Source: Haloterrigena sp. KLK7
GTDB lineage: Archaea > Halobacteriota > Halobacteria > Halobacteriales > Natrialbaceae
Direction: 5' to 3'
NCBI RefSeq assembly: GCF_037914945.1
Contig: NZ_CP149787.1
Location: 496,001 to 560,000, forward strand
DNA: 64,000 bases
The translations under genes were made by a program, and so were the position numbers. Shown here piece by piece: positions 1 through 64,000 of the stretch. How positions within the stretch are numbered: the stretch's first letter is position 1; every line of letters begins with the position of its first letter. The notes below the pieces were generated by a model. That model searched no databases, was not told where the DNA came from, and was given only the letters and a program-made list of their open reading frames with translations.

Positions 1-647
1 GCGGCGAGCGCGCGATCCGCGAGGCCGACGTCGTCGTCGGCTTTACCACGGTCGTCGAGTTCGTCGAGGACCTGACGGATGCGGACCTGCTGACCTGTGG
101 GTACAAGGACGAGGCCGCGGCGCTCGAGGCGTTCGGACGCCGCGTCGCCGACGGCGAGTCGGGAACGGCCGTCGCGATGGGCGATCCGAATCACTCGGGA
201 TACCAGTTCGTCGGGAAGGTACAGGACGCGGTTGAACGTGAGGACGCCGAAATCCCGGTGCGAGTCGTTCCCGGCATCTCCTCGCTCCAGATGGCCGCAA
301 GCCGCGCCCGCACGCCGATGGAGGACACCGAGTTCGTCACGCTCCACAAGAGCGGCGACCTCGAGGGCGACATGGACCGCCTCGCGACCGCGGCGACGGT
401 CGACGAGCGACACCTGCTCGTGCTCCCCCGGCCCTACGATCGGATGCCCGGCGACATCGCCGCGTTCCTGCTCGAGGAGGGCGCCGATCCGGACCTCGAG
501 GCGCTGGTCCTCGAGAAGCTGACCCACGACGAGGAGGAGATCCACCGGTTCACGCTGGCCGAGTTGTCCGAGCACGCCGGCGGGAACGGACGGGAGGACA
601 CGCCGTTTTCGGATCTGATCGTGCTGGCGGTCAGACAGCCGGTGTAG
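1..647 (+). CDS. cbiE: Cobalt-precorrin-7 (C5)-methyltransferase CbiE, 5' truncated
   Basis: The reading frame is open from base 3 and enters the window already inside the protein, so the N-terminal SAM-binding glycine loop is missing. The visible part has the family segments VAMGDPNHSGYQF (sugar/ring pocket), VVPGISSLQMAASRART and the TLHKSGDL stretch, followed by LLVLPRPYDRMPGDIA, all typical of stand-alone archaeal CbiE of the tetrapyrrole methylase superfamily. CbiE methylates C5 of cobalt-precorrin-7. Its partner CbiT (C15 methylation and decarboxylation), fused to it as CobL in many bacteria, is separately encoded at 5806, in keeping with the split archaeal form. It ends at a TAG stop and is followed by genes on the other strand. 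The family call is firm; only the missing start is uncertain. Confidence 0.9.
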   Translation, partial: GERAIREADVVVGFTTVVEFVEDLTDADLLTCGYKDEAAALEAFGRRVADGESGTAVAMGDPNHSGYQFVGKVQDAVEREDAEIPVRVVPGISSLQMAASRARTPMEDTEFVTLHKSGDLEGDMDRLATAATVDERHLLVLPRPYDRMPGDIAAFLLEEGADPDLEALVLEKLTHDEEEIHRFTLAELSEHAGGNGREDTPFSDLIVLAVRQPV

Positions 648-776
648 CGTCCGCGGTCACATCGGTCCCGCGTTTTCAGCGCGAAGCGACGATACGATCG
701 TCGAGACCCGGAACGTCCGGAGTCGACGGGGAATTCGAGCCGAGTCCGCGATCGTTCTCGAGCGTCGCGGCGACCG

Positions 777-998
777 TCAGTCCTCCACCCAGTAGTACAG
801 CTCCTCCCGCGGCGCGACGCAGCCGGGACAGGTCTCCGGCAGATCGTCCTCGAGGCGTCCCATCTCGCCGCACGTTCGACAGCGCCACATGGCGGACCCG
901 CGGCTCTCGGGCTCCCGGGCCTCGCCGATCGGGACTTCGGTCTCGTTCTTGTTGCGAAGTTCGCTGGCGACCGACGGGTGATCGTTTTCGGGCCTCAT
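777..998 (-). CDS. Small zinc-ribbon / rubredoxin-like protein
   Basis: A 73-residue protein whose C-terminal half reads MWRCRTCGEMGRL then ETCPGC, i.e. two CxxC knuckles about 20 residues apart, as in rubredoxin-like or zinc-ribbon modules; the end ELYYWVED is acidic and aromatic. I choose the ATG at 998 rather than an upstream alternative start because an AT-rich TATA-like stretch (TTTTAACATA on the minus strand, about 1022-1033) lies about 25-35 bases upstream, as expected for a leaderless haloarchaeal mRNA. It probably binds one zinc or iron ion; the biological role is unknown. Confidence 0.75.
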   Translation of the reverse strand: MRPENDHPSVASELRNKNETEVPIGEAREPESRGSAMWRCRTCGEMGRLEDDLPETCPGCVAPREELYYWVED

Positions 999-1123
999 CA
1001 CAGTCGACCCTACGCTCCGTGGTATGTTAAAACACACCTCGGGTCTGGGGGGCCGAAGATCACTCGAGATCGGTCCCGCGAGGGCCGACTCCCGCGGCCG
1101 CCACGACGGATACCCGACCGCGG

Positions 1124-1297
1124 CTACTCGTCTTGCTCGTGTTCCCGCAGTACCGTCGACACGGTGTTTTCGACTTCCTCGAGCGCGACGGCGTTGGTCT
1201 TCCGGAGGTCGTCGGCGTCTCGAGCCTCGCTCAGGTGCCGTAGCGCTTCCCGGAGATGCTGCTCGGTTTCGGTGTCACTCCCGTTTTCCCCACTCAT
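1124..1297 (-). CDS. Small acidic haloarchaeal protein (57 aa)
   Basis: A short open frame from ATG at 1297 to TAG, encoding 57 residues with the haloarchaeal signature of many Glu/Asp and few Lys. It begins MSGENGSDTETEQHLREALR and is predicted to be almost wholly helical (EARDADDLRKTNAVALEEVE). No metal motif or membrane segment is present. It lies alone between the zinc-ribbon gene and the DUF1802 gene on the same strand. Codon usage with GC at third positions supports it as real. I do not recognise a function; a small helical regulator or partner protein is possible. Confidence 0.6.
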   Translation of the reverse strand: MSGENGSDTETEQHLREALRHLSEARDADDLRKTNAVALEEVENTVSTVLREHEQDE

Positions 1298-1369
1298 AGT
1301 TCGACCCGGCGGTCGTAACCGACTCGAGCGGTTAAGTTCGTCGGTGGTTCGAACCGACCGCGGGAGGCG

Positions 1370-1927
1370 TCACTCGAGCGCGTCCCGAACCGCGGCCCGC
1401 CGCTCGGCGAAGGCCGCGTCGTCGAGTACCGGGAGCGCTGCCTCGGCATCGACGTCGACGTCGTCCTCGAGGTCGATCCACGCGCGACAGCCGCGATAGC
1501 TGCCGCGCTCCTCGATGAGTTGTGGCGACACGAGCGCCGCCACGCGAAGCAACAGCACGCGCAGGTCGTCGTCGGGGTCGTACTTGTCACGCAGGCCGTC
1601 GGGCGTGTAGACGTAGTGTCGCGAGAGGGCCTCGAGCACGTCGCTCGAGACGGTGTACTCCTCGCGGACCTCGGCGACGGCGCGGATCGGCACGCCGGCG
1701 TCGGGTTTGGCGCTCGAGCGGTGGTAGTAGTGCTCGTACTGCGACTGATACCGCGCGGGGTCCTGATGGCTGTACGCCGGATAGAGCGCGAATTCGCCGT
1801 CGATCGTACCCGGGTCGAGCGTCGGGTGACGCACGAGCACCGTCTGGGCGCCGTCGAGCAGGGCGTTGACGACGCCGGCGCGCTCCTTCAGCGCCGGTAT
1901 CGTCTCGGCGGTCGTCGCGTCGCTCAT
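1370..1927 (-). CDS. DUF1802 family protein
   Basis: A 185-residue soluble protein with the DUF1802 signature: an N-terminal PALKERAGVVNALLDGAQTV segment followed by LVRHP and FALYPAYSHQDPARY. The family occurs in archaea, cyanobacteria and actinobacteria and has no established function; its name-giving region has a nucleic-acid-enzyme-like alpha/beta pattern but no proven activity. The start is set at the ATG at 1927, since the longer frame upstream loses the acidic character and an AT-rich box (1953-1966, complement) lies about 30 nt upstream. Neighbours on the same strand are separate short genes and give no functional clue. Confidence 0.75.
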   Translation of the reverse strand: MSDATTAETIPALKERAGVVNALLDGAQTVLVRHPTLDPGTIDGEFALYPAYSHQDPARYQSQYEHYYHRSSAKPDAGVPIRAVAEVREEYTVSSDVLEALSRHYVYTPDGLRDKYDPDDDLRVLLLRVAALVSPQLIEERGSYRGCRAWIDLEDDVDVDAEAALPVLDDAAFAERRAAVRDALE

Positions 1928-2025
1928 TGCTGTCGGTCCTCCGAACGCGGACGAGTCCCAATTCGGTTTCGGTCGGCGGCCGCTCTCGAGGCGGGCGCTC
2001 TCGAACGCTGCCCGCGCGCCGACCC

Positions 2026-2226
2026 TCACAACCAGCGGCGAGCGACTTCGTGTGTGACTACCATCGGGACGAACACCCAGGCGAGGACGAAGCCGATCAC
2101 GTCGGCCGACGGCGCCGAGTCGACCAGCGCGCCGTAGAAGAAGAGCCCGCCGGTCGACACCGTTCCGGCGACGGTCGCGAGATACTCCGGATCGCGGAGA
2201 CCGACTGACGAACGTGACTCACTCAC
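2026..2226 (-). CDS. Small two-helix membrane protein
   Basis: A 66-residue protein started by GTG at 2226. The choice of GTG rests on a strong TATA-like box (TTATTTATCG on the minus strand, about 2250-2259) that sits 25-33 nt upstream, fitting a leaderless transcript. The product has two hydrophobic stretches, YLATVAGTVSTGGLFFYGAL and DVIGFVLAWVFVPMVVTHEV, separated by a short acidic turn, and ends in a basic tail RRWL. It is likely a small inner-membrane protein; no family with known function was recognised. It is divergent from cbiA. Confidence 0.65.
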   Translation of the reverse strand: MSESRSSVGLRDPEYLATVAGTVSTGGLFFYGALVDSAPSADVIGFVLAWVFVPMVVTHEVARRWL

Positions 2227-2395
2227 GAGTATGCAGAGTTCGGATGTTCGATAAATAACAGTACCGGAGTCGCGACCGATCGGACGCTGGGGGAGCACGG
2301 GTCGGTCGCGTCGGCGACCCGACGATCCGTCGGCCCGACTGCGGCCGACCGCCGCCACCGACGGATTCAAGTTCAGTTGTGCGAACGCAATCACA

Positions 2396-3712
2396 ATGAT
2401 GAACGGATTCGTCCTCGGCGGCGTCAGTTCCGGCGTCGGGAAGACGGTCGCGACGCTGTCGATCGTGCAGGCCCTCGAGGACGCAGAGTACGCGGTCCAG
2501 CCGGCCAAGGCGGGCCCGGACTTCATCGATCCGAGCCACCACGAGGCGATCGCCGGCCGGTCCTCCCGGACGCTCGACCTATGGCTCTGCGGCGAGGACG
2601 GGATCCGACGGAACTACCGGCGCGGAGAGGGCGACATCTGCGTCGTCGAGGGCGTCATGGGCCTCTACGACGGCGACGGCTCGAGCACGGCGATGGTCGC
2701 AGAAGCGCTGGAACTCCCCGTCGTCCTCGTGGTCGACGCCAAGGCGGGGATGGAGAGCGTCGCGGCGACCGCGCTGGGGTTCAAAGAGTACGCCGACTCG
2801 ATCGGCCGCGATATCGAAGTCGCCGGCGTCGTCGCCCAGCGCGCCCACGGCGGCCGCCACGAACGGGGGATCCGCGACGCGCTTCCCGACGGCCTCGAGT
2901 ACTTCGGGCGGATTCCGCCGAACGACGACCTCGAGATTCCCGACCGGCACCTCGGTCTCGAGATGGGCGAGGAGGCCGCGCTGCCGAGAGACGCGCTGCG
3001 GGAGGCCGCCGAGTCGCTCGAGGCAGAGCGGCTGGCAGACGTGGCAACGGAGCCGCCGGTTCCGTCGTCCGACGAACCAGTCCAGTTCGCCGAGACGGTC
3101 GACGCCACCGTCGCCGTCGCCAGCGATTCCACCTTCTGCTTCCGGTATCCCGCGACGATCGAGCGGTTCCGCGAGCGCGCCGCGGTGGTCACGTTCTCGC
3201 CCGTCGCGGGCGATCCCGTCCCCGACTGCGACGGCGTCTACCTGCCAGGGGGCTATCCCGAACTCCACGCCGCCGAACTCGAGTCGAGCGACGCGCTCGG
3301 CGAACTCGGACGGCTCGCGAGCGAGGGGCTGCCCGTCCTCGGGGAGTGCGGCGGACTGATGACCATGAGTCAGTCGCTGACGACGGCCGAGGGAGACACC
3401 CACGAGATGGCCGGGATCCTCCCCGCCGACGTGACCATGCACGACCGCTATCAGGCGCTCGACCACGTCGAACTCGAGGCCAGCGAGGGGACGCTCACCG
3501 CCGACGCGGGTGAGACGATCCGGGGCCACGAGTTCCACTACTCGAGCGCGGAGGTCGACGGCGACGCCCGCTTCGCCTTCGAGACCGTGCGGGGCGACGG
3601 GATCGACGGCGACCACGACGGGCTGACCGAGTACGACTCGCTCGGTACCTACGTCCACGTCCACGCCGAGAGCGGCGCGTTCGATCGCTTCCTCGAGGCG
3701 ATCAGCCGCTGA
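2396..3712 (+). CDS. cbiA: Cobyrinate a,c-diamide synthase CbiA
   Basis: A 438-residue amidotransferase that converts cobyrinate to its a,c-diamide using ATP and glutamine. The N-terminal ATPase domain has the P-loop GGVSSGVGKT at residues 8-17 and the substrate segment KAGPDFIDPSHH at 38-49. The C-terminal class I glutamine amidotransferase domain has the nucleophile in LGECGGLM (Cys318) and a GHEFHY segment (His378/His381) completing the active site. The length matches the family. ATG at 2396 is followed at once by a second ATG, so the true start may be one codon later. It is transcribed in the same direction as cbiT onward but separated from it by a glycosyltransferase and a reductase gene, so it probably has its own promoter. 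Confidence 0.93.
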   Translation: MMNGFVLGGVSSGVGKTVATLSIVQALEDAEYAVQPAKAGPDFIDPSHHEAIAGRSSRTLDLWLCGEDGIRRNYRRGEGDICVVEGVMGLYDGDGSSTAMVAEALELPVVLVVDAKAGMESVAATALGFKEYADSIGRDIEVAGVVAQRAHGGRHERGIRDALPDGLEYFGRIPPNDDLEIPDRHLGLEMGEEAALPRDALREAAESLEAERLADVATEPPVPSSDEPVQFAETVDATVAVASDSTFCFRYPATIERFRERAAVVTFSPVAGDPVPDCDGVYLPGGYPELHAAELESSDALGELGRLASEGLPVLGECGGLMTMSQSLTTAEGDTHEMAGILPADVTMHDRYQALDHVELEASEGTLTADAGETIRGHEFHYSSAEVDGDARFAFETVRGDGIDGDHDGLTEYDSLGTYVHVHAESGAFDRFLEAISR

Positions 3713-3778
3713 CCGCAACGATCGTCTGCACTTCCGATAACCTATCATTTGATCATCAGCTGGGTCGATGGGGTGGGT

Positions 3779-4699
3779 ATGACGGATCTAACGCCGATCA
3801 GCGTCATTCTGCCCACGACGGGATGGAACGACGCCTGTGAGGAGATCGCCGCGCAACTGCGTCCGGGGGACGAACTCCTCGTGGTCTGCGATACGGCGGT
3901 CGAGTCGGTCGTCGAGCGAATCGAGGACCGTCCGGACGCCGTCAGGTTGGTGGTCGCGGGCGAACCCGAGGGCTGTTCCGGGAAGGCGAACGCGATCGCG
4001 GCCGGGATGGAAGCGGCCGAACGCGATCGACTCGTCTGGTCCGACGACGACTTTCGCCATCCCCCCGGCTGGCTCGACGGGTTACGACGCGACTACGAGC
4101 GGTACGGTCCGACCACGGAAGTCCCGATCTTCGTCGGACGGGATCCGCTCGCGGTGCTTCTCGAGCCGACGCACGTTATCAGCGGAACGCTCGCCGTCTG
4201 CCACGCGGGCGTTCCCTGGGGCGGCTCCCTCGTCTTCGAACGCGACGATATCGACGAGGCGGCCTTCCTCGCGGACCTCCGGCGGACGGTGAGCGACGAC
4301 GGTCTCCTCATGGAATACGTCGACGTCACGAGCGTCGAGCGGACCCGCCGCGTCGAAATCGGGGGGTCGTTCCGCGACACGCTCGAGAACCAGGTCCGAT
4401 TCGCGAAGATCGTCCGGTACCACGAGCCGGCCGGAGCGGTCGGCCAGTTCGTCCTCGGAACCGTACTCGCCGTCGGATGCGTGCTGTTTCCGCTGCCCGC
4501 GCTGGCACTACTGACGGTGGCGATGGCCGGTGTCTACGCCGCGCTCGGCGTTCGTCGATGGACGTTCCTCGCGGCGTATCCGGTCGCAGTGGCGGCGATT
4601 CCGCTGCTCGTGTACGGTCTGGTTCGGCGGACGTTCGTCTGGGGCGGACGGCGCTACCGGTGGCGCGGCAAGTTCGACGTCTCAGTCGAGCCGGAGTGA
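3779..4699 (+). CDS. Membrane-associated glycosyltransferase family 2 protein
   Basis: A 306-residue protein with a GT-A type domain: an ISVILPTTGW first strand, a GCSGKANAIAAG nucleotide-sugar region and a metal-binding triad SDDD (Asp89-91), followed by VSDDGLL (Asp173/174) as likely catalytic base region. Residues about 225-290 are strongly hydrophobic with two to three membrane helices, and the C-terminus is basic (GGRRYRWRGKFDV), resembling processive or ceramide-glucosyltransferase-like enzymes. It probably transfers a sugar to a lipid at the cytoplasmic face. The ATG at 3779 is preferred over an upstream TTG because a CTATCATTTGAT box lies about 30 nt upstream. The acceptor is unknown; it has no evident link to cobalamin. 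Confidence 0.75.
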   Translation: MTDLTPISVILPTTGWNDACEEIAAQLRPGDELLVVCDTAVESVVERIEDRPDAVRLVVAGEPEGCSGKANAIAAGMEAAERDRLVWSDDDFRHPPGWLDGLRRDYERYGPTTEVPIFVGRDPLAVLLEPTHVISGTLAVCHAGVPWGGSLVFERDDIDEAAFLADLRRTVSDDGLLMEYVDVTSVERTRRVEIGGSFRDTLENQVRFAKIVRYHEPAGAVGQFVLGTVLAVGCVLFPLPALALLTVAMAGVYAALGVRRWTFLAAYPVAVAAIPLLVYGLVRRTFVWGGRRYRWRGKFDVSVEPE

Positions 4700-4831
4700 G
4701 ACGGACGCCTCGAGCGCATCGAGGCTCCTCGAATCCGACCGTCCGGATCGGAAACGAATCACAGCGTGGTATTCACGGCTGTTGATAAGTAGTCAAATAG
4801 TTAACACGAATGCCGGTGTACTGACGATCGC

Positions 4832-5614
4832 ATGTCCGAAACCGTCCACCGACTCGAGCCGCTGGAGCGCAGGCCGCTGACCGACCGCACCTGTCTCGTC
4901 ACCGGATCGTCCCGCGGTATCGGCCGCGATATCGCCTTTGAACTCGCCCGCTGTGGAGCCGACGTGGCCGTCAACTATCGATCGGCCGAGGATCGCGCCC
5001 TCGAGGTCACGGAAACGATCGAGGAGAACGGCGAGACGGCGGTTCCGGTACAGGCCGACATCTCCGACCCCGAGCAAGTCGAGCGGATGGCCGCTGAGGT
5101 TCACGAGGAACTCGGCGAGATCGACGTCCTGGTCAACAACGCGGGGATCACGATCGACCGGAAGTTCGAGAACATGACCTACGAGGACTGGCAGACCGTC
5201 ATCGACGTCAACTTAACCGGGACGTTCAACTGCACGAAGGCGTTCTACGAGGACATCAAGTCGTCCGAACACGGCCGACTCATCAACATCTCGAGCGTCG
5301 TCGGCCAGCAGGGCAACTACGGACAGGCCAACTACGCCACCTCGAAGGGCGGCCTGTTCGCCTTCACACGGACGCTCGCCCTCGAGTTGGCCAGCCACGG
5401 CTCGACGGCCAACTGCGTCGCGCCCGGCTTCACGGAGACGGACATGCTCGAGAAGGTTCCCGAGCGGGTCCAGGAGAAGATCCGCGGGGACATCCCGCTG
5501 GGTCGGTTCGCCACGACCGAGGACATCGTCGGCATGATTCGGTTCCTCACCAGCGACCACGCGGAGTACATGACCGGCCAGGTCATCGGCATCAACGGCG
5601 GAATGGAGTGGTAG
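4832..5614 (+). CDS. SDR-family 3-ketoacyl/acetoacetyl-CoA reductase (FabG/PhaB type)
   Basis: A 260-residue classical short-chain dehydrogenase. The NAD(P)-binding loop TGSSRGIG is at 24-31, VNNAGIT follows at 101-107, and the catalytic set is Asn127, Ser154/155, Tyr168 and Lys172 (NYATSKGG). The end, GINGGMEW, is like haloarchaeal FabG/PhaB proteins that reduce 3-ketoacyl-CoA with NADPH in polyhydroxyalkanoate synthesis. No PHA synthase genes are in the window, so a role in PHA is inference; a general ketoacyl reductase is equally possible. A TATA-like stretch (CAAATAGTTAAC, 4795-4806) is about 30 nt upstream of the ATG. Confidence 0.82.
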   Translation: MSETVHRLEPLERRPLTDRTCLVTGSSRGIGRDIAFELARCGADVAVNYRSAEDRALEVTETIEENGETAVPVQADISDPEQVERMAAEVHEELGEIDVLVNNAGITIDRKFENMTYEDWQTVIDVNLTGTFNCTKAFYEDIKSSEHGRLINISSVVGQQGNYGQANYATSKGGLFAFTRTLALELASHGSTANCVAPGFTETDMLEKVPERVQEKIRGDIPLGRFATTEDIVGMIRFLTSDHAEYMTGQVIGINGGMEW

Positions 5615-5742
5615 CGCGGTACGCCGTCGATTTTCGGTTCGAACTCCTGAGGGCACATCTTCGCCCGGTTCCACAGACGGACTCGAGCCGATGGTCTCGC
5701 GTCGGTGAACAACCTCCCTTGAACTACTCCAAGCACAACTGA

Positions 5743-5805
5743 GCAAGCGAACTTGCCCTACACCAAACAAAATTGTTTTAGGGGAGGCTGCTGTTGCCAC
5801 GGGTG
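5743..5805 (+). promoter_or_regulatory. Promoter of the main cbi operon with two inverted repeats
   Basis: Ahead of cbiT lie a perfect hairpin-type inverted repeat GCAAG-CGAA-CTTGC (5743-5756) and, on the probable TATA element, a second inverted repeat AAACAA-AA-TTGTTT (5765-5778) in an A/T-rich block 28-41 nt before the ATG at 5806. A dyad placed over the core promoter is what one expects for a repressor site. No B12 riboswitch-like element is seen, and the transcript is probably nearly leaderless. That the dyads are regulatory is inference. Confidence 0.5.
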
Positions 5806-6420
5806 ATGCCACCCATCGCGCTTCCACACGACGCGAAGGCCGGACCGACGAAGTCGGAGGTCCGGGCGGTCGTCCGCTCGAAACTCGCGCTCGAGTCGGA
5901 CGACCACTTCGCGGAGGTCGGCTCCTGTACGGGGGCCGTCACTATCGAAGCCGCACAGCGGGCCGGGCGAGTGACCGCCGTCGAGCGGAAGGCCGAACGG
6001 CTCGAGACGACCGAGAAGAACCTCGCGGCCAACGAGGAGTCGGTACGGGCCGACGTCGACCTTCGGAACGCGGAGGCGCCCGAGGGGCTGCCCGACGACG
6101 CCGACGCGCTCTTTCTGGGCGGGAGCCGGAACTTCGAGGCCGTCCTCGACCACGCCGTCGAGACCGGCGTCGACCGCATCGTGATGAACGTCTCGCGCCT
6201 CGAGGTCGCCGGCAAGGCGACGGAGGCCTTCCGCGAGCGCGATATCCTCGAGGAGGTCGTCCAGTTCCAGGTGAGCCACGGCTACGAACTCGCCGGCGCG
6301 ACGAGCTTTAACTCGGATAATCCGGTCTACATGCTGGTCGGGAGCGCGACGGCCGACGAGAACAGTGAGAATGAGGGCGAGAAAGTCGCTGCGGACGGAA
6401 GCGGAGGGGACAGCCAATGA
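5806..6420 (+). CDS. cbiT: Cobalt-precorrin-6B C15-methyltransferase / decarboxylase CbiT
   Basis: A 204-residue class I Rossmann methyltransferase. The opening has PHDAKAGPTKSEVRAVV, the CbiT N-terminal signature, then the SAM motif FAEVGSCTGAVTIEAA and the acidic loop VTAVERKAERLETT. CbiT methylates C15 and decarboxylates the C12 acetate in corrin ring synthesis, with CbiE acting at C5. The C-terminus carries an acidic tail beyond the family core. ATG at 5806 is chosen over GTG at 5803 and an upstream TTG because of the promoter spacing. It is the first gene of the long cbi operon; its end overlaps cbiL by 4 bases (ATGA), indicating translational coupling. Confidence 0.9.
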   Translation: MPPIALPHDAKAGPTKSEVRAVVRSKLALESDDHFAEVGSCTGAVTIEAAQRAGRVTAVERKAERLETTEKNLAANEESVRADVDLRNAEAPEGLPDDADALFLGGSRNFEAVLDHAVETGVDRIVMNVSRLEVAGKATEAFRERDILEEVVQFQVSHGYELAGATSFNSDNPVYMLVGSATADENSENEGEKVAADGSGGDSQ

Positions 6421-7241
6421 CCCTCTACGGCGTCGGACTCGGCCCCGGCGAGGCCGACCTCGTGACCGTCCGCGGGAAGGAGGTCCTCGAGGACTGTGAC
6501 GTGGTCTACTCGCCGGGCCGCCTGTCGCGGACCGTCGCGCTCGAGCACGTCGACGAGTCGAAGATCGGCGACCTCGATTTCCCGATGACGAGAGACGAAG
6601 AGAAGCTGCGAGCGGCCTGGAAGGAGGCCGCGGCGGAGATCGCCCCGAACGCGCGCGACGGCGACGTCGCCTTCGTCACGCTGGGCGATCCGAACGTCTA
6701 CTCGACGTTCGGCCACCTGCGCCGGACGATCGACGCCTTCCACCCCGACGTCGAGCTGGAGATCATCCCCGGCGTCAGCGCCGTGACGGCGTTCGCGACC
6801 GCGATGGGGGTCGAGATCGAGGCCGGCGCCGGACTCTCGCTTCGCGAAGCGGCGAGCGGGGCGAGCCCGACGGGGCCGGACCGGATGATCCTGTTCAAGG
6901 TCACCGACGCGCCCGCGACCCACGAGGGACTCGCGGACGCGGGCTACGACGTGACCTACGGCCGCCGCCTGTTCATGGAACAGGGCGAGACGATCGTCAC
7001 CGACGACCCCGAGGCGATCGACGAGCGCGACTACTACACGCTCGCCTACGCCGAGAAGGAATCCCTCGAGGTCGAGCAGGCGACCGCGACGTTCCTCGAG
7101 GACGACGAGAGCGATGGGACCGACGACGTAACCGCGAACGACCGCGATTCGAGCGGCGAGCCCGTTGCCGATGGCGGGAACCGAGTCACACTCGAGCGCG
7201 CCGAGGGCTGTGAGGGCGGCGACTGTGAGGGACACCGATGA
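6417..7241 (+). CDS. cbiL: Cobalt-factor II C20-methyltransferase CbiL
   Basis: A 274-residue tetrapyrrole methylase that adds the C20 methyl group to cobalt-factor II. It starts with the family glycine loop LYGVGLGPGEADLVTVRG and has VTLGDPNVYSTFGHL and IIPGVSAVTAFATAMG, which form the SAM site, and VYSPGRLSRT near the N-terminus. After about residue 230 there is an acidic Ser/Asp-rich extension that ends with a Cys pair (EGCEGGDCEGHR), which is not part of the methylase core. Overlaps cbiT and cbiF by 4 bases each. The Cys-containing tail could bind metal, but this is speculation. Confidence 0.9.
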   Translation: MTLYGVGLGPGEADLVTVRGKEVLEDCDVVYSPGRLSRTVALEHVDESKIGDLDFPMTRDEEKLRAAWKEAAAEIAPNARDGDVAFVTLGDPNVYSTFGHLRRTIDAFHPDVELEIIPGVSAVTAFATAMGVEIEAGAGLSLREAASGASPTGPDRMILFKVTDAPATHEGLADAGYDVTYGRRLFMEQGETIVTDDPEAIDERDYYTLAYAEKESLEVEQATATFLEDDESDGTDDVTANDRDSSGEPVADGGNRVTLERAEGCEGGDCEGHR

Positions 7242-8164
7242 CCGACGACACGCAGAACGATCCACAAGACGCGATCGACTCGCAGGGGGAACGCCGCCGC
7301 GAGGAACTCGACGACCGGATCTTCGAGCACAGCGCCGGCGACGAACAGGAGGGAATCCCCTTCATCGGCGCGGGCCCCGGCAACCCGCGGCTGCTGACCG
7401 TCGCGGGGAAGGAACTGCTCGAGGACGCCGACCTCGTCGTCCACGCGGGCTCGCTTGTCAACAGCGAACTGCTCGAGGAGTACTGCGGCCACGCCGAGTT
7501 GGTCAATTCGGTCGGGAAGGACCTCGAGGAACTGATTCCCCTGATGCGAGACGCCTACGAGGACGGCGACAACGTCGTCCGCCTGCACAGCGGCGATCCG
7601 GCCATCTACGGGGCCGCACTCGAGCAGATGGACGCGCTGGAACACGAAGGGGTCTCGACCTACTTCGTGCCGGGCGTCACGTCGGCCTTCGCGGCCAGCG
7701 CGACGCTGCGGACCCAGTTGACGTTGAACGAGGTCTCCAACCACGTCGCGTTCACCCGACCGCAGGGGAAGACCCTGAGCCCCGAGGAGGACCACATCTC
7801 CGACTTCGTCGAGATGGGCGACGTGACGACCTGCATCTACCTCGGGACCCACGCGGTTCGGGACACGATGGATCGGCTGCTCGAGGACGGCCGGGACCCC
7901 GAGACGCCGGTCGCGGTGATCTACCACGCCTCGTGGCCGGACGAGGACGTGATCATCGGAACGGTCGACGATATCGCCGATAAGGTCGAAGAGGCAGGCT
8001 ATCGGGCCTCTGCGATGGTGGTTATCGGTGATGCGGTGACCGGTGCAGGCTACGAGCGCTCCTTCCTCTACGGCGACTGGGCGAATCGAGGATCGGACTC
8101 GAGCGACGCGAACGACGCGGACGCACAGGCGAACGAAACCGAAACGCAAGCGGGAGACGATTGA
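7238..8164 (+). CDS. cbiF: Cobalt-precorrin-4 C11-methyltransferase CbiF
   Basis: A 308-residue tetrapyrrole methylase with an extended acidic N-terminus of about 38 residues, then the SAM loop PFIGAGPGNPRLLTVAG, VVHAGSLVN, LHSGDPAIYGA and VPGVTSAFAASATL, the classical CbiF/CobM signatures. It methylates C11, the step that allows ring contraction to proceed to the aldehyde-releasing stage by CbiG. Residues from about 290 are an acidic unstructured tail, a haloarchaeal addition. It follows cbiL with a 4-base overlap and precedes cbiG by 2 bases. Confidence 0.92.
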   Translation: MTDDTQNDPQDAIDSQGERRREELDDRIFEHSAGDEQEGIPFIGAGPGNPRLLTVAGKELLEDADLVVHAGSLVNSELLEEYCGHAELVNSVGKDLEELIPLMRDAYEDGDNVVRLHSGDPAIYGAALEQMDALEHEGVSTYFVPGVTSAFAASATLRTQLTLNEVSNHVAFTRPQGKTLSPEEDHISDFVEMGDVTTCIYLGTHAVRDTMDRLLEDGRDPETPVAVIYHASWPDEDVIIGTVDDIADKVEEAGYRASAMVVIGDAVTGAGYERSFLYGDWANRGSDSSDANDADAQANETETQAGDD

Positions 8165-8166
8165 TC

Positions 8167-9162
8167 ATGAGCACGGACAACGTAGACAACGCGAACGAGG
8201 ATTCGGGATCGGACTCCGACGGCGGCCACTGTTCCACGCCGGATTCGGACGGCGAAGTCGCGGAGGAGATCGCGATCATCTCCTTCGGGCGGAAGATGGA
8301 CACCGCCGAGGAGATCAAGGCAGAGATCGGCGATCGCTACGAGGCGATCGACATCATCGAGTACCACGGCGACGTCTTCGAGGAGCACTGGGGCGAGTAC
8401 GACTGCTTCGTCGGCCTGATGGCCTCGGGAATCGCGATGCGGAAGACGGCCCACCTGCTCGACGACAAGTGGGAGGACCCCGCGATCTGCGTGGTCGACG
8501 AGGAACTGACGTGGGCCATCCCGATTACGGGCGGCCACCACGGCGCGAATCAGGTCGCACAGGATCTGGCGACGATGGGTGCCGTCCCGGCGATGACCAC
8601 CGCGAGCGAGGCGGCCGGGAAACAGGGCGTCGAGTCCAAGGCCAAGGCGATGGACGCCCACGTCGTCAACGGCGACTCGACGGTGAAGACGAACCTCGCC
8701 GTTCTCGACGACGAACTCGGACCGGTCGCCCGACTCGAGGGGCCCAAAGCCGTCCTCGTCGGCGACGATGTGACGGTGCTCAAGCGCAACAAGGACGACG
8801 GCGTCGTCCTCGGTACCGGCAGCGTCTCCGGCGCCGACAAGGAGGCCTTCCTCGCCGCATGGGAGGAAGCCCTCGAGCAAACCGACTACGACCTCGAGGA
8901 CGTCGAGTTCGTCGGCACCGCGACCCGGAAGGAAGACGAGGAGGGCCTGCTCGAGGCCGCCCGGGAACTCGATCTCGGCGTCGTCGCCTTCGACAAGGAA
9001 ACGCTGCTCGATCACGAGGGGCCGACGCCCTCGAAATCGAAGGAGCTGATCGGCTGGCCGGGCGTCTCCGAGGCCTCCGCGATCGCGGGCGGTCGTGAAC
9101 GGGAACTGGTCTTAGAGAAGATCAGTTACGAGAACGAGGTCACGGTGGCGATCGGTCGATGA
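8167..9162 (+). CDS. cbiG: Cobalt-precorrin-5A hydrolase CbiG
   Basis: A 331-residue protein that opens the delta-lactone of cobalt-precorrin-5A and releases acetaldehyde. The N-terminal domain has IAIISFGRKMD and LMASGIAMR; the central one has VVDEELTWAIPITGGHHGANQVA, the most diagnostic CbiG segment; the C-terminal domain has VGTATRKEDEEGLLEAA and the ending LIGWPGVSEASAI. The ATG at 8167 is taken as start because an upstream TTG is the only alternative and is weak. It lies between cbiF and cbiH; its stop overlaps the cbiH start by 4 bases. Confidence 0.9.
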   Translation: MSTDNVDNANEDSGSDSDGGHCSTPDSDGEVAEEIAIISFGRKMDTAEEIKAEIGDRYEAIDIIEYHGDVFEEHWGEYDCFVGLMASGIAMRKTAHLLDDKWEDPAICVVDEELTWAIPITGGHHGANQVAQDLATMGAVPAMTTASEAAGKQGVESKAKAMDAHVVNGDSTVKTNLAVLDDELGPVARLEGPKAVLVGDDVTVLKRNKDDGVVLGTGSVSGADKEAFLAAWEEALEQTDYDLEDVEFVGTATRKEDEEGLLEAARELDLGVVAFDKETLLDHEGPTPSKSKELIGWPGVSEASAIAGGRERELVLEKISYENEVTVAIGR

Positions 9163-10034
9163 GCACTGAGGAGTCACCTGCCGGCACCGGCGACGGCACC
9201 CCCGACGACCACGGCACCCTCTACGTCGTCGGTATCGGCCCCGGCCTCCCCGACCACATGACCAAGCGGGCCAAGGAGGTCATCGAGTCCGCGGAGGTCG
9301 TCATCGCCTCGAGTCTCTATCAGGAGTTCCTGCGCGACGACGGCACGATTCCCTCGGAGGAACAGACGGACGAGGACGGGATCGCGACTCGAGACGACGG
9401 CTTCGAACAGGAGATCGTCCGCTCGACGATGGGTCGCCAGATCGAACTCGCCCGCGCGGCGTTCGACTACGTCCGCGAGGGAAAGGACGTCGCCCACGTC
9501 TCCGGCGGCGATCCGTCGGTCTACGGCAAGTCCGACCTCATCTTCAAGATGGCCGAGGAAGAGGACGCCACGGACGTCCCGATCGAGATCGTGCCCGGCA
9601 TGACGGCGGCGCTGGGCGGCGCGGCCAACGTCGGCGCGCCGTTGTGCAACGACTTCTGTACGGTCTCGCTGTCGGACAAGTGGCGCGGCTGGGACGAGAT
9701 CGAGGAGAAACTGCGCGCCGCGGCGATTTCGGACTTCGTGATCGTCCTCTACAACTGCTGGCGCAACTACGAGAAGGCGGTCGAGATCGTCCGCGAGGAA
9801 CGCACCGACGACGCCCGCGTGGCCATCGTCAACGACGCCGGCCGCGCCGACGCCGGCCGGAACGGCGAGAGCCAGTTCATCACGACGCTGGGCGAGGCCG
9901 CCGACCACGACGACAAGGTCTCCGGCATGGGCACCTCGCTGATCATCGGCAACCACGAGACCGAGACCTGGCGCAACGACGACCGAACGTACCTCGTCAC
10001 CCCGCGCGGCGGGCGTGACGTCGACGACTTCTGA
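9159..10034 (+). CDS. CbiH-like cobalt-precorrin C17-methyltransferase, divergent copy 1
   Basis: A 291-residue tetrapyrrole methylase with SAM loop VVGIGPGLPDHMTKRA, VSGGDPSVYGK and VPGMTAALGGAANVGAPLC, then the CbiH-like ending TYLVTPRGGRD. CbiH methylates C17 and contracts the ring. This copy departs from the classic sequence where the usual YNPRSKKR is replaced by YNCWRNYEKA, and it has a Cys pair in APLCNDFC. A closer-to-canonical CbiH lies just downstream, so the two may split C17 and another methylation (for example C1), which is inference. The gene is in the cbi operon and overlaps cbiG by 4 bases. Confidence 0.82.
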   Translation: MSTEESPAGTGDGTPDDHGTLYVVGIGPGLPDHMTKRAKEVIESAEVVIASSLYQEFLRDDGTIPSEEQTDEDGIATRDDGFEQEIVRSTMGRQIELARAAFDYVREGKDVAHVSGGDPSVYGKSDLIFKMAEEEDATDVPIEIVPGMTAALGGAANVGAPLCNDFCTVSLSDKWRGWDEIEEKLRAAAISDFVIVLYNCWRNYEKAVEIVREERTDDARVAIVNDAGRADAGRNGESQFITTLGEAADHDDKVSGMGTSLIIGNHETETWRNDDRTYLVTPRGGRDVDDF

Positions 10035-10049
10035 AATCAGGATCCGACC

Positions 10050-11141
10050 ATGAGCACTGACACCGACTCCGACGCCGACGGCGAATCGACTTCGAAGTGC
10101 GGCGCATCGACCGACACTGACACCGAGACTTCGAGTACCTCCAAATGCGGAGCCTCGAGCAGCAGTACCGAATCCGAGACCGAGAGCGCCGACTCGGGTT
10201 CCAAATGCGGTGCTTCGAGCAGCAGCGACGACTCGAGTAGCTCCAAGTGCGGCGGCTCCTCGAGTTCGTCCTCGTCCTCGAGCGGCTCGAAATGCGGGGC
10301 CTCGAGCTCCGACGACTCGGGCAGCAACGAGAAGGAGGTCGGCGCGACGATCGAGGACTTCGACGCCGAGCCCGGCCAACTGATCGCCGTCGGCCTCGGT
10401 CCCGGCCACCCGGAGGGGATGACCGAGCGCGCGAAGACGGCGCTGCTCGAGGCCGACCACATCGTCGGCTACACGACCTACATCGAACTGATCCCGGACG
10501 AGATCACCGAGCAGGCCGACGAGATCTACGACACGCCGATGTGCGGCGAAGTCTCCCGTACCGAGGAGTCGATCGATCGCGCGCTGGCGGGCAACGACGT
10601 CGCCATCGTCGGCAGCGGCGACCCCAACGTCTACGCGCTGGCGGGACTGGCGCTCGAGATCCTCGAGTCGAAGGGCGCGACGGCCTCGATGGTCGACTTC
10701 GAGGTCGTACCGGGCGTCCCCGCGGCGCAGTCCTGTGCGGCCCGCCTCGGTGCCCCCCTCGTGAACGACACCGTCTCGGTCTCGCTGTCTGACCACCTCG
10801 TGCCGATGCCCGAGATCGAGTCCCGACTGCACTCGGTGGCCAGCGAGAACTTCACGATCACGATCTACAACCCGTGGAGCCGCAAGCGCCGCGAGAACTT
10901 CGAGAAGGCCTGCGAGATCCTCCTCACGCATCGGGACCCCGACACGCCGGTCGGGATCGTCCACGGCGCCGGCCGCGAGGACGAGCAGGTGATGATCACC
11001 GAACTCGGCGAACTCGAGGAACTCGGCGAGAGCGAGATCATCGACATGACGACGACCATCGTCGTCGGCACCGAGGACACCTACGTCTGGGACGACCGGA
11101 TGGTCACGCCTCGAGGCTACGAGACGAAGTACGACTACTGA
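10050..11141 (+). CDS. cbiH: CbiH (precorrin-3B/cobalt-factor III C17-methyltransferase) with Cys-repeat N-terminal extension
   Basis: A 363-residue protein. From about residue 108 it is a canonical CbiH: LIAVGLGPGHPEGM, IVGYTTYIELI, VGSGDPNVYAL, VVPGVPAAQSCAARLGAPL, YNPWSRKRRENFE and VTPRGYETK. The first 95 residues are a Ser/Thr/Asp-rich, probably disordered extension holding five repeats of SKCG[AG]S, with Cys at 17, 33, 53, 67 and 82 and a Lys before each. These Cys are not part of any known methylase function; metal (cobalt) binding or redox tethering is inference. Intergenic gap of 15 bases to the upstream copy. ATG at 10050 gives the full extension, with internal starts lacking. Confidence 0.88.
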   Translation: MSTDTDSDADGESTSKCGASTDTDTETSSTSKCGASSSSTESETESADSGSKCGASSSSDDSSSSKCGGSSSSSSSSSGSKCGASSSDDSGSNEKEVGATIEDFDAEPGQLIAVGLGPGHPEGMTERAKTALLEADHIVGYTTYIELIPDEITEQADEIYDTPMCGEVSRTEESIDRALAGNDVAIVGSGDPNVYALAGLALEILESKGATASMVDFEVVPGVPAAQSCAARLGAPLVNDTVSVSLSDHLVPMPEIESRLHSVASENFTITIYNPWSRKRRENFEKACEILLTHRDPDTPVGIVHGAGREDEQVMITELGELEELGESEIIDMTTTIVVGTEDTYVWDDRMVTPRGYETKYDY

Positions 11142-11167
11142 GCGGCGGTTTCCCAGATTCCATACCC

Positions 11168-11434
11168 ATGCCACGATACGAAGTCACCATCGAGAAGGAC
11201 GCCTGCGACGGCATCTTCGCCTGTCTGACCCGCGACCCCCGGTTCGTCGAGGGTGAGGACGGCCTCGCGACCGTCGACCCGGACGCGGACCCGGTCTACG
11301 ACTGCGAGGGCGCGGTCACCGACGACGCCGAGCGGGTCGTCGCGACGTTCGACGACGACCGCATCGACGAGGCCCAGCAGGCCGCGGCGGCCTGCCCGAC
11401 GGACGCGATCGTCGTCGAGGAGGTGGGCGAATGA
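11168..11434 (+). CDS. Small single-cluster ferredoxin
   Basis: An 88-residue ferredoxin-like protein. The start region KDACDGIFACLT has Cys13 and Cys19, with Cys46 in YDCEGA and Cys76 in the classic AACPTDAI, so it probably carries one 4Fe-4S or 3Fe-4S cluster rather than two. It sits inside the cbi operon just after cbiH and overlaps the next gene by 4 bases, suggesting it donates electrons to a corrin-forming step, for example the ring-contraction or reductase step. This partner assignment is inference; the iron-sulfur fold is well supported by the cysteine pattern. Confidence 0.82.
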   Translation: MPRYEVTIEKDACDGIFACLTRDPRFVEGEDGLATVDPDADPVYDCEGAVTDDAERVVATFDDDRIDEAQQAAAACPTDAIVVEEVGE

Positions 11435-12147
11435 GCGAGACCGAACCGAAAGCCGACGGCGAGACCGACGCGGATCCGCTCGAGATTACCGTCCCGTCGG
11501 ACCCGCTCGCGGGCCATCCCGCGACGGCCTACTTCTGGGGCCACGTCGCCGGCAGCGGCGACGTCTCTGATGACGGCATCGAAGTCGTCACCAACGACGA
11601 GGAATCCGCACAGGTGCTGGCCGCGGTCGGCGGCGGCGACCTCGAGCACGAGACGACGACTCGCGACTACGCCCACGACACGTCGATCACGCGGACGGAG
11701 GACGAGTACACGCTGTCGATCGACAGCGACGACTCGGGCCTGCTCGGCCGCAGCGGCGCGCTCGGCCTCCCCGTCGACGGCCGCGGTAACTACCGGTTCG
11801 GGGCGTTCTCCGAATACGATCGGGAGCTGCTGCGGGGGCTGCTCGAGGGCTGTGGCACGATCTGCTTCAAGTCGAAGAGCGGCACCGTCGGCATCTCGTT
11901 CGTCCACGACGACGAAGAACTGCTCGAACTCGCGCAGGACCTGATCGCTGACTGTCCCGTAGACGCACCGTTCGACGATCTCTCAGAGACCTCGTCGGGC
12001 GGCTACTGGTTCGGCGTCGACGACGACGCCGCGCCCGACTTCGGCACGTGGCTCTACGAGGACTGCGAGGCGACCGGTCTGTTCGCGCCGAGCCGGCGGC
12101 GCAAACTCGAGCGCAGCCTCGAGCAAGCCACGGCGTACGACGAGTAA
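11431..12147 (+). CDS. Cobalamin-operon protein with degenerate double LAGLIDADG-like fold
   Basis: A 238-residue protein within the cbi operon. It has two segments built like LAGLIDADG homing-endonuclease helices followed by beta strands: AYFWGHVAGSGD at 33-44 followed by IEVVTNDEESAQVLAAVGG, and ELLRGLLEGCGTI at 132-144 followed by VGISFVHDDEELLELAQDL. The end WLYEDC ... SRRRKLERSLE also resembles the close of such domains. In both halves the usual catalytic acid is missing (Ser42, Cys141), so cleavage is unlikely. Position between ferredoxin and CbiX implies a role in B12 synthesis or its regulation. I know of no assigned function; the fold assignment is from pattern only. Confidence 0.6.
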   Translation: MSETEPKADGETDADPLEITVPSDPLAGHPATAYFWGHVAGSGDVSDDGIEVVTNDEESAQVLAAVGGGDLEHETTTRDYAHDTSITRTEDEYTLSIDSDDSGLLGRSGALGLPVDGRGNYRFGAFSEYDRELLRGLLEGCGTICFKSKSGTVGISFVHDDEELLELAQDLIADCPVDAPFDDLSETSSGGYWFGVDDDAAPDFGTWLYEDCEATGLFAPSRRRKLERSLEQATAYDE

Positions 12148-12178
12148 CCGACCGATCCCCATTTCGAACTCCCAATCG

Positions 12179-13414
12179 ATGAGCACACCCGACGAAGCCA
12201 GATCCACGGCGTCACCGACCGCGTTCGACGACGAGGCGGTCCTGCTGGTTGGCCACGGCTCCCGCCGCGAGAAGTCCAACGAACAGGTGCGGGAACTGGC
12301 CGCCGGCCTCGAGTCCCGACTCGGCATCCCGGTCGACGCCGCGTTCCTCGAACTCGCGGAGCCGGCGATCGACGAGGCGTTCGCGGGGCTCGCGCCGGTC
12401 GCCTCGCGGGTGACGGTCGTCCACTGCTCGCTGTTCGCCGCGAGCCACGTCAAGAACGACGTGCCGCTGGCGATCGAGCAGGCCCGCGCCGAACACGACC
12501 TCGAGATCGACAACGGCGCCCACCTGGGTATCCATCCCGCGATCCTGGACCTACTCGACGACCGCGCCGCCGCGGTCGAGTCGAAATTGGGCGTCGACCG
12601 CGAGGAAGACGACGTGGCCGTGGTCCTCTGTGGCCGCGGCTCGAGCGATCCGGACGCCAACGGCGACGTCCACAAGCTGGCCCGCCTGCTCTACGAGGGT
12701 CGGGCGTTCGACCGCGTCGAGGCGACCTTCATCGGCGTCACCGAGCCGACGCTCGAGGACACCCTCCACGGGCTCTCGAAGCACCGGCCCGACGCCGTGG
12801 TCGTCCTGCCGTACATGCTCGGTGATGGCGTGTTGACCCAGCGGATCCGCGACTGGACGGCCGACTTCGACGACGACTACCCCTACGTCGACGCGCTGGC
12901 GGGCGATCCGCTGGGGACCGACTCCCGGCTGCTGGACGTCTTCGCCGACCGCTGGCAGGAGGCCCGGACCGAGAGCGTCGAGATGTCCTGTGACACGTGC
13001 AAGTACAAGGTCGACCTCGAGGGCTACGAGGAGGACGTCGGCGGCGCGCGGGCCATGCTGCGCGCGCTGGCCCACCAGGAGGCCCACGCGGACCGGGAGG
13101 ACGTCGACGACGAACCGCACAGCCACGACGCGCCCGAAAAGCACGTCGCGGTCTGTATGAACCAGACCTGCGCCGAGATGGGGTCGCCGGCGGTCCTCGA
13201 GCGCCTCCGACAGGCGGTGCGAGATTCGGACCACTGCGACGCCCGAATCACGCGCTCCTCGTGTCTCGGACGCTGCGGCGACGGGCCGATGGTCGCCGTC
13301 TATCCGGACGGAATCTGGTACGGCGACGTCGCGAGCGAGGACGCCGAACGGATCGTCGGCGACCACCTCGATCGGGACCGTATCGTCAGCGACCTCGTCG
13401 ATCAGACGCTGTAA
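12179..13414 (+). CDS. cbiX: Sirohydrochlorin cobaltochelatase CbiX, long form with 2Fe-2S domain
   Basis: A 411-residue chelatase that inserts cobalt into sirohydrochlorin, the committing step of the cobalt-early route. The N-terminal half has LLVGHGSRREKSNEQV and FLELAEPAIDEA (first CbiX repeat) and the second repeat has VVLCGRGSSDPDANGDV and VVLPYMLGDGVLTQRI. A middle CxxC (Cys271, Cys274, SCDTCKYK) is followed by a His/Asp-rich linker and a C-terminal thioredoxin-like ferredoxin domain with Cys326, Cys331, Cys362 and Cys366 (CMNQTC ... SCLGRC), a typical 2Fe-2S binding set. The gene is downstream of the LAGLIDADG-like gene and ahead of DUF3209. Confidence 0.92.
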   Translation: MSTPDEARSTASPTAFDDEAVLLVGHGSRREKSNEQVRELAAGLESRLGIPVDAAFLELAEPAIDEAFAGLAPVASRVTVVHCSLFAASHVKNDVPLAIEQARAEHDLEIDNGAHLGIHPAILDLLDDRAAAVESKLGVDREEDDVAVVLCGRGSSDPDANGDVHKLARLLYEGRAFDRVEATFIGVTEPTLEDTLHGLSKHRPDAVVVLPYMLGDGVLTQRIRDWTADFDDDYPYVDALAGDPLGTDSRLLDVFADRWQEARTESVEMSCDTCKYKVDLEGYEEDVGGARAMLRALAHQEAHADREDVDDEPHSHDAPEKHVAVCMNQTCAEMGSPAVLERLRQAVRDSDHCDARITRSSCLGRCGDGPMVAVYPDGIWYGDVASEDAERIVGDHLDRDRIVSDLVDQTL

Positions 13415-13481
13415 CGGACCGAACCGACGATCGAGACGAGCGATCGAAAGACACGAATCCGATACTTCACTACGTACACCC

Positions 13482-13853
13482 ATGAGCTGCCACGAAATCG
13501 AAGCGCTACGACTCGGACTGATGAACGTCCTCGGCGTCGGGGACGACAGTGCCCGCGAACACGCGGAGAAGGAACTCGAGGGCCACCTCGAGGGGCCCAT
13601 CGAGGGGCTCGCGAACGCCGAGAGCCTCGCGGAGGTCGAACGCCACCTCGACGCGGCCCTCGTCGACCTGGAGGAAGAGGTCGCCGCGATGGACGGCGAC
13701 GACCCCGAGTACGACTACACCCGGGGTCGACTGCTGGCGGTCCGCGACGCCGAGCGCGCGGTCCAGCGGCTGCGCACGCAAGGCGAGGACATCGTCGACG
13801 GCCTCGGCGAGGCTCACGACACCCTCCACGAGACCTTCCCGGTAGAGGACTGA
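13482..13853 (+). CDS. DUF3209 family protein in the cobalamin cluster
   Basis: A 123-residue, mostly helical acidic protein starting MSCHEIEALRLGLMNVLG, which is the DUF3209 signature. The family is found beside corrin-synthesis genes in haloarchaea, so a link to cobalamin is established by context, but no activity is known. The Cys3-His4 pair at the extreme N-terminus is reminiscent of a metal ligand. It follows cbiX by 67 bases and is 2 bases before the beta-propeller gene, so all three are probably co-transcribed. Confidence 0.75.
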   Translation: MSCHEIEALRLGLMNVLGVGDDSAREHAEKELEGHLEGPIEGLANAESLAEVERHLDAALVDLEEEVAAMDGDDPEYDYTRGRLLAVRDAERAVQRLRTQGEDIVDGLGEAHDTLHETFPVED

Positions 13854-13855
13854 CG

Positions 13856-15163
13856 ATGGCCGAAACTGCAGACGTCGAACGCGGCGACGACCGGGACGGC
13901 GACCGCGAGGTCCGATCGGTCCCGCTCGGCGAAATCGAGACGGCCCGAAGCCGTCACATGTGGACCCGTTCCGCGGTGCACGTCGCCGAAGCCGGAGCTC
14001 TCGTCGTCACCGGCGAGTGGGACGGGACCGTCACCGCCCGCGAGACCGATTCGGACTCGCTCGAGGCCCGCTGGACGGTCGACCATCCGGACCACGCGAT
14101 CGGAATCGCGTCGCTCTCGAGCGATGGAGCCGAGGACGACAGCGAGGAGTCGATCGTCGTCGCCGGCCGCGGCGAGACGGGCACCATCGCGGCCTACGAC
14201 GCCGCGACCGGCGAGCGGCGCTGGCGGTACGATACCGTCGACGACCTCGGTGAGGCCGTCAACGACACCGTCTTCTACCTCCCGTACGTGGTCGACCTCG
14301 AGGTCGACAGCGACGACGGAACCCTCTACGCGGCCGCGCGACGGTACGAGCGCGACGGCGACGTTCGGCAGTGGCACAGCACCGTCTACGCGTTCGCTCC
14401 CGACGGGGCGGTGCGCTGGCGCTACGAGACCGACGGCTCGCCGATCGCGCTCGATCTCGACGCCGACGGCGAGCGACTGGCGGTCGGCTACAACCGCTGT
14501 ATGGGCGACCACGACGTCGGACTCGTCGTGCTCGAGACTGAGACGGGCGACCTCGCGTGGACCTGGGACCCCGGCACCGAGGGCGACCGCCGCGTCGGCG
14601 ACGTCTCGTTCGACGGCGATTCGATCGCGGTCTCGAGCCACGGCGACAAGCGCGGCTACCTGCTCGGTCCCCGCGGCGCCGAACGCTGGCGCGTCGATCT
14701 GGCGGTCGAAACCGAGATCGACGGCGAGACGCTGTACGCCTATCCGAACCACGCGTACGCGAACGACGGCCGCGTGACGTTCGTGACCGGCAACACCTAC
14801 GCCGTCGAGAGCCGCGAGACCGAGGGACGGCATCCGAACGAGCACCGAATCGCGACGTTCGAGGCCGACGGCGAGTTGGCGTGGGACGACCAGGTCCGGG
14901 GCTTCGTCCACGCCCTCGCCGCCGACGGCGAGACGATCGCCGCGCCCTGCGCGCAGAACTTCCGCGTTCGCGACCCCGAGACGCACGCCGTACGACGATT
15001 CGACCTCGAGTCGGGACCGCTGGGTGTCGAACGCCTCTCGGGCATCGCGACCGCCGCCGCCGTCGCCGACGGGACGCTGGCGGCGATCGAAGAGCCCGTC
15101 GAGTACCACGACGAGGGCGAGACCCGCGGCGAGTACGCCCTGCACGTGGCTTCGATCGAGTAG
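13856..15163 (+). CDS. PQQ-like beta-propeller protein of the cobalamin operon
   Basis: A 435-residue protein with several beta-propeller blades: WDGTVTARETDS, IAAYDAATGERRWRYDT, YAFAPDGAVRWRYETDGSP, VVLETETGDLAWTWDP and GYLLGPRGAERWRVDL. These are the tryptophan-containing repeats of PQQ/BamB-type propellers. There is no signal peptide or lipobox, so it acts in the cytoplasm, unlike BamB. It directly follows DUF3209 at the end of the cbi operon, which suggests a cytosolic role in corrin synthesis, such as scaffold or ligand-binding. Function is unknown; WD40-type repeats are a less likely reading. Confidence 0.75.
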   Translation: MAETADVERGDDRDGDREVRSVPLGEIETARSRHMWTRSAVHVAEAGALVVTGEWDGTVTARETDSDSLEARWTVDHPDHAIGIASLSSDGAEDDSEESIVVAGRGETGTIAAYDAATGERRWRYDTVDDLGEAVNDTVFYLPYVVDLEVDSDDGTLYAAARRYERDGDVRQWHSTVYAFAPDGAVRWRYETDGSPIALDLDADGERLAVGYNRCMGDHDVGLVVLETETGDLAWTWDPGTEGDRRVGDVSFDGDSIAVSSHGDKRGYLLGPRGAERWRVDLAVETEIDGETLYAYPNHAYANDGRVTFVTGNTYAVESRETEGRHPNEHRIATFEADGELAWDDQVRGFVHALAADGETIAAPCAQNFRVRDPETHAVRRFDLESGPLGVERLSGIATAAAVADGTLAAIEEPVEYHDEGETRGEYALHVASIE

Positions 15164-15305
15164 CCGAACTGTCACACCCGACTTGAGACCGTCGCTCGTT
15201 CACCCGTTTTCTCGGTCGAAGTCGGCCTCGAGTGGCCGATTCGGCCAGCAGTCGCATACGCAAGGGAAATTACCACAACGCTCACTCGCATGAGTTTCGC
15301 GTATA

Positions 15306-17168
15306 ATGACAACGGGTCTAGAAGATGATGGTTCCGAGGAGTGTTCGGATCCCATGGAGGTCGCAGAGCACTCGAGCCATCGTCACGACGGTGAGCACGC
15401 GGAGCGAGCGGACCGCAGGATTATGACCGATGGCGGCCAGGCAGAGATGGCTGAGGAGAGTGACGACGAGGACTCGAGTGGTGATGCCGACGAAGCGTCG
15501 GCAGACGACACGGAAGGTGCTGACGCTGAGGAAGAGGAAGCAGAGGACGAAGAGGCTGAGGAAGAGGAGGAAGCAGAGGACGAAGAAGCTGAGGAAGAGG
15601 AAGCCGAGGACGAGGAAGCTGAGGAAGAGGAAGCCGAGGACGAGGAAGTGGAAGAGGAGGAAGCAGAGGACGAAGAAGCTGAGGACGAAGAGGCTGAGGA
15701 AGAGGAAGCGGAAGAGGAGGAAGCAGAGGACGAAGAGGCTGAGGAAGAGGAGGAAGCTGAGGAAGAGGAAGCAGAGGACGAAGAAGCTGAGGAAGAGGAA
15801 GCAGAGGACGAAGAAGCTGAGGAAGAGGAAGCCGAGGACGAAGAAGCTGAGGAAGAGGAAGCAGAGGACGAAGAAGCTGAGGAAGAGGAAGCAGAGGACG
15901 AAGAAGCTGAGGAAGAGGAAGCCGAGGACGAAGAAGCTGAGGAAGAGGAAGCAGAGGACGAAGAAGCTGAGGAAGAGGAAGCAGAGGACGAAGAAGCTGA
16001 GGAAGAGGAAGCAGAGGACGAAGAAGCTGAGGAAGAGGAAGCCGAGGACGAAGAAGCTGAGGAAGAGGAACAGGACGTTGGAGACGATACCGGTGACCTC
16101 ACCGAGGACAAGCGTGAGGAAGGACACGCCGAGGACGCCGAAAAGGTCTACGAGGGCGACGACGCTTCCGGCGTCCTCCACCTCGACCTCGACGGTCTCT
16201 TCCTCGATCTGCTCGGCCTCGAGGTCAACCTGAACCCGCTCCAGCTCGACGTGTCGGCCCGTCCGGGCGGAAACAACCTGCTCGGGAACCTGCTGTCAGC
16301 GGTGACCGGACTGCTGGACGGCCCCGGTGCGATGATCGACAAGGCGAAAGAACTCCTGAGCAAGCCGGTCGAGCTTCTCAAGAAAGTCCCCGGCAAGGCG
16401 AAAGAGCTCCTGAGCAAGCCGATCGAGCTTCTCAAGAAGATCCCCGGCAAGGCGAAAGAGCTCCTGAGCAAGCCGATCGAGCTTCTCAAGAAGATCCCCG
16501 GCAAGGCGAAAGAGGTACTCAGCGGATTGTTGAGCAAGCCGAAGGAACTGTTCAACAAGCTGCTGGGGATGCTGGGACTCGGCGGCGAGGAAGAAGCCGA
16601 AGGCGAGGAGGCCGAAGGCGAGGAGGAGGCCGAAGCCGAAGAGGGAGAAGAAGCGGAAGAAGCGGAGTCCGGTGGCCGGATCTCCTCGGCCATCAGCTGG
16701 GTGAAAGGCATTCTCGGCAAGCCGGTCGAGTGGATCCGCGGGCTCTTCGGCGGCGGAGACGAGGAAGAAGCGCCGGACGAGGAAGAAGCGGCCGAAGCCG
16801 AAGAAGAGGAAGCGCCGGACGAAGCGGAGGAGGGAGAAGAAGGCGAAGAGACACCGGACGAAGCGGAGGAGGGAGAAGAAGAAGGCGAAGAGACGCCGGA
16901 CGAAGCGGAGGAGGGAGAAGAAGAAGGCGAAGAGACGCCGGACGAAGCGGAGGAGGACGAGGAAGCGACCGAATCGCCGGGGCCGATCTCCGCCGCCAGC
17001 GACCGGGCAAAGGAGGGGCTCGCCGGGCTCGTCCCGAGCTTGCCGGTCGAGGAGTTCGTCTCGACGGTCGTCAGCGAGGTGCTCGAGCAGTTAATTGAGC
17101 AACTCGAACCCGACGAGGAGCAAGAAGGGGGCGGTGACCAATCCGACGCCACAGCGGAGGCAGCCTAA
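15306..17168 (+). CDS. Hyperacidic repeat protein with basic amphipathic-helix repeats
   Basis: A 620-residue protein. Residues about 75-255 are almost pure Glu/Asp/Ala, in 10-residue units AEDEEAEEEE. There follow LHLDLDGLFLDLLGLEVNLN (hydrophobic), then three 18-residue repeats starting KAKELLSKP at 346-399, with the pattern KAKELLSKPIELLKKIPG and net positive charge, then a fourth degenerate copy. RISSAISWVKGILGKPVEW and a Pro/Glu repeat TPDEAEEGEEEGEE follow, and a C-terminal helix SLPVEEFVSTVVSEVLEQL. No enzyme motif is visible. It is the first of four linked genes. It may form assemblies or bind membranes; this is inference. ATG at 15306 is preferred, but Met40 (15423) is possible. Confidence 0.8.
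   Translation: MTTGLEDDGSEECSDPMEVAEHSSHRHDGEHAERADRRIMTDGGQAEMAEESDDEDSSGDADEASADDTEGADAEEEEAEDEEAEEEEEAEDEEAEEEEAEDEEAEEEEAEDEEVEEEEAEDEEAEDEEAEEEEAEEEEAEDEEAEEEEEAEEEEAEDEEAEEEEAEDEEAEEEEAEDEEAEEEEAEDEEAEEEEAEDEEAEEEEAEDEEAEEEEAEDEEAEEEEAEDEEAEEEEAEDEEAEEEEAEDEEAEEEEQDVGDDTGDLTEDKREEGHAEDAEKVYEGDDASGVLHLDLDGLFLDLLGLEVNLNPLQLDVSARPGGNNLLGNLLSAVTGLLDGPGAMIDKAKELLSKPVELLKKVPGKAKELLSKPIELLKKIPGKAKELLSKPIELLKKIPGKAKEVLSGLLSKPKELFNKLLGMLGLGGEEEAEGEEAEGEEEAEAEEGEEAEEAESGGRISSAISWVKGILGKPVEWIRGLFGGGDEEEAPDEEEAAEAEEEEAPDEAEEGEEGEETPDEAEEGEEEGEETPDEAEEGEEEGEETPDEAEEDEEATESPGPISAASDRAKEGLAGLVPSLPVEEFVSTVVSEVLEQLIEQLEPDEEQEGGGDQSDATAEAA
15781..16070 (+). repeat. Ten tandem 30-bp units inside an acidic coding region
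   Basis: The unit is AAGAAGCTGAGGAAGAGGAA plus GCAGAGGACG (30 bases) and encodes the AEDEEAEEEE unit in frame. Ten consecutive copies lie at 15781-16070, nearly identical apart from an A/C change in one position (GCA or GCC) and a changed end of the last copy. Imperfect copies extend left to about 15535. The plus strand is almost all purine and uses GAA and GCT codons that are uncommon elsewhere in this genome. Such a tract can vary in length by slippage. Confidence 0.9.
16341..16502 (+). repeat. Three tandem 54-bp units coding for a basic amphipathic helix
   Basis: Units at 16341-16394, 16395-16448 and 16449-16502. Units 2 and 3 are identical base for base; unit 1 differs by a few changes. 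Each encodes KAKELLSKP[VI]ELLKK[VI]PG. The perfect identity implies recent duplication or gene conversion. Confidence 0.88.
16842..16955 (+). repeat. Tandem 42-bp units coding for a Pro/Glu-rich repeat
   Basis: Two complete units and a partial third of GGCGAAGAGACGCCGGACGA followed by AGCGGAGGAGGGAGAAGAAGAA (16842, 16884, 16926), near-identical, encoding GEETPDEAEEGEEE. A degenerate copy precedes them. Confidence 0.75.
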
Positions 17169-17170
17169 CG

Positions 17171-17773
17171 ATGAGTGGAGAATCCGAATCCGAGTCCGAG
17201 TCAATGGCACAGCGAATCGACTACGGGAAGATCACCGAGAACATCGACGTCAACGAGCTGATCGAGGGCACCCAGTGGGAAGACGAGATCGACGAGGACC
17301 AGCCCCTCGGCGAGGCGCTGGGCGCCCAGATCGGCGCGCTCATCGGCCGGAAGATCGGCGAATCCATCGGCCGAACGATCGGTGATATGGTCGTCGAGGA
17401 ACTACTCGGCGGCAAAGAAGAGTCCGAAGAGCAAGCGACCGAAGAAGAGGCCGAGGCCGAAGAGTCCGAAGAGGAAGAGGCCGAGGACGAAGAGTCCGAA
17501 GAGGAAGAGGCCGAGGACGAAGAGGCTCAGGAAGAAGAAGGCGAGGCCGAAGAGTCCGAAGAGGAAGAGGAGGAGTCCGAGTCCGAATCGGAGGACGAAG
17601 AGCAGTCGGAGGAACCGACGGACGACGAGTCGGAGGCGTCCGACGATGAGGACGCCGACGATAGCCAGGCCGACGAGGGCGAGGCGGACGAAGCCGAGAC
17701 CGACGATGAGAGTAGCGACGAGTCCGACTCCGAAGCCGAGGAGGAGGACGCCGTCGAAGCGGAGGAGGACTAG
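17171..17773 (+). CDS. Acidic protein with a strict glycine-zipper helix
   Basis: A 200-residue protein. After a short start (Met12 at 17204 is an alternative start) it has NIDVNELIEGTQWEDEIDED and then a helix in which Gly47, 51, 55, 59, 63, 67 and 71 are spaced exactly four apart, each preceded by Leu or Ile (GEALGAQIGALIGRKIGESI). This glycine zipper makes one flat packing face and would promote tight helix-helix association. From residue 81 on, the protein is a disordered Glu/Asp/Ser tail. The next gene but one has a similar zipper. It begins 2 bases after the preceding stop, so the two are co-translated. Function unknown. Confidence 0.78.
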   Translation: MSGESESESESMAQRIDYGKITENIDVNELIEGTQWEDEIDEDQPLGEALGAQIGALIGRKIGESIGRTIGDMVVEELLGGKEESEEQATEEEAEAEESEEEEAEDEESEEEEAEDEEAQEEEGEAEESEEEEEESESESEDEEQSEEPTDDESEASDDEDADDSQADEGEADEAETDDESSDESDSEAEEEDAVEAEED

Positions 17774-17775
17774 CC

Positions 17776-17841
17776 ATGAGCGGGAGTCAGATTCACGGCA
17801 GCCGATCGCCGATCCCGTCTCGAGGTGAGCGCCATGGCTGA
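17776..17841 (+). CDS. Possible 21-residue basic peptide ORF between two acidic genes
   Basis: ATG two bases after the previous stop, then MSGSQIHGSRSPIPSRGERH and Gly, ending in TGA that overlaps the ATG of the next gene (17834). It is basic and Ser/Pro-rich, unlike its acidic neighbours. It could be a real tiny gene, a translational coupling device, or chance. Confidence is low because there is no homology evidence. Confidence 0.25.
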   Translation: MSGSQIHGSRSPIPSRGERHG

Positions 17842-18859
17842 GAGCGGACTGCGGAAGCTGGTCGCCCAGGAGGTGAGCGACCAACTTGACGTGGCCGACA
17901 TGCTCGGCGACGGCAGCATCGAGGACAGCATCGACGGCGGCGAGGTCGGCGCGGCGGTCGGTCGCGAACTCGGCGAACAGGTCGGTCGCGAACTCGGCGG
18001 AGCGATCGGTCGCGGCATCCACGAATCGATCGCCGAAGGCCTCGAGGAGGGCAAGGACCGCAAGGAGATGCAGTCGACCCTCACGGCGGCGATTCGCGAC
18101 GCGCTCCGGGAGACGGTCGAAGAAAACGACGCGAAGGAGTCGGTCCAGTCGCTGGCCCAGGGCGTCTCCGAAGGCGGCGGTCTCGAGGGCTTACTCGAGA
18201 GCGATACCGACGACAGCGAGGCTGAGAGCGACGAGGGCGAGGAAGCCGACAGCGAGGGCGGCGGCACGCAAGAGACCATCGAGTCGGTCGTCGAGAGCAT
18301 CGGCGAGGAGAGCGGCCTCGGAGACGTTCTCGAGGGCGAGAGCGAAGAATCGGCGGGCGAATCCGAGTCGGACGAAGAGGGCGACGAAGGCGGAGGAGAA
18401 GACGAAACCGAATCGGAGGACGAAGACGCCGAGGAGGAACCGGAAGACGAGGCCGAATCGGAAGACGAGGCCGAATCGGAGCCGGACGCTGAAAGCGACG
18501 AAGCGGCGGAGGCGGAGGACGAATCCGAAGCGGACTCCGAAGACGAGACCGAGGAGGCGGAGGACGAATCCGAAGCGGACTCCGAAGACGAGACTGAGGA
18601 GTCGGAGGACGAATCCGAGGCGGAATCGACCGACGACTCCGAGCCGTCGGTCGAGGATATCGAGGACCTGCGCCGGGACACCCTCGAGGACTTCCTCGGC
18701 ATCATGTCCTACGACGACCTGCAGTCGGTCGCCAAGGACGTCGACGTGAAGGCGAACCTCAGCCGCGACGAGATGACCGAGCAGATCATCGCGGCGGTGA
18801 CCGACGAGGGCGAAGACGAAGACGGGGCCGACGACGAACCGGAAGCCGAAGCCGAATAA
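17834..18859 (+). CDS. Acidic protein with glycine zipper and SAP/Rho-N-like C-terminus
   Basis: A 341-residue protein starting MAESGLRKLVAQEVSDQLDV. Residues 20-62 repeat the design of the preceding gene product: DVADMLGDGSIEDSIDGG, then Gly39, 43, 47, 51, 55 and 59 at four-residue spacing (GAAVGRELGEQVGRELGGAI). A helical segment GGGTQETIESVVESIGEESG follows, related to repeats in the next gene. After a long Glu/Asp/Ser region, the C-terminal part reads RRDTLEDFLGIMSYDDLQSV and AKDVDVKANLSRDEMTEQII, resembling the Rho-N/SAP nucleic-acid-binding helix pair. ATG at 17834 is preferred to the GTG at 17825. Function unknown. Confidence 0.78.
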   Translation: MAESGLRKLVAQEVSDQLDVADMLGDGSIEDSIDGGEVGAAVGRELGEQVGRELGGAIGRGIHESIAEGLEEGKDRKEMQSTLTAAIRDALRETVEENDAKESVQSLAQGVSEGGGLEGLLESDTDDSEAESDEGEEADSEGGGTQETIESVVESIGEESGLGDVLEGESEESAGESESDEEGDEGGGEDETESEDEDAEEEPEDEAESEDEAESEPDAESDEAAEAEDESEADSEDETEEAEDESEADSEDETEESEDESEAESTDDSEPSVEDIEDLRRDTLEDFLGIMSYDDLQSVAKDVDVKANLSRDEMTEQIIAAVTDEGEDEDGADDEPEAEAE

Positions 18860-18944
18860 TCGCCGGCCGCCCTCGAGCGAGAGTCCGGACGGAAGCGAAC
18901 GGCGGACGGCGAACCGCGGTCGCGGCGCGGACAGCGAGGGAACC

Positions 18945-20135
18945 ATGAGTCAGGACAGTCAGGACCTCCACGACCGGGTGACCGAGATACTGAACGCGGC
19001 CGAGGACTCGAGCGGATCGATGCTCGGGGACGGGGACGGCGACTCCGACGGCGCGGCCCTCCTCGAGACCGCCGCGGCGGCCAGCGACCTCCTCGAGTCC
19101 GCGGAGCCGGACGAACTGCTCGCGGCGGTCGGACTGGACACGCTGCCGGACGGCAGCGAGCCGGACTCGATCCCGGAAGCGATCGCTCGGGGCGATCCGG
19201 AGCAAGTCGCGGACCTCCAGCGGCTGTTGCACCTCTCGAACCTGGCCGATGACGACGACGAGAGGGCGCTCGAGGGAGCCGTCGACGCACTCCAGTCGTC
19301 GATCGGCGACGGCGAGGAAGCGACGGCCGAATCGGACGCCAGCGACGAGAGTGAGTCGGACGGCGAGGAGCAGAGCGACGCGGCGGCCGCAAGCGACGAC
19401 GCGGCCGAGGACGATGAGACCGAAGACGACGGACTGCTCGAGTCCGTGATCGGCTCGAGCGACGAGGACGGCGAGAGCGACGCCGAAGCGGAGGCCGGCG
19501 ACACCGGATCCGATGAGGACGACGCCGATGCCGACGGCGAGGGCGGCGCTCGAGAGATGGTCGAGACGGCCGCCGAGACGGTCGGCGAGGCTAGCGGACT
19601 CCTCGAGGGCGATGAGAGCAGCGACGACGGCGGTACCGAGGCAACGGCTAGCGACACCGAATCGGACGGCGATGCCGACGACGCCGACGACGCCGACGAC
19701 GAGGGCGGCGCGCGAGAGGCGGTCGAAGCGGCCGCCGAAACGGTCGGCGAAGCCAGCGGGATTCTCGAGGGCGACGACGGAGCGGACGGAGACGCCGAGG
19801 ATGACGCCGGCTCCGATATCGGCGACCGGCTCCGATCGGCGGTCGAGTCCTCGCTGACGGACGTCGGCGACGATCTGGAGGGACTCCACGAGCGACTGCA
19901 GGAACGGAGCGCCAGTTCCGTCGGTGGCGAGGGCGAAGACGAGGCGGCCGCCGACGAGGCCGAAGGCGAAGAAGAGGAGGACGACGGACCGCTCGGCACC
20001 GACCTCGGTTCGGGCGACGAGGGAAGCAACGCCGGCGGCGACGGCACGCGCCACTCGACGATGGCACCGCCTCCCTCGCAGCGCGCGGACATGGGCCGAT
20101 CGACGCGTCACTCGACGATGCCCAAGCGGCACTGA
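18945..20135 (+). CDS. Acidic helical-repeat protein with basic TRHSTM tail
   Basis: A 396-residue acidic protein. The N-terminal quarter is helical (HDRVTEILNAAED, LLESAEPDELLAAVGLDTL, ADLQRLLHLSNLADDDDER). The middle has two copies of GGAREMVETAAETVGEASGL / GGAREAVEAAAETVGEASGI, each followed by LEGD, and matching a segment of the preceding protein. The last 30 residues are different: Pro-rich and basic, with TRHSTM occurring twice (DNA 20046-20063 and 20103-20120) and ending MPKRH. A basic tail on an otherwise acidic protein suggests a docking or nucleic-acid contact; this is inference. It follows the preceding gene by 85 bases and has no recognised family. Confidence 0.75.
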   Translation: MSQDSQDLHDRVTEILNAAEDSSGSMLGDGDGDSDGAALLETAAAASDLLESAEPDELLAAVGLDTLPDGSEPDSIPEAIARGDPEQVADLQRLLHLSNLADDDDERALEGAVDALQSSIGDGEEATAESDASDESESDGEEQSDAAAASDDAAEDDETEDDGLLESVIGSSDEDGESDAEAEAGDTGSDEDDADADGEGGAREMVETAAETVGEASGLLEGDESSDDGGTEATASDTESDGDADDADDADDEGGAREAVEAAAETVGEASGILEGDDGADGDAEDDAGSDIGDRLRSAVESSLTDVGDDLEGLHERLQERSASSVGGEGEDEAAADEAEGEEEEDDGPLGTDLGSGDEGSNAGGDGTRHSTMAPPPSQRADMGRSTRHSTMPKRH

Positions 20136-20258
20136 CGGGCTCCGCGCGTCAGGGGCAGTGGCTCGAGCAGATCGGTTTCGGCGGTCCTCGCGATCGAAAC
20201 GACGGGAGCAGGCTGAACAACGGCGGACGTTTATCCCGAGTCCGACCGTCGCTCCGGT

Positions 20259-20741
20259 ATGACGAGACACGTTAGCGAGACACAGGTCCGCAACTGGTTA
20301 GACGAGACGGCGATTCGAGGCGTGACGGCCCATGCCGACGAGGACACCGCGTTCAACCTGCAGGTCGAACTCTCGCGGCTGCCCGTCCACGTCATCAAGG
20401 AGGCGGAGTTCGGTCCCGTCCGAATCGTCGGTCGAAGCGGGTTCGACACGGAGCGAACGAAGGAACTGCTCCGCGACGATCAGCGCCGGAGCGAACTCCT
20501 TCAGTACGTCGGGCCGATGCTGGCGGCGACGCCGGGATTCTACACGTTCCTCGATCCGGCCGGAGAGTCCTGTCAGCTCCGACGTGCGGAGACCGTTCAG
20601 GTCGAGTATCGCATCTACCCCGAGAGCGCCTCCCAGCAGGCCCTGATGGACGGAATCATGTCGATCGCGACGAGCATGCGTTACGTCCGAAACGTCGTCG
20701 CGACGATCGGCGCCCGAGTGGAACCGAACGCAGACGAGTGA
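20259..20741 (+). CDS. Conserved archaeal protein resembling DUF2299
   Basis: A 160-residue soluble protein beginning MTRHVSETQVRNWLDETAIR. It has an alpha/beta pattern with VELSRLPVHVIKEAEFGPVR, LLRDDQRRSELLQYVGPMLA and ETVQVEYRIYPESASQQALM, which resembles the DUF2299 family (type III secretion chaperone-like fold), though I am not certain. There are no enzyme motifs. A TATA-like GTTTATCCC lies 25-32 bases ahead of the ATG, so it is probably transcribed separately from the acidic genes that precede it. Function unknown. Confidence 0.55.
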   Translation: MTRHVSETQVRNWLDETAIRGVTAHADEDTAFNLQVELSRLPVHVIKEAEFGPVRIVGRSGFDTERTKELLRDDQRRSELLQYVGPMLAATPGFYTFLDPAGESCQLRRAETVQVEYRIYPESASQQALMDGIMSIATSMRYVRNVVATIGARVEPNADE

Positions 20742-20869
20742 CCGTCGTCGACGGCGAAGCGGTCGTTCTGCCGTGTCTACCCCGAGGAATCGATTCGCGG
20801 CGCTGCCGACCGCTTCACCCGTTCGGTGGAGGCCGAACATTTACTTCGGCTGTCGTGTGACATAGCCGT

Positions 20870-21364
20870 ATGACGCTACTCGTGCCCTTCGATGGCTCGA
20901 AACTGGCGAGAAAAGCGCTCGAGAAGGCCGCGACGTTCGGGGACATGCTGGACGAGGAGGTCGTCGTACTGACGGTGATTCCCGACGACGCCGACTACGC
21001 TCGAGACCGCGGCTGGATCACCGAGGGGGAGCCGTTCGATCCGGAAGCCATCGAATCGGGCATCGAGAGGCGAGCGTCGGACGTCGCCCCGGAAGCGACG
21101 TTCCGAACCGAACGCGTCAGCTCCGACGAGCCCACCGCGACGTCGACGAACAACGTCGTCCGCGCGATCCGACGGGTCGCCGGCGAGATCGGTGCCTCGG
21201 TGGTCTTCATCGGCTCCGAGAACGCCGGCTCGGTGATCGCTCCCCAGTCCAGCGTCGGCAGCCCGGTCGCCAACGACCAGCGCTACGACGTCTACGTCGT
21301 CCGCGAGCCCGGCGAGGACGTCGATCCCGAGGACATCACGGACATCGATTCGACCATCGAGTGA
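20870..21364 (+). CDS. Universal stress protein (UspA family), small
   Basis: A 164-residue UspA-fold protein. It has the N-terminal strand LLVPFDGSKLARKALEKAA and the later VVFIGSENAGSVIAPQSSVG, which corresponds to the Gly-rich nucleotide loop GxxxxGxxxxxxxxxGS of ATP-binding UspA proteins, with spacing close to the family. The end VYVVREPGED also fits. It may bind ATP. The preceding promoter has ACATTTACTTC about 30 nt ahead of the ATG. It stands 181 bases before the CPA2 antiporter, which itself has UspA-like domains. Confidence 0.8.
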   Translation: MTLLVPFDGSKLARKALEKAATFGDMLDEEVVVLTVIPDDADYARDRGWITEGEPFDPEAIESGIERRASDVAPEATFRTERVSSDEPTATSTNNVVRAIRRVAGEIGASVVFIGSENAGSVIAPQSSVGSPVANDQRYDVYVVREPGEDVDPEDITDIDSTIE

Positions 21365-21545
21365 TCGGGTCCGCTGTGCACGACGGCGGTCGGTCCCGAT
21401 CGATCGCGGCCGATAGCGTTCGCGGCGCGAAAATCGGAGCCAGTTTGTAGTCAGTCGAGGCCGTCTCGAGTAGACGCGTGTTCGCACGGAGTTCGGAACC
21501 GACGAGAATCGAAGGACGACGGCGGGATCGACCGCGGAGGCGCTC

Positions 21546-23582
21546 GTGACGCCGGCGGCGTCGATCCCCGTCGAGGACCCGATCCTCATCTTCGGGCTGG
21601 CGATGACCGTCTTCCTGATCGCGCCGCTGGCGCTCGACCGCTATCGGCTCCCGGGGATCGTCGGCGTCATCGTCGTCGGCGCCGCGATCGGTCCCAACGG
21701 GTTCGGCGTCCTCGAGCGCGGCGAGACGATCGTCCTGCTGGGCGAGGTCGGGATCGTCTACCTGATGTTCGTCGCCGGCCTCGAGATCAATCTCACCCAG
21801 TTCATCGCGTACAAGGACCGGAGCGTCGTCTTCGGCGTCCTCTCCTTCGCGGTTCCGCAGGCGATCGGGATCGTCGTCGGCCACTACGGCCTCGGACTCT
21901 CCGTCGGCGCCGCGGCGCTGTTCGCCGCCATCTTCGCCTCGCACACGCTGCTGGCGTATCCGATCGTCAGCAGGCTTGGGATCGCGAAGACCGAGAGCGT
22001 CACGGCGACGATCGGCGGGACGATCATCACCGACACCCTCGCGCTGCTCGTCCTCGCGGTCGTCATGGCCGGCGAGGCGGGCGAACTCGGGCCGATATTC
22101 TGGCTCTCGCTGGCGGGGAAACTCGCGCTCTTCTTCGCCGGCGTCTGGCTGCTCGTCCCCCGACTCGGCGAGTGGTTCTTCCGGACGGTCGATCAGGAGA
22201 GCTACTTCGAGTTCCTGTTCGTGATGGCCGTGCTCTTCGGCTGCGCCTATCTGGCCGAACTCGCGGGCGTCGAGTACATCGTCGGGGCGTTCCTCGCCGG
22301 ACTGGTCCTCAACCGGTTGATCCCCGAGAGCGGCCCGCTGATGAATCGGATCGAGTTCGTCGGTAACGCGCTGTTCATCCCCTTCTTCCTGCTCTCCGTG
22401 GGGATGCTCGTCGACGTCTGGGTCCTGACCGAGGGCCTCGAGACGCTGACGATCGCCGCCGCGTTCGTCGGCCTCCTGCTCCCGACGAAGTACGCCGCGG
22501 CGTGGCTGACCGCGCGGCTGTACGGTTACTCCCGCGACGAGACGATGACGATGTTCGGCCTCTCGCTGGGCCAGGCCGCGGCGGCGCTCGCGATCGTGCT
22601 CATCGGCTACGAGGCGGCCCTGTTCGGCGAGGCGATGCTCAACGCCACCGTGCTGATGATCCTCGTCGTCAGTGTGGTCAGCCCCGCAATCGTCGACCGT
22701 TACGGACGGGGCATCGTCCGCGCGTCCGAACGCGTCGAGTACGATCCGCGGGCCGCTCCGCAGCGGATCATGGTTCCCGTTTCGCGCGAGTCACAGTACA
22801 GCGAACGGCTGCTCGATCTCGCCCTACTGGTCCGCGAGTCCGATGAAGGTCAGCCGCTGTACTCCCTGAGCGTCGCCGCCCCGGGTACCGGCGCCGAGGC
22901 CGACGTCGCGGACCTCGAGTCGCGACTCGAGGCGAGCGAGGCGTACACGGCCGGCGCTGAGGTCCCCCTCGAGAGTCAGACGCGCGTCGACGCGAACGTC
23001 GCCTCGGGGATCGCCCGGGCGACCCTCGAGAACCGGATCACGACGCTGGTCATCGGCTGGGACGGCGCGGCGCGCCACCAGCGCGTCTTCGGTCACGTGA
23101 TCGATCAGGTGCTTCGCCGGACGAAGCAACTCGTCTTGGTCTCGCACGTTCGCCAGCCGCTGAATACCACCGACGAGGTCGTAGTCGTTCTCCCACCGGG
23201 GATCGACCACAACGACGGGTTCTCCGAGGCCGTCCACACGGTCAAACACCTCGCGGACCAGGTCGGCGCCCCGGTTCGCGGACTCGTCGTCGGCGGGAAC
23301 TCGGACCAGTTCGAGCGCGTATTCGAATTGATCGACCCCGACGTGCCGGCGACGTTCGAACGAGTCGACGACTGGGACGCCCTCGAGGCGCGCCTCCGAG
23401 AGGACGTCGACGAGACGTCGCTGGTCGTTCCGATGAGCGCCCGCCGGGGGACGATGGGCTGGGATCCGGCGCTGCGGACGCTACCGACGACCGTCGCGGA
23501 ACTGACCGACGGGAACTTCGTGGTGGTCTATCCGGCGGTCGGCGAGCGAGGCGACGATCGGCAGTTCCTCCAGTTCCGGTGA
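21546..23582 (+). CDS. CPA2 cation/proton antiporter with C-terminal UspA-like domains
   Basis: A 678-residue membrane protein. Residues 1-400 carry about 12 hydrophobic helices with the Kef/NhaA-type features [31 protein letters not shown] and a TM Asp in [16 protein letters not shown]. It should exchange Na+ or K+ for H+. From about 405 the protein is soluble with two UspA-like halves ([20 protein letters not shown] and [19 protein letters not shown]), likely regulatory nucleotide binding. The start is GTG at 21546, supported by a GGAGG at 21536-21540 ahead of it. Family and topology are well supported; the ion is unknown. Confidence 0.85.
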
Positions 23583-23670
23583 CTGAGCCACCTGAATCTC
23601 CAGAGACGTTCTGAGAGAGGACTTCTCGAGACTTAATCAGAGTAAAAGTCGAGCATACGGCGCGCTCGGC

Positions 23671-23691
23671 GTTTTTTCATCGAAGTTTTTT
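23671..23691 (+). terminator. T-tract terminator after the antiporter gene
   Basis: Two runs of six T (GTTTTTTCATCGAAGTTTTTT) follow the antiporter stop by about 90 bases and precede the acs promoter. Archaeal RNA polymerase stops at such U-tracts without needing a hairpin. The second run is also the left foot of the palindrome at 23686-23744. Confidence 0.55.
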
Positions 23692-23744
23692 GACGGGGGT
23701 TGAGGCTGGCGTCTTCGACGCCAGCCGATGCCCCCGTTAAAAAA
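23686..23744. repeat. 59-nt imperfect palindrome upstream of the first acs gene
   Basis: Arms TTTTTTGACGGGGG (23686-23699) and CCCCCGTTAAAAAA (23731-23744) pair over 14 positions with one G-U, and enclose a perfect 10-bp inner stem GGCTGGCGTC / GACGCCAGCC (23704-23713 with 23717-23726) with a three-base loop, separated by four-base internal loops. It ends 49 bases before the acs start. It could be a two-way terminator, a leader-RNA hairpin, or the remnant of a small mobile element. Confidence 0.8.
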
Positions 23745-23793
23745 GTTCGGTACCTAACGCTTATTCCACTGTCTGCCGTCGGTTCGAACGAGA

Positions 23794-25770
23794 ATGGTCG
23801 ATCGGAACGGGTGGGAACGGGAGCAGCCCGTCCTCACCGGGTCGCCCCGAAGCCCACCGTCGTCGTTCGTCGAGCAGGCGAACGTTTCGGAGCCGGGGAT
23901 CTACGAGGAGTTCGAGGCGGAGTGGCCGGAGTGCTGGGAGCGGGCAGCCGACCTGCTGTCGTGGGACGAGGCGTACGATACCGTCCTCGAGGACAGCGAG
24001 GCCCCGTTCTACGAGTGGTTCTCCGGCGGGAAACTGAACGCGTCGTACAACTGCCTCGATCGGCACCTCGAGGCGGGGCGGAAGAACCACGCCGCGATCC
24101 GCTGGGAGGGCAAACAGGGCGAGCGCCGGACCTACACCTATCGCGATCTGTACGTCGAGGTCAACGAGGTCGCCGCGGCACTGTGCGAGCTGGGCGTCGA
24201 GGAGGACGACGTGGTGACGATCTACCTCCCGATGATCCCGGAACTGCCCGTCGCGATGCTGGCCTGCGCCCGCATCGGCGCGCCCCACAGCGTCGTCTTC
24301 GCCGGGCTCTCGGCCGACGCGCTCGTCACGCGGATGGACGCCGCCGACAGCGAGTACCTGCTGACCTGCGACGGCTACTACCGCCGGGGCGACGCCTTCA
24401 ACCAGAAGAGCAAGGCCGACAACGCCCAGCTCAAACTCGAGCAGGACGTGCGGACGGTCGTCGTCGACCGGCTGGGGGAGGATCTCCCCCACGTGCTCGG
24501 CGACGAGGAGTACGATTACCACGACCTCCGCGAGGAGTTCGCCGGCGAGACCGTCGAACCGGTCTCGCGGGACGCCGAGGACATGCTGTTCCTGATGTAC
24601 ACCTCCGGGACGACCGGCGAGCCGAAGGGCGTCGTCCACTCCACGGGGGGCTATCTCGCCCACGTCGCGTGGACGAGCCACGCCGTCTTAGACGTCAAGC
24701 CCGAGGACACCTACTGGTGTGCGGCCGACATCGGCTGGATCACCGGCCACTCCTACATCGTCTACGGCCCGCTCGCGCTGGGGACGACGACGGTGATGTA
24801 CGAGGGGACCCCCGACTACCCCGACCGGGATCGGCTCTGGGAGATCGTCGATCGCAACGCTGTCGACGTCTTCTACACGGCCCCGACGGCGATCCGCGCG
24901 TTCATGAAGTGGGGCGAGGAGTACCCCGCGGAACACGATCTGTCGTCGCTGCGCCTGCTCGGCAGCGTCGGCGAACCGATCAGTCCCCGCCCGTGGAACT
25001 GGTACTACGAACACATCGGCAACGAGGCCTGTCCCGTCGTCGACACCTGGTGGCAGACCGAGACGGGGGCCGTGACGATCTCGACGCTCCCGGCGATCGA
25101 CGAGATGAAACCCGGCGCGGCCGGGCCGGGACTCCCGGGGATCGACGTCCGCGTCGTCGATAGCTCCGGCGAGGCGGTCGATCCGGGCGACACGGGCTAT
25201 CTCACGATCGCCCGCCCGTGGCCGGGGATGGCCCGGACGCTGTACGACGGCGACGACCGCTTCCGCGCGGAGTACTGGGACCGGTTCTCCGACCCCGACG
25301 CCGACGAGTGGCACTACTTCAGCGGCGACGCCGCCCGGATCGACGAGGACGGATACGTCACCGTCCTCGGCCGGGTCGACGACGTGATCAACGTCTCCGG
25401 GCGCCGGCTGAGCACGATGGAGATCGAGTCGGCGATCACCGACGTCGCCGGCGTGGCCGAGGCCGCCGTCGTCGGCCGCTCGAGCGAGGTGAACGGCACC
25501 GACATCTATGCCTACGTCAGCACCGAGGGCGGCTACGACGACGAGACCGCCGTCCGCGGGGCGATCGTCGACAATATCGAGGCCGCGATCGGACCGATCG
25601 CCCGTCCCGAGGCGGTCGTCTTCACCCCCGAACTCCCCAAGACGCGTTCGGGCAAGATCATGCGTCGGCTGCTCGAGGACGTCGCGAACGGCGAGGAGTT
25701 GGGCGACACCAGCGCCCTGCGAAACCCGGAGATCGTCGGCGAGATTCAGGCGGAGATCGACGAGGAGTGA
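23794..25770 (+). CDS. acs: Acetyl-CoA synthetase (AMP-forming), first copy
   Basis: A 658-residue ligase making acetyl-CoA from acetate, ATP and CoA through acetyl-AMP. Visible motifs: FYEWFSGGKLNASYNCLDRH at the N-terminus, phosphate loop MYTSGTTGEPKGVVHSTGGY, acetate-pocket and adenine motif VDTWWQTETGA, hinge DDVINVSGRRLSTMEI and C-terminal LPKTRSGKIMRRL, whose Lys621 is the catalytic and acetylatable lysine. Length is typical. At the hinge this copy has SGRRLST where the second copy and most Acs have SGHRLGT. A TATA box (ACGCTTATTCCAC) precedes the ATG. It lies ahead of a regulator and a second acs. Confidence 0.9.
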   Translation: MVDRNGWEREQPVLTGSPRSPPSSFVEQANVSEPGIYEEFEAEWPECWERAADLLSWDEAYDTVLEDSEAPFYEWFSGGKLNASYNCLDRHLEAGRKNHAAIRWEGKQGERRTYTYRDLYVEVNEVAAALCELGVEEDDVVTIYLPMIPELPVAMLACARIGAPHSVVFAGLSADALVTRMDAADSEYLLTCDGYYRRGDAFNQKSKADNAQLKLEQDVRTVVVDRLGEDLPHVLGDEEYDYHDLREEFAGETVEPVSRDAEDMLFLMYTSGTTGEPKGVVHSTGGYLAHVAWTSHAVLDVKPEDTYWCAADIGWITGHSYIVYGPLALGTTTVMYEGTPDYPDRDRLWEIVDRNAVDVFYTAPTAIRAFMKWGEEYPAEHDLSSLRLLGSVGEPISPRPWNWYYEHIGNEACPVVDTWWQTETGAVTISTLPAIDEMKPGAAGPGLPGIDVRVVDSSGEAVDPGDTGYLTIARPWPGMARTLYDGDDRFRAEYWDRFSDPDADEWHYFSGDAARIDEDGYVTVLGRVDDVINVSGRRLSTMEIESAITDVAGVAEAAVVGRSSEVNGTDIYAYVSTEGGYDDETAVRGAIVDNIEAAIGPIARPEAVVFTPELPKTRSGKIMRRLLEDVANGEELGDTSALRNPEIVGEIQAEIDEE

Positions 25771-25907
25771 GTCGCCGCGGTCGTTTCGCGCTTTCAAATT
25801 ACGCGAAACGAAATGGCTGAATCGCGATGCACACGATTCCCAAACAGAGCGTGACAGCGCTGAGGATGCCGACACAATTATATTCGCGCCATTAGAATGA
25901 GCGAAGC

Positions 25908-28142
25908 ATGAGTCTCGAGGGGGTCGACGCGTCGACGCTCGCGCGCGAAGAATACGAGGTCCTCCTCGATGCCGCCGAAACCTACCGGGAGGCGCTGGTG
26001 GTCCGCCTCTGTGGCGACGTCGGGCTTCGGCCGCGGGAACTGACCGAACTCACCGTCGACGACGTCGAGCAGGTCCGGATCGAGCCGCCCCGCTATCTGG
26101 TTCGCGTCCCGGCCGTCGACGGGGGAGCGGCGCGGACGGCGTATCTGCCGACCCGCGTCGAGCGGGAACTACGCCGCTACGCGCGGAGTAACGGGCTGAC
26201 GACCGACGACCGGATCTTTCCCGTCACGGCGCGGCGCCTCCAGATGCTCGTCTCTGACGTCGCCGATCGGGCCGCCGAACTGTTCGACCGACCGGGCCTG
26301 GCCGACGTCTCCACGAGCGACCTCCGGCGGTACTTCGCCCGCCGGGCGCTGGTCGACCACGGCGTCAACCCGCGGGTGGTCAAGGCCGCCGGCGGCTGGC
26401 GGAGCTTCGAAGCCCTCGAGTCGTACCTGCCGGAGCCGACCGACGCCGAGATCGTCGACTCCTTCGACGCCGTCGAACGGCCGTCCGGACCCGGCAGCGA
26501 CCGAAGCGACGGACCGATCGTGGACGACGACGGCGTCATCCGGCTGTTGCTGGCCGCCAGCGACCGGTACGCGCTGTTGCGCCTGGACGCCGACGGCTAC
26601 GTCGAGCGCTGGAACCGGAGCGCGGCCGCGATGTTCGGCTATCGGGCCGGCGAGATCGTCGGTACGCACGTCTCGACGTTCTACACCGACGACGCGGTCG
26701 ACGAGGGCGTCCCCGAACGCGCGCTCTCGACGGCCATCGAGGAGTCGGGCTACGAACACGAGGGGTGGCGCGTCGGCGAAGACGGATCGCGGTTCCGGGC
26801 GACCGAAGTCATCTCGCCGCTGCGGGACGATCAGGGGCGTCACCGGGGCTTCGCCGTCTTCGTCCGCGACGTCTCGCCCGCCCACGAGGAACTCGAGGAA
26901 CACCGGACGCGGCGGAACGAACTCGAGCGCCGGTACGCCGTCGCCCGGGCCCACCGCGGGGTCACGCGAGCGCTGCTCGAGGCGACCGACCACGAGGAGA
27001 TCGAGGCGAACACCTGCGCCGCGCTGACGGCGGGCCGGGCCTACGAGTACGCTTGGATCGATCGGGCGACCCACGCGGACCGGCGGACGGACTCGCGGGC
27101 CGCCAGCGGGATCGACCCCGACGCCGTCGATCCGCTGGTCCCGGACGAGTGGCGAGACGACGATGGCGGGACGACCGACGCCGCGACCGAGCCGTCGACG
27201 ATGGCCGTCGCGACCGACGTCGCCCTGGCAGTCGACGGCGACGCGGTCGACGCTGCGGCGGACGGAGACGACGCGACCGGTGCTCTCGCCCGCATTCCGC
27301 TGCGCTACGGCGACACGGTCTACGGTACCCTCTCGGTCGCGACCGACGCGGCCGCGGCGTTCGACGAGGAGGAACGGAGCTGGCTCGAGACGATCGGTCG
27401 ACAGGTCGGCTACGCCATCGCCGCGATCCGGCGGCGGAACCTCCTGCTGTCCGATCGGGTCGTCGAACTCGACGTCGAGTGTCGCGACGACGACTCGTTC
27501 TTCGTCGCCGCCTCGCGGCGACTGGGCTGTCGGTTCGAACTCGACTCGCTCGTCCCCGTCTCGGAGTCGACGCAGCTGTACTACCTGCGCCTCGAGGACG
27601 CCTCGCCGGCCGACGTCTTCGACCTCGCGGCGGACGAGTCCGGCATCGAGGACTACCGGCTGGTCGAGACCGACGCCGAGGGGTGGCGCGTCGAGTTCGT
27701 GATCGATAGCTCCTGTCCGATCGTCACGCTCACCGAGTACGGCACCACCGTCCTCGAGGCGCGCTTCGAGGGCGGAACCGCGACGATCACCGCTGAGTGC
27801 GCCGCCGACGCCGATATCCGGACGATCGTCGACGGGCTTCGCGCCGTCTTCCCCGACTCCGAACTGATCGGCAAACGCGAGACCGAGCGGACCGTCCGGA
27901 CCGCCCGGGAGTTCCGCGAGGGGCTCGAGGACCGACTGACCGACCGCCAGGAGGCGTCGCTGCGGGCGGCGTACTTCGGCGGCTACTACGACTGGCCCCG
28001 CGAGAGCACGGCCGAGGAGATCGCCGACGCGATGGGGATCTCGTCGCCGACGCTCCACAACCACCTGCGGAAGGGTCAACACGAACTGCTGCGAACCTTC
28101 TTCGACGATCCGGCCGGCGACGAGTCCCACGAGATCGGCTGA
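25908..28142 (+). CDS. Bat-type transcription regulator with integrase-like N-terminal domain, PAS and GAF
   Basis: A 744-residue regulator. Residues 1-180 resemble the catalytic domain of tyrosine recombinases: GLRPREL (Arg41), SDLRRYFARR (Arg140), GGWRSFEALESY (Trp164, Tyr173), but the usual His before Arg140 is Ser137. Then a PAS domain (about 205-325, VERWNRSAAAMFGYRAGEIV), a coiled linker, a GAF-type sensor domain (about 345-520), the bacterio-opsin-activator domain and a C-terminal HTH_10 (about 677-730, LTDRQEASLRAAYFGGYYDW, STAEEIADAMGISSPTLHNH). It lies between two acs genes and probably controls them; the signal is unknown. A TATA box CACAATTATATTC precedes ATG. Confidence 0.85.
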   Translation: MSLEGVDASTLAREEYEVLLDAAETYREALVVRLCGDVGLRPRELTELTVDDVEQVRIEPPRYLVRVPAVDGGAARTAYLPTRVERELRRYARSNGLTTDDRIFPVTARRLQMLVSDVADRAAELFDRPGLADVSTSDLRRYFARRALVDHGVNPRVVKAAGGWRSFEALESYLPEPTDAEIVDSFDAVERPSGPGSDRSDGPIVDDDGVIRLLLAASDRYALLRLDADGYVERWNRSAAAMFGYRAGEIVGTHVSTFYTDDAVDEGVPERALSTAIEESGYEHEGWRVGEDGSRFRATEVISPLRDDQGRHRGFAVFVRDVSPAHEELEEHRTRRNELERRYAVARAHRGVTRALLEATDHEEIEANTCAALTAGRAYEYAWIDRATHADRRTDSRAASGIDPDAVDPLVPDEWRDDDGGTTDAATEPSTMAVATDVALAVDGDAVDAAADGDDATGALARIPLRYGDTVYGTLSVATDAAAAFDEEERSWLETIGRQVGYAIAAIRRRNLLLSDRVVELDVECRDDDSFFVAASRRLGCRFELDSLVPVSESTQLYYLRLEDASPADVFDLAADESGIEDYRLVETDAEGWRVEFVIDSSCPIVTLTEYGTTVLEARFEGGTATITAECAADADIRTIVDGLRAVFPDSELIGKRETERTVRTAREFREGLEDRLTDRQEASLRAAYFGGYYDWPRESTAEEIADAMGISSPTLHNHLRKGQHELLRTFFDDPAGDESHEIG

Positions 28143-28490
28143 GCGCTGTCGCGACGGACGGCTGATGCGTGTCGCGACGGACGACTGACGGCACGCGACG
28201 GACGATCGCCGGCCGTTACGAGCGGAGCCGGCCGGTCGTCGTGTCGTCCGATCGGATACTAACCCTCTAGATGAACACCCTGCACATACAGGGTCCGGCG
28301 ACGACTGAGCCCGGATCGACTCGCGATCGCTCGTCGCGCGACCGCCTCAGCCGGGGACTCGAGGCGATATAAGCGGCTATATGCTCCTAATATAGTCAAT
28401 ATTCCCTAGCTATTTCCCCCTATATCGGGTCGATTTTGCACAACTAGATGGCGGCTTTACTATGCCAGTTGTGTTTGGGTGTGGTGTATC
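28143..28490 (+). promoter_or_regulatory. Intergenic region upstream of the second acs with dyads and core promoter
   Basis: About 350 bases without a gene. It holds a perfect inverted repeat ACCCTG-CACATA-CAGGGT (28277-28294), an A/T-rich block (28365-28430) bounded by CGATATA and TATATCG arms (28365-28371, 28421-28427), and near the gene a TATA-like element GGCTTTACTATG (28452-28463) about 30 nt ahead of the ATG at 28491. The dyads may be sites for the Bat-type regulator just upstream or another factor. No RNA gene or terminator is recognised. Confidence 0.5.
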
Positions 28491-30470
<1,980 letters not shown>

Positions 30471-30526
30471 GCACCACCTCGGTTTTCGAACGATACCACA
30501 CGATCAGCGACACACTGCATCAAAAT

Positions 30527-31000
30527 ATGGCAGACAATAACAGCCACGACACGGACGACGGATCGAACAGTTCGACGAACGACGCCGAGGTGAAAGCCGA
30601 CGGCGGGGTGGCCAGCGGATCGCCCGCGCGAGCCCACCAGAACACCGACTATCTCAGTTCGGAGGTGAACCTACTGAACCCGAGCACGCAGTTCATGCGG
30701 GATCACCTCCGGCTCGTCTGGAGCGGGTTCGCCGTCTGGTTCGTCGTCGTCTTCGGTCCGGTGACGCTGACGCGGTTCGCACCGGACCTGATGACGACGC
30801 AGATACCGATGCTCGGCTTCCCGCTGCATTACTTCCTGGTCGCGATCGGCGGACCGACGGGAGCGCTGCTCCTCTCGTTCTGGTACGCCCGCAAGCGCGA
30901 CGCGCTCGACGCGAAGTACGGGATCGACCACGCCGCCGTCGAAGAGACCGGCCGCGGCGATAAAGGAGCCGCGGCGACCGACGGAGGTGTCGACGAATGA
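30527..31000 (+). CDS. DUF4212 small subunit of a sodium/solute symporter
   Basis: A 157-residue protein with an acidic N-terminal region of about 50 residues and then two membrane helices: LRLVWSGFAVWFVVVFGPVT and LGFPLHYFLVAIGGPTGALL followed by SFWYARKRDALDAKYG, the DUF4212 signature. DUF4212 proteins pair with large SSS-family symporters (VC_2705 type). Its stop overlaps the ATG of the symporter at 30997 by 4 bases, confirming co-translation. It probably stabilises or regulates that transporter in the membrane. Confidence 0.88.
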   Translation: MADNNSHDTDDGSNSSTNDAEVKADGGVASGSPARAHQNTDYLSSEVNLLNPSTQFMRDHLRLVWSGFAVWFVVVFGPVTLTRFAPDLMTTQIPMLGFPLHYFLVAIGGPTGALLLSFWYARKRDALDAKYGIDHAAVEETGRGDKGAAATDGGVDE

Positions 31001-32697
31001 TCGGTGCCGCGACCGTCCTCCAGACGGAGGAGCTGCTCCCGGAGGGGCTGGACATCTCGTTCAAGATCGCCCCCTCGGTCCTGGTCCTCGGGATGCTCCT
31101 CCTGTTCCTCGCGATCGGCTACGTGTTCCGCGTGGCCGACACCGAGAACATGTGGGTCGCCGGCCGCTCGATCGGGAACGTCGAGAACGGGATGGCGATC
31201 GGCGCCAACTGGATGTCGGCCGCGTCCTACCTCGGGATGGCGTCGCTGATCGCGCTGTCGGGCTTCTACGGCCTGGCGTTCGTCGTCGGCTGGACGACGG
31301 GATACTTCATCCTGCTGATCTTCATGGCCGCCCAGCTGCGGCGGTTCGGGAAGTACACCGCCCCGGACTTCGTCGGCGACCGGTTCAACTCCGACAGCGC
31401 ACGCGCTATCGCAGCGGTCACGACGTTCCTCATCGGGTTCGTCTACGCGATCGGGCAGGCCCGCGGGATGGGGCTGGTCGGTCTGTACATTTTCGGTGAC
31501 TTCGGCGGCGTGATCCCCGGTCTGAGCGGCTACCAGGTCATGGTCGTCGCGATGATGACCATCACGGTCGGCTACCTGACGCTGTCGGGCATGCTGGGCG
31601 CGACGAAGAACATGGCCGTCCAGTACGTCATCCTCATCGTCGCGTTCCTCGCCGGCCTCTACCTCGTCGGCTTCACGCAGGGGTACTCGACCGTGCTCCC
31701 GCACCTCGAGTACGGGACGCTGATCACCGAACTCGGCAACGAGTTCAGCGAGCCGTTCACGAACGAGAGCTACTACCTCTGGATCGCGACGTGTTTCTCG
31801 CTGATCGTCGGTACCTGTGGCCTCCCGCACGTGCTGGTGCGGTTCTACACGGTCGAGAGCGAGCGGACGGCCCGCTGGTCGACCGTCTGGGGGCTGTTCT
31901 TCATCTGCCTGCTGTACTGGAGCGCCCCCGCGTTCGCGGCGTTCGGGACCGACCTCTTCGCGGAGAACGTCGGTCCGGTCTACGGCGACCCCGGCATGAG
32001 TTCGGAAGCAGGTGACGTCATCGTCGTGCTGGCGGCGCAACTGGCGGAACTGCCCCAGTGGTTCGTCGGCCTCGTCGCGGCGGGCGGTATCGCCGCGGCC
32101 ATCGCGACGACCGCCGGCCTGTTCATCGCCGGCTCCTCGGCGATCTCCCACGACCTCTACACGAACATCATCAACCCCGACGCGACCCAGCGCCAGCAGG
32201 TGCTCGTCGGTCGACTGAGCATCGTCGCGCTGGGCGTGCTGACGACGCTGGCCGCGCTGGACCCGGCCGCACCGATCGCCGCGCTGGTGTCCTACGCGTT
32301 CTCGCTGGCCGGCGCGGTGCTGTTCCCGATGTTCTTCCTCGGGATGTGGTGGGAGAACACCAACCGCCAAGGCGCCCTCGCCGGGATGCTTACCGGCCTC
32401 GGGATCTGGTCGCTCGCGATGATCAACGAGGTCCTCCCGGCGTACCTGAGCGGCAGTGAAGCACCGCTGCTCTCGGAGTGGCTGGCCACGTGGGTACCGG
32501 CGATCGGCGCGGCGCTGGTCGCCGTCCCGCTCGTCTTCGCGATCACCATCGTCGTCTCGATGGTCACCGACGAACCGCCGATGGAGACCAAGCGCATCGT
32601 TCGTCAGTGTCACAGCCCCGAACCCATGGGACAGCAACAGACCGCCGAAGACGTCGTGACCGACGGCGGCACCGACGAGACCCCTGCTGACGACTGA
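30997..32697 (+). CDS. Sodium/solute symporter large subunit (SSS family, acetate/monocarboxylate type)
   Basis: A 566-residue membrane transporter with about 13 helices. Features of the SSS family are YVFRVADTENMWVAGRSIGN, GANWMSAASYLGMAS, KYTAPDFVGDRF, VYAIGQARGMGLVG and GLPHVLVRFYTVES, and the late AGGIAAAIATTAGLFIAGSS with SHDLY, typical of the sodium-dependent monocarboxylate (ActP-like/VC_2705) subfamily. It lies beside acs and its DUF4212 partner, so acetate or a similar short acid is the likely substrate. The C-terminus is a soluble, acidic tail. The exact substrate is inferred from context. Confidence 0.87.
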   Translation: MIGAATVLQTEELLPEGLDISFKIAPSVLVLGMLLLFLAIGYVFRVADTENMWVAGRSIGNVENGMAIGANWMSAASYLGMASLIALSGFYGLAFVVGWTTGYFILLIFMAAQLRRFGKYTAPDFVGDRFNSDSARAIAAVTTFLIGFVYAIGQARGMGLVGLYIFGDFGGVIPGLSGYQVMVVAMMTITVGYLTLSGMLGATKNMAVQYVILIVAFLAGLYLVGFTQGYSTVLPHLEYGTLITELGNEFSEPFTNESYYLWIATCFSLIVGTCGLPHVLVRFYTVESERTARWSTVWGLFFICLLYWSAPAFAAFGTDLFAENVGPVYGDPGMSSEAGDVIVVLAAQLAELPQWFVGLVAAGGIAAAIATTAGLFIAGSSAISHDLYTNIINPDATQRQQVLVGRLSIVALGVLTTLAALDPAAPIAALVSYAFSLAGAVLFPMFFLGMWWENTNRQGALAGMLTGLGIWSLAMINEVLPAYLSGSEAPLLSEWLATWVPAIGAALVAVPLVFAITIVVSMVTDEPPMETKRIVRQCHSPEPMGQQQTAEDVVTDGGTDETPADD

Positions 32698-32699
32698 CC

Positions 32700-33155
32700 A
32701 TGTACGACCGAATACTCGTTCCGACCGACGGTAGCGAAACGGCCAAGGCGGCCGTCGACCACGCGGTCGACCTCGCCGAGCAGTACGGGGCCGACGTTCA
32801 CACCCTGTACGTCGTCGACACCGACTCGATGAGCCTCACCCTCGGCGGCGAACAGCTCGATCGCATCGAACAGGGTCAGTACGACGAGATGGAGGACGTC
32901 CGCGAGCGCGCCGACCGCGCCACCGGCTACGTGGCCGACCGCGCGGCCGAACGGGGCCTCGAGACCGTCGAGCACGTCTCGGCGGGACGACCCCACTCGC
33001 TGATCGCCGACTACGTCGACGACAACGACATCGACCTGGTCGTAATGGGATCCCACGGTCGCTCGGGCATCAGACGAGCGCTGCTGGGTAGCGTCACCGA
33101 ACGGACCCTGCGGTCGACCCACGTGCCGGTGCTCGTCGTCGACCTCGAGGAGTAG
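32700..33155 (+). CDS. Universal stress protein UspA family
   Basis: A 151-residue UspA protein. It starts YDRILVPTDGSETAKAAVDH, and has SAGRPHSLIADYVDDNDIDL, MGSHGRSGIRRALLGSVTER and VPVLVVDLEE, the full ATP-binding signature G-2x-G-9x-G(S/T). It follows the symporter by two bases and so belongs to the acetate operon, a common arrangement of UspA with transporters in haloarchaea. After its stop a run CTGTTTTTCG may end the transcript. Confidence 0.9.
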   Translation: MYDRILVPTDGSETAKAAVDHAVDLAEQYGADVHTLYVVDTDSMSLTLGGEQLDRIEQGQYDEMEDVRERADRATGYVADRAAERGLETVEHVSAGRPHSLIADYVDDNDIDLVVMGSHGRSGIRRALLGSVTERTLRSTHVPVLVVDLEE

Positions 33156-33243
33156 TCGCGATTCACGGTCTGTTTTTCGCCGACGGACTGACCTCGACCA
33201 GCGGCGACGCCGTCGTTCCGAACGGACGGTGCGAGCGCTGGCC

Positions 33244-33456
33244 CTATCGCTTTCGGGCCAGTTTGAGACTCGCGAAGAAACCGAAGTAGGCGACGATACC
33301 CGCGAGCATGAACATGTAGTAGGCCCAGTCCGGGCCCTCGAGAGCGCGGAAGATGACGTCGACGACCGTCACCCAGATGACCGCGAACGCGAGGTCGGCC
33401 AGCAGTCCCCACCGCTCCTCGCGGATGGTCTCGAGTCGCTCACCGAGTCCCGTCAT
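33244..33456 (-). CDS. Small membrane protein with two helices
   Basis: A 70-residue protein beginning MTGLGERLETIREERWGLLA, then LAFAVIWVTVVDVIFRAL and YYMFMLAGIVAYFGFFASLK, two hydrophobic helices joined by an acidic-aromatic turn, and a basic end ARKR. A TATA-like GGATACATTCGA (complement, 33481-33490) is about 30 nt before the ATG at 33456. It is conserved-looking and probably in the cytoplasmic membrane. No function was recognised. Confidence 0.65.
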   Translation of the reverse strand: MTGLGERLETIREERWGLLADLAFAVIWVTVVDVIFRALEGPDWAYYMFMLAGIVAYFGFFASLKLARKR

Positions 33457-33718
33457 CGGCCGCTCACCCGTCCCGAGTCGAATGTATCCATGCGAGCGTA
33501 TCTCGTGCCCTGCGAAAAAAGGCTATCGTCGGCCGGTCCGACGGCGCGTTCGGCTATCAGTCGTACGTGGCTCGCGGATTCTCGACTTCGAGACCGTCGA
33601 TCCGACCGAACCCTCCGTCCGACGTCACGACGGGGATTCAGTATTTCCCACGAACGCCACGGTCGTCTTCGCTTCCGACGCGGGTTCCGTTATCGCGTCG
33701 TGAGCGAAGCGCGAACCC

Positions 33719-34219
33719 TCAGTCGTCGTCCGATTCGTCCCCCTCCCAGTACGGAACCTCGTCGTCGATCCGGTAGTAGCCCTCGAGCGTCCGCTCCTCG
33801 CGGCCGCCCGGCGGCGAGCCGGCGTAGACGCCGAACCTGTTCGTCTCGGGATAGACGGTGATATCCGGCTCGTTCATCGTCGAGACCAGCAGATATCGCA
33901 GGGGGTCGTCGCCGTCGTTGACGATCCGATGGCCGCCGTCTTCGTTCGCCGGGAAGGCGGCGTAGTCGCCCGCCGTCAGCCGCTCCTCGCCGTCAGCGGC
34001 GACGAGCAGGCCCTCGCCCGCCAGCACGTACAGCGCCTCCTCGTTGGCCGTGTGGTAGTGATAGGGCCACGAGCGCATCCCCGGCGGGAGTTCGTAGAGG
34101 CTACAGCCGAGGTCGTCGGCGTCGACGGCCGTCGCGAGCTCCTTGCGGCGAAACGCCACGTCGTCGGGGTCGGGGTCGTATTCGCTCCACTCGAGCTCGG
34201 ACTCGTTGATCTTGTCCAT
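33719..34219 (-). CDS. Cupin-domain protein
   Basis: A 166-residue cupin. The metal-binding motif 1 is HYHTANEEALYVLAGEGLL (two His and the Glu), and motif 2 is GDYAAFPANEDGGHRIVN, with VSTMNEPDITVYPE following. The end EVPYWEGDESDDD is acidic. It likely binds one metal ion in a beta-barrel, perhaps as an isomerase, dioxygenase or sugar-binding protein. The start is the ATG at 34219, as the longer open frame upstream has non-haloarchaeal composition. It stands between a histidine kinase on the same strand and a small membrane gene; no clear partner. Confidence 0.8.
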   Translation of the reverse strand: MDKINESELEWSEYDPDPDDVAFRRKELATAVDADDLGCSLYELPPGMRSWPYHYHTANEEALYVLAGEGLLVAADGEERLTAGDYAAFPANEDGGHRIVNDGDDPLRYLLVSTMNEPDITVYPETNRFGVYAGSPPGGREERTLEGYYRIDDEVPYWEGDESDDD

Positions 34220-34277
34220 ACGCTGACCGATATACGTCAGTGGTAGAAGGGTTTTCGAGGGGCTCGAGTCGCGCCGA

Positions 34278-36467
34278 TCATTCGCGGCGAACGGAATAGC
34301 CGCGCGACTCCAGGTCCGACGGCCGATCGGAGTCCGCCTCGATCGCCGGCACCGTGAACGAGAAGGTCGCTCCGTCACCGGGTTCGGAGTCGACCCAGAT
34401 CTCCCCGCCGTGGCGTTCGACGATCCGCTCGCACAGCGCGAGACCGATTCCGGTCCCCGAATGCTCCTCGCGGTCGTGGAGCCGCTGGAACACCTCGAAG
34501 ATGCGCTCCTGATACGCCGGTTCGATGCCGATCCCGTTGTCGGTGACGGACACCGTCCACTCCGCACCGTTCCGTTCGGCGGACACGTGTATCCGCGGTG
34601 GTTCCGCACCGCTGTACTCGATCGCGTTCGAAACGAGGTTCTGAAACACCTGGCGCAGTTGCCCTTCGTCGCCTCGAACGCGCGGGAGCGACTCGGTCGT
34701 GATCCGGGCGTCGTGCTCCTCGATTTTCACCGTGAGGTTCTCGCGGACGTCCGCGAGAACGGTCTCGAGATCGACCGGTGCGAACTCGTCGCCCCGCGTC
34801 TCGACGCGCGAGTACTGGAGCAGCCCCTCGATCATCTCGCGCATCCGATCGGCGCCGTCGACGGCGAACTCGAGGAATTCGCGGCCGTCCTCGTCGAGTT
34901 CGTCGCCGTACCGACGGTCGATGAGTCGCAGGTAGCTCGAGACCATTCGCAGCGGCTCCTGGAGGTCGTGAGAGGCCGCGTAGGCGAACTGTTCCAACCG
35001 CTCGTTGGACTCCTCGAGGTCGGCGATCAGCTCCTCGAGTTCCGCTTGGTACTGCCGGCGCTCGATCGCCTCGGCGAGGACGTTCGCGACGCTCTGGACG
35101 AAGTTGACGTCCTCGTCGGTGAACGTCTTGGCGTCGGTGTCGTGAGTCCCCAGGATGCCCCACGGCTCGTCGATCGGACCGATGACGGTGCTGATACCGC
35201 TGCGAACGTCGTGGTCCGTCAGCAACGCGGGCCCGCCGAACCGCGTTTCCGTCTCGAGATCCTCGACGACGACCGGTCGATCGGTCGAGAGGGTGTAGGC
35301 GGCCTGGGAGTCCGACTCGACGGCGGACACCGTCGCCTCGCCGACGATACCGTCCCGCCACCCGACGCCCTGGCGGAGCAGGAGTTCCTCGCGCTCCCGG
35401 TCCAGGTCGAGCACTTTGCAGTACTCGTTGTCGAGCACGTCCGCCACTTGCCGAGCCGCTTCGCGCATGAGTTCGTCGAGGTCGTCGGTCTCGAGGGCGA
35501 GCTGGCCGAGGTCGGCGACGACCTGTTGCTGGCGGGCCCGTCGCTCGAGTTCCCGCTCGCGCTCCTCGCGTTCGGAGATATCGCGCCCGATGCCCGCCAG
35601 CACCGACTCGCCGTCGGGCGTCTCGAGCGACGAGGCGGCGAACTCGTAGGGAATGGCCTCGCCGTCCTCGGTGACCAGATCCGCCGCGAGCTGCAGACTC
35701 CCGGTTTCGAACCCGTCCCTGATCGCGTCCGCGGCCGCCTCGCGGTCGTCGTCGCCGACGAAGTCGACGGCGCTCATCGACGCGATGTCCGCGTCCGAGT
35801 AGCCCGTCACCTCACAGAGGCTCTCGTTCCAGCGCTGGAGCGTCCCGTCCTCCTCGAGGACGTAGAACACGTCGTGGATGGCGTTCAGCACCTGATCGGT
35901 GTACTCTCGATAGTGCTCGAGGCGGTCGTTCGATTCCGCGAGCTGGGTGTTCGCCACCTCGAGTCGTTGCACCGTTTCCTCGAGCTCCGACTGCGTGCGT
36001 TTCAGCTCCCGGTTGCGCTGTTCGAGCTCTCGCGTCCGGGTCTTGGCTTCCGCATCGTGGAGGCCGGCCGCGAGGCCGGCGACGCTGGCGAGCGCCGTCA
36101 AGATGAACACCGTCGACGAGTCGTCGACGGCCTCGCCGGGCTGGAGACTGTACAGGACGAGGACGCCGAGCATCACGCCGAAACCGCCGAGACACCACTC
36201 CGCGACGAACGAGTGGAATTCGCTCCGGATATCGAACGCGGGTAACCGGTATCCGCAGTAGAGGAGGACGAGCCCGGGGCCGGCGATGAGAACGGTGATG
36301 ATGAGGACGTTTCCCAGCGGTCTCCCGGCAGTAATTCGTACGAGACCCCGTCCCACAGCCAGCGCGAGATACAGCGCTCCGAGAGCGATGATAATGCGTC
36401 TCCCGCCGATGGCGGAGATGGCACGGTTCTGGACAGACACTACCGGTCCTATGCCGACCGCTACCAT
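34278..36467 (-). CDS. Membrane sensor histidine kinase with PAS and GAF domains
   Basis: About 729 residues. Residues 1-130 have several hydrophobic helices, then a coiled coil (RNRELKRTQSELEETVQRLE), a PAS domain (about 190-310, VLNAIHDVFYVLEEDGTLQR), a GAF domain (about 325-475), a HisKA helix with phosphate-accepting His500 (YAASHDLQEPLRMVSSYLRL) and HATPase with NLVSNAIEYSG, VTDNGIGIEP and GTGIGLALCERI. It should phosphorylate an unlinked response regulator after sensing redox, light or a ligand. The ATG at 36548 would add 27 non-acidic residues, so I prefer the ATG at 36467; this start is uncertain. No response regulator is adjacent. Confidence 0.85.
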   Translation of the reverse strand: MVAVGIGPVVSVQNRAISAIGGRRIIIALGALYLALAVGRGLVRITAGRPLGNVLIITVLIAGPGLVLLYCGYRLPAFDIRSEFHSFVAEWCLGGFGVMLGVLVLYSLQPGEAVDDSSTVFILTALASVAGLAAGLHDAEAKTRTRELEQRNRELKRTQSELEETVQRLEVANTQLAESNDRLEHYREYTDQVLNAIHDVFYVLEEDGTLQRWNESLCEVTGYSDADIASMSAVDFVGDDDREAAADAIRDGFETGSLQLAADLVTEDGEAIPYEFAASSLETPDGESVLAGIGRDISEREERERELERRARQQQVVADLGQLALETDDLDELMREAARQVADVLDNEYCKVLDLDREREELLLRQGVGWRDGIVGEATVSAVESDSQAAYTLSTDRPVVVEDLETETRFGGPALLTDHDVRSGISTVIGPIDEPWGILGTHDTDAKTFTDEDVNFVQSVANVLAEAIERRQYQAELEELIADLEESNERLEQFAYAASHDLQEPLRMVSSYLRLIDRRYGDELDEDGREFLEFAVDGADRMREMIEGLLQYSRVETRGDEFAPVDLETVLADVRENLTVKIEEHDARITTESLPRVRGDEGQLRQVFQNLVSNAIEYSGAEPPRIHVSAERNGAEWTVSVTDNGIGIEPAYQERIFEVFQRLHDREEHSGTGIGLALCERIVERHGGEIWVDSEPGDGATFSFTVPAIEADSDRPSDLESRGYSVRRE

Positions 36468-36633
36468 GAGGATTTTGCTGCAAAGCGGGAGTGTCGTTCC
36501 CGCTCGGTTTCGAGAGCCGAGCGTTCGACCGGGAAGCGCCCGGTCCATCCCGATCGGCGAACGAGGCCGAACGAGCCGACCGGCGCTGGCCGAAAACGAA
36601 ACCCCCTAACCTCGTCCGAGAGTGAGTTCGAGC

Positions 36634-37182
36634 ATGCACGACGACAGCGAGGTCGCCGTCCTCCGGCTCGGCCACCGGCCCGGCCGGGACGAGCGGATGA
36701 CGACCCACGTCGGCCTGACCGCGCGGGCGCTGGGCGCCGACCGCGTCCTCCTCCCCGACAACGCGGGCCAGTCCGAAGAGACGGTCGCGGACATCACCGA
36801 TCGCTTCGGCGGGCCCTTCGGGGTCGAACGCACCGATTCGCCCCAGGGCGTGATCCGCAACTGGGACGGTCGAGTCGTCCACCTCACGATGTACGGCGAG
36901 CGGGTCCAGGACGTCGAGGACGAGATCCGGGCCGCCCACGGGGACGACGGCGAGCCGATTCTGGTCGTCGTCGGCGCCGAGAAGGTCCCCTTCGACGTCT
37001 ACGAGGAAGCCGACTGGAACGTCGGCGTCACCAACCAGCCCCACTCCGAAGTGGCCGGGCTCGCGGTCTTCTTAGACCGGCTGTTCGAGGGTCGGGAACT
37101 CGAGCGCGACTGGGAGGACGCCGACCGGCGCGTGCTCCCGATGGAGACGGGCAAGCGCGTCGAGTCGATCGACGAGGAGTAG
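36634..37182 (+). CDS. tRNA (cytidine-56-2'-O)-methyltransferase aTrm56
   Basis: A 182-residue SPOUT-class methyltransferase. It opens EVAVLRLGHRPGRDERMTTH, the archaeal aTrm56 signature, then VGLTARALGADRVLLPD and, in the knot, VVVGAEKVPFDVYEEADWNV and GVTNQPHSEVAGLAVFLDRL, the SAM-binding trefoil. It methylates the 2'-OH of C56 in the T-loop of archaeal tRNAs. ATG at 36634 is preferred over GTG at 36622. An upstream AACCCCCTAACC-like AT pocket is about 30 nt away. Gene family is well supported. Confidence 0.9.
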   Translation: MHDDSEVAVLRLGHRPGRDERMTTHVGLTARALGADRVLLPDNAGQSEETVADITDRFGGPFGVERTDSPQGVIRNWDGRVVHLTMYGERVQDVEDEIRAAHGDDGEPILVVVGAEKVPFDVYEEADWNVGVTNQPHSEVAGLAVFLDRLFEGRELERDWEDADRRVLPMETGKRVESIDEE

Positions 37183-37217
37183 TCGAATCGGGCCGGGTTC
37201 GCGACCGACGTCGGAGC

Positions 37218-37883
37218 TCAGCCCGCCGGCCGAAAGAGCCGGAACGGACGGAGGAGGCGGCCGCCGACCGTGCGGACTAGATTTCGAACGAACGCCGCGG
37301 GACCGAGTTCGGTCCCGTCGATCGCGTAGCCGTTGCCGACGCGTTCGATCGGCCCGGACTCGCCGTGAATCTCGAGGAGACGCTCGAAGTCGGCATCGGT
37401 GAGCCCCGTCCGCGACCGGATCTCCGCGGCGGTCAGCGGGCGATCGGCCGCGCGGAGTTCCTCGAACAGCCAGCGATTGTACTCGCCGTAGCGGAATACC
37501 TCGCCGTTCGACATGTCCTCGTCCTCGTTCGCGTCACTGGGGCCGTCGCGGTAGCGCCACCGGTCGATCCCGTCGAGGAGGATCCACGCACCGATCGCGA
37601 TGGCGCCCCAGCCGACCCAGCGGTCTCCGTTGAGATGGACGTAGCCACCCGCGGCGACGACCAGCGCCCCGAGGACGACGCCGGCGGGACCGGGCTCGAG
37701 GTCGAACCCGATGGCGTCGAAGAGGGCGGTGACGAACGGGACGCCGACGAGCAGTCCGAGGGCGACGCCGATCGCAGTCGACTCGTGGCCCGACAGCGAG
37801 AGGAGGGCGGCGAAGATACCGGCAGTCACGACGTCCGAGCGGTCGATCTCCGCCCGAAACTGAGACGCGAATCGCCGAAACAT
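37218..37883 (-). CDS. Membrane protein with C-terminal winged-helix-like segment
   Basis: A 221-residue protein. The first part has four hydrophobic stretches (VVTAGIFAALLSLSG, AIGVALGLLVGVPFVTAL, AGVVLGALVVAAGGYVHL, WGAIAIGAWILLDGI), then a soluble region YGEYNRWLFEELRAADRPLT and AAEIRSRTGLTDADFERLLE with GNGYAID, which resembles a winged helix. So it may be a membrane-anchored regulator. Its promoter (AGTATTAACTG, complement near 37908-37918) faces the acyl-CoA ligase gene. The function is unknown. Confidence 0.65.
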   Translation of the reverse strand: MFRRFASQFRAEIDRSDVVTAGIFAALLSLSGHESTAIGVALGLLVGVPFVTALFDAIGFDLEPGPAGVVLGALVVAAGGYVHLNGDRWVGWGAIAIGAWILLDGIDRWRYRDGPSDANEDEDMSNGEVFRYGEYNRWLFEELRAADRPLTAAEIRSRTGLTDADFERLLEIHGESGPIERVGNGYAIDGTELGPAAFVRNLVRTVGGRLLRPFRLFRPAG

Positions 37884-38071
37884 CTCATATATAATCCTAC
37901 ACTATCGCAGTTAATACTATCGGTCGATCTGATTTCGGGTTCGTCGAGCGGTCGGCGGCCGTCGCGGTTCAGGTCGGCCGTGAGGGTACCGCCGGTCGAG
38001 CCGTCTGCCGATCTCTCGCCGAAGCTGTTACTGACGCGAAATTTTATGTGCGATCCTAGGTACCATCCACC

Positions 38072-39649
38072 ATGGATCTGGACGACGTCGATCCGGCGGC
38101 GCGCGAGGGGAACGTCGCGACGCTGTTCGACGAGACGGCGACCCGGCACGGGGACGCACAGGCGATGGAACATCACGGGGAGCGGACGAGCCACGCCGAG
38201 TTGCGAGAGCGGACCGCCGCCTTCGCCGGGGGGCTCCGCGAGCTGGGCCTCGAGCCCGGCGACCGACTGCTGCTCTTTCTACCGAACTGTCCGGAGTACC
38301 TCGTGACCGCACTGGGCGCGTTCAGGGCCGGGGTCGTCTTCTCGCCGGTCAACCCGCAGTACAAGCGCCGCGAAGTGGCCTATCAGCTCGAGGACACCGA
38401 GGCGAAGGCGATCGTCACCCACTCGTGGCTCCGGGAGGTCGTCGACGAAGCCCTCGCGGACGCCGACCGCGAGGCGGAGGTTATCACTATCGAGAGCGAG
38501 GGGACGGATCGAACTCCCGACGACGTCTTCTTCGAGGACGTCGACGGCGAGCCGACGCTGGTCGAGCGGGCCGACGACGACGTCGCCCTGCTTCCCTACA
38601 CCTCGGGGACGACCGGCGATCCGAAGGGCGTCCGACTCACTCACCGAAACACGCGCGCACAGCTGAGCTGGCCGCTGACCGCTTCCACCGTCGACGCGGA
38701 GGGCGAAGACGTCCGCAGCCTCATCTGGCTGCCGCTGTACCACATCACCGGCCTCACCCACACCGCGCTCCAGCCGCTGGTCGGCGGCGGGAGCCTGTAC
38801 TTCCGAAGCGCCCTCGAGTGGGACGCCCGGGAGTGCATGGAGCTCATCGAGGAAGAGGAGATCACCCACTTCGTGGGCGTGACGACGATGTACGCGGACA
38901 TGGTCGAGGCCGAGGCGTTCGGCGACTACGACCTGACGAGCCTCGAGTCGGCCTCGGAGGGCGGCGCGAAGCTCTCGACCGCAGTGCAAGAACGGTTCGA
39001 AGAGACCGCCGGCGTCGACATCGCCGAGGGGTACGGGCTCACCGAGACCCACGGCGCGACCCACACTCAGCGGGGCTCGTCGTTCGGCCTGAAACACGGG
39101 ACGATCGGCCAGCCGCTGCGGATGACCGACTGCAAGATCGTCGACGAGAGCGGCGACGAGGTGGCTCCCGGCGAGGAAGGCGAACTCCTCGTTCGCGGCC
39201 CGCAGGTGATGGCGGGCTACCACGGACTGCCCCGGGAAACCGAGCGGGCGTTCACCGAGCGCGGCTATCTCCGGACCGGCGACATCGCCCGTCGGGACGA
39301 GAACAACTACTACGAGATCGTCGACCGGAAGAAACACGTCATCGTCAGCGCCGGCTACAACATCTATCCCAGCGAACTCGAGAACCTCCTGCTCGAGCAC
39401 GAGGCCGTCGCGGACGCCGCCGTCGTCGGCGTCCCGGACGAACGCCGCAACGAGGTGCCCAAGGCCTTCGTCGTTCCCGCGGCCGGCGTCGAGCCGGGTA
39501 CGGACGCGACCGCCGAGGAACTCAAACGGTACTGCCTCGACCGCGTCGCCGAGTACAAACACCCGCGGGCGGTCGAGTTCATCGACGAACTGCCCCGGAC
39601 CGCCAGCGGCAAGGTACAGAAGTACGAGCTCGAGGCGGACGAGACCTGA
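38072..39649 (+). CDS. AMP-dependent acyl-CoA ligase (long-chain fatty-acid type)
   Basis: A 525-residue member of the adenylate-forming family. Motifs: LLPYTSGTTGDPKGVRLTHR (P-loop), LIWLPLYHITGLTHTALQPL, GYGLTETHGATHTQRG, LRTGDIARRDENNYYEIVDR, KKHVIVSAGYNIYPSELENL and LPRTASGKVQKYELE with the catalytic C-terminal Lys. It activates a carboxylic acid as acyl-AMP and then acyl-CoA; the fatty-acid or aromatic acid substrate is not set by sequence alone. A TATA box GAAATTTTATG lies about 30 nt ahead of ATG. Length is typical. Confidence 0.88.
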   Translation: MDLDDVDPAAREGNVATLFDETATRHGDAQAMEHHGERTSHAELRERTAAFAGGLRELGLEPGDRLLLFLPNCPEYLVTALGAFRAGVVFSPVNPQYKRREVAYQLEDTEAKAIVTHSWLREVVDEALADADREAEVITIESEGTDRTPDDVFFEDVDGEPTLVERADDDVALLPYTSGTTGDPKGVRLTHRNTRAQLSWPLTASTVDAEGEDVRSLIWLPLYHITGLTHTALQPLVGGGSLYFRSALEWDARECMELIEEEEITHFVGVTTMYADMVEAEAFGDYDLTSLESASEGGAKLSTAVQERFEETAGVDIAEGYGLTETHGATHTQRGSSFGLKHGTIGQPLRMTDCKIVDESGDEVAPGEEGELLVRGPQVMAGYHGLPRETERAFTERGYLRTGDIARRDENNYYEIVDRKKHVIVSAGYNIYPSELENLLLEHEAVADAAVVGVPDERRNEVPKAFVVPAAGVEPGTDATAEELKRYCLDRVAEYKHPRAVEFIDELPRTASGKVQKYELEADET

Positions 39650-39748
39650 CCGGAACTGCCGAGGCGCCGCGTGACCCGATCGTCGATCGCGACGGCACCG
39701 GCGACCGCGAACGGCTAGTTTTTCACCCCTCGAGGTCGCAGATCGGGT

Positions 39749-39982
39749 ATGGATTCGGACGCGCCGCTACAGCGGACGCCGATCGAGTACTACATGTTCG
39801 CCGCGGTGCTGGTCGTCCTCAACATGGTCGGCCTGCTCGCGACCGGCCACACCCTGCCGGCGTCGTTCTCGATGGGGCTGTTCTTCGGGCTCTTCCAGGC
39901 GATCATGCTCTTACTCATCGTCGTTACGCTGCGTCTGGTACTGGGCAGAACGGGACGGTCGGACGACGGCCCGGCCGAGTAA
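39749..39982 (+). CDS. Small two-helix membrane protein
   Basis: A 77-residue protein with IEYYMFAAVLVVLNMVGLLA and FSMGLFFGLFQAIMLLLIVV as two hydrophobic helices, separated by a short polar turn THTLPAS, and ending in GRTGRSDDGPAE. A TATA-like TAGTTTTTCAC is about 30 nt ahead of the ATG. It is followed by the TFE gene. No domain was recognised. Confidence 0.6.
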   Translation: MDSDAPLQRTPIEYYMFAAVLVVLNMVGLLATGHTLPASFSMGLFFGLFQAIMLLLIVVTLRLVLGRTGRSDDGPAE

Positions 39983-40078
39983 CGGAACCGACTGCCGACT
40001 CGAGCGACCCCTCGTCCGGGCACCTGCGCGCGGGGCAGTTAACAAGACTTAATGGCCACATGCCGTTACACGTAGGTA

Positions 40079-40597
40079 ATGGCTTTTGAGGACCTGCTCG
40101 AGGATCCGGTCATCCAGAAGTACTTGCACGAGCTGGTCGGTCCCAAGGGGATGCCCGTCGCGGCGGCGCCGCCGGACGGGGAAGTGACCGACGAGGAGCT
40201 CGCGGAGGAGCTGGATCTCGAGTTGAACGACGTGCGGCGGGCGCTGTTTATCCTGTACGAGAACGATCTCGCGACCTACCGACGACTGCGCGACGAGGAC
40301 TCGGGGTGGCTCACCTACCTCTGGACGTTCGAGTACGACAACATCCCCGAGAATCTCGAGGACGAGATGTACCGCCTCCACGAGGCCCTCGAGGAACGCC
40401 GGGAGTACGAGCGCAACCACGAGTTCTATCTCTGTGAGATCTGCTCGATTCGGTTCGAGTTCGGCGAGGCCATGGACTTCGGCTTCGAGTGTCCCGAATG
40501 CGGCTCGCCGCTCGAATCGATGGACAACGATCGGCTCGTCAACGCGATGGACGACCGCCTCGACGCCCTCGAGGACGAACTCAACCTAGAGGCCTGA
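40079..40597 (+). CDS. tfe: Transcription factor E (TFE, alpha-subunit-like)
   Basis: A 172-residue protein. The N-terminal winged helix has VIQKYLHELVGPKGMPV, EVTDEELAEELDLELNDVRR and ALFILYENDLATYRRLRDED, then GWLTYLWTFEYDNIPENLED, and the C-terminal zinc ribbon has LCEICSIRFEF and FECPECGSPLE (four Cys). TFE helps the archaeal RNA polymerase open promoters, corresponding to TFIIE-alpha. Length is typical. The stop overlaps the ATG of the DUF2110 gene by 1 base, a conserved pairing in haloarchaea. Confidence 0.95.
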   Translation: MAFEDLLEDPVIQKYLHELVGPKGMPVAAAPPDGEVTDEELAEELDLELNDVRRALFILYENDLATYRRLRDEDSGWLTYLWTFEYDNIPENLEDEMYRLHEALEERREYERNHEFYLCEICSIRFEFGEAMDFGFECPECGSPLESMDNDRLVNAMDDRLDALEDELNLEA

Positions 40598-41295
40598 TGG
40601 TCGTACTCGCAACCAAACTGTACGTCGAGGGCGACGCCCGCGAGCGGGCGCTGGACTCGCTTCGCTCGCTGGTCGACAACGAGATCGGCGAGCTCGAAGT
40701 CGAGTTCGAACTCGGCGTGCGACACGACGACTTCCCCTCGGTGACCGTCGAGGGCGCAGACGCCACCGTCGCGCGCAACGTCCTCCGCGAGGAGTTCGGC
40801 GAGATCGTCCCCGATCTCGAGCCCGGCGAGACCTACGTCGGCACCCTCGAGTCGTGGGACGACGACGGCTTCGTCCTCGACGCGGGGCAGGGCGAGGGCG
40901 TGCGGATCCCGACCGACGAACTCGGACTCGGTCCGGGGTCGCCCGAACAGCTCCGCGAGCGATACGGGCTGGTCCAGCACCTGCCGTTGCGGTTCGTCTA
41001 CGGTGCGGGAGACGCCGGCGAGGACGGCGGCGAGCCGTCCCGACTCGCCGACGAGGAACGTGACCGCCTCTACGACTGGACCCGCGGCGACGGTCGGCTC
41101 AACGTCAACAGCGCCACCCGCGCCGAGGTCAGGGCGACGCTGAACCGCGCCGGCCACGCCCAGGACTACGTCACCGTCGAGCGGCTGGGCCTCCTCGAAC
41201 AGAGCGTGATCTGCACCGAAGACACCGACCCGCCGGGACTGCTCGCGAGCGTCGGCGAGTACCTCCCGGCGGAGCTCCGCTGTGTCGTTCCGTAA
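40597..41295 (+). CDS. DUF2110 family protein
   Basis: A 232-residue protein starting MVVLATKLYVEGDARERALD, the DUF2110 signature, with GVRHDDFPSVTVEGADATVA and GETYVGTLESWDDDGFVLDA, which reads like a small beta-barrel, then LNVNSATRAEVRATLNRAGH. DUF2110 is archaeal and always follows TFE; no biochemical role is established, but co-occurrence points to RNA polymerase or translation-related work. The ATG at 40597 overlaps the tfe stop (TGATG). Confidence 0.85.
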   Translation: MVVLATKLYVEGDARERALDSLRSLVDNEIGELEVEFELGVRHDDFPSVTVEGADATVARNVLREEFGEIVPDLEPGETYVGTLESWDDDGFVLDAGQGEGVRIPTDELGLGPGSPEQLRERYGLVQHLPLRFVYGAGDAGEDGGEPSRLADEERDRLYDWTRGDGRLNVNSATRAEVRATLNRAGHAQDYVTVERLGLLEQSVICTEDTDPPGLLASVGEYLPAELRCVVP

Positions 41296-41296
41296 C

Positions 41297-42076
41297 ATGA
41301 ATCGACGGCTCGTTCTCGCGGTGATCGCGGTCGGGTTGCTCGTTACCACGGCCGGCTGCTCGGGCGTGTTCGGCGGAATTTCCGACGAGGAACTCGATCG
41401 AGACCAGGAGTACGACGACCTGCGAGGCAACGCGTCCGACGCCGACGTCACCATCGATGTCACGGGCAGCAACATGCTCAACAACGGCGAGTTCCGCGCC
41501 GTGTACGACCTCGACGGCCGGGAGGAGCTCTCGCTCTCCCGATCGACACTCTTCAGCGAGCAGGCGCTCGACATCCACAGCGTCCGCTACTGGTACCCCA
41601 ACGGAACCGAAGTGACGGGGTCGGAGCTAGACATCGAGCAGGGCCGCTCGAGCACCGATATTCGCGTTCCCGACGGCGACGGAACGCTCGCGTTTTCGGG
41701 CGAGGCGGGCCGGAAGACGTTCAGCCTGCCGGCGTACGTCGAGGGCTCCTACGAGGTCCGGCTCCCCGAGGGACACCGGACGTCGAACTTCCTCTTCGGC
41801 GACGTCAGTCCGAACGGGTACGAGCGGGAGATCGTCGACGACGAGGAACGGCTCTACTGGGAGGAAGTCGATAGCGCCATCTCGATTCGCTACTACCTCT
41901 CCCGGGACATTCCCCTGTTCGTCGGGCTGATCGGCACCGTCGCCCTCATCGGGGGCGCCGGAATCGCGTACTACTACCGAGAGGTCAAGCGACTCCGCAG
42001 GGAGCGCGAGGAGATGGGGCTGGACGTCGACATCGACGACGACTCGAACGACGGACCGCCGCCGGGAATGGGCTAG
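41297..42076 (+). CDS. Haloarchaeal lipoprotein with C-terminal membrane anchor (DUF5803-like)
   Basis: A 259-residue secreted lipoprotein: signal RLVLAVIAVGLLVTTAGC with lipobox TTAGC (Cys21), a soluble beta-rich domain with SVRYWYPNGTEVTGSELDIE and FSGEAGRKTFSLPAYVEGSY, then one membrane helix about 205-228 (IPLFVGLIGTVALIGGAGIA) and a basic/acidic tail RREREEMGLDVDIDDDSN. It resembles the DUF5803 family. It is 2 bases after DUF2110, so it is co-transcribed with tfe. The signal and membrane topology are clear; function is unknown. Confidence 0.8.
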   Translation: MNRRLVLAVIAVGLLVTTAGCSGVFGGISDEELDRDQEYDDLRGNASDADVTIDVTGSNMLNNGEFRAVYDLDGREELSLSRSTLFSEQALDIHSVRYWYPNGTEVTGSELDIEQGRSSTDIRVPDGDGTLAFSGEAGRKTFSLPAYVEGSYEVRLPEGHRTSNFLFGDVSPNGYEREIVDDEERLYWEEVDSAISIRYYLSRDIPLFVGLIGTVALIGGAGIAYYYREVKRLRREREEMGLDVDIDDDSNDGPPPGMG

Positions 42077-42136
42077 ACCGGCTCGAGTCCCTCGGCTATC
42101 GGATTTTCGCGTTCGTCGAGCGATCGAAACCCGGCG

Positions 42137-42595
42137 TCAGCCGTGGATCGCTCGTTCGTCGAGCCAGACGACCTCGTCGCCGTCGATCTCGAGCCGTCCC
42201 TTGACGTGGGCGATCCGGCTGCTCGTCGGCGTCGGCTCGAGGTCGCTCGCCCGGACGGTCCGCGTGACGTCGACGTCGTCGACGAGCCAGCCGACGTACG
42301 CGTCGTCGGCGTCGGTCAGCCGAAAGACGAGCAGTTTCGGTTCCTCGACCCGGCTGGTCGTCCGGACGGACGAGGCGAACGCTCGGGGGAGGTCGACGAC
42401 CCGGATGCGGTCGCCGGCGACGGAGACGGTTCCGGCGTTCCACGGATCGTCGGCCGTCGCGACGGACCGGTCGTCTCCGACGCCGAGGACGGAGGCCACG
42501 GAGGCGGCCCGGACGCAGTACCGGTCGCCCTCGAGGGTAAACGTGAGCACGGAGATTCGATCGTCGTCGCCGTCTCGGTTTACGGACGATGCCAT
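42137..42595 (-). CDS. CheW-like protein
   Basis: A 152-residue CheW-fold protein. It starts MASSVNRDGDDDRISVLTFT and has LEGDRYCVRAASVASVLGVG, DPWNAGTVSVAGDRIRVVDL, EEPKLLVFRLTDADDAYVGW, LVDDVDVTRTVRASDLEP and AHVKGRLEIDGDEVVWLDER, the beta-barrel pattern of CheW. It is on the minus strand, head-to-head with a second cheW. CheW couples transducers to CheA. The start at 42595 is set by composition; the longer frame to 42664 has non-haloarchaeal sequence. Confidence 0.7.
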   Translation of the reverse strand: MASSVNRDGDDDRISVLTFTLEGDRYCVRAASVASVLGVGDDRSVATADDPWNAGTVSVAGDRIRVVDLPRAFASSVRTTSRVEEPKLLVFRLTDADDAYVGWLVDDVDVTRTVRASDLEPTPTSSRIAHVKGRLEIDGDEVVWLDERAIHG

Positions 42596-42743
42596 ACTGC
42601 TGGGAAATTTAACCGTGTACTGGTAAGGATTTCGGTAGGAATCCGGATAACAAACGACGAACACCGGCAGCGTGTCTGTCGCGGCGACTCTCGACGCAGG
42701 GAGTCAACGTTTTAGTGTTGGAATGTGATGCTCGAGCAAGAAC

Positions 42744-43568
42744 ATGACCCCGGATCTCTCCGAAAAGCTTCTCGGAATCGATATCGACGACGCCGACGGG
42801 AGTCGGCGACCGGACGGCAGCGAGACGGACGAAACCCAGGACGAACTCGAGCAGTTCGTCGTCTTCGGACTGGGTGACCACCGGCTCGCGGTACCGGTCG
42901 CGGCCGTGCGGACGCTCGCGGAAGTTCCCGACGAATTCACCCGTGTCCCGCGCGCGCCGCCGGCGATCGAGGGCATGGTGGACCTGCGCGGGGAGATCAC
43001 GGCCGTGATCGATCCGGGCGTTCATTTCCCGGACGTCGAGCGCGCGGCCACCGCGGGGCGCGAACGATTGCTCGTGCTCGACCGCCCGTCCGACCAGCAG
43101 TCCGCCGCGGTACACGTCGACGACGTGATCGGCGTCGAGACGATTCCCGAGAGCGATATCGTCGACGAGACGACCGTAGAGGAGAGCCGACTCTCCGGCG
43201 ATGCGCTCGACCACCCGCTGGTCGTCGCGCTCTTCGAAACGGAGCGAGAACCCGCCGACGTCGGCCGGTCCGTCGCTGGGGCCGGGACTGAGAGCGGATC
43301 GCAGGGTAGCGCGACGGCGATCGGTGCCGACAGCGGCGGCGGAAGTAGTACGCTGTCGGCCACACGAGGGACGGTTCCGGACGGAACCGATGACGCGGCC
43401 GGGAACTCGTTCGCGCTCGAGTCCGCGGAGTCGGAAGCGACGGACGACGCCGACGACGGAGACGCGGACCGAACGGCGGACGCGGAGTCGACGCGAGAGG
43501 TCGTCGTCGAGGCGACCCCCGTGCTGGACGTCGAGAGCCTCCTGTTGGCGTCCGGACAGCGCGAGTAG
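42744..43568 (+). CDS. cheW: CheW adaptor with acidic C-terminal extension
   Basis: A 274-residue protein. The CheW domain (about 35-165) has QFVVFGLGDHRLAVPVAAVR, IEGMVDLRGEITAVIDPGVH, ERLLVLDRPSDQQSAAVHVD and DVIGVETIPESDI. Residues from 180 are a Ser/Gly/Asp-rich tail ending EATPVLDVESLLLASGQRE, which also looks helical and may contact CheA or a transducer. The gene begins the chemotaxis cluster and is transcribed toward cheY. A TATA box ACGTTTTAGTG is about 30 nt upstream of the ATG. Confidence 0.85.
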   Translation: MTPDLSEKLLGIDIDDADGSRRPDGSETDETQDELEQFVVFGLGDHRLAVPVAAVRTLAEVPDEFTRVPRAPPAIEGMVDLRGEITAVIDPGVHFPDVERAATAGRERLLVLDRPSDQQSAAVHVDDVIGVETIPESDIVDETTVEESRLSGDALDHPLVVALFETEREPADVGRSVAGAGTESGSQGSATAIGADSGGGSSTLSATRGTVPDGTDDAAGNSFALESAESEATDDADDGDADRTADAESTREVVVEATPVLDVESLLLASGQRE

Positions 43569-43720
43569 GCCGAGCCGATCGGTATACGGAGTCTACCGGG
43601 GTCGACGACGTCGTCTTCTGAGCGGCTTCACCGTCCGGAACACGTCAATTATCATGACTGATAATCGAGAGACAGCATTTATGGTAGTTGTATTTCTATC
43701 AGCGGTTGGTGTACTACTGA

Positions 43721-44083
43721 ATGTCGACAGGGGTGCTCATCGTGGACGACTCTCATTTTATGCGGAACTTACTGCGCCAGATATTGGAACAGGATTACCG
43801 CATTCTCGGAGAAGCGTCCAACGGCGCCGAAGCAGTCAAACTGTACAAAGAACACGACCCCGATATCGTCATGATGGATATCGTGATGCCCAAGTGTAAC
43901 GGCATCAAGGCGACCGCGGCGATCAAGAAGATCGATCCGGACGCCCGAGTTATCATGTGTACGAGTGTCGGACAGCGTGAGAAAATGAAACTCGCCGTGA
44001 AGGCTGGTGCGGACGGCTACGTTACGAAACCGTTCGAAGAACCCAGCGTCAGAAAGGCCCTCACCGACGTCGCCGCTGCATGA
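43721..44083 (+). CDS. cheY: Chemotaxis response regulator CheY
   Basis: A 120-residue single receiver domain. Key residues: Asp9 and Asp10 (LIVDDSHFMR), phospho-acceptor Asp53 (VMMDIVMPK), Thr81 (MCTSVGQ) and Lys103 (VTKPFEE). Phosphorylated by CheA, it signals to the archaellum switch via CheF (not in the window). The stop overlaps cheB by 4 bases, so the two are translated together. Length and residues match archaeal CheY. Confidence 0.93.
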   Translation: MSTGVLIVDDSHFMRNLLRQILEQDYRILGEASNGAEAVKLYKEHDPDIVMMDIVMPKCNGIKATAAIKKIDPDARVIMCTSVGQREKMKLAVKAGADGYVTKPFEEPSVRKALTDVAAA

Positions 44084-45282
44084 CGCGAGTACTCGTTGTC
44101 GACGACTCGGGGTTTATGCGGACAGTCATCGGCAACGCGCTTACCGAGGCTGGCTACGACGTGGAGACGGCCACGAACGGTTCGGAAGCGATCGAAGCGG
44201 TGGCGGCGTACGACCCGGACGTCGTCACGATGGACGTCGAAATGCCGGAGCTCGGCGGTATCGATGCCGTCGAGCGGATCATGGCGACGAATCCGACGCT
44301 GATTCTCATGCTCAGCGTCCACACTGAGGAGGGCACGGAAGCCACGCTCGACGCGCTCGAGCGCGGCGCCGTCGATTTCCTTCACAAACCGGACGGAGCC
44401 GACGGGCGAACCGTCTCGCACCTGACCGACGACGTCGTCGCGAAGGTCGACGAACTCGCCGACGCGAACGTCTCGTCGATCGCACTCGCCCGCGCCTCGG
44501 CCGCCGCCTACGCGACGAGATCAAATCAAGAGGCCGCGACCGGCCGGGCGGTCGCCGGTTCCGGAAGCGATACGCGGGTCGGATCCGGCGGCGGTCCCCG
44601 GGCATCGCCGGACGGTCCGGCGGTCGGTCGTCGCACCGGGACCGAACTCGACGACTTTCCGCCGGTCGAACTCGAGGGCGACTACGCGGCCGATCCGACC
44701 GTCGTCCTCGGCGCCTCGACCGGCGGTCCGAAGATCGTCGAACGGCTCTTCGAACAGGTACCGATCGAGCTCGATGCGAAGGTGCTGGTCGTCCAGCACA
44801 TGCCCGCCGGCTTCACCGAGCGCTTCGCCGAGAGGCTCGATACGCGAAGCGAGTACGACGTCCGCGAGGCCGCCGACGGCGAATCCGTCCGTCCCGGCGA
44901 GGCGGTGATCGCTCCCGGCGACGCCCACATGGAGGTCCGAAGCAACGTCAACGGGCGCCTCCGCGTCCGACTCGACGACGGGGAGCGGCTTCACGGCGTG
45001 CGTCCGGCGATCGACGTGACGATGCGAACGGCCGCCGAGCGGGTCACTGATCCGCTCTGCGGCGCCGTCCTGACCGGAATGGGACGGGACGGGGCGGACG
45101 GAATCGAAGCGATCCACGCCGCTGGCGGACGGACCATCGCACAGGACGAAGCGACGAGTCCGGTCTTTGGCATCCCCTGTCAGGCGATTCAAACGGGCTG
45201 TGTCGACGAAATCGCGCCCGCCCCGGATCTCGTTCAGGCGATCGTCGACGCGTTCGATACGGACGGTGAGACCGATGACTGA
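44080..45282 (+). CDS. cheB: Chemotaxis methylesterase CheB
   Basis: A 400-residue protein. Receiver domain with Asp8-Asp9 and phosphate site Asp52 (VTMDVEMPELGG), a linker, then the methylesterase/deamidase domain with catalytic Ser213 (GASTGGP), His240 (VVQHMPAGF) and Asp337 (GMGRDGADG), as in the family. It removes methyl groups from taxis transducers and is activated by CheA phosphate transfer. The linker (about 145-205) is longer and Gly/Ser-rich. ATG overlaps cheY by 4 bases and its stop overlaps the cheA start by 8 bases. Confidence 0.93.
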   Translation: MTRVLVVDDSGFMRTVIGNALTEAGYDVETATNGSEAIEAVAAYDPDVVTMDVEMPELGGIDAVERIMATNPTLILMLSVHTEEGTEATLDALERGAVDFLHKPDGADGRTVSHLTDDVVAKVDELADANVSSIALARASAAAYATRSNQEAATGRAVAGSGSDTRVGSGGGPRASPDGPAVGRRTGTELDDFPPVELEGDYAADPTVVLGASTGGPKIVERLFEQVPIELDAKVLVVQHMPAGFTERFAERLDTRSEYDVREAADGESVRPGEAVIAPGDAHMEVRSNVNGRLRVRLDDGERLHGVRPAIDVTMRTAAERVTDPLCGAVLTGMGRDGADGIEAIHAAGGRTIAQDEATSPVFGIPCQAIQTGCVDEIAPAPDLVQAIVDAFDTDGETDD

Positions 45283-48200
45283 CTATCTAACCGACTTCGT
45301 TCAGGAGAGCGAAGAACGAATTACGGAACTGAACAACGCGTTGCTCACGCTAGAGCGTGATCCGACCGACGACGACGCGATGGAGAACATCTTCCGCGTC
45401 GCACACACGCTCAAGGGTAACTGTGGCGCGATGGGACTCGAGTCGGCGAGCGATCTCGCTCACGCGATCGAGGATCTGCTCGACGCCGTCCGACGAGGCG
45501 ACCTCGAAGTGACGCCCGAACTGATGGACGTCGTCTTCGACGCCGTCGACGAACTCGAGACGATGATCGACGAGGTCGCGGCCGACGGCGAGATCGAGAC
45601 CGATCCGTCCGCGACGATCGCGGCCCTTCGGGACCAGCTCGAGGACGGCAGCGGCCCCGCCGTGATCACGACGCCCTCGAGCGACGAGATCGATGCCGTC
45701 GTCGAGCGGTTCGATCCGCCGGCCGACGACGACCACCGCGCCTACCTGGTACGGCTCGCGATCGCCGAACGCGACGGGGTCAACAGCGGCACACTCGTCG
45801 TCGACGCGTTGATCGACGCGTTCGATTTGATCGGTACTCGGCCGTCGCGAGACGAGATCGAGGCCGGCGAGTACCCCGGCACGTTCGACGCCGTCTTCGG
45901 CAGCGCGGTCGGGAAGTCCGCGATCACGTCCGGTCTCGAGCCGGTCGAGGAGGTCGCCGACTTCGAACTCGTCGACATCAGCGACCGGTTCGACGCCCGC
46001 ACCGACGACTCGGACGCGGCCGCCGAACCGGGCGACGATCTCTCCGCGGAAGACGCCGCGGACCTCGAGGTCGACGATCTGCTCAACGAGTTCGACGAGT
46101 TCGACAACTTAGACGAGATGGTCGAGGACGTCGACGACGACGAACTCGAGGCCTTCGAGGAGATGGGCGAGGCCGGCTCGTTCGACGACCTCCTCGACGA
46201 CGACGAACTCGAGATCGACGGCGAACTCGGCGAGCCGGCGGTCGACCCGATCGACGTCGACGACGGCGACGAGGCGGCTTCCGACGACGATGCGTCCGAG
46301 CCGGCCGACGACGCGTCGGCCGACTCCGACGAGGACGACGTCGACGATGCCAACGCCGTCTTCAACGAACTCAAAGACGAGGTCGAGATGGTCGGCTTCG
46401 ACGAACTCCAGGACGAACTCGAGGAGCTCGAGTTCGACGAGTTCGACAACGACGACGAGGTCGATATGGACGAACTCCTCGGCGAGGACGCCGACGCCGA
46501 CGACACGTTCCTCGCGGGACCGGAACCGACCGACGACGCCGTCGACGACATTCTGGTCGACGCCGGCGACGAGGGCGAATCGGAAGCGGCCGAGACGGTA
46601 ACGGACGACGACCTCGACGAGCTGCTGGCGGGCGACGAAGAAGCGCCCGCCGAGACGGTGGCCGACGAGGACGTCGACGAGTTGCTGGCGGACGACGAGG
46701 ACGCGCCCACTGACGCGGCGACGGACGACGACCTCGACGACCTGTTCGCGGGCGGCGACGACGCACCCACTGACGCGGCGACAGACGACGATGGACGCTC
46801 GGCAGTCGAGCCGTCCGAATCCGAACCGGCGTCCGCCGACGAGACGGCCGAGGAGGACCCGGTCGATCCGGAGTCGGTGACTGTCGATTCCGACATCGAT
46901 CCCGAGGACGGGACGGACGAGGTCGACGAGCCGTCGACGGACGACACCGTCGAAGCGGCCACGGAACCGGAGCCGACCACCGAATCGGAACCGGTCGAAG
47001 CCGATACGGAACCGTCGACCGACGCGGTCGACGACGGACTCGAGTCCTCGGCTGCCGCAGAAAGCGATCTCGCCGACGAGGACGGAGACGCGGCGCCGAC
47101 GGACGGCGCGGCGCTGCCGGACGAATCCGCGGTCGACGACGACCCGTCGACGCCGCCGGCGTCGGACGACGCTATCGGATCGGAACCGGAATCGGAGTCG
47201 GATGACGACGGCGACGGTATCGCGGCCGAGCCGAATGCCGATCCGGCCGACGTCGAGACGGCCGATGCGACTGCCGAGACCGACGGCACGGACGACGAAT
47301 CTGTCGAGGCAGGTACTGAACTCGAGGAAGCGGCCGACGAACTCGAGGAGACGACCGCTGATCTCGACGAGACGACTGCTGACCTCGAGGAGACGACCGT
47401 CGACGATACCGCTACGGCCGAGCCCGCTGCCGAAGGACGGACCGCGGCCGACGCCGAGAGCGATTCCGACGACGCACTCGAGACGACTGTCGAGGACGAG
47501 TTCGGCTCGACGGCGTCGGCCGACGAGTCGACTGACGACCCGTTCGCTGCTGCCGACGACGATCCGTTCGCGGACGACGATCCGTTCGCAGACGAGGATT
47601 CGTTCGCCACCGACACGGACGACGGTGCCTTCGGAGCGGACGACTCGTCCGCGGACGATGATCCGTTCGCGGACGAGTCGTTCGATACCGAGTTCGGGTC
47701 GCCGGACGACGACTTCGACGACGTCGCTGCCGCGGCCGACGCCGAAGCGGAGTCCGTTGACGACGTCGACGGCTTCGACGACACGTTCAGCGACGAGAGC
47801 AGCGAGACGACGACCGACTCGAGCGCGGACGCGCCGTCGTTCGACGACGCGGCCGGGGCCGACGCCGGCGACGAATCGACCGACGATGTCGTTCGCCGGA
47901 TCGAGGAACCGTCCTTCGAGAGTCCCGACCTGACGATTCCGGAGCCCTCGGACCGACCGGACGCCGACCAGCAGACCGACGAGATCCAGTCGGTCAGGGT
48001 CGACATCGAACAGATCGACTCGCTGCTGACCCTCGTCGAGGGGCTGGTCACGAGCCGCGTTCGGCTCCGCCACGCCGCGACGGAAGGCGAAGCGACCGAC
48101 GCGCTCGAGGCGGAACTCGACGACCTGGAGGACCTGACGACGGACCTCCAGGAGACGGTGATGGACATCCGACTGGTCCCCTTGCAGACGGTCGCGAGCC

Positions 48201-49117
48201 GACTGCCGCGGGTCGTCCGCGACATCGCGCGCGATCAGGACAAGGAGGTCGCCTTCGAGATGACCGGCGAGGACGTCGAACTCGACCGGAGTATCCTCGA
48301 TCGGATCGGCGACCCGCTGATCCACCTGGTTCGCAACGCCGTCGACCACGGGATCGAACCGCCGGAAGCGCGCGAGGCGGCCGATAAACCGCGCGAGGGG
48401 ACCGTCGAGGTTCACGCCGATCGGTCTCGCGATCAGGTGACGATCACCGTCGAAGACGACGGGAGCGGCCTCGATCCGGATCGGCTTCGCTCCGAAGCCG
48501 TCGATGCCGGCGTCCGCTCCGATGACGAGGTCGCCGACATGTCCGACGACGACGCGTACGAACTCATCTTCCATCCCGGCCTCTCGACGGCCGACGAGGT
48601 GACCGACGTCAGCGGCCGCGGCGTCGGGATGGACGTCGTCAAGCGGACGATCGAGGACCTCGACGGGACGGTCGCGATCGACAGCGACGCCGGCGAGGGG
48701 ACGACCGTGACGATGACGCTGCCGGTGTCGGTCGCGATCGACGACGTCCTGTTCGTCGAGAGCGGCGGCGAGGAGTTCGGCCTGCCGACGAAGGCCGTCC
48801 AGGACATCGAACCGGCCGCCGCCCTCGAGACCGTCGACGGACGATCGGTCCTCACCGACGGCGATACCACCTACTCCGTCATCGAACTCGACGACACGCT
48901 CGAGACGCCGCGGGACGGCGCCAACGGCGACGGAATGGTCGTTCGAATCCGCGACGAGGTCAGGCCGGTCGCGCTGCACTGCGACCACGTGTACGGCCAA
49001 CAGGAAGTCGTCGTCAAGCCCTTCGAAGGCTTCATGAGCGACATTCCTGGACTCAGCGGAGCGACAGTGCGAGGACGGGGGGAAGTGGTCAACATTCTAG
49101 ACGTGACATCACTATGA
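45275..49117 (+). CDS. cheA: Chemotaxis histidine kinase CheA with giant acidic linker
   Basis: A 1280-residue CheA. P1 histidine domain has His44 (RVAHTLKGNC). Residues 135-245 look like the CheY-binding P2 domain. P3 (dimerisation, about 905-975, IDSLLTLVEGLVTSRVRLRH), P4 ATPase with HLVRNAVDHGIEPPEA, TVEDDGSGLD and GRGVGMDVVK, and P5 CheW-like end with VVKPFEGFMSDIPGLSGATV follow. Between 250 and 900 lies an acidic linker of about 650 residues, rich in DELL, DPFADD and other short repeats, far longer than in typical archaeal CheA (around 650-700 residues in all). No active-site residue is missing. Start is ATG 45275, overlapping cheB. Confidence 0.93.
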   Translation: MTDYLTDFVQESEERITELNNALLTLERDPTDDDAMENIFRVAHTLKGNCGAMGLESASDLAHAIEDLLDAVRRGDLEVTPELMDVVFDAVDELETMIDEVAADGEIETDPSATIAALRDQLEDGSGPAVITTPSSDEIDAVVERFDPPADDDHRAYLVRLAIAERDGVNSGTLVVDALIDAFDLIGTRPSRDEIEAGEYPGTFDAVFGSAVGKSAITSGLEPVEEVADFELVDISDRFDARTDDSDAAAEPGDDLSAEDAADLEVDDLLNEFDEFDNLDEMVEDVDDDELEAFEEMGEAGSFDDLLDDDELEIDGELGEPAVDPIDVDDGDEAASDDDASEPADDASADSDEDDVDDANAVFNELKDEVEMVGFDELQDELEELEFDEFDNDDEVDMDELLGEDADADDTFLAGPEPTDDAVDDILVDAGDEGESEAAETVTDDDLDELLAGDEEAPAETVADEDVDELLADDEDAPTDAATDDDLDDLFAGGDDAPTDAATDDDGRSAVEPSESEPASADETAEEDPVDPESVTVDSDIDPEDGTDEVDEPSTDDTVEAATEPEPTTESEPVEADTEPSTDAVDDGLESSAAAESDLADEDGDAAPTDGAALPDESAVDDDPSTPPASDDAIGSEPESESDDDGDGIAAEPNADPADVETADATAETDGTDDESVEAGTELEEAADELEETTADLDETTADLEETTVDDTATAEPAAEGRTAADAESDSDDALETTVEDEFGSTASADESTDDPFAAADDDPFADDDPFADEDSFATDTDDGAFGADDSSADDDPFADESFDTEFGSPDDDFDDVAAAADAEAESVDDVDGFDDTFSDESSETTTDSSADAPSFDDAAGADAGDESTDDVVRRIEEPSFESPDLTIPEPSDRPDADQQTDEIQSVRVDIEQIDSLLTLVEGLVTSRVRLRHAATEGEATDALEAELDDLEDLTTDLQETVMDIRLVPLQTVASRLPRVVRDIARDQDKEVAFEMTGEDVELDRSILDRIGDPLIHLVRNAVDHGIEPPEAREAADKPREGTVEVHADRSRDQVTITVEDDGSGLDPDRLRSEAVDAGVRSDDEVADMSDDDAYELIFHPGLSTADEVTDVSGRGVGMDVVKRTIEDLDGTVAIDSDAGEGTTVTMTLPVSVAIDDVLFVESGGEEFGLPTKAVQDIEPAAALETVDGRSVLTDGDTTYSVIELDDTLETPRDGANGDGMVVRIRDEVRPVALHCDHVYGQQEVVVKPFEGFMSDIPGLSGATVRGRGEVVNILDVTSL
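46604..46783 (+). repeat. Three 60-bp units coding for 20-residue acidic repeats in CheA linker
   Basis: Units at 46604, 46664 and 46724 encode DDDLDELLAGDEEAPAETVA, DEDVDELLADDEDAPTDAAT and DDDLDDLFAGGDDAPTDAAT; a fourth begins and breaks off. The pattern repeats DxDLDxLLAxxEDAP and may be a short docking motif. Confidence 0.75.
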
Positions 49118-49141
49118 CAATCAACGACTACCCACACCCAC

Positions 49142-49152
49142 GGAGGAACCCA
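49142..49152 (+). promoter_or_regulatory. Shine-Dalgarno ahead of cheC
   Basis: GGAGG at 49142-49146 lies 5 nt before the ATG of cheC, in a 34-base gap after cheA. This is one of the few clear ribosome-binding sites in the window and fits an internal operon gene needing independent initiation. Confidence 0.6.
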
Positions 49153-49757
49153 TGACGCTAATGGTCGATATTCGGAAGCTGAGTTTCATCAACGAAATGG
49201 CGAAGGTCGGGACGAACGGCGTCGCCGACAACATGAGCAAACTGACCGGCGAAGACGCCCAGATGGAGGTGACGAAGACGAACTTCATCGACGTCGACGA
49301 TATCGAGTCCCAGCTGGACTCGGGCAAGCGCGTCGGCGTTCGCGTTCGGCTGCTCGATCCGCCGCACGGCCACATCCTCATCCTCTTCCCGGAGGCGAGC
49401 GCGAAGAAGATCACGGCGATCATGCTCCGCGACGTCGTCGACGACATGTCCGACGTCTCGGGCAAGATGGCCAGAAGCGCCGTCGAGGAGATGGGTAACA
49501 TGATGGCCAGCGGATTCATCGATGGCTGGGCCGACGTGCTCGGGCGCGCGATCGACATCGCCGCTCCGCAGTTGGTCTACGCCCCGACGGGAGAGATCGT
49601 CACCCGGACCGCCGGGCTCGGCGGCGACGATCTCGCACTGTTCTTCGACTCGGACCTGACCGTCCCGAGCTACCAGATCGAGGCCGAGATCTACGCGTTC
49701 CCCGACCTCGAGGAGTTCGTCGAAATGGTCAACGGCATCGAAGTCCAGCACGCATGA
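49152..49757 (+). CDS. cheC: CheC phosphatase-type protein
   Basis: A 201-residue CheC. Signature helices: VDIRKLSFINEMAKVGTNGV, EDAQMEVTKTNFIDVDDIES, and the active-site helix ARSAVEEMGNMMASGFIDGW, which carries the ExxN pair of CheC/CheX-type CheY-P phosphatases (Glu and Asn in EMGN). It probably dephosphorylates CheY-P, together with CheD. A GGAGG site precedes the start. Stop overlaps the next cheC-like gene by 4 bases. Confidence 0.9.
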   Translation: MTLMVDIRKLSFINEMAKVGTNGVADNMSKLTGEDAQMEVTKTNFIDVDDIESQLDSGKRVGVRVRLLDPPHGHILILFPEASAKKITAIMLRDVVDDMSDVSGKMARSAVEEMGNMMASGFIDGWADVLGRAIDIAAPQLVYAPTGEIVTRTAGLGGDDLALFFDSDLTVPSYQIEAEIYAFPDLEEFVEMVNGIEVQHA

Positions 49758-51010
49758 AACTCGACGTCAACGCACTCGGGACGTTCTACCGAATGGCCCG
49801 GGAGGGCGCCGGACTGGCCGCGGGTCGGTTGACCCACATGACCGGGGTCGAAACGCAAGTCGGCGTCACGAAACTCAACTTCATGCGCGGCCGAGAGATC
49901 CAGCGGGATTTCGAGGATTCGACGGAGAAAGTCGGCGTGCGAGTCAACCTCACCGGCGCCATCGAGGGCTACTCGATGATCGTCTTCGAACGCGAGAACG
50001 CGTTCCGAATCGTCGAGACGCTGCTCGCCGAATCCGACGACGCCGAAATAGACGTCGACGACGGCGAGTTCGACGAGATGACCCGGAGCGCCGCGACCGA
50101 GGTCGGCCACATCATGAACAGCGGTTTCATCGACGGCTGGGCCGACGTCTTGGAGACCGTTATCGACGTCTCGACGCCCGAGTTCGTTCAGGGGGCGACG
50201 GCCGAACCCTTCTTCGGCGACGTCAACGAGGCGCCCGACGACGACGACCTCGCCTTGCTCTTCCAGAGCCAGATCGAGACCGTCGGCACCGAAGTCGGCT
50301 TCAGCCACTACCTCTTCCCGAAACGGGAGTCGATGTCGGCGCTGCTCGACCGCCTGCGCACCAGCGGCGGCATCGAGTACGACAAACTCGACGGCTTCGA
50401 CCGCATGGCCGAACGCGGCGCCGAGGAGGTCGCCAAGACGGCGACGACGCTGACCGGTATCGACACCAGCGTCGAGATCCGTCGGCTGAACTTCGTCTCG
50501 CTCGAGGCGATCCCCGAACAGGTGGCCGACGAGAAACTCGTCGGCGTCGCTTTCGAGTTCGACGGGATGCCCAGCGGCTATCTCCTCTTCCTGTTCGACG
50601 AGGAGTCGGCCCACGAGATCGTCGACGCGATGGTCCCGATGGAGGTCGACGAGGACGGCTTCGGCGAGATGGGCACCAGCGCGATCAAGGAACTGGGCAA
50701 CATCATGGCCAGCGGCTTCCTCGACGGCTGGGCGAACGTCCTCGATACGACGATCGACCACTCGACGCCGGAGTTCATCCACGACATGGGCGCCGCCGCC
50801 GTCGATCCCGTGATCATCCAGCTCGGGGAGAACCAGGAGTTCGCGTTCGTCTTCGATACGGTCGTCGTGGCCGACGGCCGGGAGTTCGACTGCGAGGTGT
50901 ACGCGATCCCGGACGAATCCGACCTCGAACGCGCGCTGAACAACCTCGACGTCGATCGGATCGAAGAGACGCCGACGACGGCCGAGTTCCAGGAAGTCAA
51001 CAACTCATGA
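49754..51010 (+). CDS. Double-domain CheC protein
   Basis: A 418-residue protein made of two CheC domains. Domain 1 (about 1-195) has the helix SAATEVGHIMNSGFIDGWAD, where the phosphatase Asn is His (EVGH). Domain 2 (about 205-400) has SAIKELGNIMASGFLDGWAN with intact ELGN. So domain 1 may be inactive and serve docking. It lies between cheC and cheD with 4-base overlaps on both sides, so it is part of the adaptation/termination module. The family is well supported. Confidence 0.88.
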   Translation: MKLDVNALGTFYRMAREGAGLAAGRLTHMTGVETQVGVTKLNFMRGREIQRDFEDSTEKVGVRVNLTGAIEGYSMIVFERENAFRIVETLLAESDDAEIDVDDGEFDEMTRSAATEVGHIMNSGFIDGWADVLETVIDVSTPEFVQGATAEPFFGDVNEAPDDDDLALLFQSQIETVGTEVGFSHYLFPKRESMSALLDRLRTSGGIEYDKLDGFDRMAERGAEEVAKTATTLTGIDTSVEIRRLNFVSLEAIPEQVADEKLVGVAFEFDGMPSGYLLFLFDEESAHEIVDAMVPMEVDEDGFGEMGTSAIKELGNIMASGFLDGWANVLDTTIDHSTPEFIHDMGAAAVDPVIIQLGENQEFAFVFDTVVVADGREFDCEVYAIPDESDLERALNNLDVDRIEETPTTAEFQEVNNS

Positions 51011-51528
51011 AGACGTACGGAACCGAACCGGGCGCGCCGACGCCGGTCCAGGTCGGAATCTCCGAACTGGTCGTCAGCGACGGCGACGATACGCTCAAAT
51101 CCTACGGGCTGGGATCCTGTCTCGCGATCGCGCTGTACGATCCGGGCAGCGATATCGGCGGGCTGGCCCACATCATGCTCCCCGACGGCGACGCCGCCGA
51201 CAACAGCGATCGGAAACCCGGCAAGTACGCCGACACCGCGATTCGGGCGCTGTTGCGACGGATGGTCGAGCAGGGCGCCAGCTACACCACCGTCGAGGCC
51301 AAGATCGCCGGCGGCAGCGACATGTTCGAGTTCGAGAGCTTCGGCGACGGCGTCGGTGAGCGCAACATCGCCGCCGCCAAGGAGGAACTCGAGAAACTCG
51401 GCGTTCCACTGATCGCCGAAGACGTCGGCGGCGAGTACGGCCGTACCGTCGAGTTCACGCCCGGAACGGGTCGGCTCGTCGTCAAAACGGCCAGCGAAAG
51501 CGCCGAGAACGGAGTGACGGAGCTATGA
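51007..51528 (+). CDS. cheD: Chemotaxis deamidase CheD
   Basis: A 173-residue CheD. It has the catalytic Cys in YGLGSCLAIALYD, His in GLAHIMLPDG and Thr in KYADTAIRALLRR, and VEAKIAGGSDMFEFESFGDG and RNIAAAKEELEKLGVPLIAE, as in the family. CheD deamidates glutamines on transducers and binds CheC to stimulate its phosphatase action. Overlaps both neighbours by 4 bases. The extension after 160 is acidic. Confidence 0.93.
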   Translation: MKTYGTEPGAPTPVQVGISELVVSDGDDTLKSYGLGSCLAIALYDPGSDIGGLAHIMLPDGDAADNSDRKPGKYADTAIRALLRRMVEQGASYTTVEAKIAGGSDMFEFESFGDGVGERNIAAAKEELEKLGVPLIAEDVGGEYGRTVEFTPGTGRLVVKTASESAENGVTEL

Positions 51529-52379
51529 GCGACGCGGCGTTCGACGAACTCCTCGCGTTCGTCGAGGACGAACTCTCCTTCGCGACCAGCCACTACAACG
51601 ACAGCTACCTCGATCGACGCGTCTCCTCGCGGATGCGCCGGACCCAGTCCGAGACGTACGCGACGTACCTCGAGACGCTCCGGAACGATCCCGACGAACA
51701 GACGGCGCTGCTCGAGGCGATGAGCATCAACGTCACCGGCTTCTTTCGCAACCCCGACGTCTGGGACGGCATCCGCGAGGTCCTGCGACGGCTGACCGCG
51801 ACCAACGAGACCGTCCGGGTCTGGAGCGCAGCCTGTGCCGACGGACGAGAGCCCTACTCCGTGTCGATGCTCGCCCGCGACGACCCCGAGATCGACGAGT
51901 CGTCGGTCTGGGTTCTGGGGACCGATATCAGCGAACCCGCGCTCGAGACGGCTCGATCGGGCGTCTACGAGGAGTCGCGGACCGTCGACTTCGCCGATCA
52001 GCTCGGCTACCTCAACGATTACTCCGCGTACGTCCAGCGGGACGGTCGAACCTACCGGATCGACTCCGACGTCAAGCGGAACGTCGCGTTCGAACGCCAC
52101 GACCTGATCAACGACGAACCTAAGACCGGGTTCGATCTCGTCATCTGCCGGAACCTGTTTATCTACATCGACAACGAGTACAAGCAGTCGATGTTGGCGA
52201 CGATCGCCCGATCGCTTCGACGGCAGGGATACCTCGTCATCGGAAAGGCCGAGACGATCCCGCCGAACCTCAAATCCGCGTTTACCGTCCGCGACGCTCG
52301 GCTTCGCATCTATCACCGAGAGGCGCTGGAGACGACCTCGTTGACCGGCGAACAGCCGGAGTCGAACCAGGGCCTCTAG
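51525..52379 (+). CDS. cheR: Chemotaxis methyltransferase CheR
   Basis: A 284-residue SAM-dependent methyltransferase that methylates glutamates on taxis transducers. The N-terminal helical domain has LDRRVSSRMRRTQSETYATY, the SAM domain has VWSAACADGREPYSVSMLAR, VLGTDISEPALETARSGVYE and FDLVICRNLFIYIDNEYKQS, as in CheR. Length matches the family. It is the last gene of the che operon and overlaps cheD by 4 bases. Confidence 0.93.
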   Translation: MSDAAFDELLAFVEDELSFATSHYNDSYLDRRVSSRMRRTQSETYATYLETLRNDPDEQTALLEAMSINVTGFFRNPDVWDGIREVLRRLTATNETVRVWSAACADGREPYSVSMLARDDPEIDESSVWVLGTDISEPALETARSGVYEESRTVDFADQLGYLNDYSAYVQRDGRTYRIDSDVKRNVAFERHDLINDEPKTGFDLVICRNLFIYIDNEYKQSMLATIARSLRRQGYLVIGKAETIPPNLKSAFTVRDARLRIYHREALETTSLTGEQPESNQGL

Positions 52380-52455
52380 CGCCGCGAGCCGACCCTTCCG
52401 GTCGCTGCGACACACACCGACGCTTACATATCGGGGCCGCGAAGGGGGAGTCGAG

Positions 52456-53685
52456 ATGAGTGCATTCGATCTCGACGCGTTCGTCGGTCGCGCTCGGGCG
52501 CTCGTCGAGTCCGCGCCGCCCGCGACGCGCCGGGAAACGCGCGCCTGGCTCGTCGACCCCCTCCTCGAGACGCTCGGCTGGGACGTTCACGCCGATAGCT
52601 GTCTGCGCGATCCGACCGTCGACGGCACGCGACTCGAGTACGTCACCGCCGTCGACGGCGTCCCCGCCCTGTTGGTCGCCGTCGAACCCTACGGCGAGTC
52701 GCTGGACCGAGACCGCGCCGTGTCCCTCCTCGAGACGATGGCGTGGACGGGGATCGACCGCGCGATCTACACGGACGGTCGAGACTACCTCCTGCTGGCC
52801 GGGACGACCGACGCCGACCGGCTGGCCTGTCGACTCCCCGCGTTGCCCGACCACGAGTCGGCGCTCGCCCACTACACGCGCGAGACCGTCGGCCAGCGAC
52901 TCGAGCGCCACGCTCGGCCGTTCGTCGCTCGCCAGCTCGCCGTCGCACGCGACGATCTCGTCGAGTCGATCGTCGACGAACTGACGGCCGTGACCGATCG
53001 GAGCGACGCCTACCGGTCGGAGTTCGACTCCGCGGCCGACCGATTCGTCGAGCGGCTCGTCGCCGCCTTCACCGACGACGGACAGCGGCCCGTGTCGGGC
53101 GAGCTCGAGGCCGGCGGCGCCGACGTTTCGTTCGAGTTCTCCGAAACCGACGCCTCGAGCGACGAGAGCGAGGCCGCCCAGCGAGTGGACGAGGCGACTC
53201 CGACCGACGAAACCGGGGCCGATGGTGACGCGGGCGCCGCACACGATAGCGAGTCACGACCGAGCGCGGCCGACGGCGACGCCGCTCGCGCAGGTGCCTC
53301 GAGGCCCGAACAGAACGATACCGCTGATATCGACGATGCCGACGACGGCGAGTACGTCGTCCGCTTTTTCAACGAACGCGGGTCGATCGGCGCGATCGGT
53401 CACTCGCAGTCCGATCAGGCGCTCGTCAGCGCCGCGGAGTACCTGTTCGAGCGCGGCCTCTCCGGCGTGACGGTCCCGTGGAGTCCCGAGGACGGCGACG
53501 ACGCTCGAGCCGTCCTCAACGAGTCCCCGACGCATCCCGACGGGACCTCGATGACCGCTCCCCGGAAGCTCTCGAACGGGCTCTACCTCGAGACCGCCGG
53601 CGACGCCGGCGACCGAGCCGATCGCGTCGAGGCGCTGGTGGCTCGAGCCGGGCTCCGGGCGATGCTGACCGGCGACTGGGGATAA
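52456..53685 (+). CDS. Conserved haloarchaeal protein with HSDR-N/PD-(D/E)xK-like N-terminus
   Basis: A 409-residue protein. Residues 20-115 (ETRAWLVDPLLETLGWDVHA, GTRLEYVTAVDGVPALLVAV, EPYGESLDRDRAVSLLETMA) follow the pattern of the restriction enzyme R N-terminal nuclease-like domain, where PLLxxLGW is typical, but the usual ExK is replaced by VEP, so it may be inactive. An acidic linker of about 90 residues and a C-terminal domain (YVVRFFNERGSIGAIGHSQS, DQALVSAAEYLFERGLSGVT, DGTSMTAPRKLSNGLYLETA) follow. A TATA-like CTTACATATCGG is about 30 nt upstream. It lies after cheR with no known role in taxis; function unknown. Confidence 0.65.
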   Translation: MSAFDLDAFVGRARALVESAPPATRRETRAWLVDPLLETLGWDVHADSCLRDPTVDGTRLEYVTAVDGVPALLVAVEPYGESLDRDRAVSLLETMAWTGIDRAIYTDGRDYLLLAGTTDADRLACRLPALPDHESALAHYTRETVGQRLERHARPFVARQLAVARDDLVESIVDELTAVTDRSDAYRSEFDSAADRFVERLVAAFTDDGQRPVSGELEAGGADVSFEFSETDASSDESEAAQRVDEATPTDETGADGDAGAAHDSESRPSAADGDAARAGASRPEQNDTADIDDADDGEYVVRFFNERGSIGAIGHSQSDQALVSAAEYLFERGLSGVTVPWSPEDGDDARAVLNESPTHPDGTSMTAPRKLSNGLYLETAGDAGDRADRVEALVARAGLRAMLTGDWG

Positions 53686-53720
53686 CGACGGAATAGAATT
53701 GACGACTCGAGTCCGTTCGC

Positions 53721-54524
53721 TCAGTACTCGATATCGGCTTCGACGAGCGTGACCACGACGCGGCCGTCGCCCCCGAAGTCACCGCATCTCCCATCGTCCC
53801 CGTTCCATCCTGCGAGGATGTCGGTCCACGCGTCCTCGTATGCAGCGTCGCCCTCGGTCTCGATCGTCACGTTGTTGACGCCAGTATAGACCTTACTGCT
53901 GCGGTTTTCGACGGTCATCGCGATTCCGAGTCCGCTGCTGGTCTGGATCGAGCGGTCCTCGGCCGAGACGGCGACCAGCGAGATGATCGCTGTGTTCCGT
54001 CCCGGATTGCACCGTATCTGTGGCTCCCGGAGGACCACGCTCCCGGTCTCGTCCCCGCGAACGAGACTACCGCCCTCGTACGCGATCGAACCGGCGTCCG
54101 ATTCGTAGGCGAACTCGCCGAGTTCGGCGGTGACGCCGTCACCGTAGCCGACGAACCGGTCGTCACTGATCCCGAGCGTCTCGTTACTGCCGTTTCGGTG
54201 TATCGTGATATTCAGCTTCGTCCCGCCGTCCCCGGTCGCGACTCGCCCGTCCCGCAGCGAAAGCTCCCCGTATCGCTGGTTGACGCCGTTGTTCCGCAGC
54301 ACCTCGTTGAAGTTGTCCGTCAGTGAATCCATCGCGCGCACGGCGTTGGTATCCTGTTCGGCCTCCTGATAGTCCATCATCGCCCCGAACGCGGTCGTGT
54401 ACAGCAGGCCGACCGAGCCGAGGATGATCGCGAAGGTGAGGATGAACGCGATGACTTCGGATACCCCGCGGTCGTCGCCACCGAGTCCGACCTGGAGCGT
54501 CGGGCCGGATCGTCGATCGCTCAT
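53721..54524 (-). CDS. Pilin-like protein of the pil operon (fifth)
   Basis: A 267-residue protein with an archaeal type IV pilin-like N-terminus: RG at 19-20 followed by VSEVIAFILTFAIILGSVGL, as cut by the prepilin peptidase PibD. The mature part is a secreted beta-rich domain with many Asn/Asp and Cys pair (RCNPG ... RCGDFGG). It is the last gene of the pil operon and overlaps the preceding gene by 4 bases. It is probably a minor pilin or pseudopilin on the PilB/PilC machine. Family number is not certain. Confidence 0.72.
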   Translation of the reverse strand: MSDRRSGPTLQVGLGGDDRGVSEVIAFILTFAIILGSVGLLYTTAFGAMMDYQEAEQDTNAVRAMDSLTDNFNEVLRNNGVNQRYGELSLRDGRVATGDGGTKLNITIHRNGSNETLGISDDRFVGYGDGVTAELGEFAYESDAGSIAYEGGSLVRGDETGSVVLREPQIRCNPGRNTAIISLVAVSAEDRSIQTSSGLGIAMTVENRSSKVYTGVNNVTIETEGDAAYEDAWTDILAGWNGDDGRCGDFGGDGRVVVTLVEADIEY

Positions 54525-55024
54525 CGGTCCGCCTCCGTGATCTCGATGTCGCCACCCGTATAGGTGATCTCGAGCGAGCCACCCGAAACGGACGTTCCGG
54601 TTTCGATCCCGTTGTCGACCCTGATCGGTACGTGAACGGTCACGTCAGCGCTCGAGGCGTCCAACTCGAGGCAGGGATTCGAGTCGTCGAGTAGCGGAGC
54701 CCGGTCTGCACAGTCACTGGCCGACAGCGTCGTGACGGTATACCCGGAGTTCGCGACCGTCCGCGGTCGGTCGGAGACGAGCGACACGTCGTCGCTGTCG
54801 TTGGCCATCCGATCGACGTTGTCGATATCGCCCGCCAGTCGCTCGCCGACGGTCTCGAGGGCGGTCTCGGTCGATCGTTCGGTCTCGGAGTCAAGCATCG
54901 TGCTGCCGGCCAGCAGCAGCATGGCGATGAGGATCGTCGTGATCCCGATCGTCAGGACGTGGGTGAGCGCGATCGACAGCCCGCGGTCGGACGTGCGGTC
55001 GGGTCGGCGGATCACGATGGACAC
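54521..55024 (-). CDS. Pilin-like protein of the pil operon (fourth)
   Basis: A 167-residue protein started by GTG at 55024 (an alternative GTG is 3 codons in). DRG at 13-15 is followed by LSIALTHVLTIGITTILIAM and LLLAGST, a class III-like signal and helix. The rest is a secreted domain with two Cys (SDCADRAPLL, NPCLEL) and Gly/Ser-rich C-terminus. Overlaps the upstream gene by 13 bases and the downstream gene by 4 bases. Function inferred from position. Confidence 0.68.
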   Translation of the reverse strand: MSIVIRRPDRTSDRGLSIALTHVLTIGITTILIAMLLLAGSTMLDSETERSTETALETVGERLAGDIDNVDRMANDSDDVSLVSDRPRTVANSGYTVTTLSASDCADRAPLLDDSNPCLELDASSADVTVHVPIRVDNGIETGTSVSGGSLEITYTGGDIEITEADR

Positions 55025-55569
55025 CCCTCGGAACTGATGGCTATTGTCCGATCGTAGCTCTGGTCGTTCGAATCGAAAGAAACCGTGACGGTCACATTCT
55101 CGATATCGACCTCATCGGCGTCCACGGTGATTTTATCGATCAGATCGTCTTCGTCGTTGATTTCGACGTGCACAGCAGTCGGCTGCGAGTGAGCCGTCGC
55201 GTTCCGATACAGCGTCGAGTAATTCTCGATCTCGTCTGCTAAATTCGATTCCACTGACGAAGAGGTAATCACTCCGCTCTCGTTTAGCAGCTCATCGTTA
55301 GCCGTCTGATTGCCTTCGTATTCCGCGATCAGACAGCCGATTCCCTGCCTGACCTCGAGTTCGGTCGCCTCGGCACTGCTCGCGCTCTGACCGGTGTTGG
55401 CCGACGATAACGTCTCGGTGTAGAGGACGCCGTTGAAGACGACCACCACACCCAACACGATGAACGCGAGCGCGACTGCGCCGATGAGGATCACCTGTCC
55501 CCTGTCCCGTCGGTCGTCCGATCGATCACCGTCTCCGCCTCGTCGGCCGCGAGTTCTGTCAGTTACCAT
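55012..55569 (-). CDS. Pilin-like protein of the pil operon (third)
   Basis: A 185-residue protein with a basic leader (RGRRGGDGDRSDDRRDRG, RG at 23-24) and then QVILIGAVALAFIVLGVVVV, a pilin-like helix with the preferred Arg-Gly ahead. The mature domain has Asn-rich NQTANDELLNESG, possible N-glycosylation sequons, and a Cys near each end (IGCLIAE, EGCPS). It overlaps both neighbours. Probable minor pilin. Confidence 0.7.
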   Translation of the reverse strand: MVTDRTRGRRGGDGDRSDDRRDRGQVILIGAVALAFIVLGVVVVFNGVLYTETLSSANTGQSASSAEATELEVRQGIGCLIAEYEGNQTANDELLNESGVITSSSVESNLADEIENYSTLYRNATAHSQPTAVHVEINDEDDLIDKITVDADEVDIENVTVTVSFDSNDQSYDRTIAISSEGCPS

Positions 55570-56225
55570 ACTGCGACGCGCACCTCCACGACGTTGTAGA
55601 TCTCAGACTCGTCTTCCCCGGTCGCCGGCGGAATCGGATACCTACCGTCCTCGTGTGCCTCCCTGATCGGAATGTCCTCGTTATTAGGGGCCGTCAGATT
55701 GTCCGACTCGAGCAGCGTCACCGTGTAACTCGAGATCACCGCCTCTGATTCGCCCTGATAGACGAGATGCGTGCTGTTCTCGGTATCGAACTCGCCGCGC
55801 TCGTCCTGATAGACGAGTTCGACGTTGTAGCTCAGTCCGCGATCGGTGAACCGATCCGTGAGCACCTCGCCGAGGACGAACTCCTGATAGAGCTCCGTGC
55901 CGTTCGACGCGTCGTAGTAGAACTCCACGTCGCTCTCGCTCGCGTTGTGGAACTCGTCGGTCGAGTCGTTCCAGTATCGGACGAGCGTCGTCAGATCGCG
56001 CTTCCCCTCGCTCTCGTTCGCCGTCGCACTGATGACTAACGCGTCCTGTGTCTCCTGTTCGAGCTGGGCCTTGGTCGTCCGATCGGCGAGCCCCCCGGTC
56101 GTCGGCGTGATGACGACCGACTGCAGCGCGAACAGGACCGCCATCAGGACGATCATCGCCGAGACGAACCCCTCGAGGGTGTAGGCCTGTCCGCGTTCGG
56201 TTTCGGATTGGGTAGTCTCTCGCAT
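55563..56225 (-). CDS. Pilin-like protein of the pil operon (second)
   Basis: A 220-residue protein with ERG at 10-12 followed by QAYTLEGFVSAMIVLMAVLF and ALQSVVI, again a pilin-like N-terminus. The secreted domain has sequons such as NDSTDE, NASESD, NGTELY and NSTHLV, and no Cys. It starts 5 bases after the preceding gene. Probable minor pilin or stalk component. Confidence 0.7.
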   Translation of the reverse strand: MRETTQSETERGQAYTLEGFVSAMIVLMAVLFALQSVVITPTTGGLADRTTKAQLEQETQDALVISATANESEGKRDLTTLVRYWNDSTDEFHNASESDVEFYYDASNGTELYQEFVLGEVLTDRFTDRGLSYNVELVYQDERGEFDTENSTHLVYQGESEAVISSYTVTLLESDNLTAPNNEDIPIREAHEDGRYPIPPATGEDESEIYNVVEVRVAVW

Positions 56226-56229
56226 CGTC

Positions 56230-56772
56230 TCACCACATCCTCACGACGAGTCGGCAGGCTGGGTCACAGTTCGGTTCGTTACCGTCGAACGAGCCGTCCG
56301 CAAACGTGACGATTCGGGCGGAGCTGGCCGCCGACTGATTGTCGTACCCGTCACCGACCTCCCACTCCGCTCCGAGTCTCTCGCTTTCGTTGAGCGGCTC
56401 GAGACGGACGTTGATTCGATCGTAGCGGGCGTGGTCTTCCCTGAGGCCGAGTCGTTCGGACAACCCATCGCTGTCGTTGACGAAGGACTCGAACGCAGCA
56501 CCGTCGAGTTCGTTCTCCGGTCCGGCCTCCGTCGACAGATTGTGCACGGCTCGGTCCGCGACCCGATCGGCCTGGGCCGTCTGCCCGCCGGAGACCGACG
56601 AGTCGAACGGCGTCAGGATCGACGGCAGAAACGAGAAGACGAAGGCGACCGCCAGGATGAACACGCCGATCCCGATAGCGAAGTCCTGTGTCGTCTGGCC
56701 GCGCTCGCGCAGGGAGATCGACACCGTCTTCGGGCGCCGGTCGCGGTCGGTTCGAGTACGGTTTCGGCTCAT
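56230..56772 (-). CDS. Pilin-like protein of the pil operon (first)
   Basis: A 180-residue protein with a basic N-terminus and RERG at 22-25 followed by QTTQDFAIGIGVFILAVAFV and FSFLPSIL, the pilin-like segment. The mature domain has acidic stretches and two Cys near the end (PNCDPACRL). ATG at 56772 is 2 bases after the pilC-type stop. It is the first of five similar proteins, a conserved haloarchaeal set next to PilB3/PilC3. Confidence 0.72.
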   Translation of the reverse strand: MSRNRTRTDRDRRPKTVSISLRERGQTTQDFAIGIGVFILAVAFVFSFLPSILTPFDSSVSGGQTAQADRVADRAVHNLSTEAGPENELDGAAFESFVNDSDGLSERLGLREDHARYDRINVRLEPLNESERLGAEWEVGDGYDNQSAASSARIVTFADGSFDGNEPNCDPACRLVVRMW

Positions 56773-56774
56773 GG

Positions 56775-58862
56775 TTATGCCACCAGTGTCCACCCGACGA
56801 GCGCGATCGTCGCCAGTATGACGGCGTACTTCAGTCCACTCAACAGGTCCGCATCGCGGATGTAGCCACAGATGATCCCGGAGAGGATCGCCTGCATCGT
56901 CACGGCGTGGAAGAACAACACCGATAGCATATTCACGTCGATGTTCTCGCTCAGATTGGCGTCCGAGAGTCCGCCGCCGCCGGCACCGCCTGCCCCGCCA
57001 CCGCTACCGGTTTCGGCGCCGGCCGTCGATTCTCCGAGCCCGGCCATCGTGTCGATGAACTGCGTCTTGAGGATCGCGATCACCGCGAGCACCGTCATGA
57101 ACGTCATGATGATGATCACGACCTGCATCCGGGTGCGTGACTTGCGCTCGCGCTCGATGTCGTCGTGGTTCTCGCTGGCGCGGGCGGCCGTCCGGAGCAC
57201 GTCGGAGATCTGGTTCGAGGCCTCCTGAGCTTCGGTGATCAGCCGCGTCGTCCGGGCCAGTCGCGGGATGTGGTACTTGTTGTTGAACTCGATGAGCGCC
57301 TGCTTCAGGCTCGTCCCGTAGTTGACCTTCGTGTGCATCATCTCGAACTCGCGGGCCAGCTTCCCGCTCGTGGTGTCCGAGACGGCCTTCAGCGACTCGA
57401 GCAGCGTCAGTCCGGTGTCGTTCGAACTCGAGAGCTTCCGCAGGTCCTCGGACAGCTGACTGACGACGGAGTTGCGGTACCGAACGTTCCACTCGCGGAA
57501 GACCGCCAGGGGGATCGCGATGACGTACAGCGGGACGTAGACGTAGATGAACGTCCCCCAGACGGCGTTCTCGAGGAGGCCGTCCCACGAGGTGGGTGCC
57601 GATCCGTTCATCATCGCCGTCGTAACGATCACGAGCGACGCGGGCACCGTCAGCGCGAGCGTGAACAGCGGGTTGTCTCGGAAGAAGAGGTGGGGATTCC
57701 GAAGGACCTCCACCGTCTCGTAGGTTCCCTCGCGGTTCTTGATCCGGTCGAAGACGCTGTGCTCGCCCGTGAACTTCTCGATCAGACCGAGGTCGAGCAG
57801 GCCCTGCTCGCCCTGGTTCTCGAGGCGCTCGTCGGTGTCCCCCATCGAGAGGTAGCCGTCACCCGGCTCGTCCTGTTTGACCGTCGAGACCATGACGAGA
57901 AAGCCGATCCCGGTCATCGGGATCAGGGCGTAGACGGTCATGTACAGCATCGTGTTCGTCACGCTCGCCTGCGGGATCATCTGCATGACGACCATGATGA
58001 TGATCAGCAGCAGCGGGAACAGCGACAGCGTCATGTACATCTCGCCGAACAGCTCGAGGGTCTCGAGGGTCAGCTCCTGTTCCTGCTTGGCGGTCCGCAT
58101 GTGCTTTTCCTTCTTGTCCTCGAGGAAGCTCTCCATGTCACCGCCGCTGTTGACGATCGAGAGCATGTCCGTCAGGAACTGTGAGAGTTCGTCGCTGGGC
58201 GTCTCCAGGGCCTGCTTTCGAATGGCGGTCCGGTAGTCGATGTCGAAGTACTCGGTCTCCTTGACGATGCTCTGGAACTCCATTGCGACCTCGCCGTAGG
58301 TGTCGTCGGCCTGGGCCATCGCCTCGATGATCTCGAGTTGGTTCAGGCCGCCGACCGACAGCGCGTACATGAACGAGACGGAGTCGGTCAGGAGCATGTT
58401 GATCTCGCGCTTGCGGGTCGAGGCGCGCGAGTAGGGGATCGCGACCAGCGACCCGAAGCCGATGCCGAATCCGATCGAGCCGAAGACGAGCCCGGTGGTG
58501 AAGACCAACGCCGGGATCCGGAGCGTCTCGATGATGTGGAGCACCAGGTCGCTGCTGACGGGGAATCCGATGATCTCGTCGACCTGAATGATGCCGGTGA
58601 CGAACAGCGTGTAGCCGAGCAGCAGTCCCAGCAGCCACAGCGCCATCCCGCTGATGAAGCCGATCCCCAGCGCCCGGGAGAGGTAGAGTTCGACCGTATC
58701 GGTCATCCGGGCTTGGGCCAGTTTCGTCTCGACGTCGCCGGCGAACTCGCTGTCGTCGCTGAACAACCGATCGTACAGGGGATAAAACGTCTCGCCGAGG
58801 ACGTCGGAACCCCCCGAGAGCCCGCCGGAACCGCCGCCGCTGCTGTCGGTCTGGAGGCTCAT
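56775..58862 (-). CDS. pilC: Type IV pilus inner-membrane platform protein (PilC/TadC type)
   Basis: A 695-residue membrane protein with two T2SSF-type modules. Each has the helix pattern around SVSFMYALSVGGLNQLEIIE, DDTYGEVAMEFQSIVKETEY and SELSQFLTDMLSIV-like segments in the first half, and LRKLSSSNDTGLTLLESLKA, FNNKYHIPRLARTTRLITEA in the second. About nine membrane helices; a Gly-rich loop about residue 640. It is the docking platform for the PilB ATPase. Its start overlaps the pilB stop by 4 bases. In Haloferax the homologous pair is PilB3/PilC3. Confidence 0.88.
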   Translation of the reverse strand: MSLQTDSSGGGSGGLSGGSDVLGETFYPLYDRLFSDDSEFAGDVETKLAQARMTDTVELYLSRALGIGFISGMALWLLGLLLGYTLFVTGIIQVDEIIGFPVSSDLVLHIIETLRIPALVFTTGLVFGSIGFGIGFGSLVAIPYSRASTRKREINMLLTDSVSFMYALSVGGLNQLEIIEAMAQADDTYGEVAMEFQSIVKETEYFDIDYRTAIRKQALETPSDELSQFLTDMLSIVNSGGDMESFLEDKKEKHMRTAKQEQELTLETLELFGEMYMTLSLFPLLLIIIMVVMQMIPQASVTNTMLYMTVYALIPMTGIGFLVMVSTVKQDEPGDGYLSMGDTDERLENQGEQGLLDLGLIEKFTGEHSVFDRIKNREGTYETVEVLRNPHLFFRDNPLFTLALTVPASLVIVTTAMMNGSAPTSWDGLLENAVWGTFIYVYVPLYVIAIPLAVFREWNVRYRNSVVSQLSEDLRKLSSSNDTGLTLLESLKAVSDTTSGKLAREFEMMHTKVNYGTSLKQALIEFNNKYHIPRLARTTRLITEAQEASNQISDVLRTAARASENHDDIERERKSRTRMQVVIIIMTFMTVLAVIAILKTQFIDTMAGLGESTAGAETGSGGGAGGAGGGGLSDANLSENIDVNMLSVLFFHAVTMQAILSGIICGYIRDADLLSGLKYAVILATIALVGWTLVA

Positions 58863-61800
58863 GCGTCGCTATCCTCGTTATCGTCGGTCGGATCGGTTTC
58901 GTCGCCGCCCGTCCGCCGATCTTCCTCGGTCGCGGTCGGTTCGAAGATGGAATCGTCCGTCTCGGCCTGCGTCGGTTCGTCGTCGAACAGCGATCCGTCG
59001 TCGGCGTCGTCGACCGCCGAGTCGTCGGAGAAGATCGAATCGGATTCGCTACCGAAGATCGACTCCGAGTCGTCGGTCTCGGCGCCGTCGGTCCCCGCGG
59101 TCTCGGCGCTGTCAGCCTCCACCTCCGTACTGTGGTCGTCGGTCTCCGTACTGCCTTCAGCGGTCTCCGTACCGGCATCGTTCTCGGCCGGTGTGCGCTC
59201 CGTGATATCGTCGCTATCGGCCGCGACGGGTGTGCTGTCCTCGCCAGAGTCGCCGTCGTCGGTCGACTCGGTCTCCGCCTCCGCCGGTCGGTCGCTATCC
59301 TCACCGGGGGGATCGGCCGTGATTTCCGTCGGTTCGTCGCCGGCCGGCCGATCGACCGGAGCGTCGTCGCCATCGAGGGGCTCGGCAGCTTCGCTTCGTT
59401 CGGCCGACTGGGGCGCAGCGCCCGATTCCGTCGAGTCGTCGACCGGTTCGTTAGCGACGATACTGTCGGAGCTCTCGAGAGCGATTCCATCGTCGCTGCC
59501 GTCGTCGATGATACTCGACGACTCGGCGTCCGCTTCCGACTCGTCACCTCCTTCGGGAGGGGCGTCGTTCGTCGCGGCGGGGTCGTCGGCCGAGTCCCCG
59601 AGGTCGATCGTCGGTGCATCGTCGGTTCCGTCGGCGGTCTCGAGTCCGTCCTCGACCGGCTCGAACTGATCGCTGAAGTCGCCGGCCGTCTCAGCGTCCG
59701 ATTCGGGGTCGAAGATCGACTCGAGATTGTCGTCGGGGAACATCGAATCGAAGCCGGACGTGTCGGGCTTGGCCGGCGAGCCGGCGTCGGTCTCCGCGGC
59801 CGACTCCGCCGACTCCGGCTGGCCGTCCGCGTCGAGGGTATCGATGGTGTCGCCCATGTCGTCGAACAGCCCACCGAGATCCGCATCGTCGGCGTCGTCC
59901 GTCGGCATGACGGTCGTCTCCGTGTCGTCGGCCGCTGGCCCTTCGGCCGCTGGCTGTGTGGACTCCGGTTCCGCGCTCGCCGTCGGCGCAGGCGGGCCAC
60001 TGTCGCCGCTCGTCTCGTCGGTCGTCTCGAACTCGTCGGTCGTCCCGTCCCCGGTGCCGAGCTCGGGAGAGTCGCCGGCGATTCCGTCGCCGGCCGTCGC
60101 GACAGCCGTTCCGTCGTCGACCGACTCGGCGGCGGTCTCCTCGCCCGCGCTCGCGGCCGTTCCGGCGCTGCCGGCGGCGCCACCGCCCTCGTCGCCGCCG
60201 ATATCGAAGCCGGTATCGTCGCTGAGCCACGCCGGTTCCCCGGCGTCCTCGCCGGCGTCGAACGCGGTCGAGCCGTCGCCGAGCTCCCACTCGTCGTCCT
60301 CGACCGACTCGTCCACGTCGCCGGCGAAGTCGAACTCGTCGGCGTCGGCGCTGTCGACTTCGATCGTCTCCTCCGGCTCGGTCTCTCCGAGAGTGCTGTC
60401 CAGTCCGCTCGGGGTTTTGCCGCGGTACTCCTCGAACAGCGACTCCTCGGCGCGTTCCAGGAGGTCCATCGAGATGTTGTACGTCTCGTCGGTCGCGTCC
60501 GGTCGCGGGACGAGCTCCTCTTTCTCCGGGTCGACGTCGATCAGGACGCTCTCCATCTCCCGGAGGTCCTCGAGGCTGTCCTCGAGTTGGCCGTTCGCGA
60601 TGAGCGTGAGGATCGTGTCGGGATCGTTGATGAACGCCTGGACCGTGGCGGCGACCTCCGCGTACGTGTTGAGTCCGTTCTTGATGAGGTACGCGAGGAT
60701 CACCTCGCGTTTGAACAGTTCCTCCTCGAGTTTCTCGCGGCTCCACCCGCGGTCGAACTGAATCTCTTCTAAGGTGTTCGAGTCCCCCATCTTGAGGAAC
60801 TCGTCGGTCTCGGCCTGCCACTGGTAGACGTCCTGAACGTTGATCTCGTCGTGCTCGGCCTCGTAGTGGTTGATCTCCGTCAGGGATTTGTTCCGGCGGA
60901 CCTTCCGCCCCTGGACTCGCGTCTGGGTCTGGATCGAGACGAGGTCCAGCGCGGTGAACATCGTCTTCGAGACGTTGATCGGGTCCGTCGTGAACCGCTT
61001 GAGCACCTCGTCGACGGAGTCGGCGTGGAAGGTCGTGTAGGTGGTGTGACCGGTCGACATGACCTGGAACAGCGTCCGACCTTCCTCACCGCGGATCTCA
61101 CCCATCACGATGTAGTCGGGCCGCTGGCGCAGTGCGGCCTCGAGCAGGTCGAACTCGTCGACGTCGCCCTGTTCGTCGTCGGCGAACGACGGCCGAGTGA
61201 TGGAGGCGATCCAGTTTCGCTGCGGGAGTTCGACCTCCCGGGTGTCCTCGATGGAGACGATTTTCGCGCTCGAGGGGATGAACAGGGAGACGGCGTTCAG
61301 CGAGGTCGTCTTCCCGGACGCGGTACCGCCAGCGAAGATCAGGCTCTTGTGGTTCTCGATGCAGAGCCAGAGGAACGCCATCTCGTCGAGCGAGAAGGTG
61401 TTCCAGTTGATGAGGTCGATCGGCGTGAACGGGACGTCCTTGAACTGACGGATAGTGTAGTTCGTCCCGTGGTCGGACACTTCCTTCCCCAGGGTCAACT
61501 GGGCACGCGATCCGTCGGGGAGGGTGGCGTCGACCTGCGGCAGCCGTTTGCTGATCCCCTTCCCGGAGCGCTGGGCGAGTTTGACGACGAAGTCGTCGAG
61601 CTCGTCCTCGCCGTGGTAGACGTTCGAGATGATCTGTTCGTACTCCGAGTGATAGACGAAGACCGGCGAGTTGTAGCCGTCGACGGAGATGTCCTCGACG
61701 TTGATGTCGTGTTTGATCCCGTCGATGCGCTCGTAGCCGATGAAGTTGCGCTTGAGCAGGTAGAGCAGTTTCTCGACCTGATACTCGCTTAACGTGTCCG

Positions 61801-62977
61801 GATCGTCCTCGAGGATCGCCGGTTCCGGTCGGACGGAGAGCCCCTCGAGCGGCTCGGGACCGGCGTCTTCGTCGTCGGCGTCGTCCTCGTCGTCGTCGAG
61901 GAGATTCCGCAGCGTATCGAGGACGCTCTCCTGGGACGCACCGGAGGTCTTCTCGAAGAGATCGTACCGTTTGAGCAGCTGTCGGGTCTCGTCCTCGATG
62001 ACCGTCCGACGGCCGTCCTCGGTCGCCTTCTCCTTGATCCCCTCGTCGGAGTACTTGATCGCGGTTCGCAGTTTGCCCGAGAGGAACTCCTGAAGCTCCA
62101 GTTCGATCTCGGTCAGATAGGGCTCGATCAGGTAGTACTTCTTCTCGTTTTCCTTCTCGGAGTGGAAGATGACGACGCAGGCGTAGGGTTTGTTCACCCA
62201 GTAGCGCTCGACCTCCCGGAAGTGGGTCTTCTTGTCCAGTGGAACGGCCTTTTCCAGATCGTAGCGGTTGGTGACGGTCGTGTTGCCCGCGGCCGTCGAG
62301 AAGAACTCGTCCTCGTCGAGATCCTCTTGGACGTCGACGGTTCGCTCGTCGACGAGTTCGTCCAGTTCCATCGCGGCCTCGTCGGCCGCGTACAGGCGCT
62401 GTTCCAACGTCTCCGGATCGAAGCCCAGCGCCTCCTCCTCGTCGTGGCGGACGATCTCGCCGTCGCCGTCCCGCGGTCGGGAGCCGTCGTCCTCGTAGTA
62501 GTACTCCCACTTGTAGTGCTCCCAGGTCCAGGTGTCTTTGACCACCGGCGTCGTCTCCGGATCCGCGTAGTCGAGAAAGACGTCCCAGAGCTCCTCGGCG
62601 TTGTCGCCGGCGGTCGGCACGACGGCCGATTCCAGATCGTCGGGGTGGTAACCGAGGTAGGACTCGGGATCGAACTCGACCTGGTTCCAGTCGTCGCCGA
62701 TCGGAACCTCGTGTTCGGGTCCCTCGTCGGTATCTAACCCCAGTTGGTCGTCCGGTTCCGTTTCGACGGGATCGTCGGGATACAGCACCGACGCGTCGTC
62801 GCCGTATCCGTACTCTTCCATGAAATCTTCCCACGTGTACTCGCCGACACGAACTCCCTCGTTCGAGTTCGAATCGCCGCCTGACCCGTGAGATCGGTTC
62901 TCCTCCGACGCAGACTCGGATGCCTCCCCTTCAGAAAAGTCCCCGGCATCCGACTGGTCGGCCTCGTCAATAGCCAT
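58859..62977 (-). CDS. pilB: Type IV pilus assembly ATPase (PilB type) with long acidic C-terminal tail
   Basis: A 1372-residue protein. Residues 1-840 form the archaeal PilB-type ATPase: Walker A FAGGTASGKTTSLN (near residue 550), Asp box VSIEDTREVELP, Walker B DYIVMGEIRGEEGR and His box STGHTTYTTFHAD. It hydrolyses ATP to drive pilin insertion. From about 850 to the end (over 500 residues) is an acidic disordered tail with repeats such as FGSESDSIFSDDS and DDDAD-type blocks; normal family members end near 850-900. The ATG at 62977 is preferred over an upstream alternative at 62998. It heads the operon. Confidence 0.9.
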   Translation of the reverse strand: MAIDEADQSDAGDFSEGEASESASEENRSHGSGGDSNSNEGVRVGEYTWEDFMEEYGYGDDASVLYPDDPVETEPDDQLGLDTDEGPEHEVPIGDDWNQVEFDPESYLGYHPDDLESAVVPTAGDNAEELWDVFLDYADPETTPVVKDTWTWEHYKWEYYYEDDGSRPRDGDGEIVRHDEEEALGFDPETLEQRLYAADEAAMELDELVDERTVDVQEDLDEDEFFSTAAGNTTVTNRYDLEKAVPLDKKTHFREVERYWVNKPYACVVIFHSEKENEKKYYLIEPYLTEIELELQEFLSGKLRTAIKYSDEGIKEKATEDGRRTVIEDETRQLLKRYDLFEKTSGASQESVLDTLRNLLDDDEDDADDEDAGPEPLEGLSVRPEPAILEDDPDTLSEYQVEKLLYLLKRNFIGYERIDGIKHDINVEDISVDGYNSPVFVYHSEYEQIISNVYHGEDELDDFVVKLAQRSGKGISKRLPQVDATLPDGSRAQLTLGKEVSDHGTNYTIRQFKDVPFTPIDLINWNTFSLDEMAFLWLCIENHKSLIFAGGTASGKTTSLNAVSLFIPSSAKIVSIEDTREVELPQRNWIASITRPSFADDEQGDVDEFDLLEAALRQRPDYIVMGEIRGEEGRTLFQVMSTGHTTYTTFHADSVDEVLKRFTTDPINVSKTMFTALDLVSIQTQTRVQGRKVRRNKSLTEINHYEAEHDEINVQDVYQWQAETDEFLKMGDSNTLEEIQFDRGWSREKLEEELFKREVILAYLIKNGLNTYAEVAATVQAFINDPDTILTLIANGQLEDSLEDLREMESVLIDVDPEKEELVPRPDATDETYNISMDLLERAEESLFEEYRGKTPSGLDSTLGETEPEETIEVDSADADEFDFAGDVDESVEDDEWELGDGSTAFDAGEDAGEPAWLSDDTGFDIGGDEGGGAAGSAGTAASAGEETAAESVDDGTAVATAGDGIAGDSPELGTGDGTTDEFETTDETSGDSGPPAPTASAEPESTQPAAEGPAADDTETTVMPTDDADDADLGGLFDDMGDTIDTLDADGQPESAESAAETDAGSPAKPDTSGFDSMFPDDNLESIFDPESDAETAGDFSDQFEPVEDGLETADGTDDAPTIDLGDSADDPAATNDAPPEGGDESEADAESSSIIDDGSDDGIALESSDSIVANEPVDDSTESGAAPQSAERSEAAEPLDGDDAPVDRPAGDEPTEITADPPGEDSDRPAEAETESTDDGDSGEDSTPVAADSDDITERTPAENDAGTETAEGSTETDDHSTEVEADSAETAGTDGAETDDSESIFGSESDSIFSDDSAVDDADDGSLFDDEPTQAETDDSIFEPTATEEDRRTGGDETDPTDDNEDSDA

Positions 62978-63372
62978 TGACTTCACCCAAACCCTCATCC
63001 TTCAAAAAATTCATCCATACATTACCACTTCTGATAATCTCCCGTACACAGTTCCGTTACCGTCGTATCCGCAGATGTCGACTCGATCCCAGACGTTCAT
63101 TCACATTACTATCACTCTCGGAGATGGTCCTCTTTTCATATCTAAACTGCGTATATTGTGAGATCACATCGCGTTTTCATAACGCAGAGGCGTCTCTCCC
63201 GCGGTGACTCTCGACTGTGGCCGTCCGCTCGGGAGAACAGCTATGGGTTCGGCGCCAGTATCTGCCTGGTAATGAGTCGCAGAAACCGATGGCAGCGAGA
63301 ACGGCCGAGGTTTCCGTGCCCGACAGAGAACGGTGGCGAACCCGAAACGGGGGCCAGCGGTCCCCCGACACG
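62978..63372. promoter_or_regulatory. Divergent promoter region between pilB and an SDR gene
   Basis: About 395 bases, AT-richer than its surroundings, with no gene. A TTCAAAAAATTC element (63000-63011) lies about 25-35 nt upstream of the pilB ATG on the minus strand and is its probable TATA box. A dyad TGTGA-GA-TCACA (63157-63168) and another GCGTT-TTCAT-AACGC (63171-63185) are side by side and may be operators. No RNA gene is visible. Confidence 0.5.
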
Positions 63373-64000
63373 ATGAGCGACCAGTTCGGTCTCGAGGACC
63401 GCGTCGCGATCGTTACCGGCGGCGGGCGAGGTATCGGACGCGCGATCGCGATCGAACTCGCCGACGCCGGGGCCGCAGTCGTCCCGTCGGCGCGCTCGAC
63501 CGACGAGATCGAGGCGGTCGCCGACGAGATCGAAGCCGCGGGCGGCGACGCGATCGCCGTCCCCGCGGACGTGACGGACCCCGATGCGGTCGACGACGTC
63601 ATCGATCGGGCGGACGACGCCTTCGGCGGGGTCGACGTCGTCGTCAACAACGCCGGGTTCAATCCCGACGACGCGCTCGGACGGCCGGAGGACGTCGACA
63701 CCGAGAGCCTCGAGCGCGTCCTCGAGGTCAACCTGAACGGCGCCTACGAGGTGACGCGGACGGCGGCGGCCCACCTCCACGACAGCGGCGGCGGTTCGGT
63801 GATCAACGTCGCGAGCGTCGGCGGACTGGTCGGCCTGCCGCGCCAGCATCCCTACGTCGCCTCGAAACACGGTCTCGTCGGCCTCACGAAGAGCCTGTCC
63901 CTGGACTGGGCGCCCGAGGTCCGGGTCAACGCCGTCGCCCCCGGCTACGTCTCGACGGCCCTGACCGACGACCTCGAGGCCGACGACCGACTTCGACAGT
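63373..64000 (+). CDS. SDR family oxidoreductase, 3' truncated
   Basis: The first 209 residues of a short-chain dehydrogenase. Loop TGGGRGIG at 15-22, VNNAGFN at 91-97, Asn120, Ser148, Tyr161 and Lys165 (HPYVASKHG) are the family and catalytic residues. It likely reduces or oxidises a sugar or keto acid using NAD(P). The window ends within the family's C-terminal substrate-binding part, so the specificity cannot be judged. Confidence 0.88.
   Translation, partial: MSDQFGLEDRVAIVTGGGRGIGRAIAIELADAGAAVVPSARSTDEIEAVADEIEAAGGDAIAVPADVTDPDAVDDVIDRADDAFGGVDVVVNNAGFNPDDALGRPEDVDTESLERVLEVNLNGAYEVTRTAAAHLHDSGGGSVINVASVGGLVGLPRQHPYVASKHGLVGLTKSLSLDWAPEVRVNAVAPGYVSTALTDDLEADDRLRQ

Follow-up and report, generated by a model that had tools for sequence, protein, structure and literature searches.

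A nuclease-dead LAGLIDADG-fold protein fixed in the cobalamin operon of haloarchaea, and its possible role as an accessory of cobalt insertion

The cobalamin (B12) operon of Haloterrigena sp. KLK7 encodes a nuclease-dead LAGLIDADG-fold protein of 238 amino acids, hereafter LAG (11431..12147, plus strand; positions refer to the window, the whole stretch of 64,000 nucleotides that was analyzed, unless another locus or contig is named). Its fold, its catalytic loss, its single copy in the genome, the fixed place of its gene, purifying selection and co-occurrence with the cobalamin cluster are observations of which we are nearly certain. The explanation that we prefer for the whole, to which we give somewhat less than an even chance, is that a LAGLIDADG fold was captured, is nuclease-dead and has been kept in the B12 cluster as an accessory of cobalt insertion by CbiX.

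The LAG reading frame starts with the ATG at 11431 and stops with the TAA at 12145–12147; its frame and coordinates were verified, and the two motifs quoted in the preliminary description of this DNA lie indeed at residues 33–44 and 132–144. The start codon overlaps the stop codon of the gene for a single-cluster 4Fe-4S ferredoxin (ATGA; Fer4_15, 11168..11434, plus strand, E 2.3e-14), and 31 bases separate the LAG stop from cbiX. Upstream in the same operon and on the same strand, cbiT, cbiL, cbiF, cbiG, cbiH1 and cbiH2 extend over 5794..11141, as identified by profile matches and by the order reported in PMC8305020. Downstream, also on the plus strand, follow cbiX1 (12179..13414), a cobaltochelatase with a C-terminal 2Fe-2S thioredoxin-like domain and no His-rich tail (CbiX E 4.3e-45, 2Fe-2S_thioredx E 2.3e-7), a DUF3209 gene (13482..13853, E 5.2e-53) and a gene for a PQQ/BamB-like beta-propeller protein (13856..15163, profile match). 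This order, cbiT-L-F-G-H1-H2-fd-LAG-cbiX-DUF3209-PQQ, is that of HVO_B0062 to HVO_B0052 in Haloferax volcanii (PMC8305020), with the ferredoxin, DUF3209 and propeller genes at the positions of HVO_B0056, HVO_B0053 and HVO_B0052. Within this 11-gene order LAG stands at the position of HVO_B0055, to which it is orthologous by synteny. Four of these Haloferax genes, HVO_B0052, B0053, B0055 and B0056, are cluster members without an assigned function and are candidates for two gaps of the pathway (PMC8305020). A LAGLIDADG relation of HVO_B0055 is not reported in the text of that paper, the gene is mentioned in a single paper of the literature searched, and our search found no paper linking LAGLIDADG with cobalamin biosynthesis. 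RefSeq names LAG-type proteins 'cobalamin biosynthesis protein'. Right after the cobalamin cluster, at 15306–20135, the window encodes very acidic repeat-rich proteins with EEEEAEDEEA and similar units.

A resemblance of the two halves of LAG to LAGLIDADG proteins had been proposed, to be abandoned if a predicted structure lacked the two saddle-like units. Both units are present in the AlphaFold2 model (pLDDT 81, pTM 0.80), which consists of two alpha-beta-beta-alpha-beta halves. Its top match among PDB structures is WhiA (Z 15.3, rmsd 3.2, 182 aligned), and Z is about 14 with PI-PfuI and I-DmoI. The same fold was obtained when a distant relative with the first catalytic Asp retained was modelled (pTM 0.80, Z 14.7). 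By sequence, Pfam LAGLIDADG_3 gives a sub-threshold match to LAG alone (E 0.091, residues 128–172) and matches 12 of 24 diverse members of the family (best E 2.7e-5). Aligned by hhalign with haloarchaeal LAGLIDADG domains, the family profile is colinear over 189 columns (E 1.2e-6), spanning both halves and the C-terminus; single-sequence matches are weaker. Searches of PDB sequences with the LAG protein or profiles yielded no relevant match, and a search of NCBIfam no match for LAG. LAG belongs to the LAGLIDADG superfamily by its two saddle-forming units as well as by sequence, and its assignment as a single-chain LAGLIDADG protein is firm.

The first LAGLIDADG-type helix and turn comprise residues 30–45 (11518..11565, plus strand), with Ser42 at the catalytic position according to alignment, AlphaFold2 model and tree. 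The second helix runs into a strand at residues 131–147 (11821..11871, plus strand), and here alignment and model place Cys141 at the catalytic position. LAG therefore lacks the catalytic Asp or Glu that ends both motifs of an active LAGLIDADG homing endonuclease. Among 90 LAG homologs, position 42 is Ser in 65, Asp in 18, Asn in 4, Gly in 2 and Ala in 1; position 141 is Cys in 87 and Ser, Ala or Thr in one each, and is never acidic. The loss of both acids, as first described, holds for LAG and for the Natrialbaceae but not for the whole family, since the first Asp is kept (GRVxGDG) in many lineages outside the Natrialbaceae; in the tree, the Ser state is grouped in the Natrialbaceae and one distant row. 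The second loss is family-wide and the first is limited to part of the family. None of the 90 homologs has both acids together, from which we infer that the loss of nuclease activity probably preceded the spread of the LAG family. Residues invariant in all 90 include His82, Glu139, Cys145, Gly154, Ser156, Phe194, Tyr209, Arg222 and Lys225.

A degenerate LAGLIDADG domain is common to LAG and WhiA. Like LAG, the N-terminal domain of WhiA (DUF199), its best structural match, is single-chain, has lost its metal-binding acids and is domesticated by the host. A further likeness lies in the partnership of WhiA with the Fe-S protein WhiB (PMC4850268), given that the LAG gene overlaps that of a 4Fe-4S ferredoxin. 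LAG differs from WhiA in that it is haloarchaeal, fixed in a cobalamin operon, poor in Lys and Arg, provided with Cys at the second catalytic position and devoid of a helix-turn-helix (HTH) domain; the C-terminal helix of its second half ends at residue 238, and no HTH family was found. I-DmoI, PI-PfuI and the haloarchaeal intein-type domains share with LAG the two-helix saddle fold and detectable sequence homology, but they have an acid in both motifs and reside in introns or inteins, whereas the LAG family never has both acids and resides in an operon.

Between relatives the dN/dS of LAG is 0.10–0.21, reaching 0.31 for the most distant of the compared pairs, and the gene is therefore under purifying selection. 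The protein contains 22% Asp plus Glu and 6.3% Lys plus Arg, a composition resembling that of the metabolic enzymes of the cbi operon. The family mean for Lys plus Arg is 8.5%, versus 11–14% in haloarchaeal LAGLIDADG domains, and LAG itself has about half of the latter.

Of the 242 haloarchaeal genomes sampled, 127 have a cbi cluster and 123, all of them among the 127, have LAG. DUF3209 occurs in the same 123 genomes and in genome G052, and cbiH2 exceeds the cut-off in 127, namely the 124 with DUF3209 and genomes G001, G007 and G129. When the phylum was searched with the family profile, every full match came from Halobacteriales, and the sole near-threshold match was part of a 1218-aa frame. 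The order ferredoxin-LAG-cbiX is kept in nearly all loci; LAG lies directly 5′ of cbiX in all cluster-borne cases and in all but one locus overall. LAG is thus fixed in the cbi operon, and the context of a mobile element, be it intron, intein or free-standing invader, was not found. The proposal that a homing-endonuclease fold has been domesticated inside a B12 operon is supported by the fold, the fixed synteny and the low dN/dS. In a Leptospira plasmid record, DUF3209 directly follows cbiX, in bacteria that have CbiD; this gene order suggests a partnership of CbiX and DUF3209.

Several clusters depart from the common arrangement. G052 has lost LAG and kept all its neighbours. The clusters of G001, G007 and G129 are without ferredoxin, LAG, the Fe-S domain of CbiX, DUF3209 and the propeller gene. 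These loci (L103, L104, L105 and L119) belong to small genomes and represent a third form of the pathway; neither CbiD nor CbiJ was found in the genomes searched. In G014 the ferredoxin gene is missing from the interval between cbiH2 and LAG, and at locus L037 LAG and ferredoxin are present beside a CbiX without the Fe-S domain. In G021 the cluster is split over contigs with LAG apart; the stray LAG (L070, 5445–8454) lies between two Cation_efflux genes and adjoins a rhodanese gene, all on one strand with gaps of tens of bases.

The clusters without LAG point to cobalt insertion. Five were found in three lineages (G052; G129; and G001, G007 and G541 of one genus), and in all five CbiX has a His-rich tail with 12–16 His per 40 residues. 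One of the five, a further species of that genus, came from a search of one more family (26 genomes) for such clusters, and its CbiX is His-rich as well. In about 84 of 85 loci with LAG, CbiX has 4–6 His per 40 residues, the exception being L037, where LAG occurs with a His-rich CbiX. In G052 a second copy of cbiX with a His-rich tail stands exactly at the place of LAG (L102, about 7164–8200). For CbiX-L, storage and delivery of metal have been proposed as the function of its His-rich tail (PMC7689651). For the function of LAG, our guess is guided by this tail and by CobW, for both of which a supply of cobalt to a B12 chelatase has been proposed or shown (PMC7689651). Neither has a sequence or fold relation to LAG. 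CobW uses thiol ligands and supplies cobalt for late insertion, and the LAGLIDADG centre of active enzymes is a divalent-metal site.

We suggest the following course of events. An ancestral haloarchaeon would have captured a LAGLIDADG homing-endonuclease fold, probably in a single event; the second catalytic Asp would have become Cys before the family spread, with loss of nuclease activity, and from then on LAG would have been kept in the de novo cobalamin cluster and inherited vertically with it. No longer acting on DNA, LAG may assist CbiX in cobalt insertion without being an enzyme itself, and would hold or hand over Co(II), perhaps via the invariant Cys145, Glu139 and His82 and the nearly invariant Cys141. 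Its task would be the one proposed for the His-rich tail in other CbiX enzymes, or else LAG would be a partner subunit of CbiX and ferredoxin. The cobalt-holding or CbiX-partner role is proposed because of the place of LAG before cbiX, the correlation with the His-rich tail and the context of the stray gene in G021, and also because of the conserved Cys, Glu and His residues and the metal-site nature of the active LAGLIDADG centre. Judged from context and conserved residues, a role in handling cobalt is tentative. That the fold has left nucleic acids altogether, to serve as a predicted cobalt-delivery or chelatase partner whose metal-site Asp has become Cys, is slightly more doubtful still. 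A Co(II) site built on the first Asp was also considered and was dropped, as position 42 varies among Ser, Asp, Asn, Gly and Ala.

Several observations count against the cobalt role. The correlation with the His-rich tail was noticed post hoc and covers three lineages, and L037 breaks it. The Leptospira cluster has CbiX and DUF3209 with no comparable His tail and no LAG in the annotated region. The stray LAG carries less weight in that G021 is one genome on a long branch. Moreover, all LAGLIDADG proteins of known function act, to our knowledge, on nucleic acids.

Alternatively, LAG could be a transcription regulator or co-regulator whose saddle binds the cbi promoter in the manner of WhiA and which perhaps senses cobalt, corrinoid or the redox state of the ferredoxin. 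We regard this as unlikely. Its nearest structural match is a transcription factor, it is encoded inside the operon, and in one case it disappeared while all its neighbours stayed, as can happen to regulators. The preliminary description had named such control as one of two options, with DNA binding to be sought at 5743–5805, and operator-like sequences do exist there: a pattern search located three CAA-N6-TTG boxes before cbiT, at 5710–5721, 5744–5755 and 5764–5775. At least one such box within about 100 nt of cbiT is conserved in 51 of 51 loci with LAG, and likewise in 4 of 4 loci without it (2% of shuffles). Whatever binds the boxes therefore does not need LAG, and control of the promoter by LAG was rejected as the main explanation. 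In addition, LAG is strongly acidic with few Lys and Arg, and the specific DNA binding of WhiA uses its added HTH, the LAGLIDADG domain having an altered DNA surface and depending on the HTH (PMC3781837), whereas no such family was found in LAG.

Genome-wide, the operator was scanned for by pattern search. Nowhere else in the genome do two exact boxes stand in tandem as they do before cbiT. Allowing one mismatch gave 5 forward matches versus 4 in the control, so that firm evidence is limited to the exact site at the cbi promoter. Among the one-mismatch matches, whose number is close to that of the control, are one in the chlID/cobN intergenic region and one upstream of a ribonucleotide reductase gene, a possible B12 regulon. 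A TATA-like TTTTA lies about 27 nt before the cbiT ATG, and the transcript may be leaderless.

Another protein is available for the promoter. A MarR-like winged-HTH gene with DUF7839 is divergent to cbiT in several other families (loci L037, L071, L074, L077–L079, L081–L083, L085, L087 and L088). Haloterrigena sp. KLK7 has a single homolog, elsewhere in its genome (G000:C1:182759-183505), and homologs are present in all genomes tested, including all four LAG-less genomes. They also occur in genomes without the cluster, so the protein may have a wider role. This winged-HTH/DUF7839 protein is a candidate regulator of the cbi operon. Direct control of the operon by LAG is unlikely, while weak DNA binding or co-regulation may occur.

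A structural or redox scaffold, in which LAG would be the partner of the ferredoxin and of the Fe-S domain of CbiX with no hand-over of metal, is an improbable explanation as well. It would account for the ATGA overlap with the ferredoxin gene and for the joint absence of LAG, ferredoxin, the CbiX Fe-S domain and DUF3209 from G001, G007 and G129. The parts nevertheless come apart elsewhere: G014 has LAG with no ferredoxin between cbiH2 and LAG, G052 has ferredoxin and no LAG, and at L037 LAG coexists with a CbiX without the Fe-S domain.

LAG might instead be an enzyme, or a subunit of one, that fills the gap left by CbiD (EC 2.1.1.195) or CbiJ (EC 1.3.1.106). CbiD (PF01888) is absent from all 242 haloarchaeal genomes, and CbiJ (PF02571) has no match above its cut-off, so the gaps in the pathway are real. 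HVO_B0055 is one of the four candidate genes named in PMC8305020, and the co-occurrence of LAG with the cluster is near-perfect. Against this, G001, G007, G129 and G052 own a cbi cluster with neither CbiD, CbiJ nor LAG, and LAG is therefore probably not the missing enzyme, unless yet another replacement exists in those genomes. LAG gave no match to the CbiD and CbiJ family profiles, and no family or fold that binds SAM or NADPH was found in it. No methyltransferase or reductase is known to have the LAGLIDADG fold. We thus consider a filling of the CbiD/CbiJ gap quite improbable; as to the preliminary suggestion of a role in corrin synthesis, our data speak for a function close to cobalt insertion rather than for the missing CbiD/CbiJ steps.

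That LAG is a still-active or recently decayed homing endonuclease with no host function is barely credible: the fold itself and the first Asp kept in 18 of 90 homologs would agree with it, but the absence of any member with both acids, the dN/dS of 0.10–0.21 and the same operon position across the class, with no intein or intron context, speak against it.

Few domesticated LAGLIDADG proteins are known to us (WhiA, HO, maturases), and all of them work on nucleic acids. LAG is a domesticated LAGLIDADG protein without an HTH that has become fixed within a cofactor pathway across the B12-making haloarchaea. Our analysis provides a fold and a testable hypothesis, that of an accessory of cobalt insertion by CbiX, for one of the four genes in the haloarchaeal cobalamin cluster that lack an assigned function. 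By arguing that LAG does not fill the CbiD/CbiJ gap, it also narrows the search for the genes responsible for those steps.
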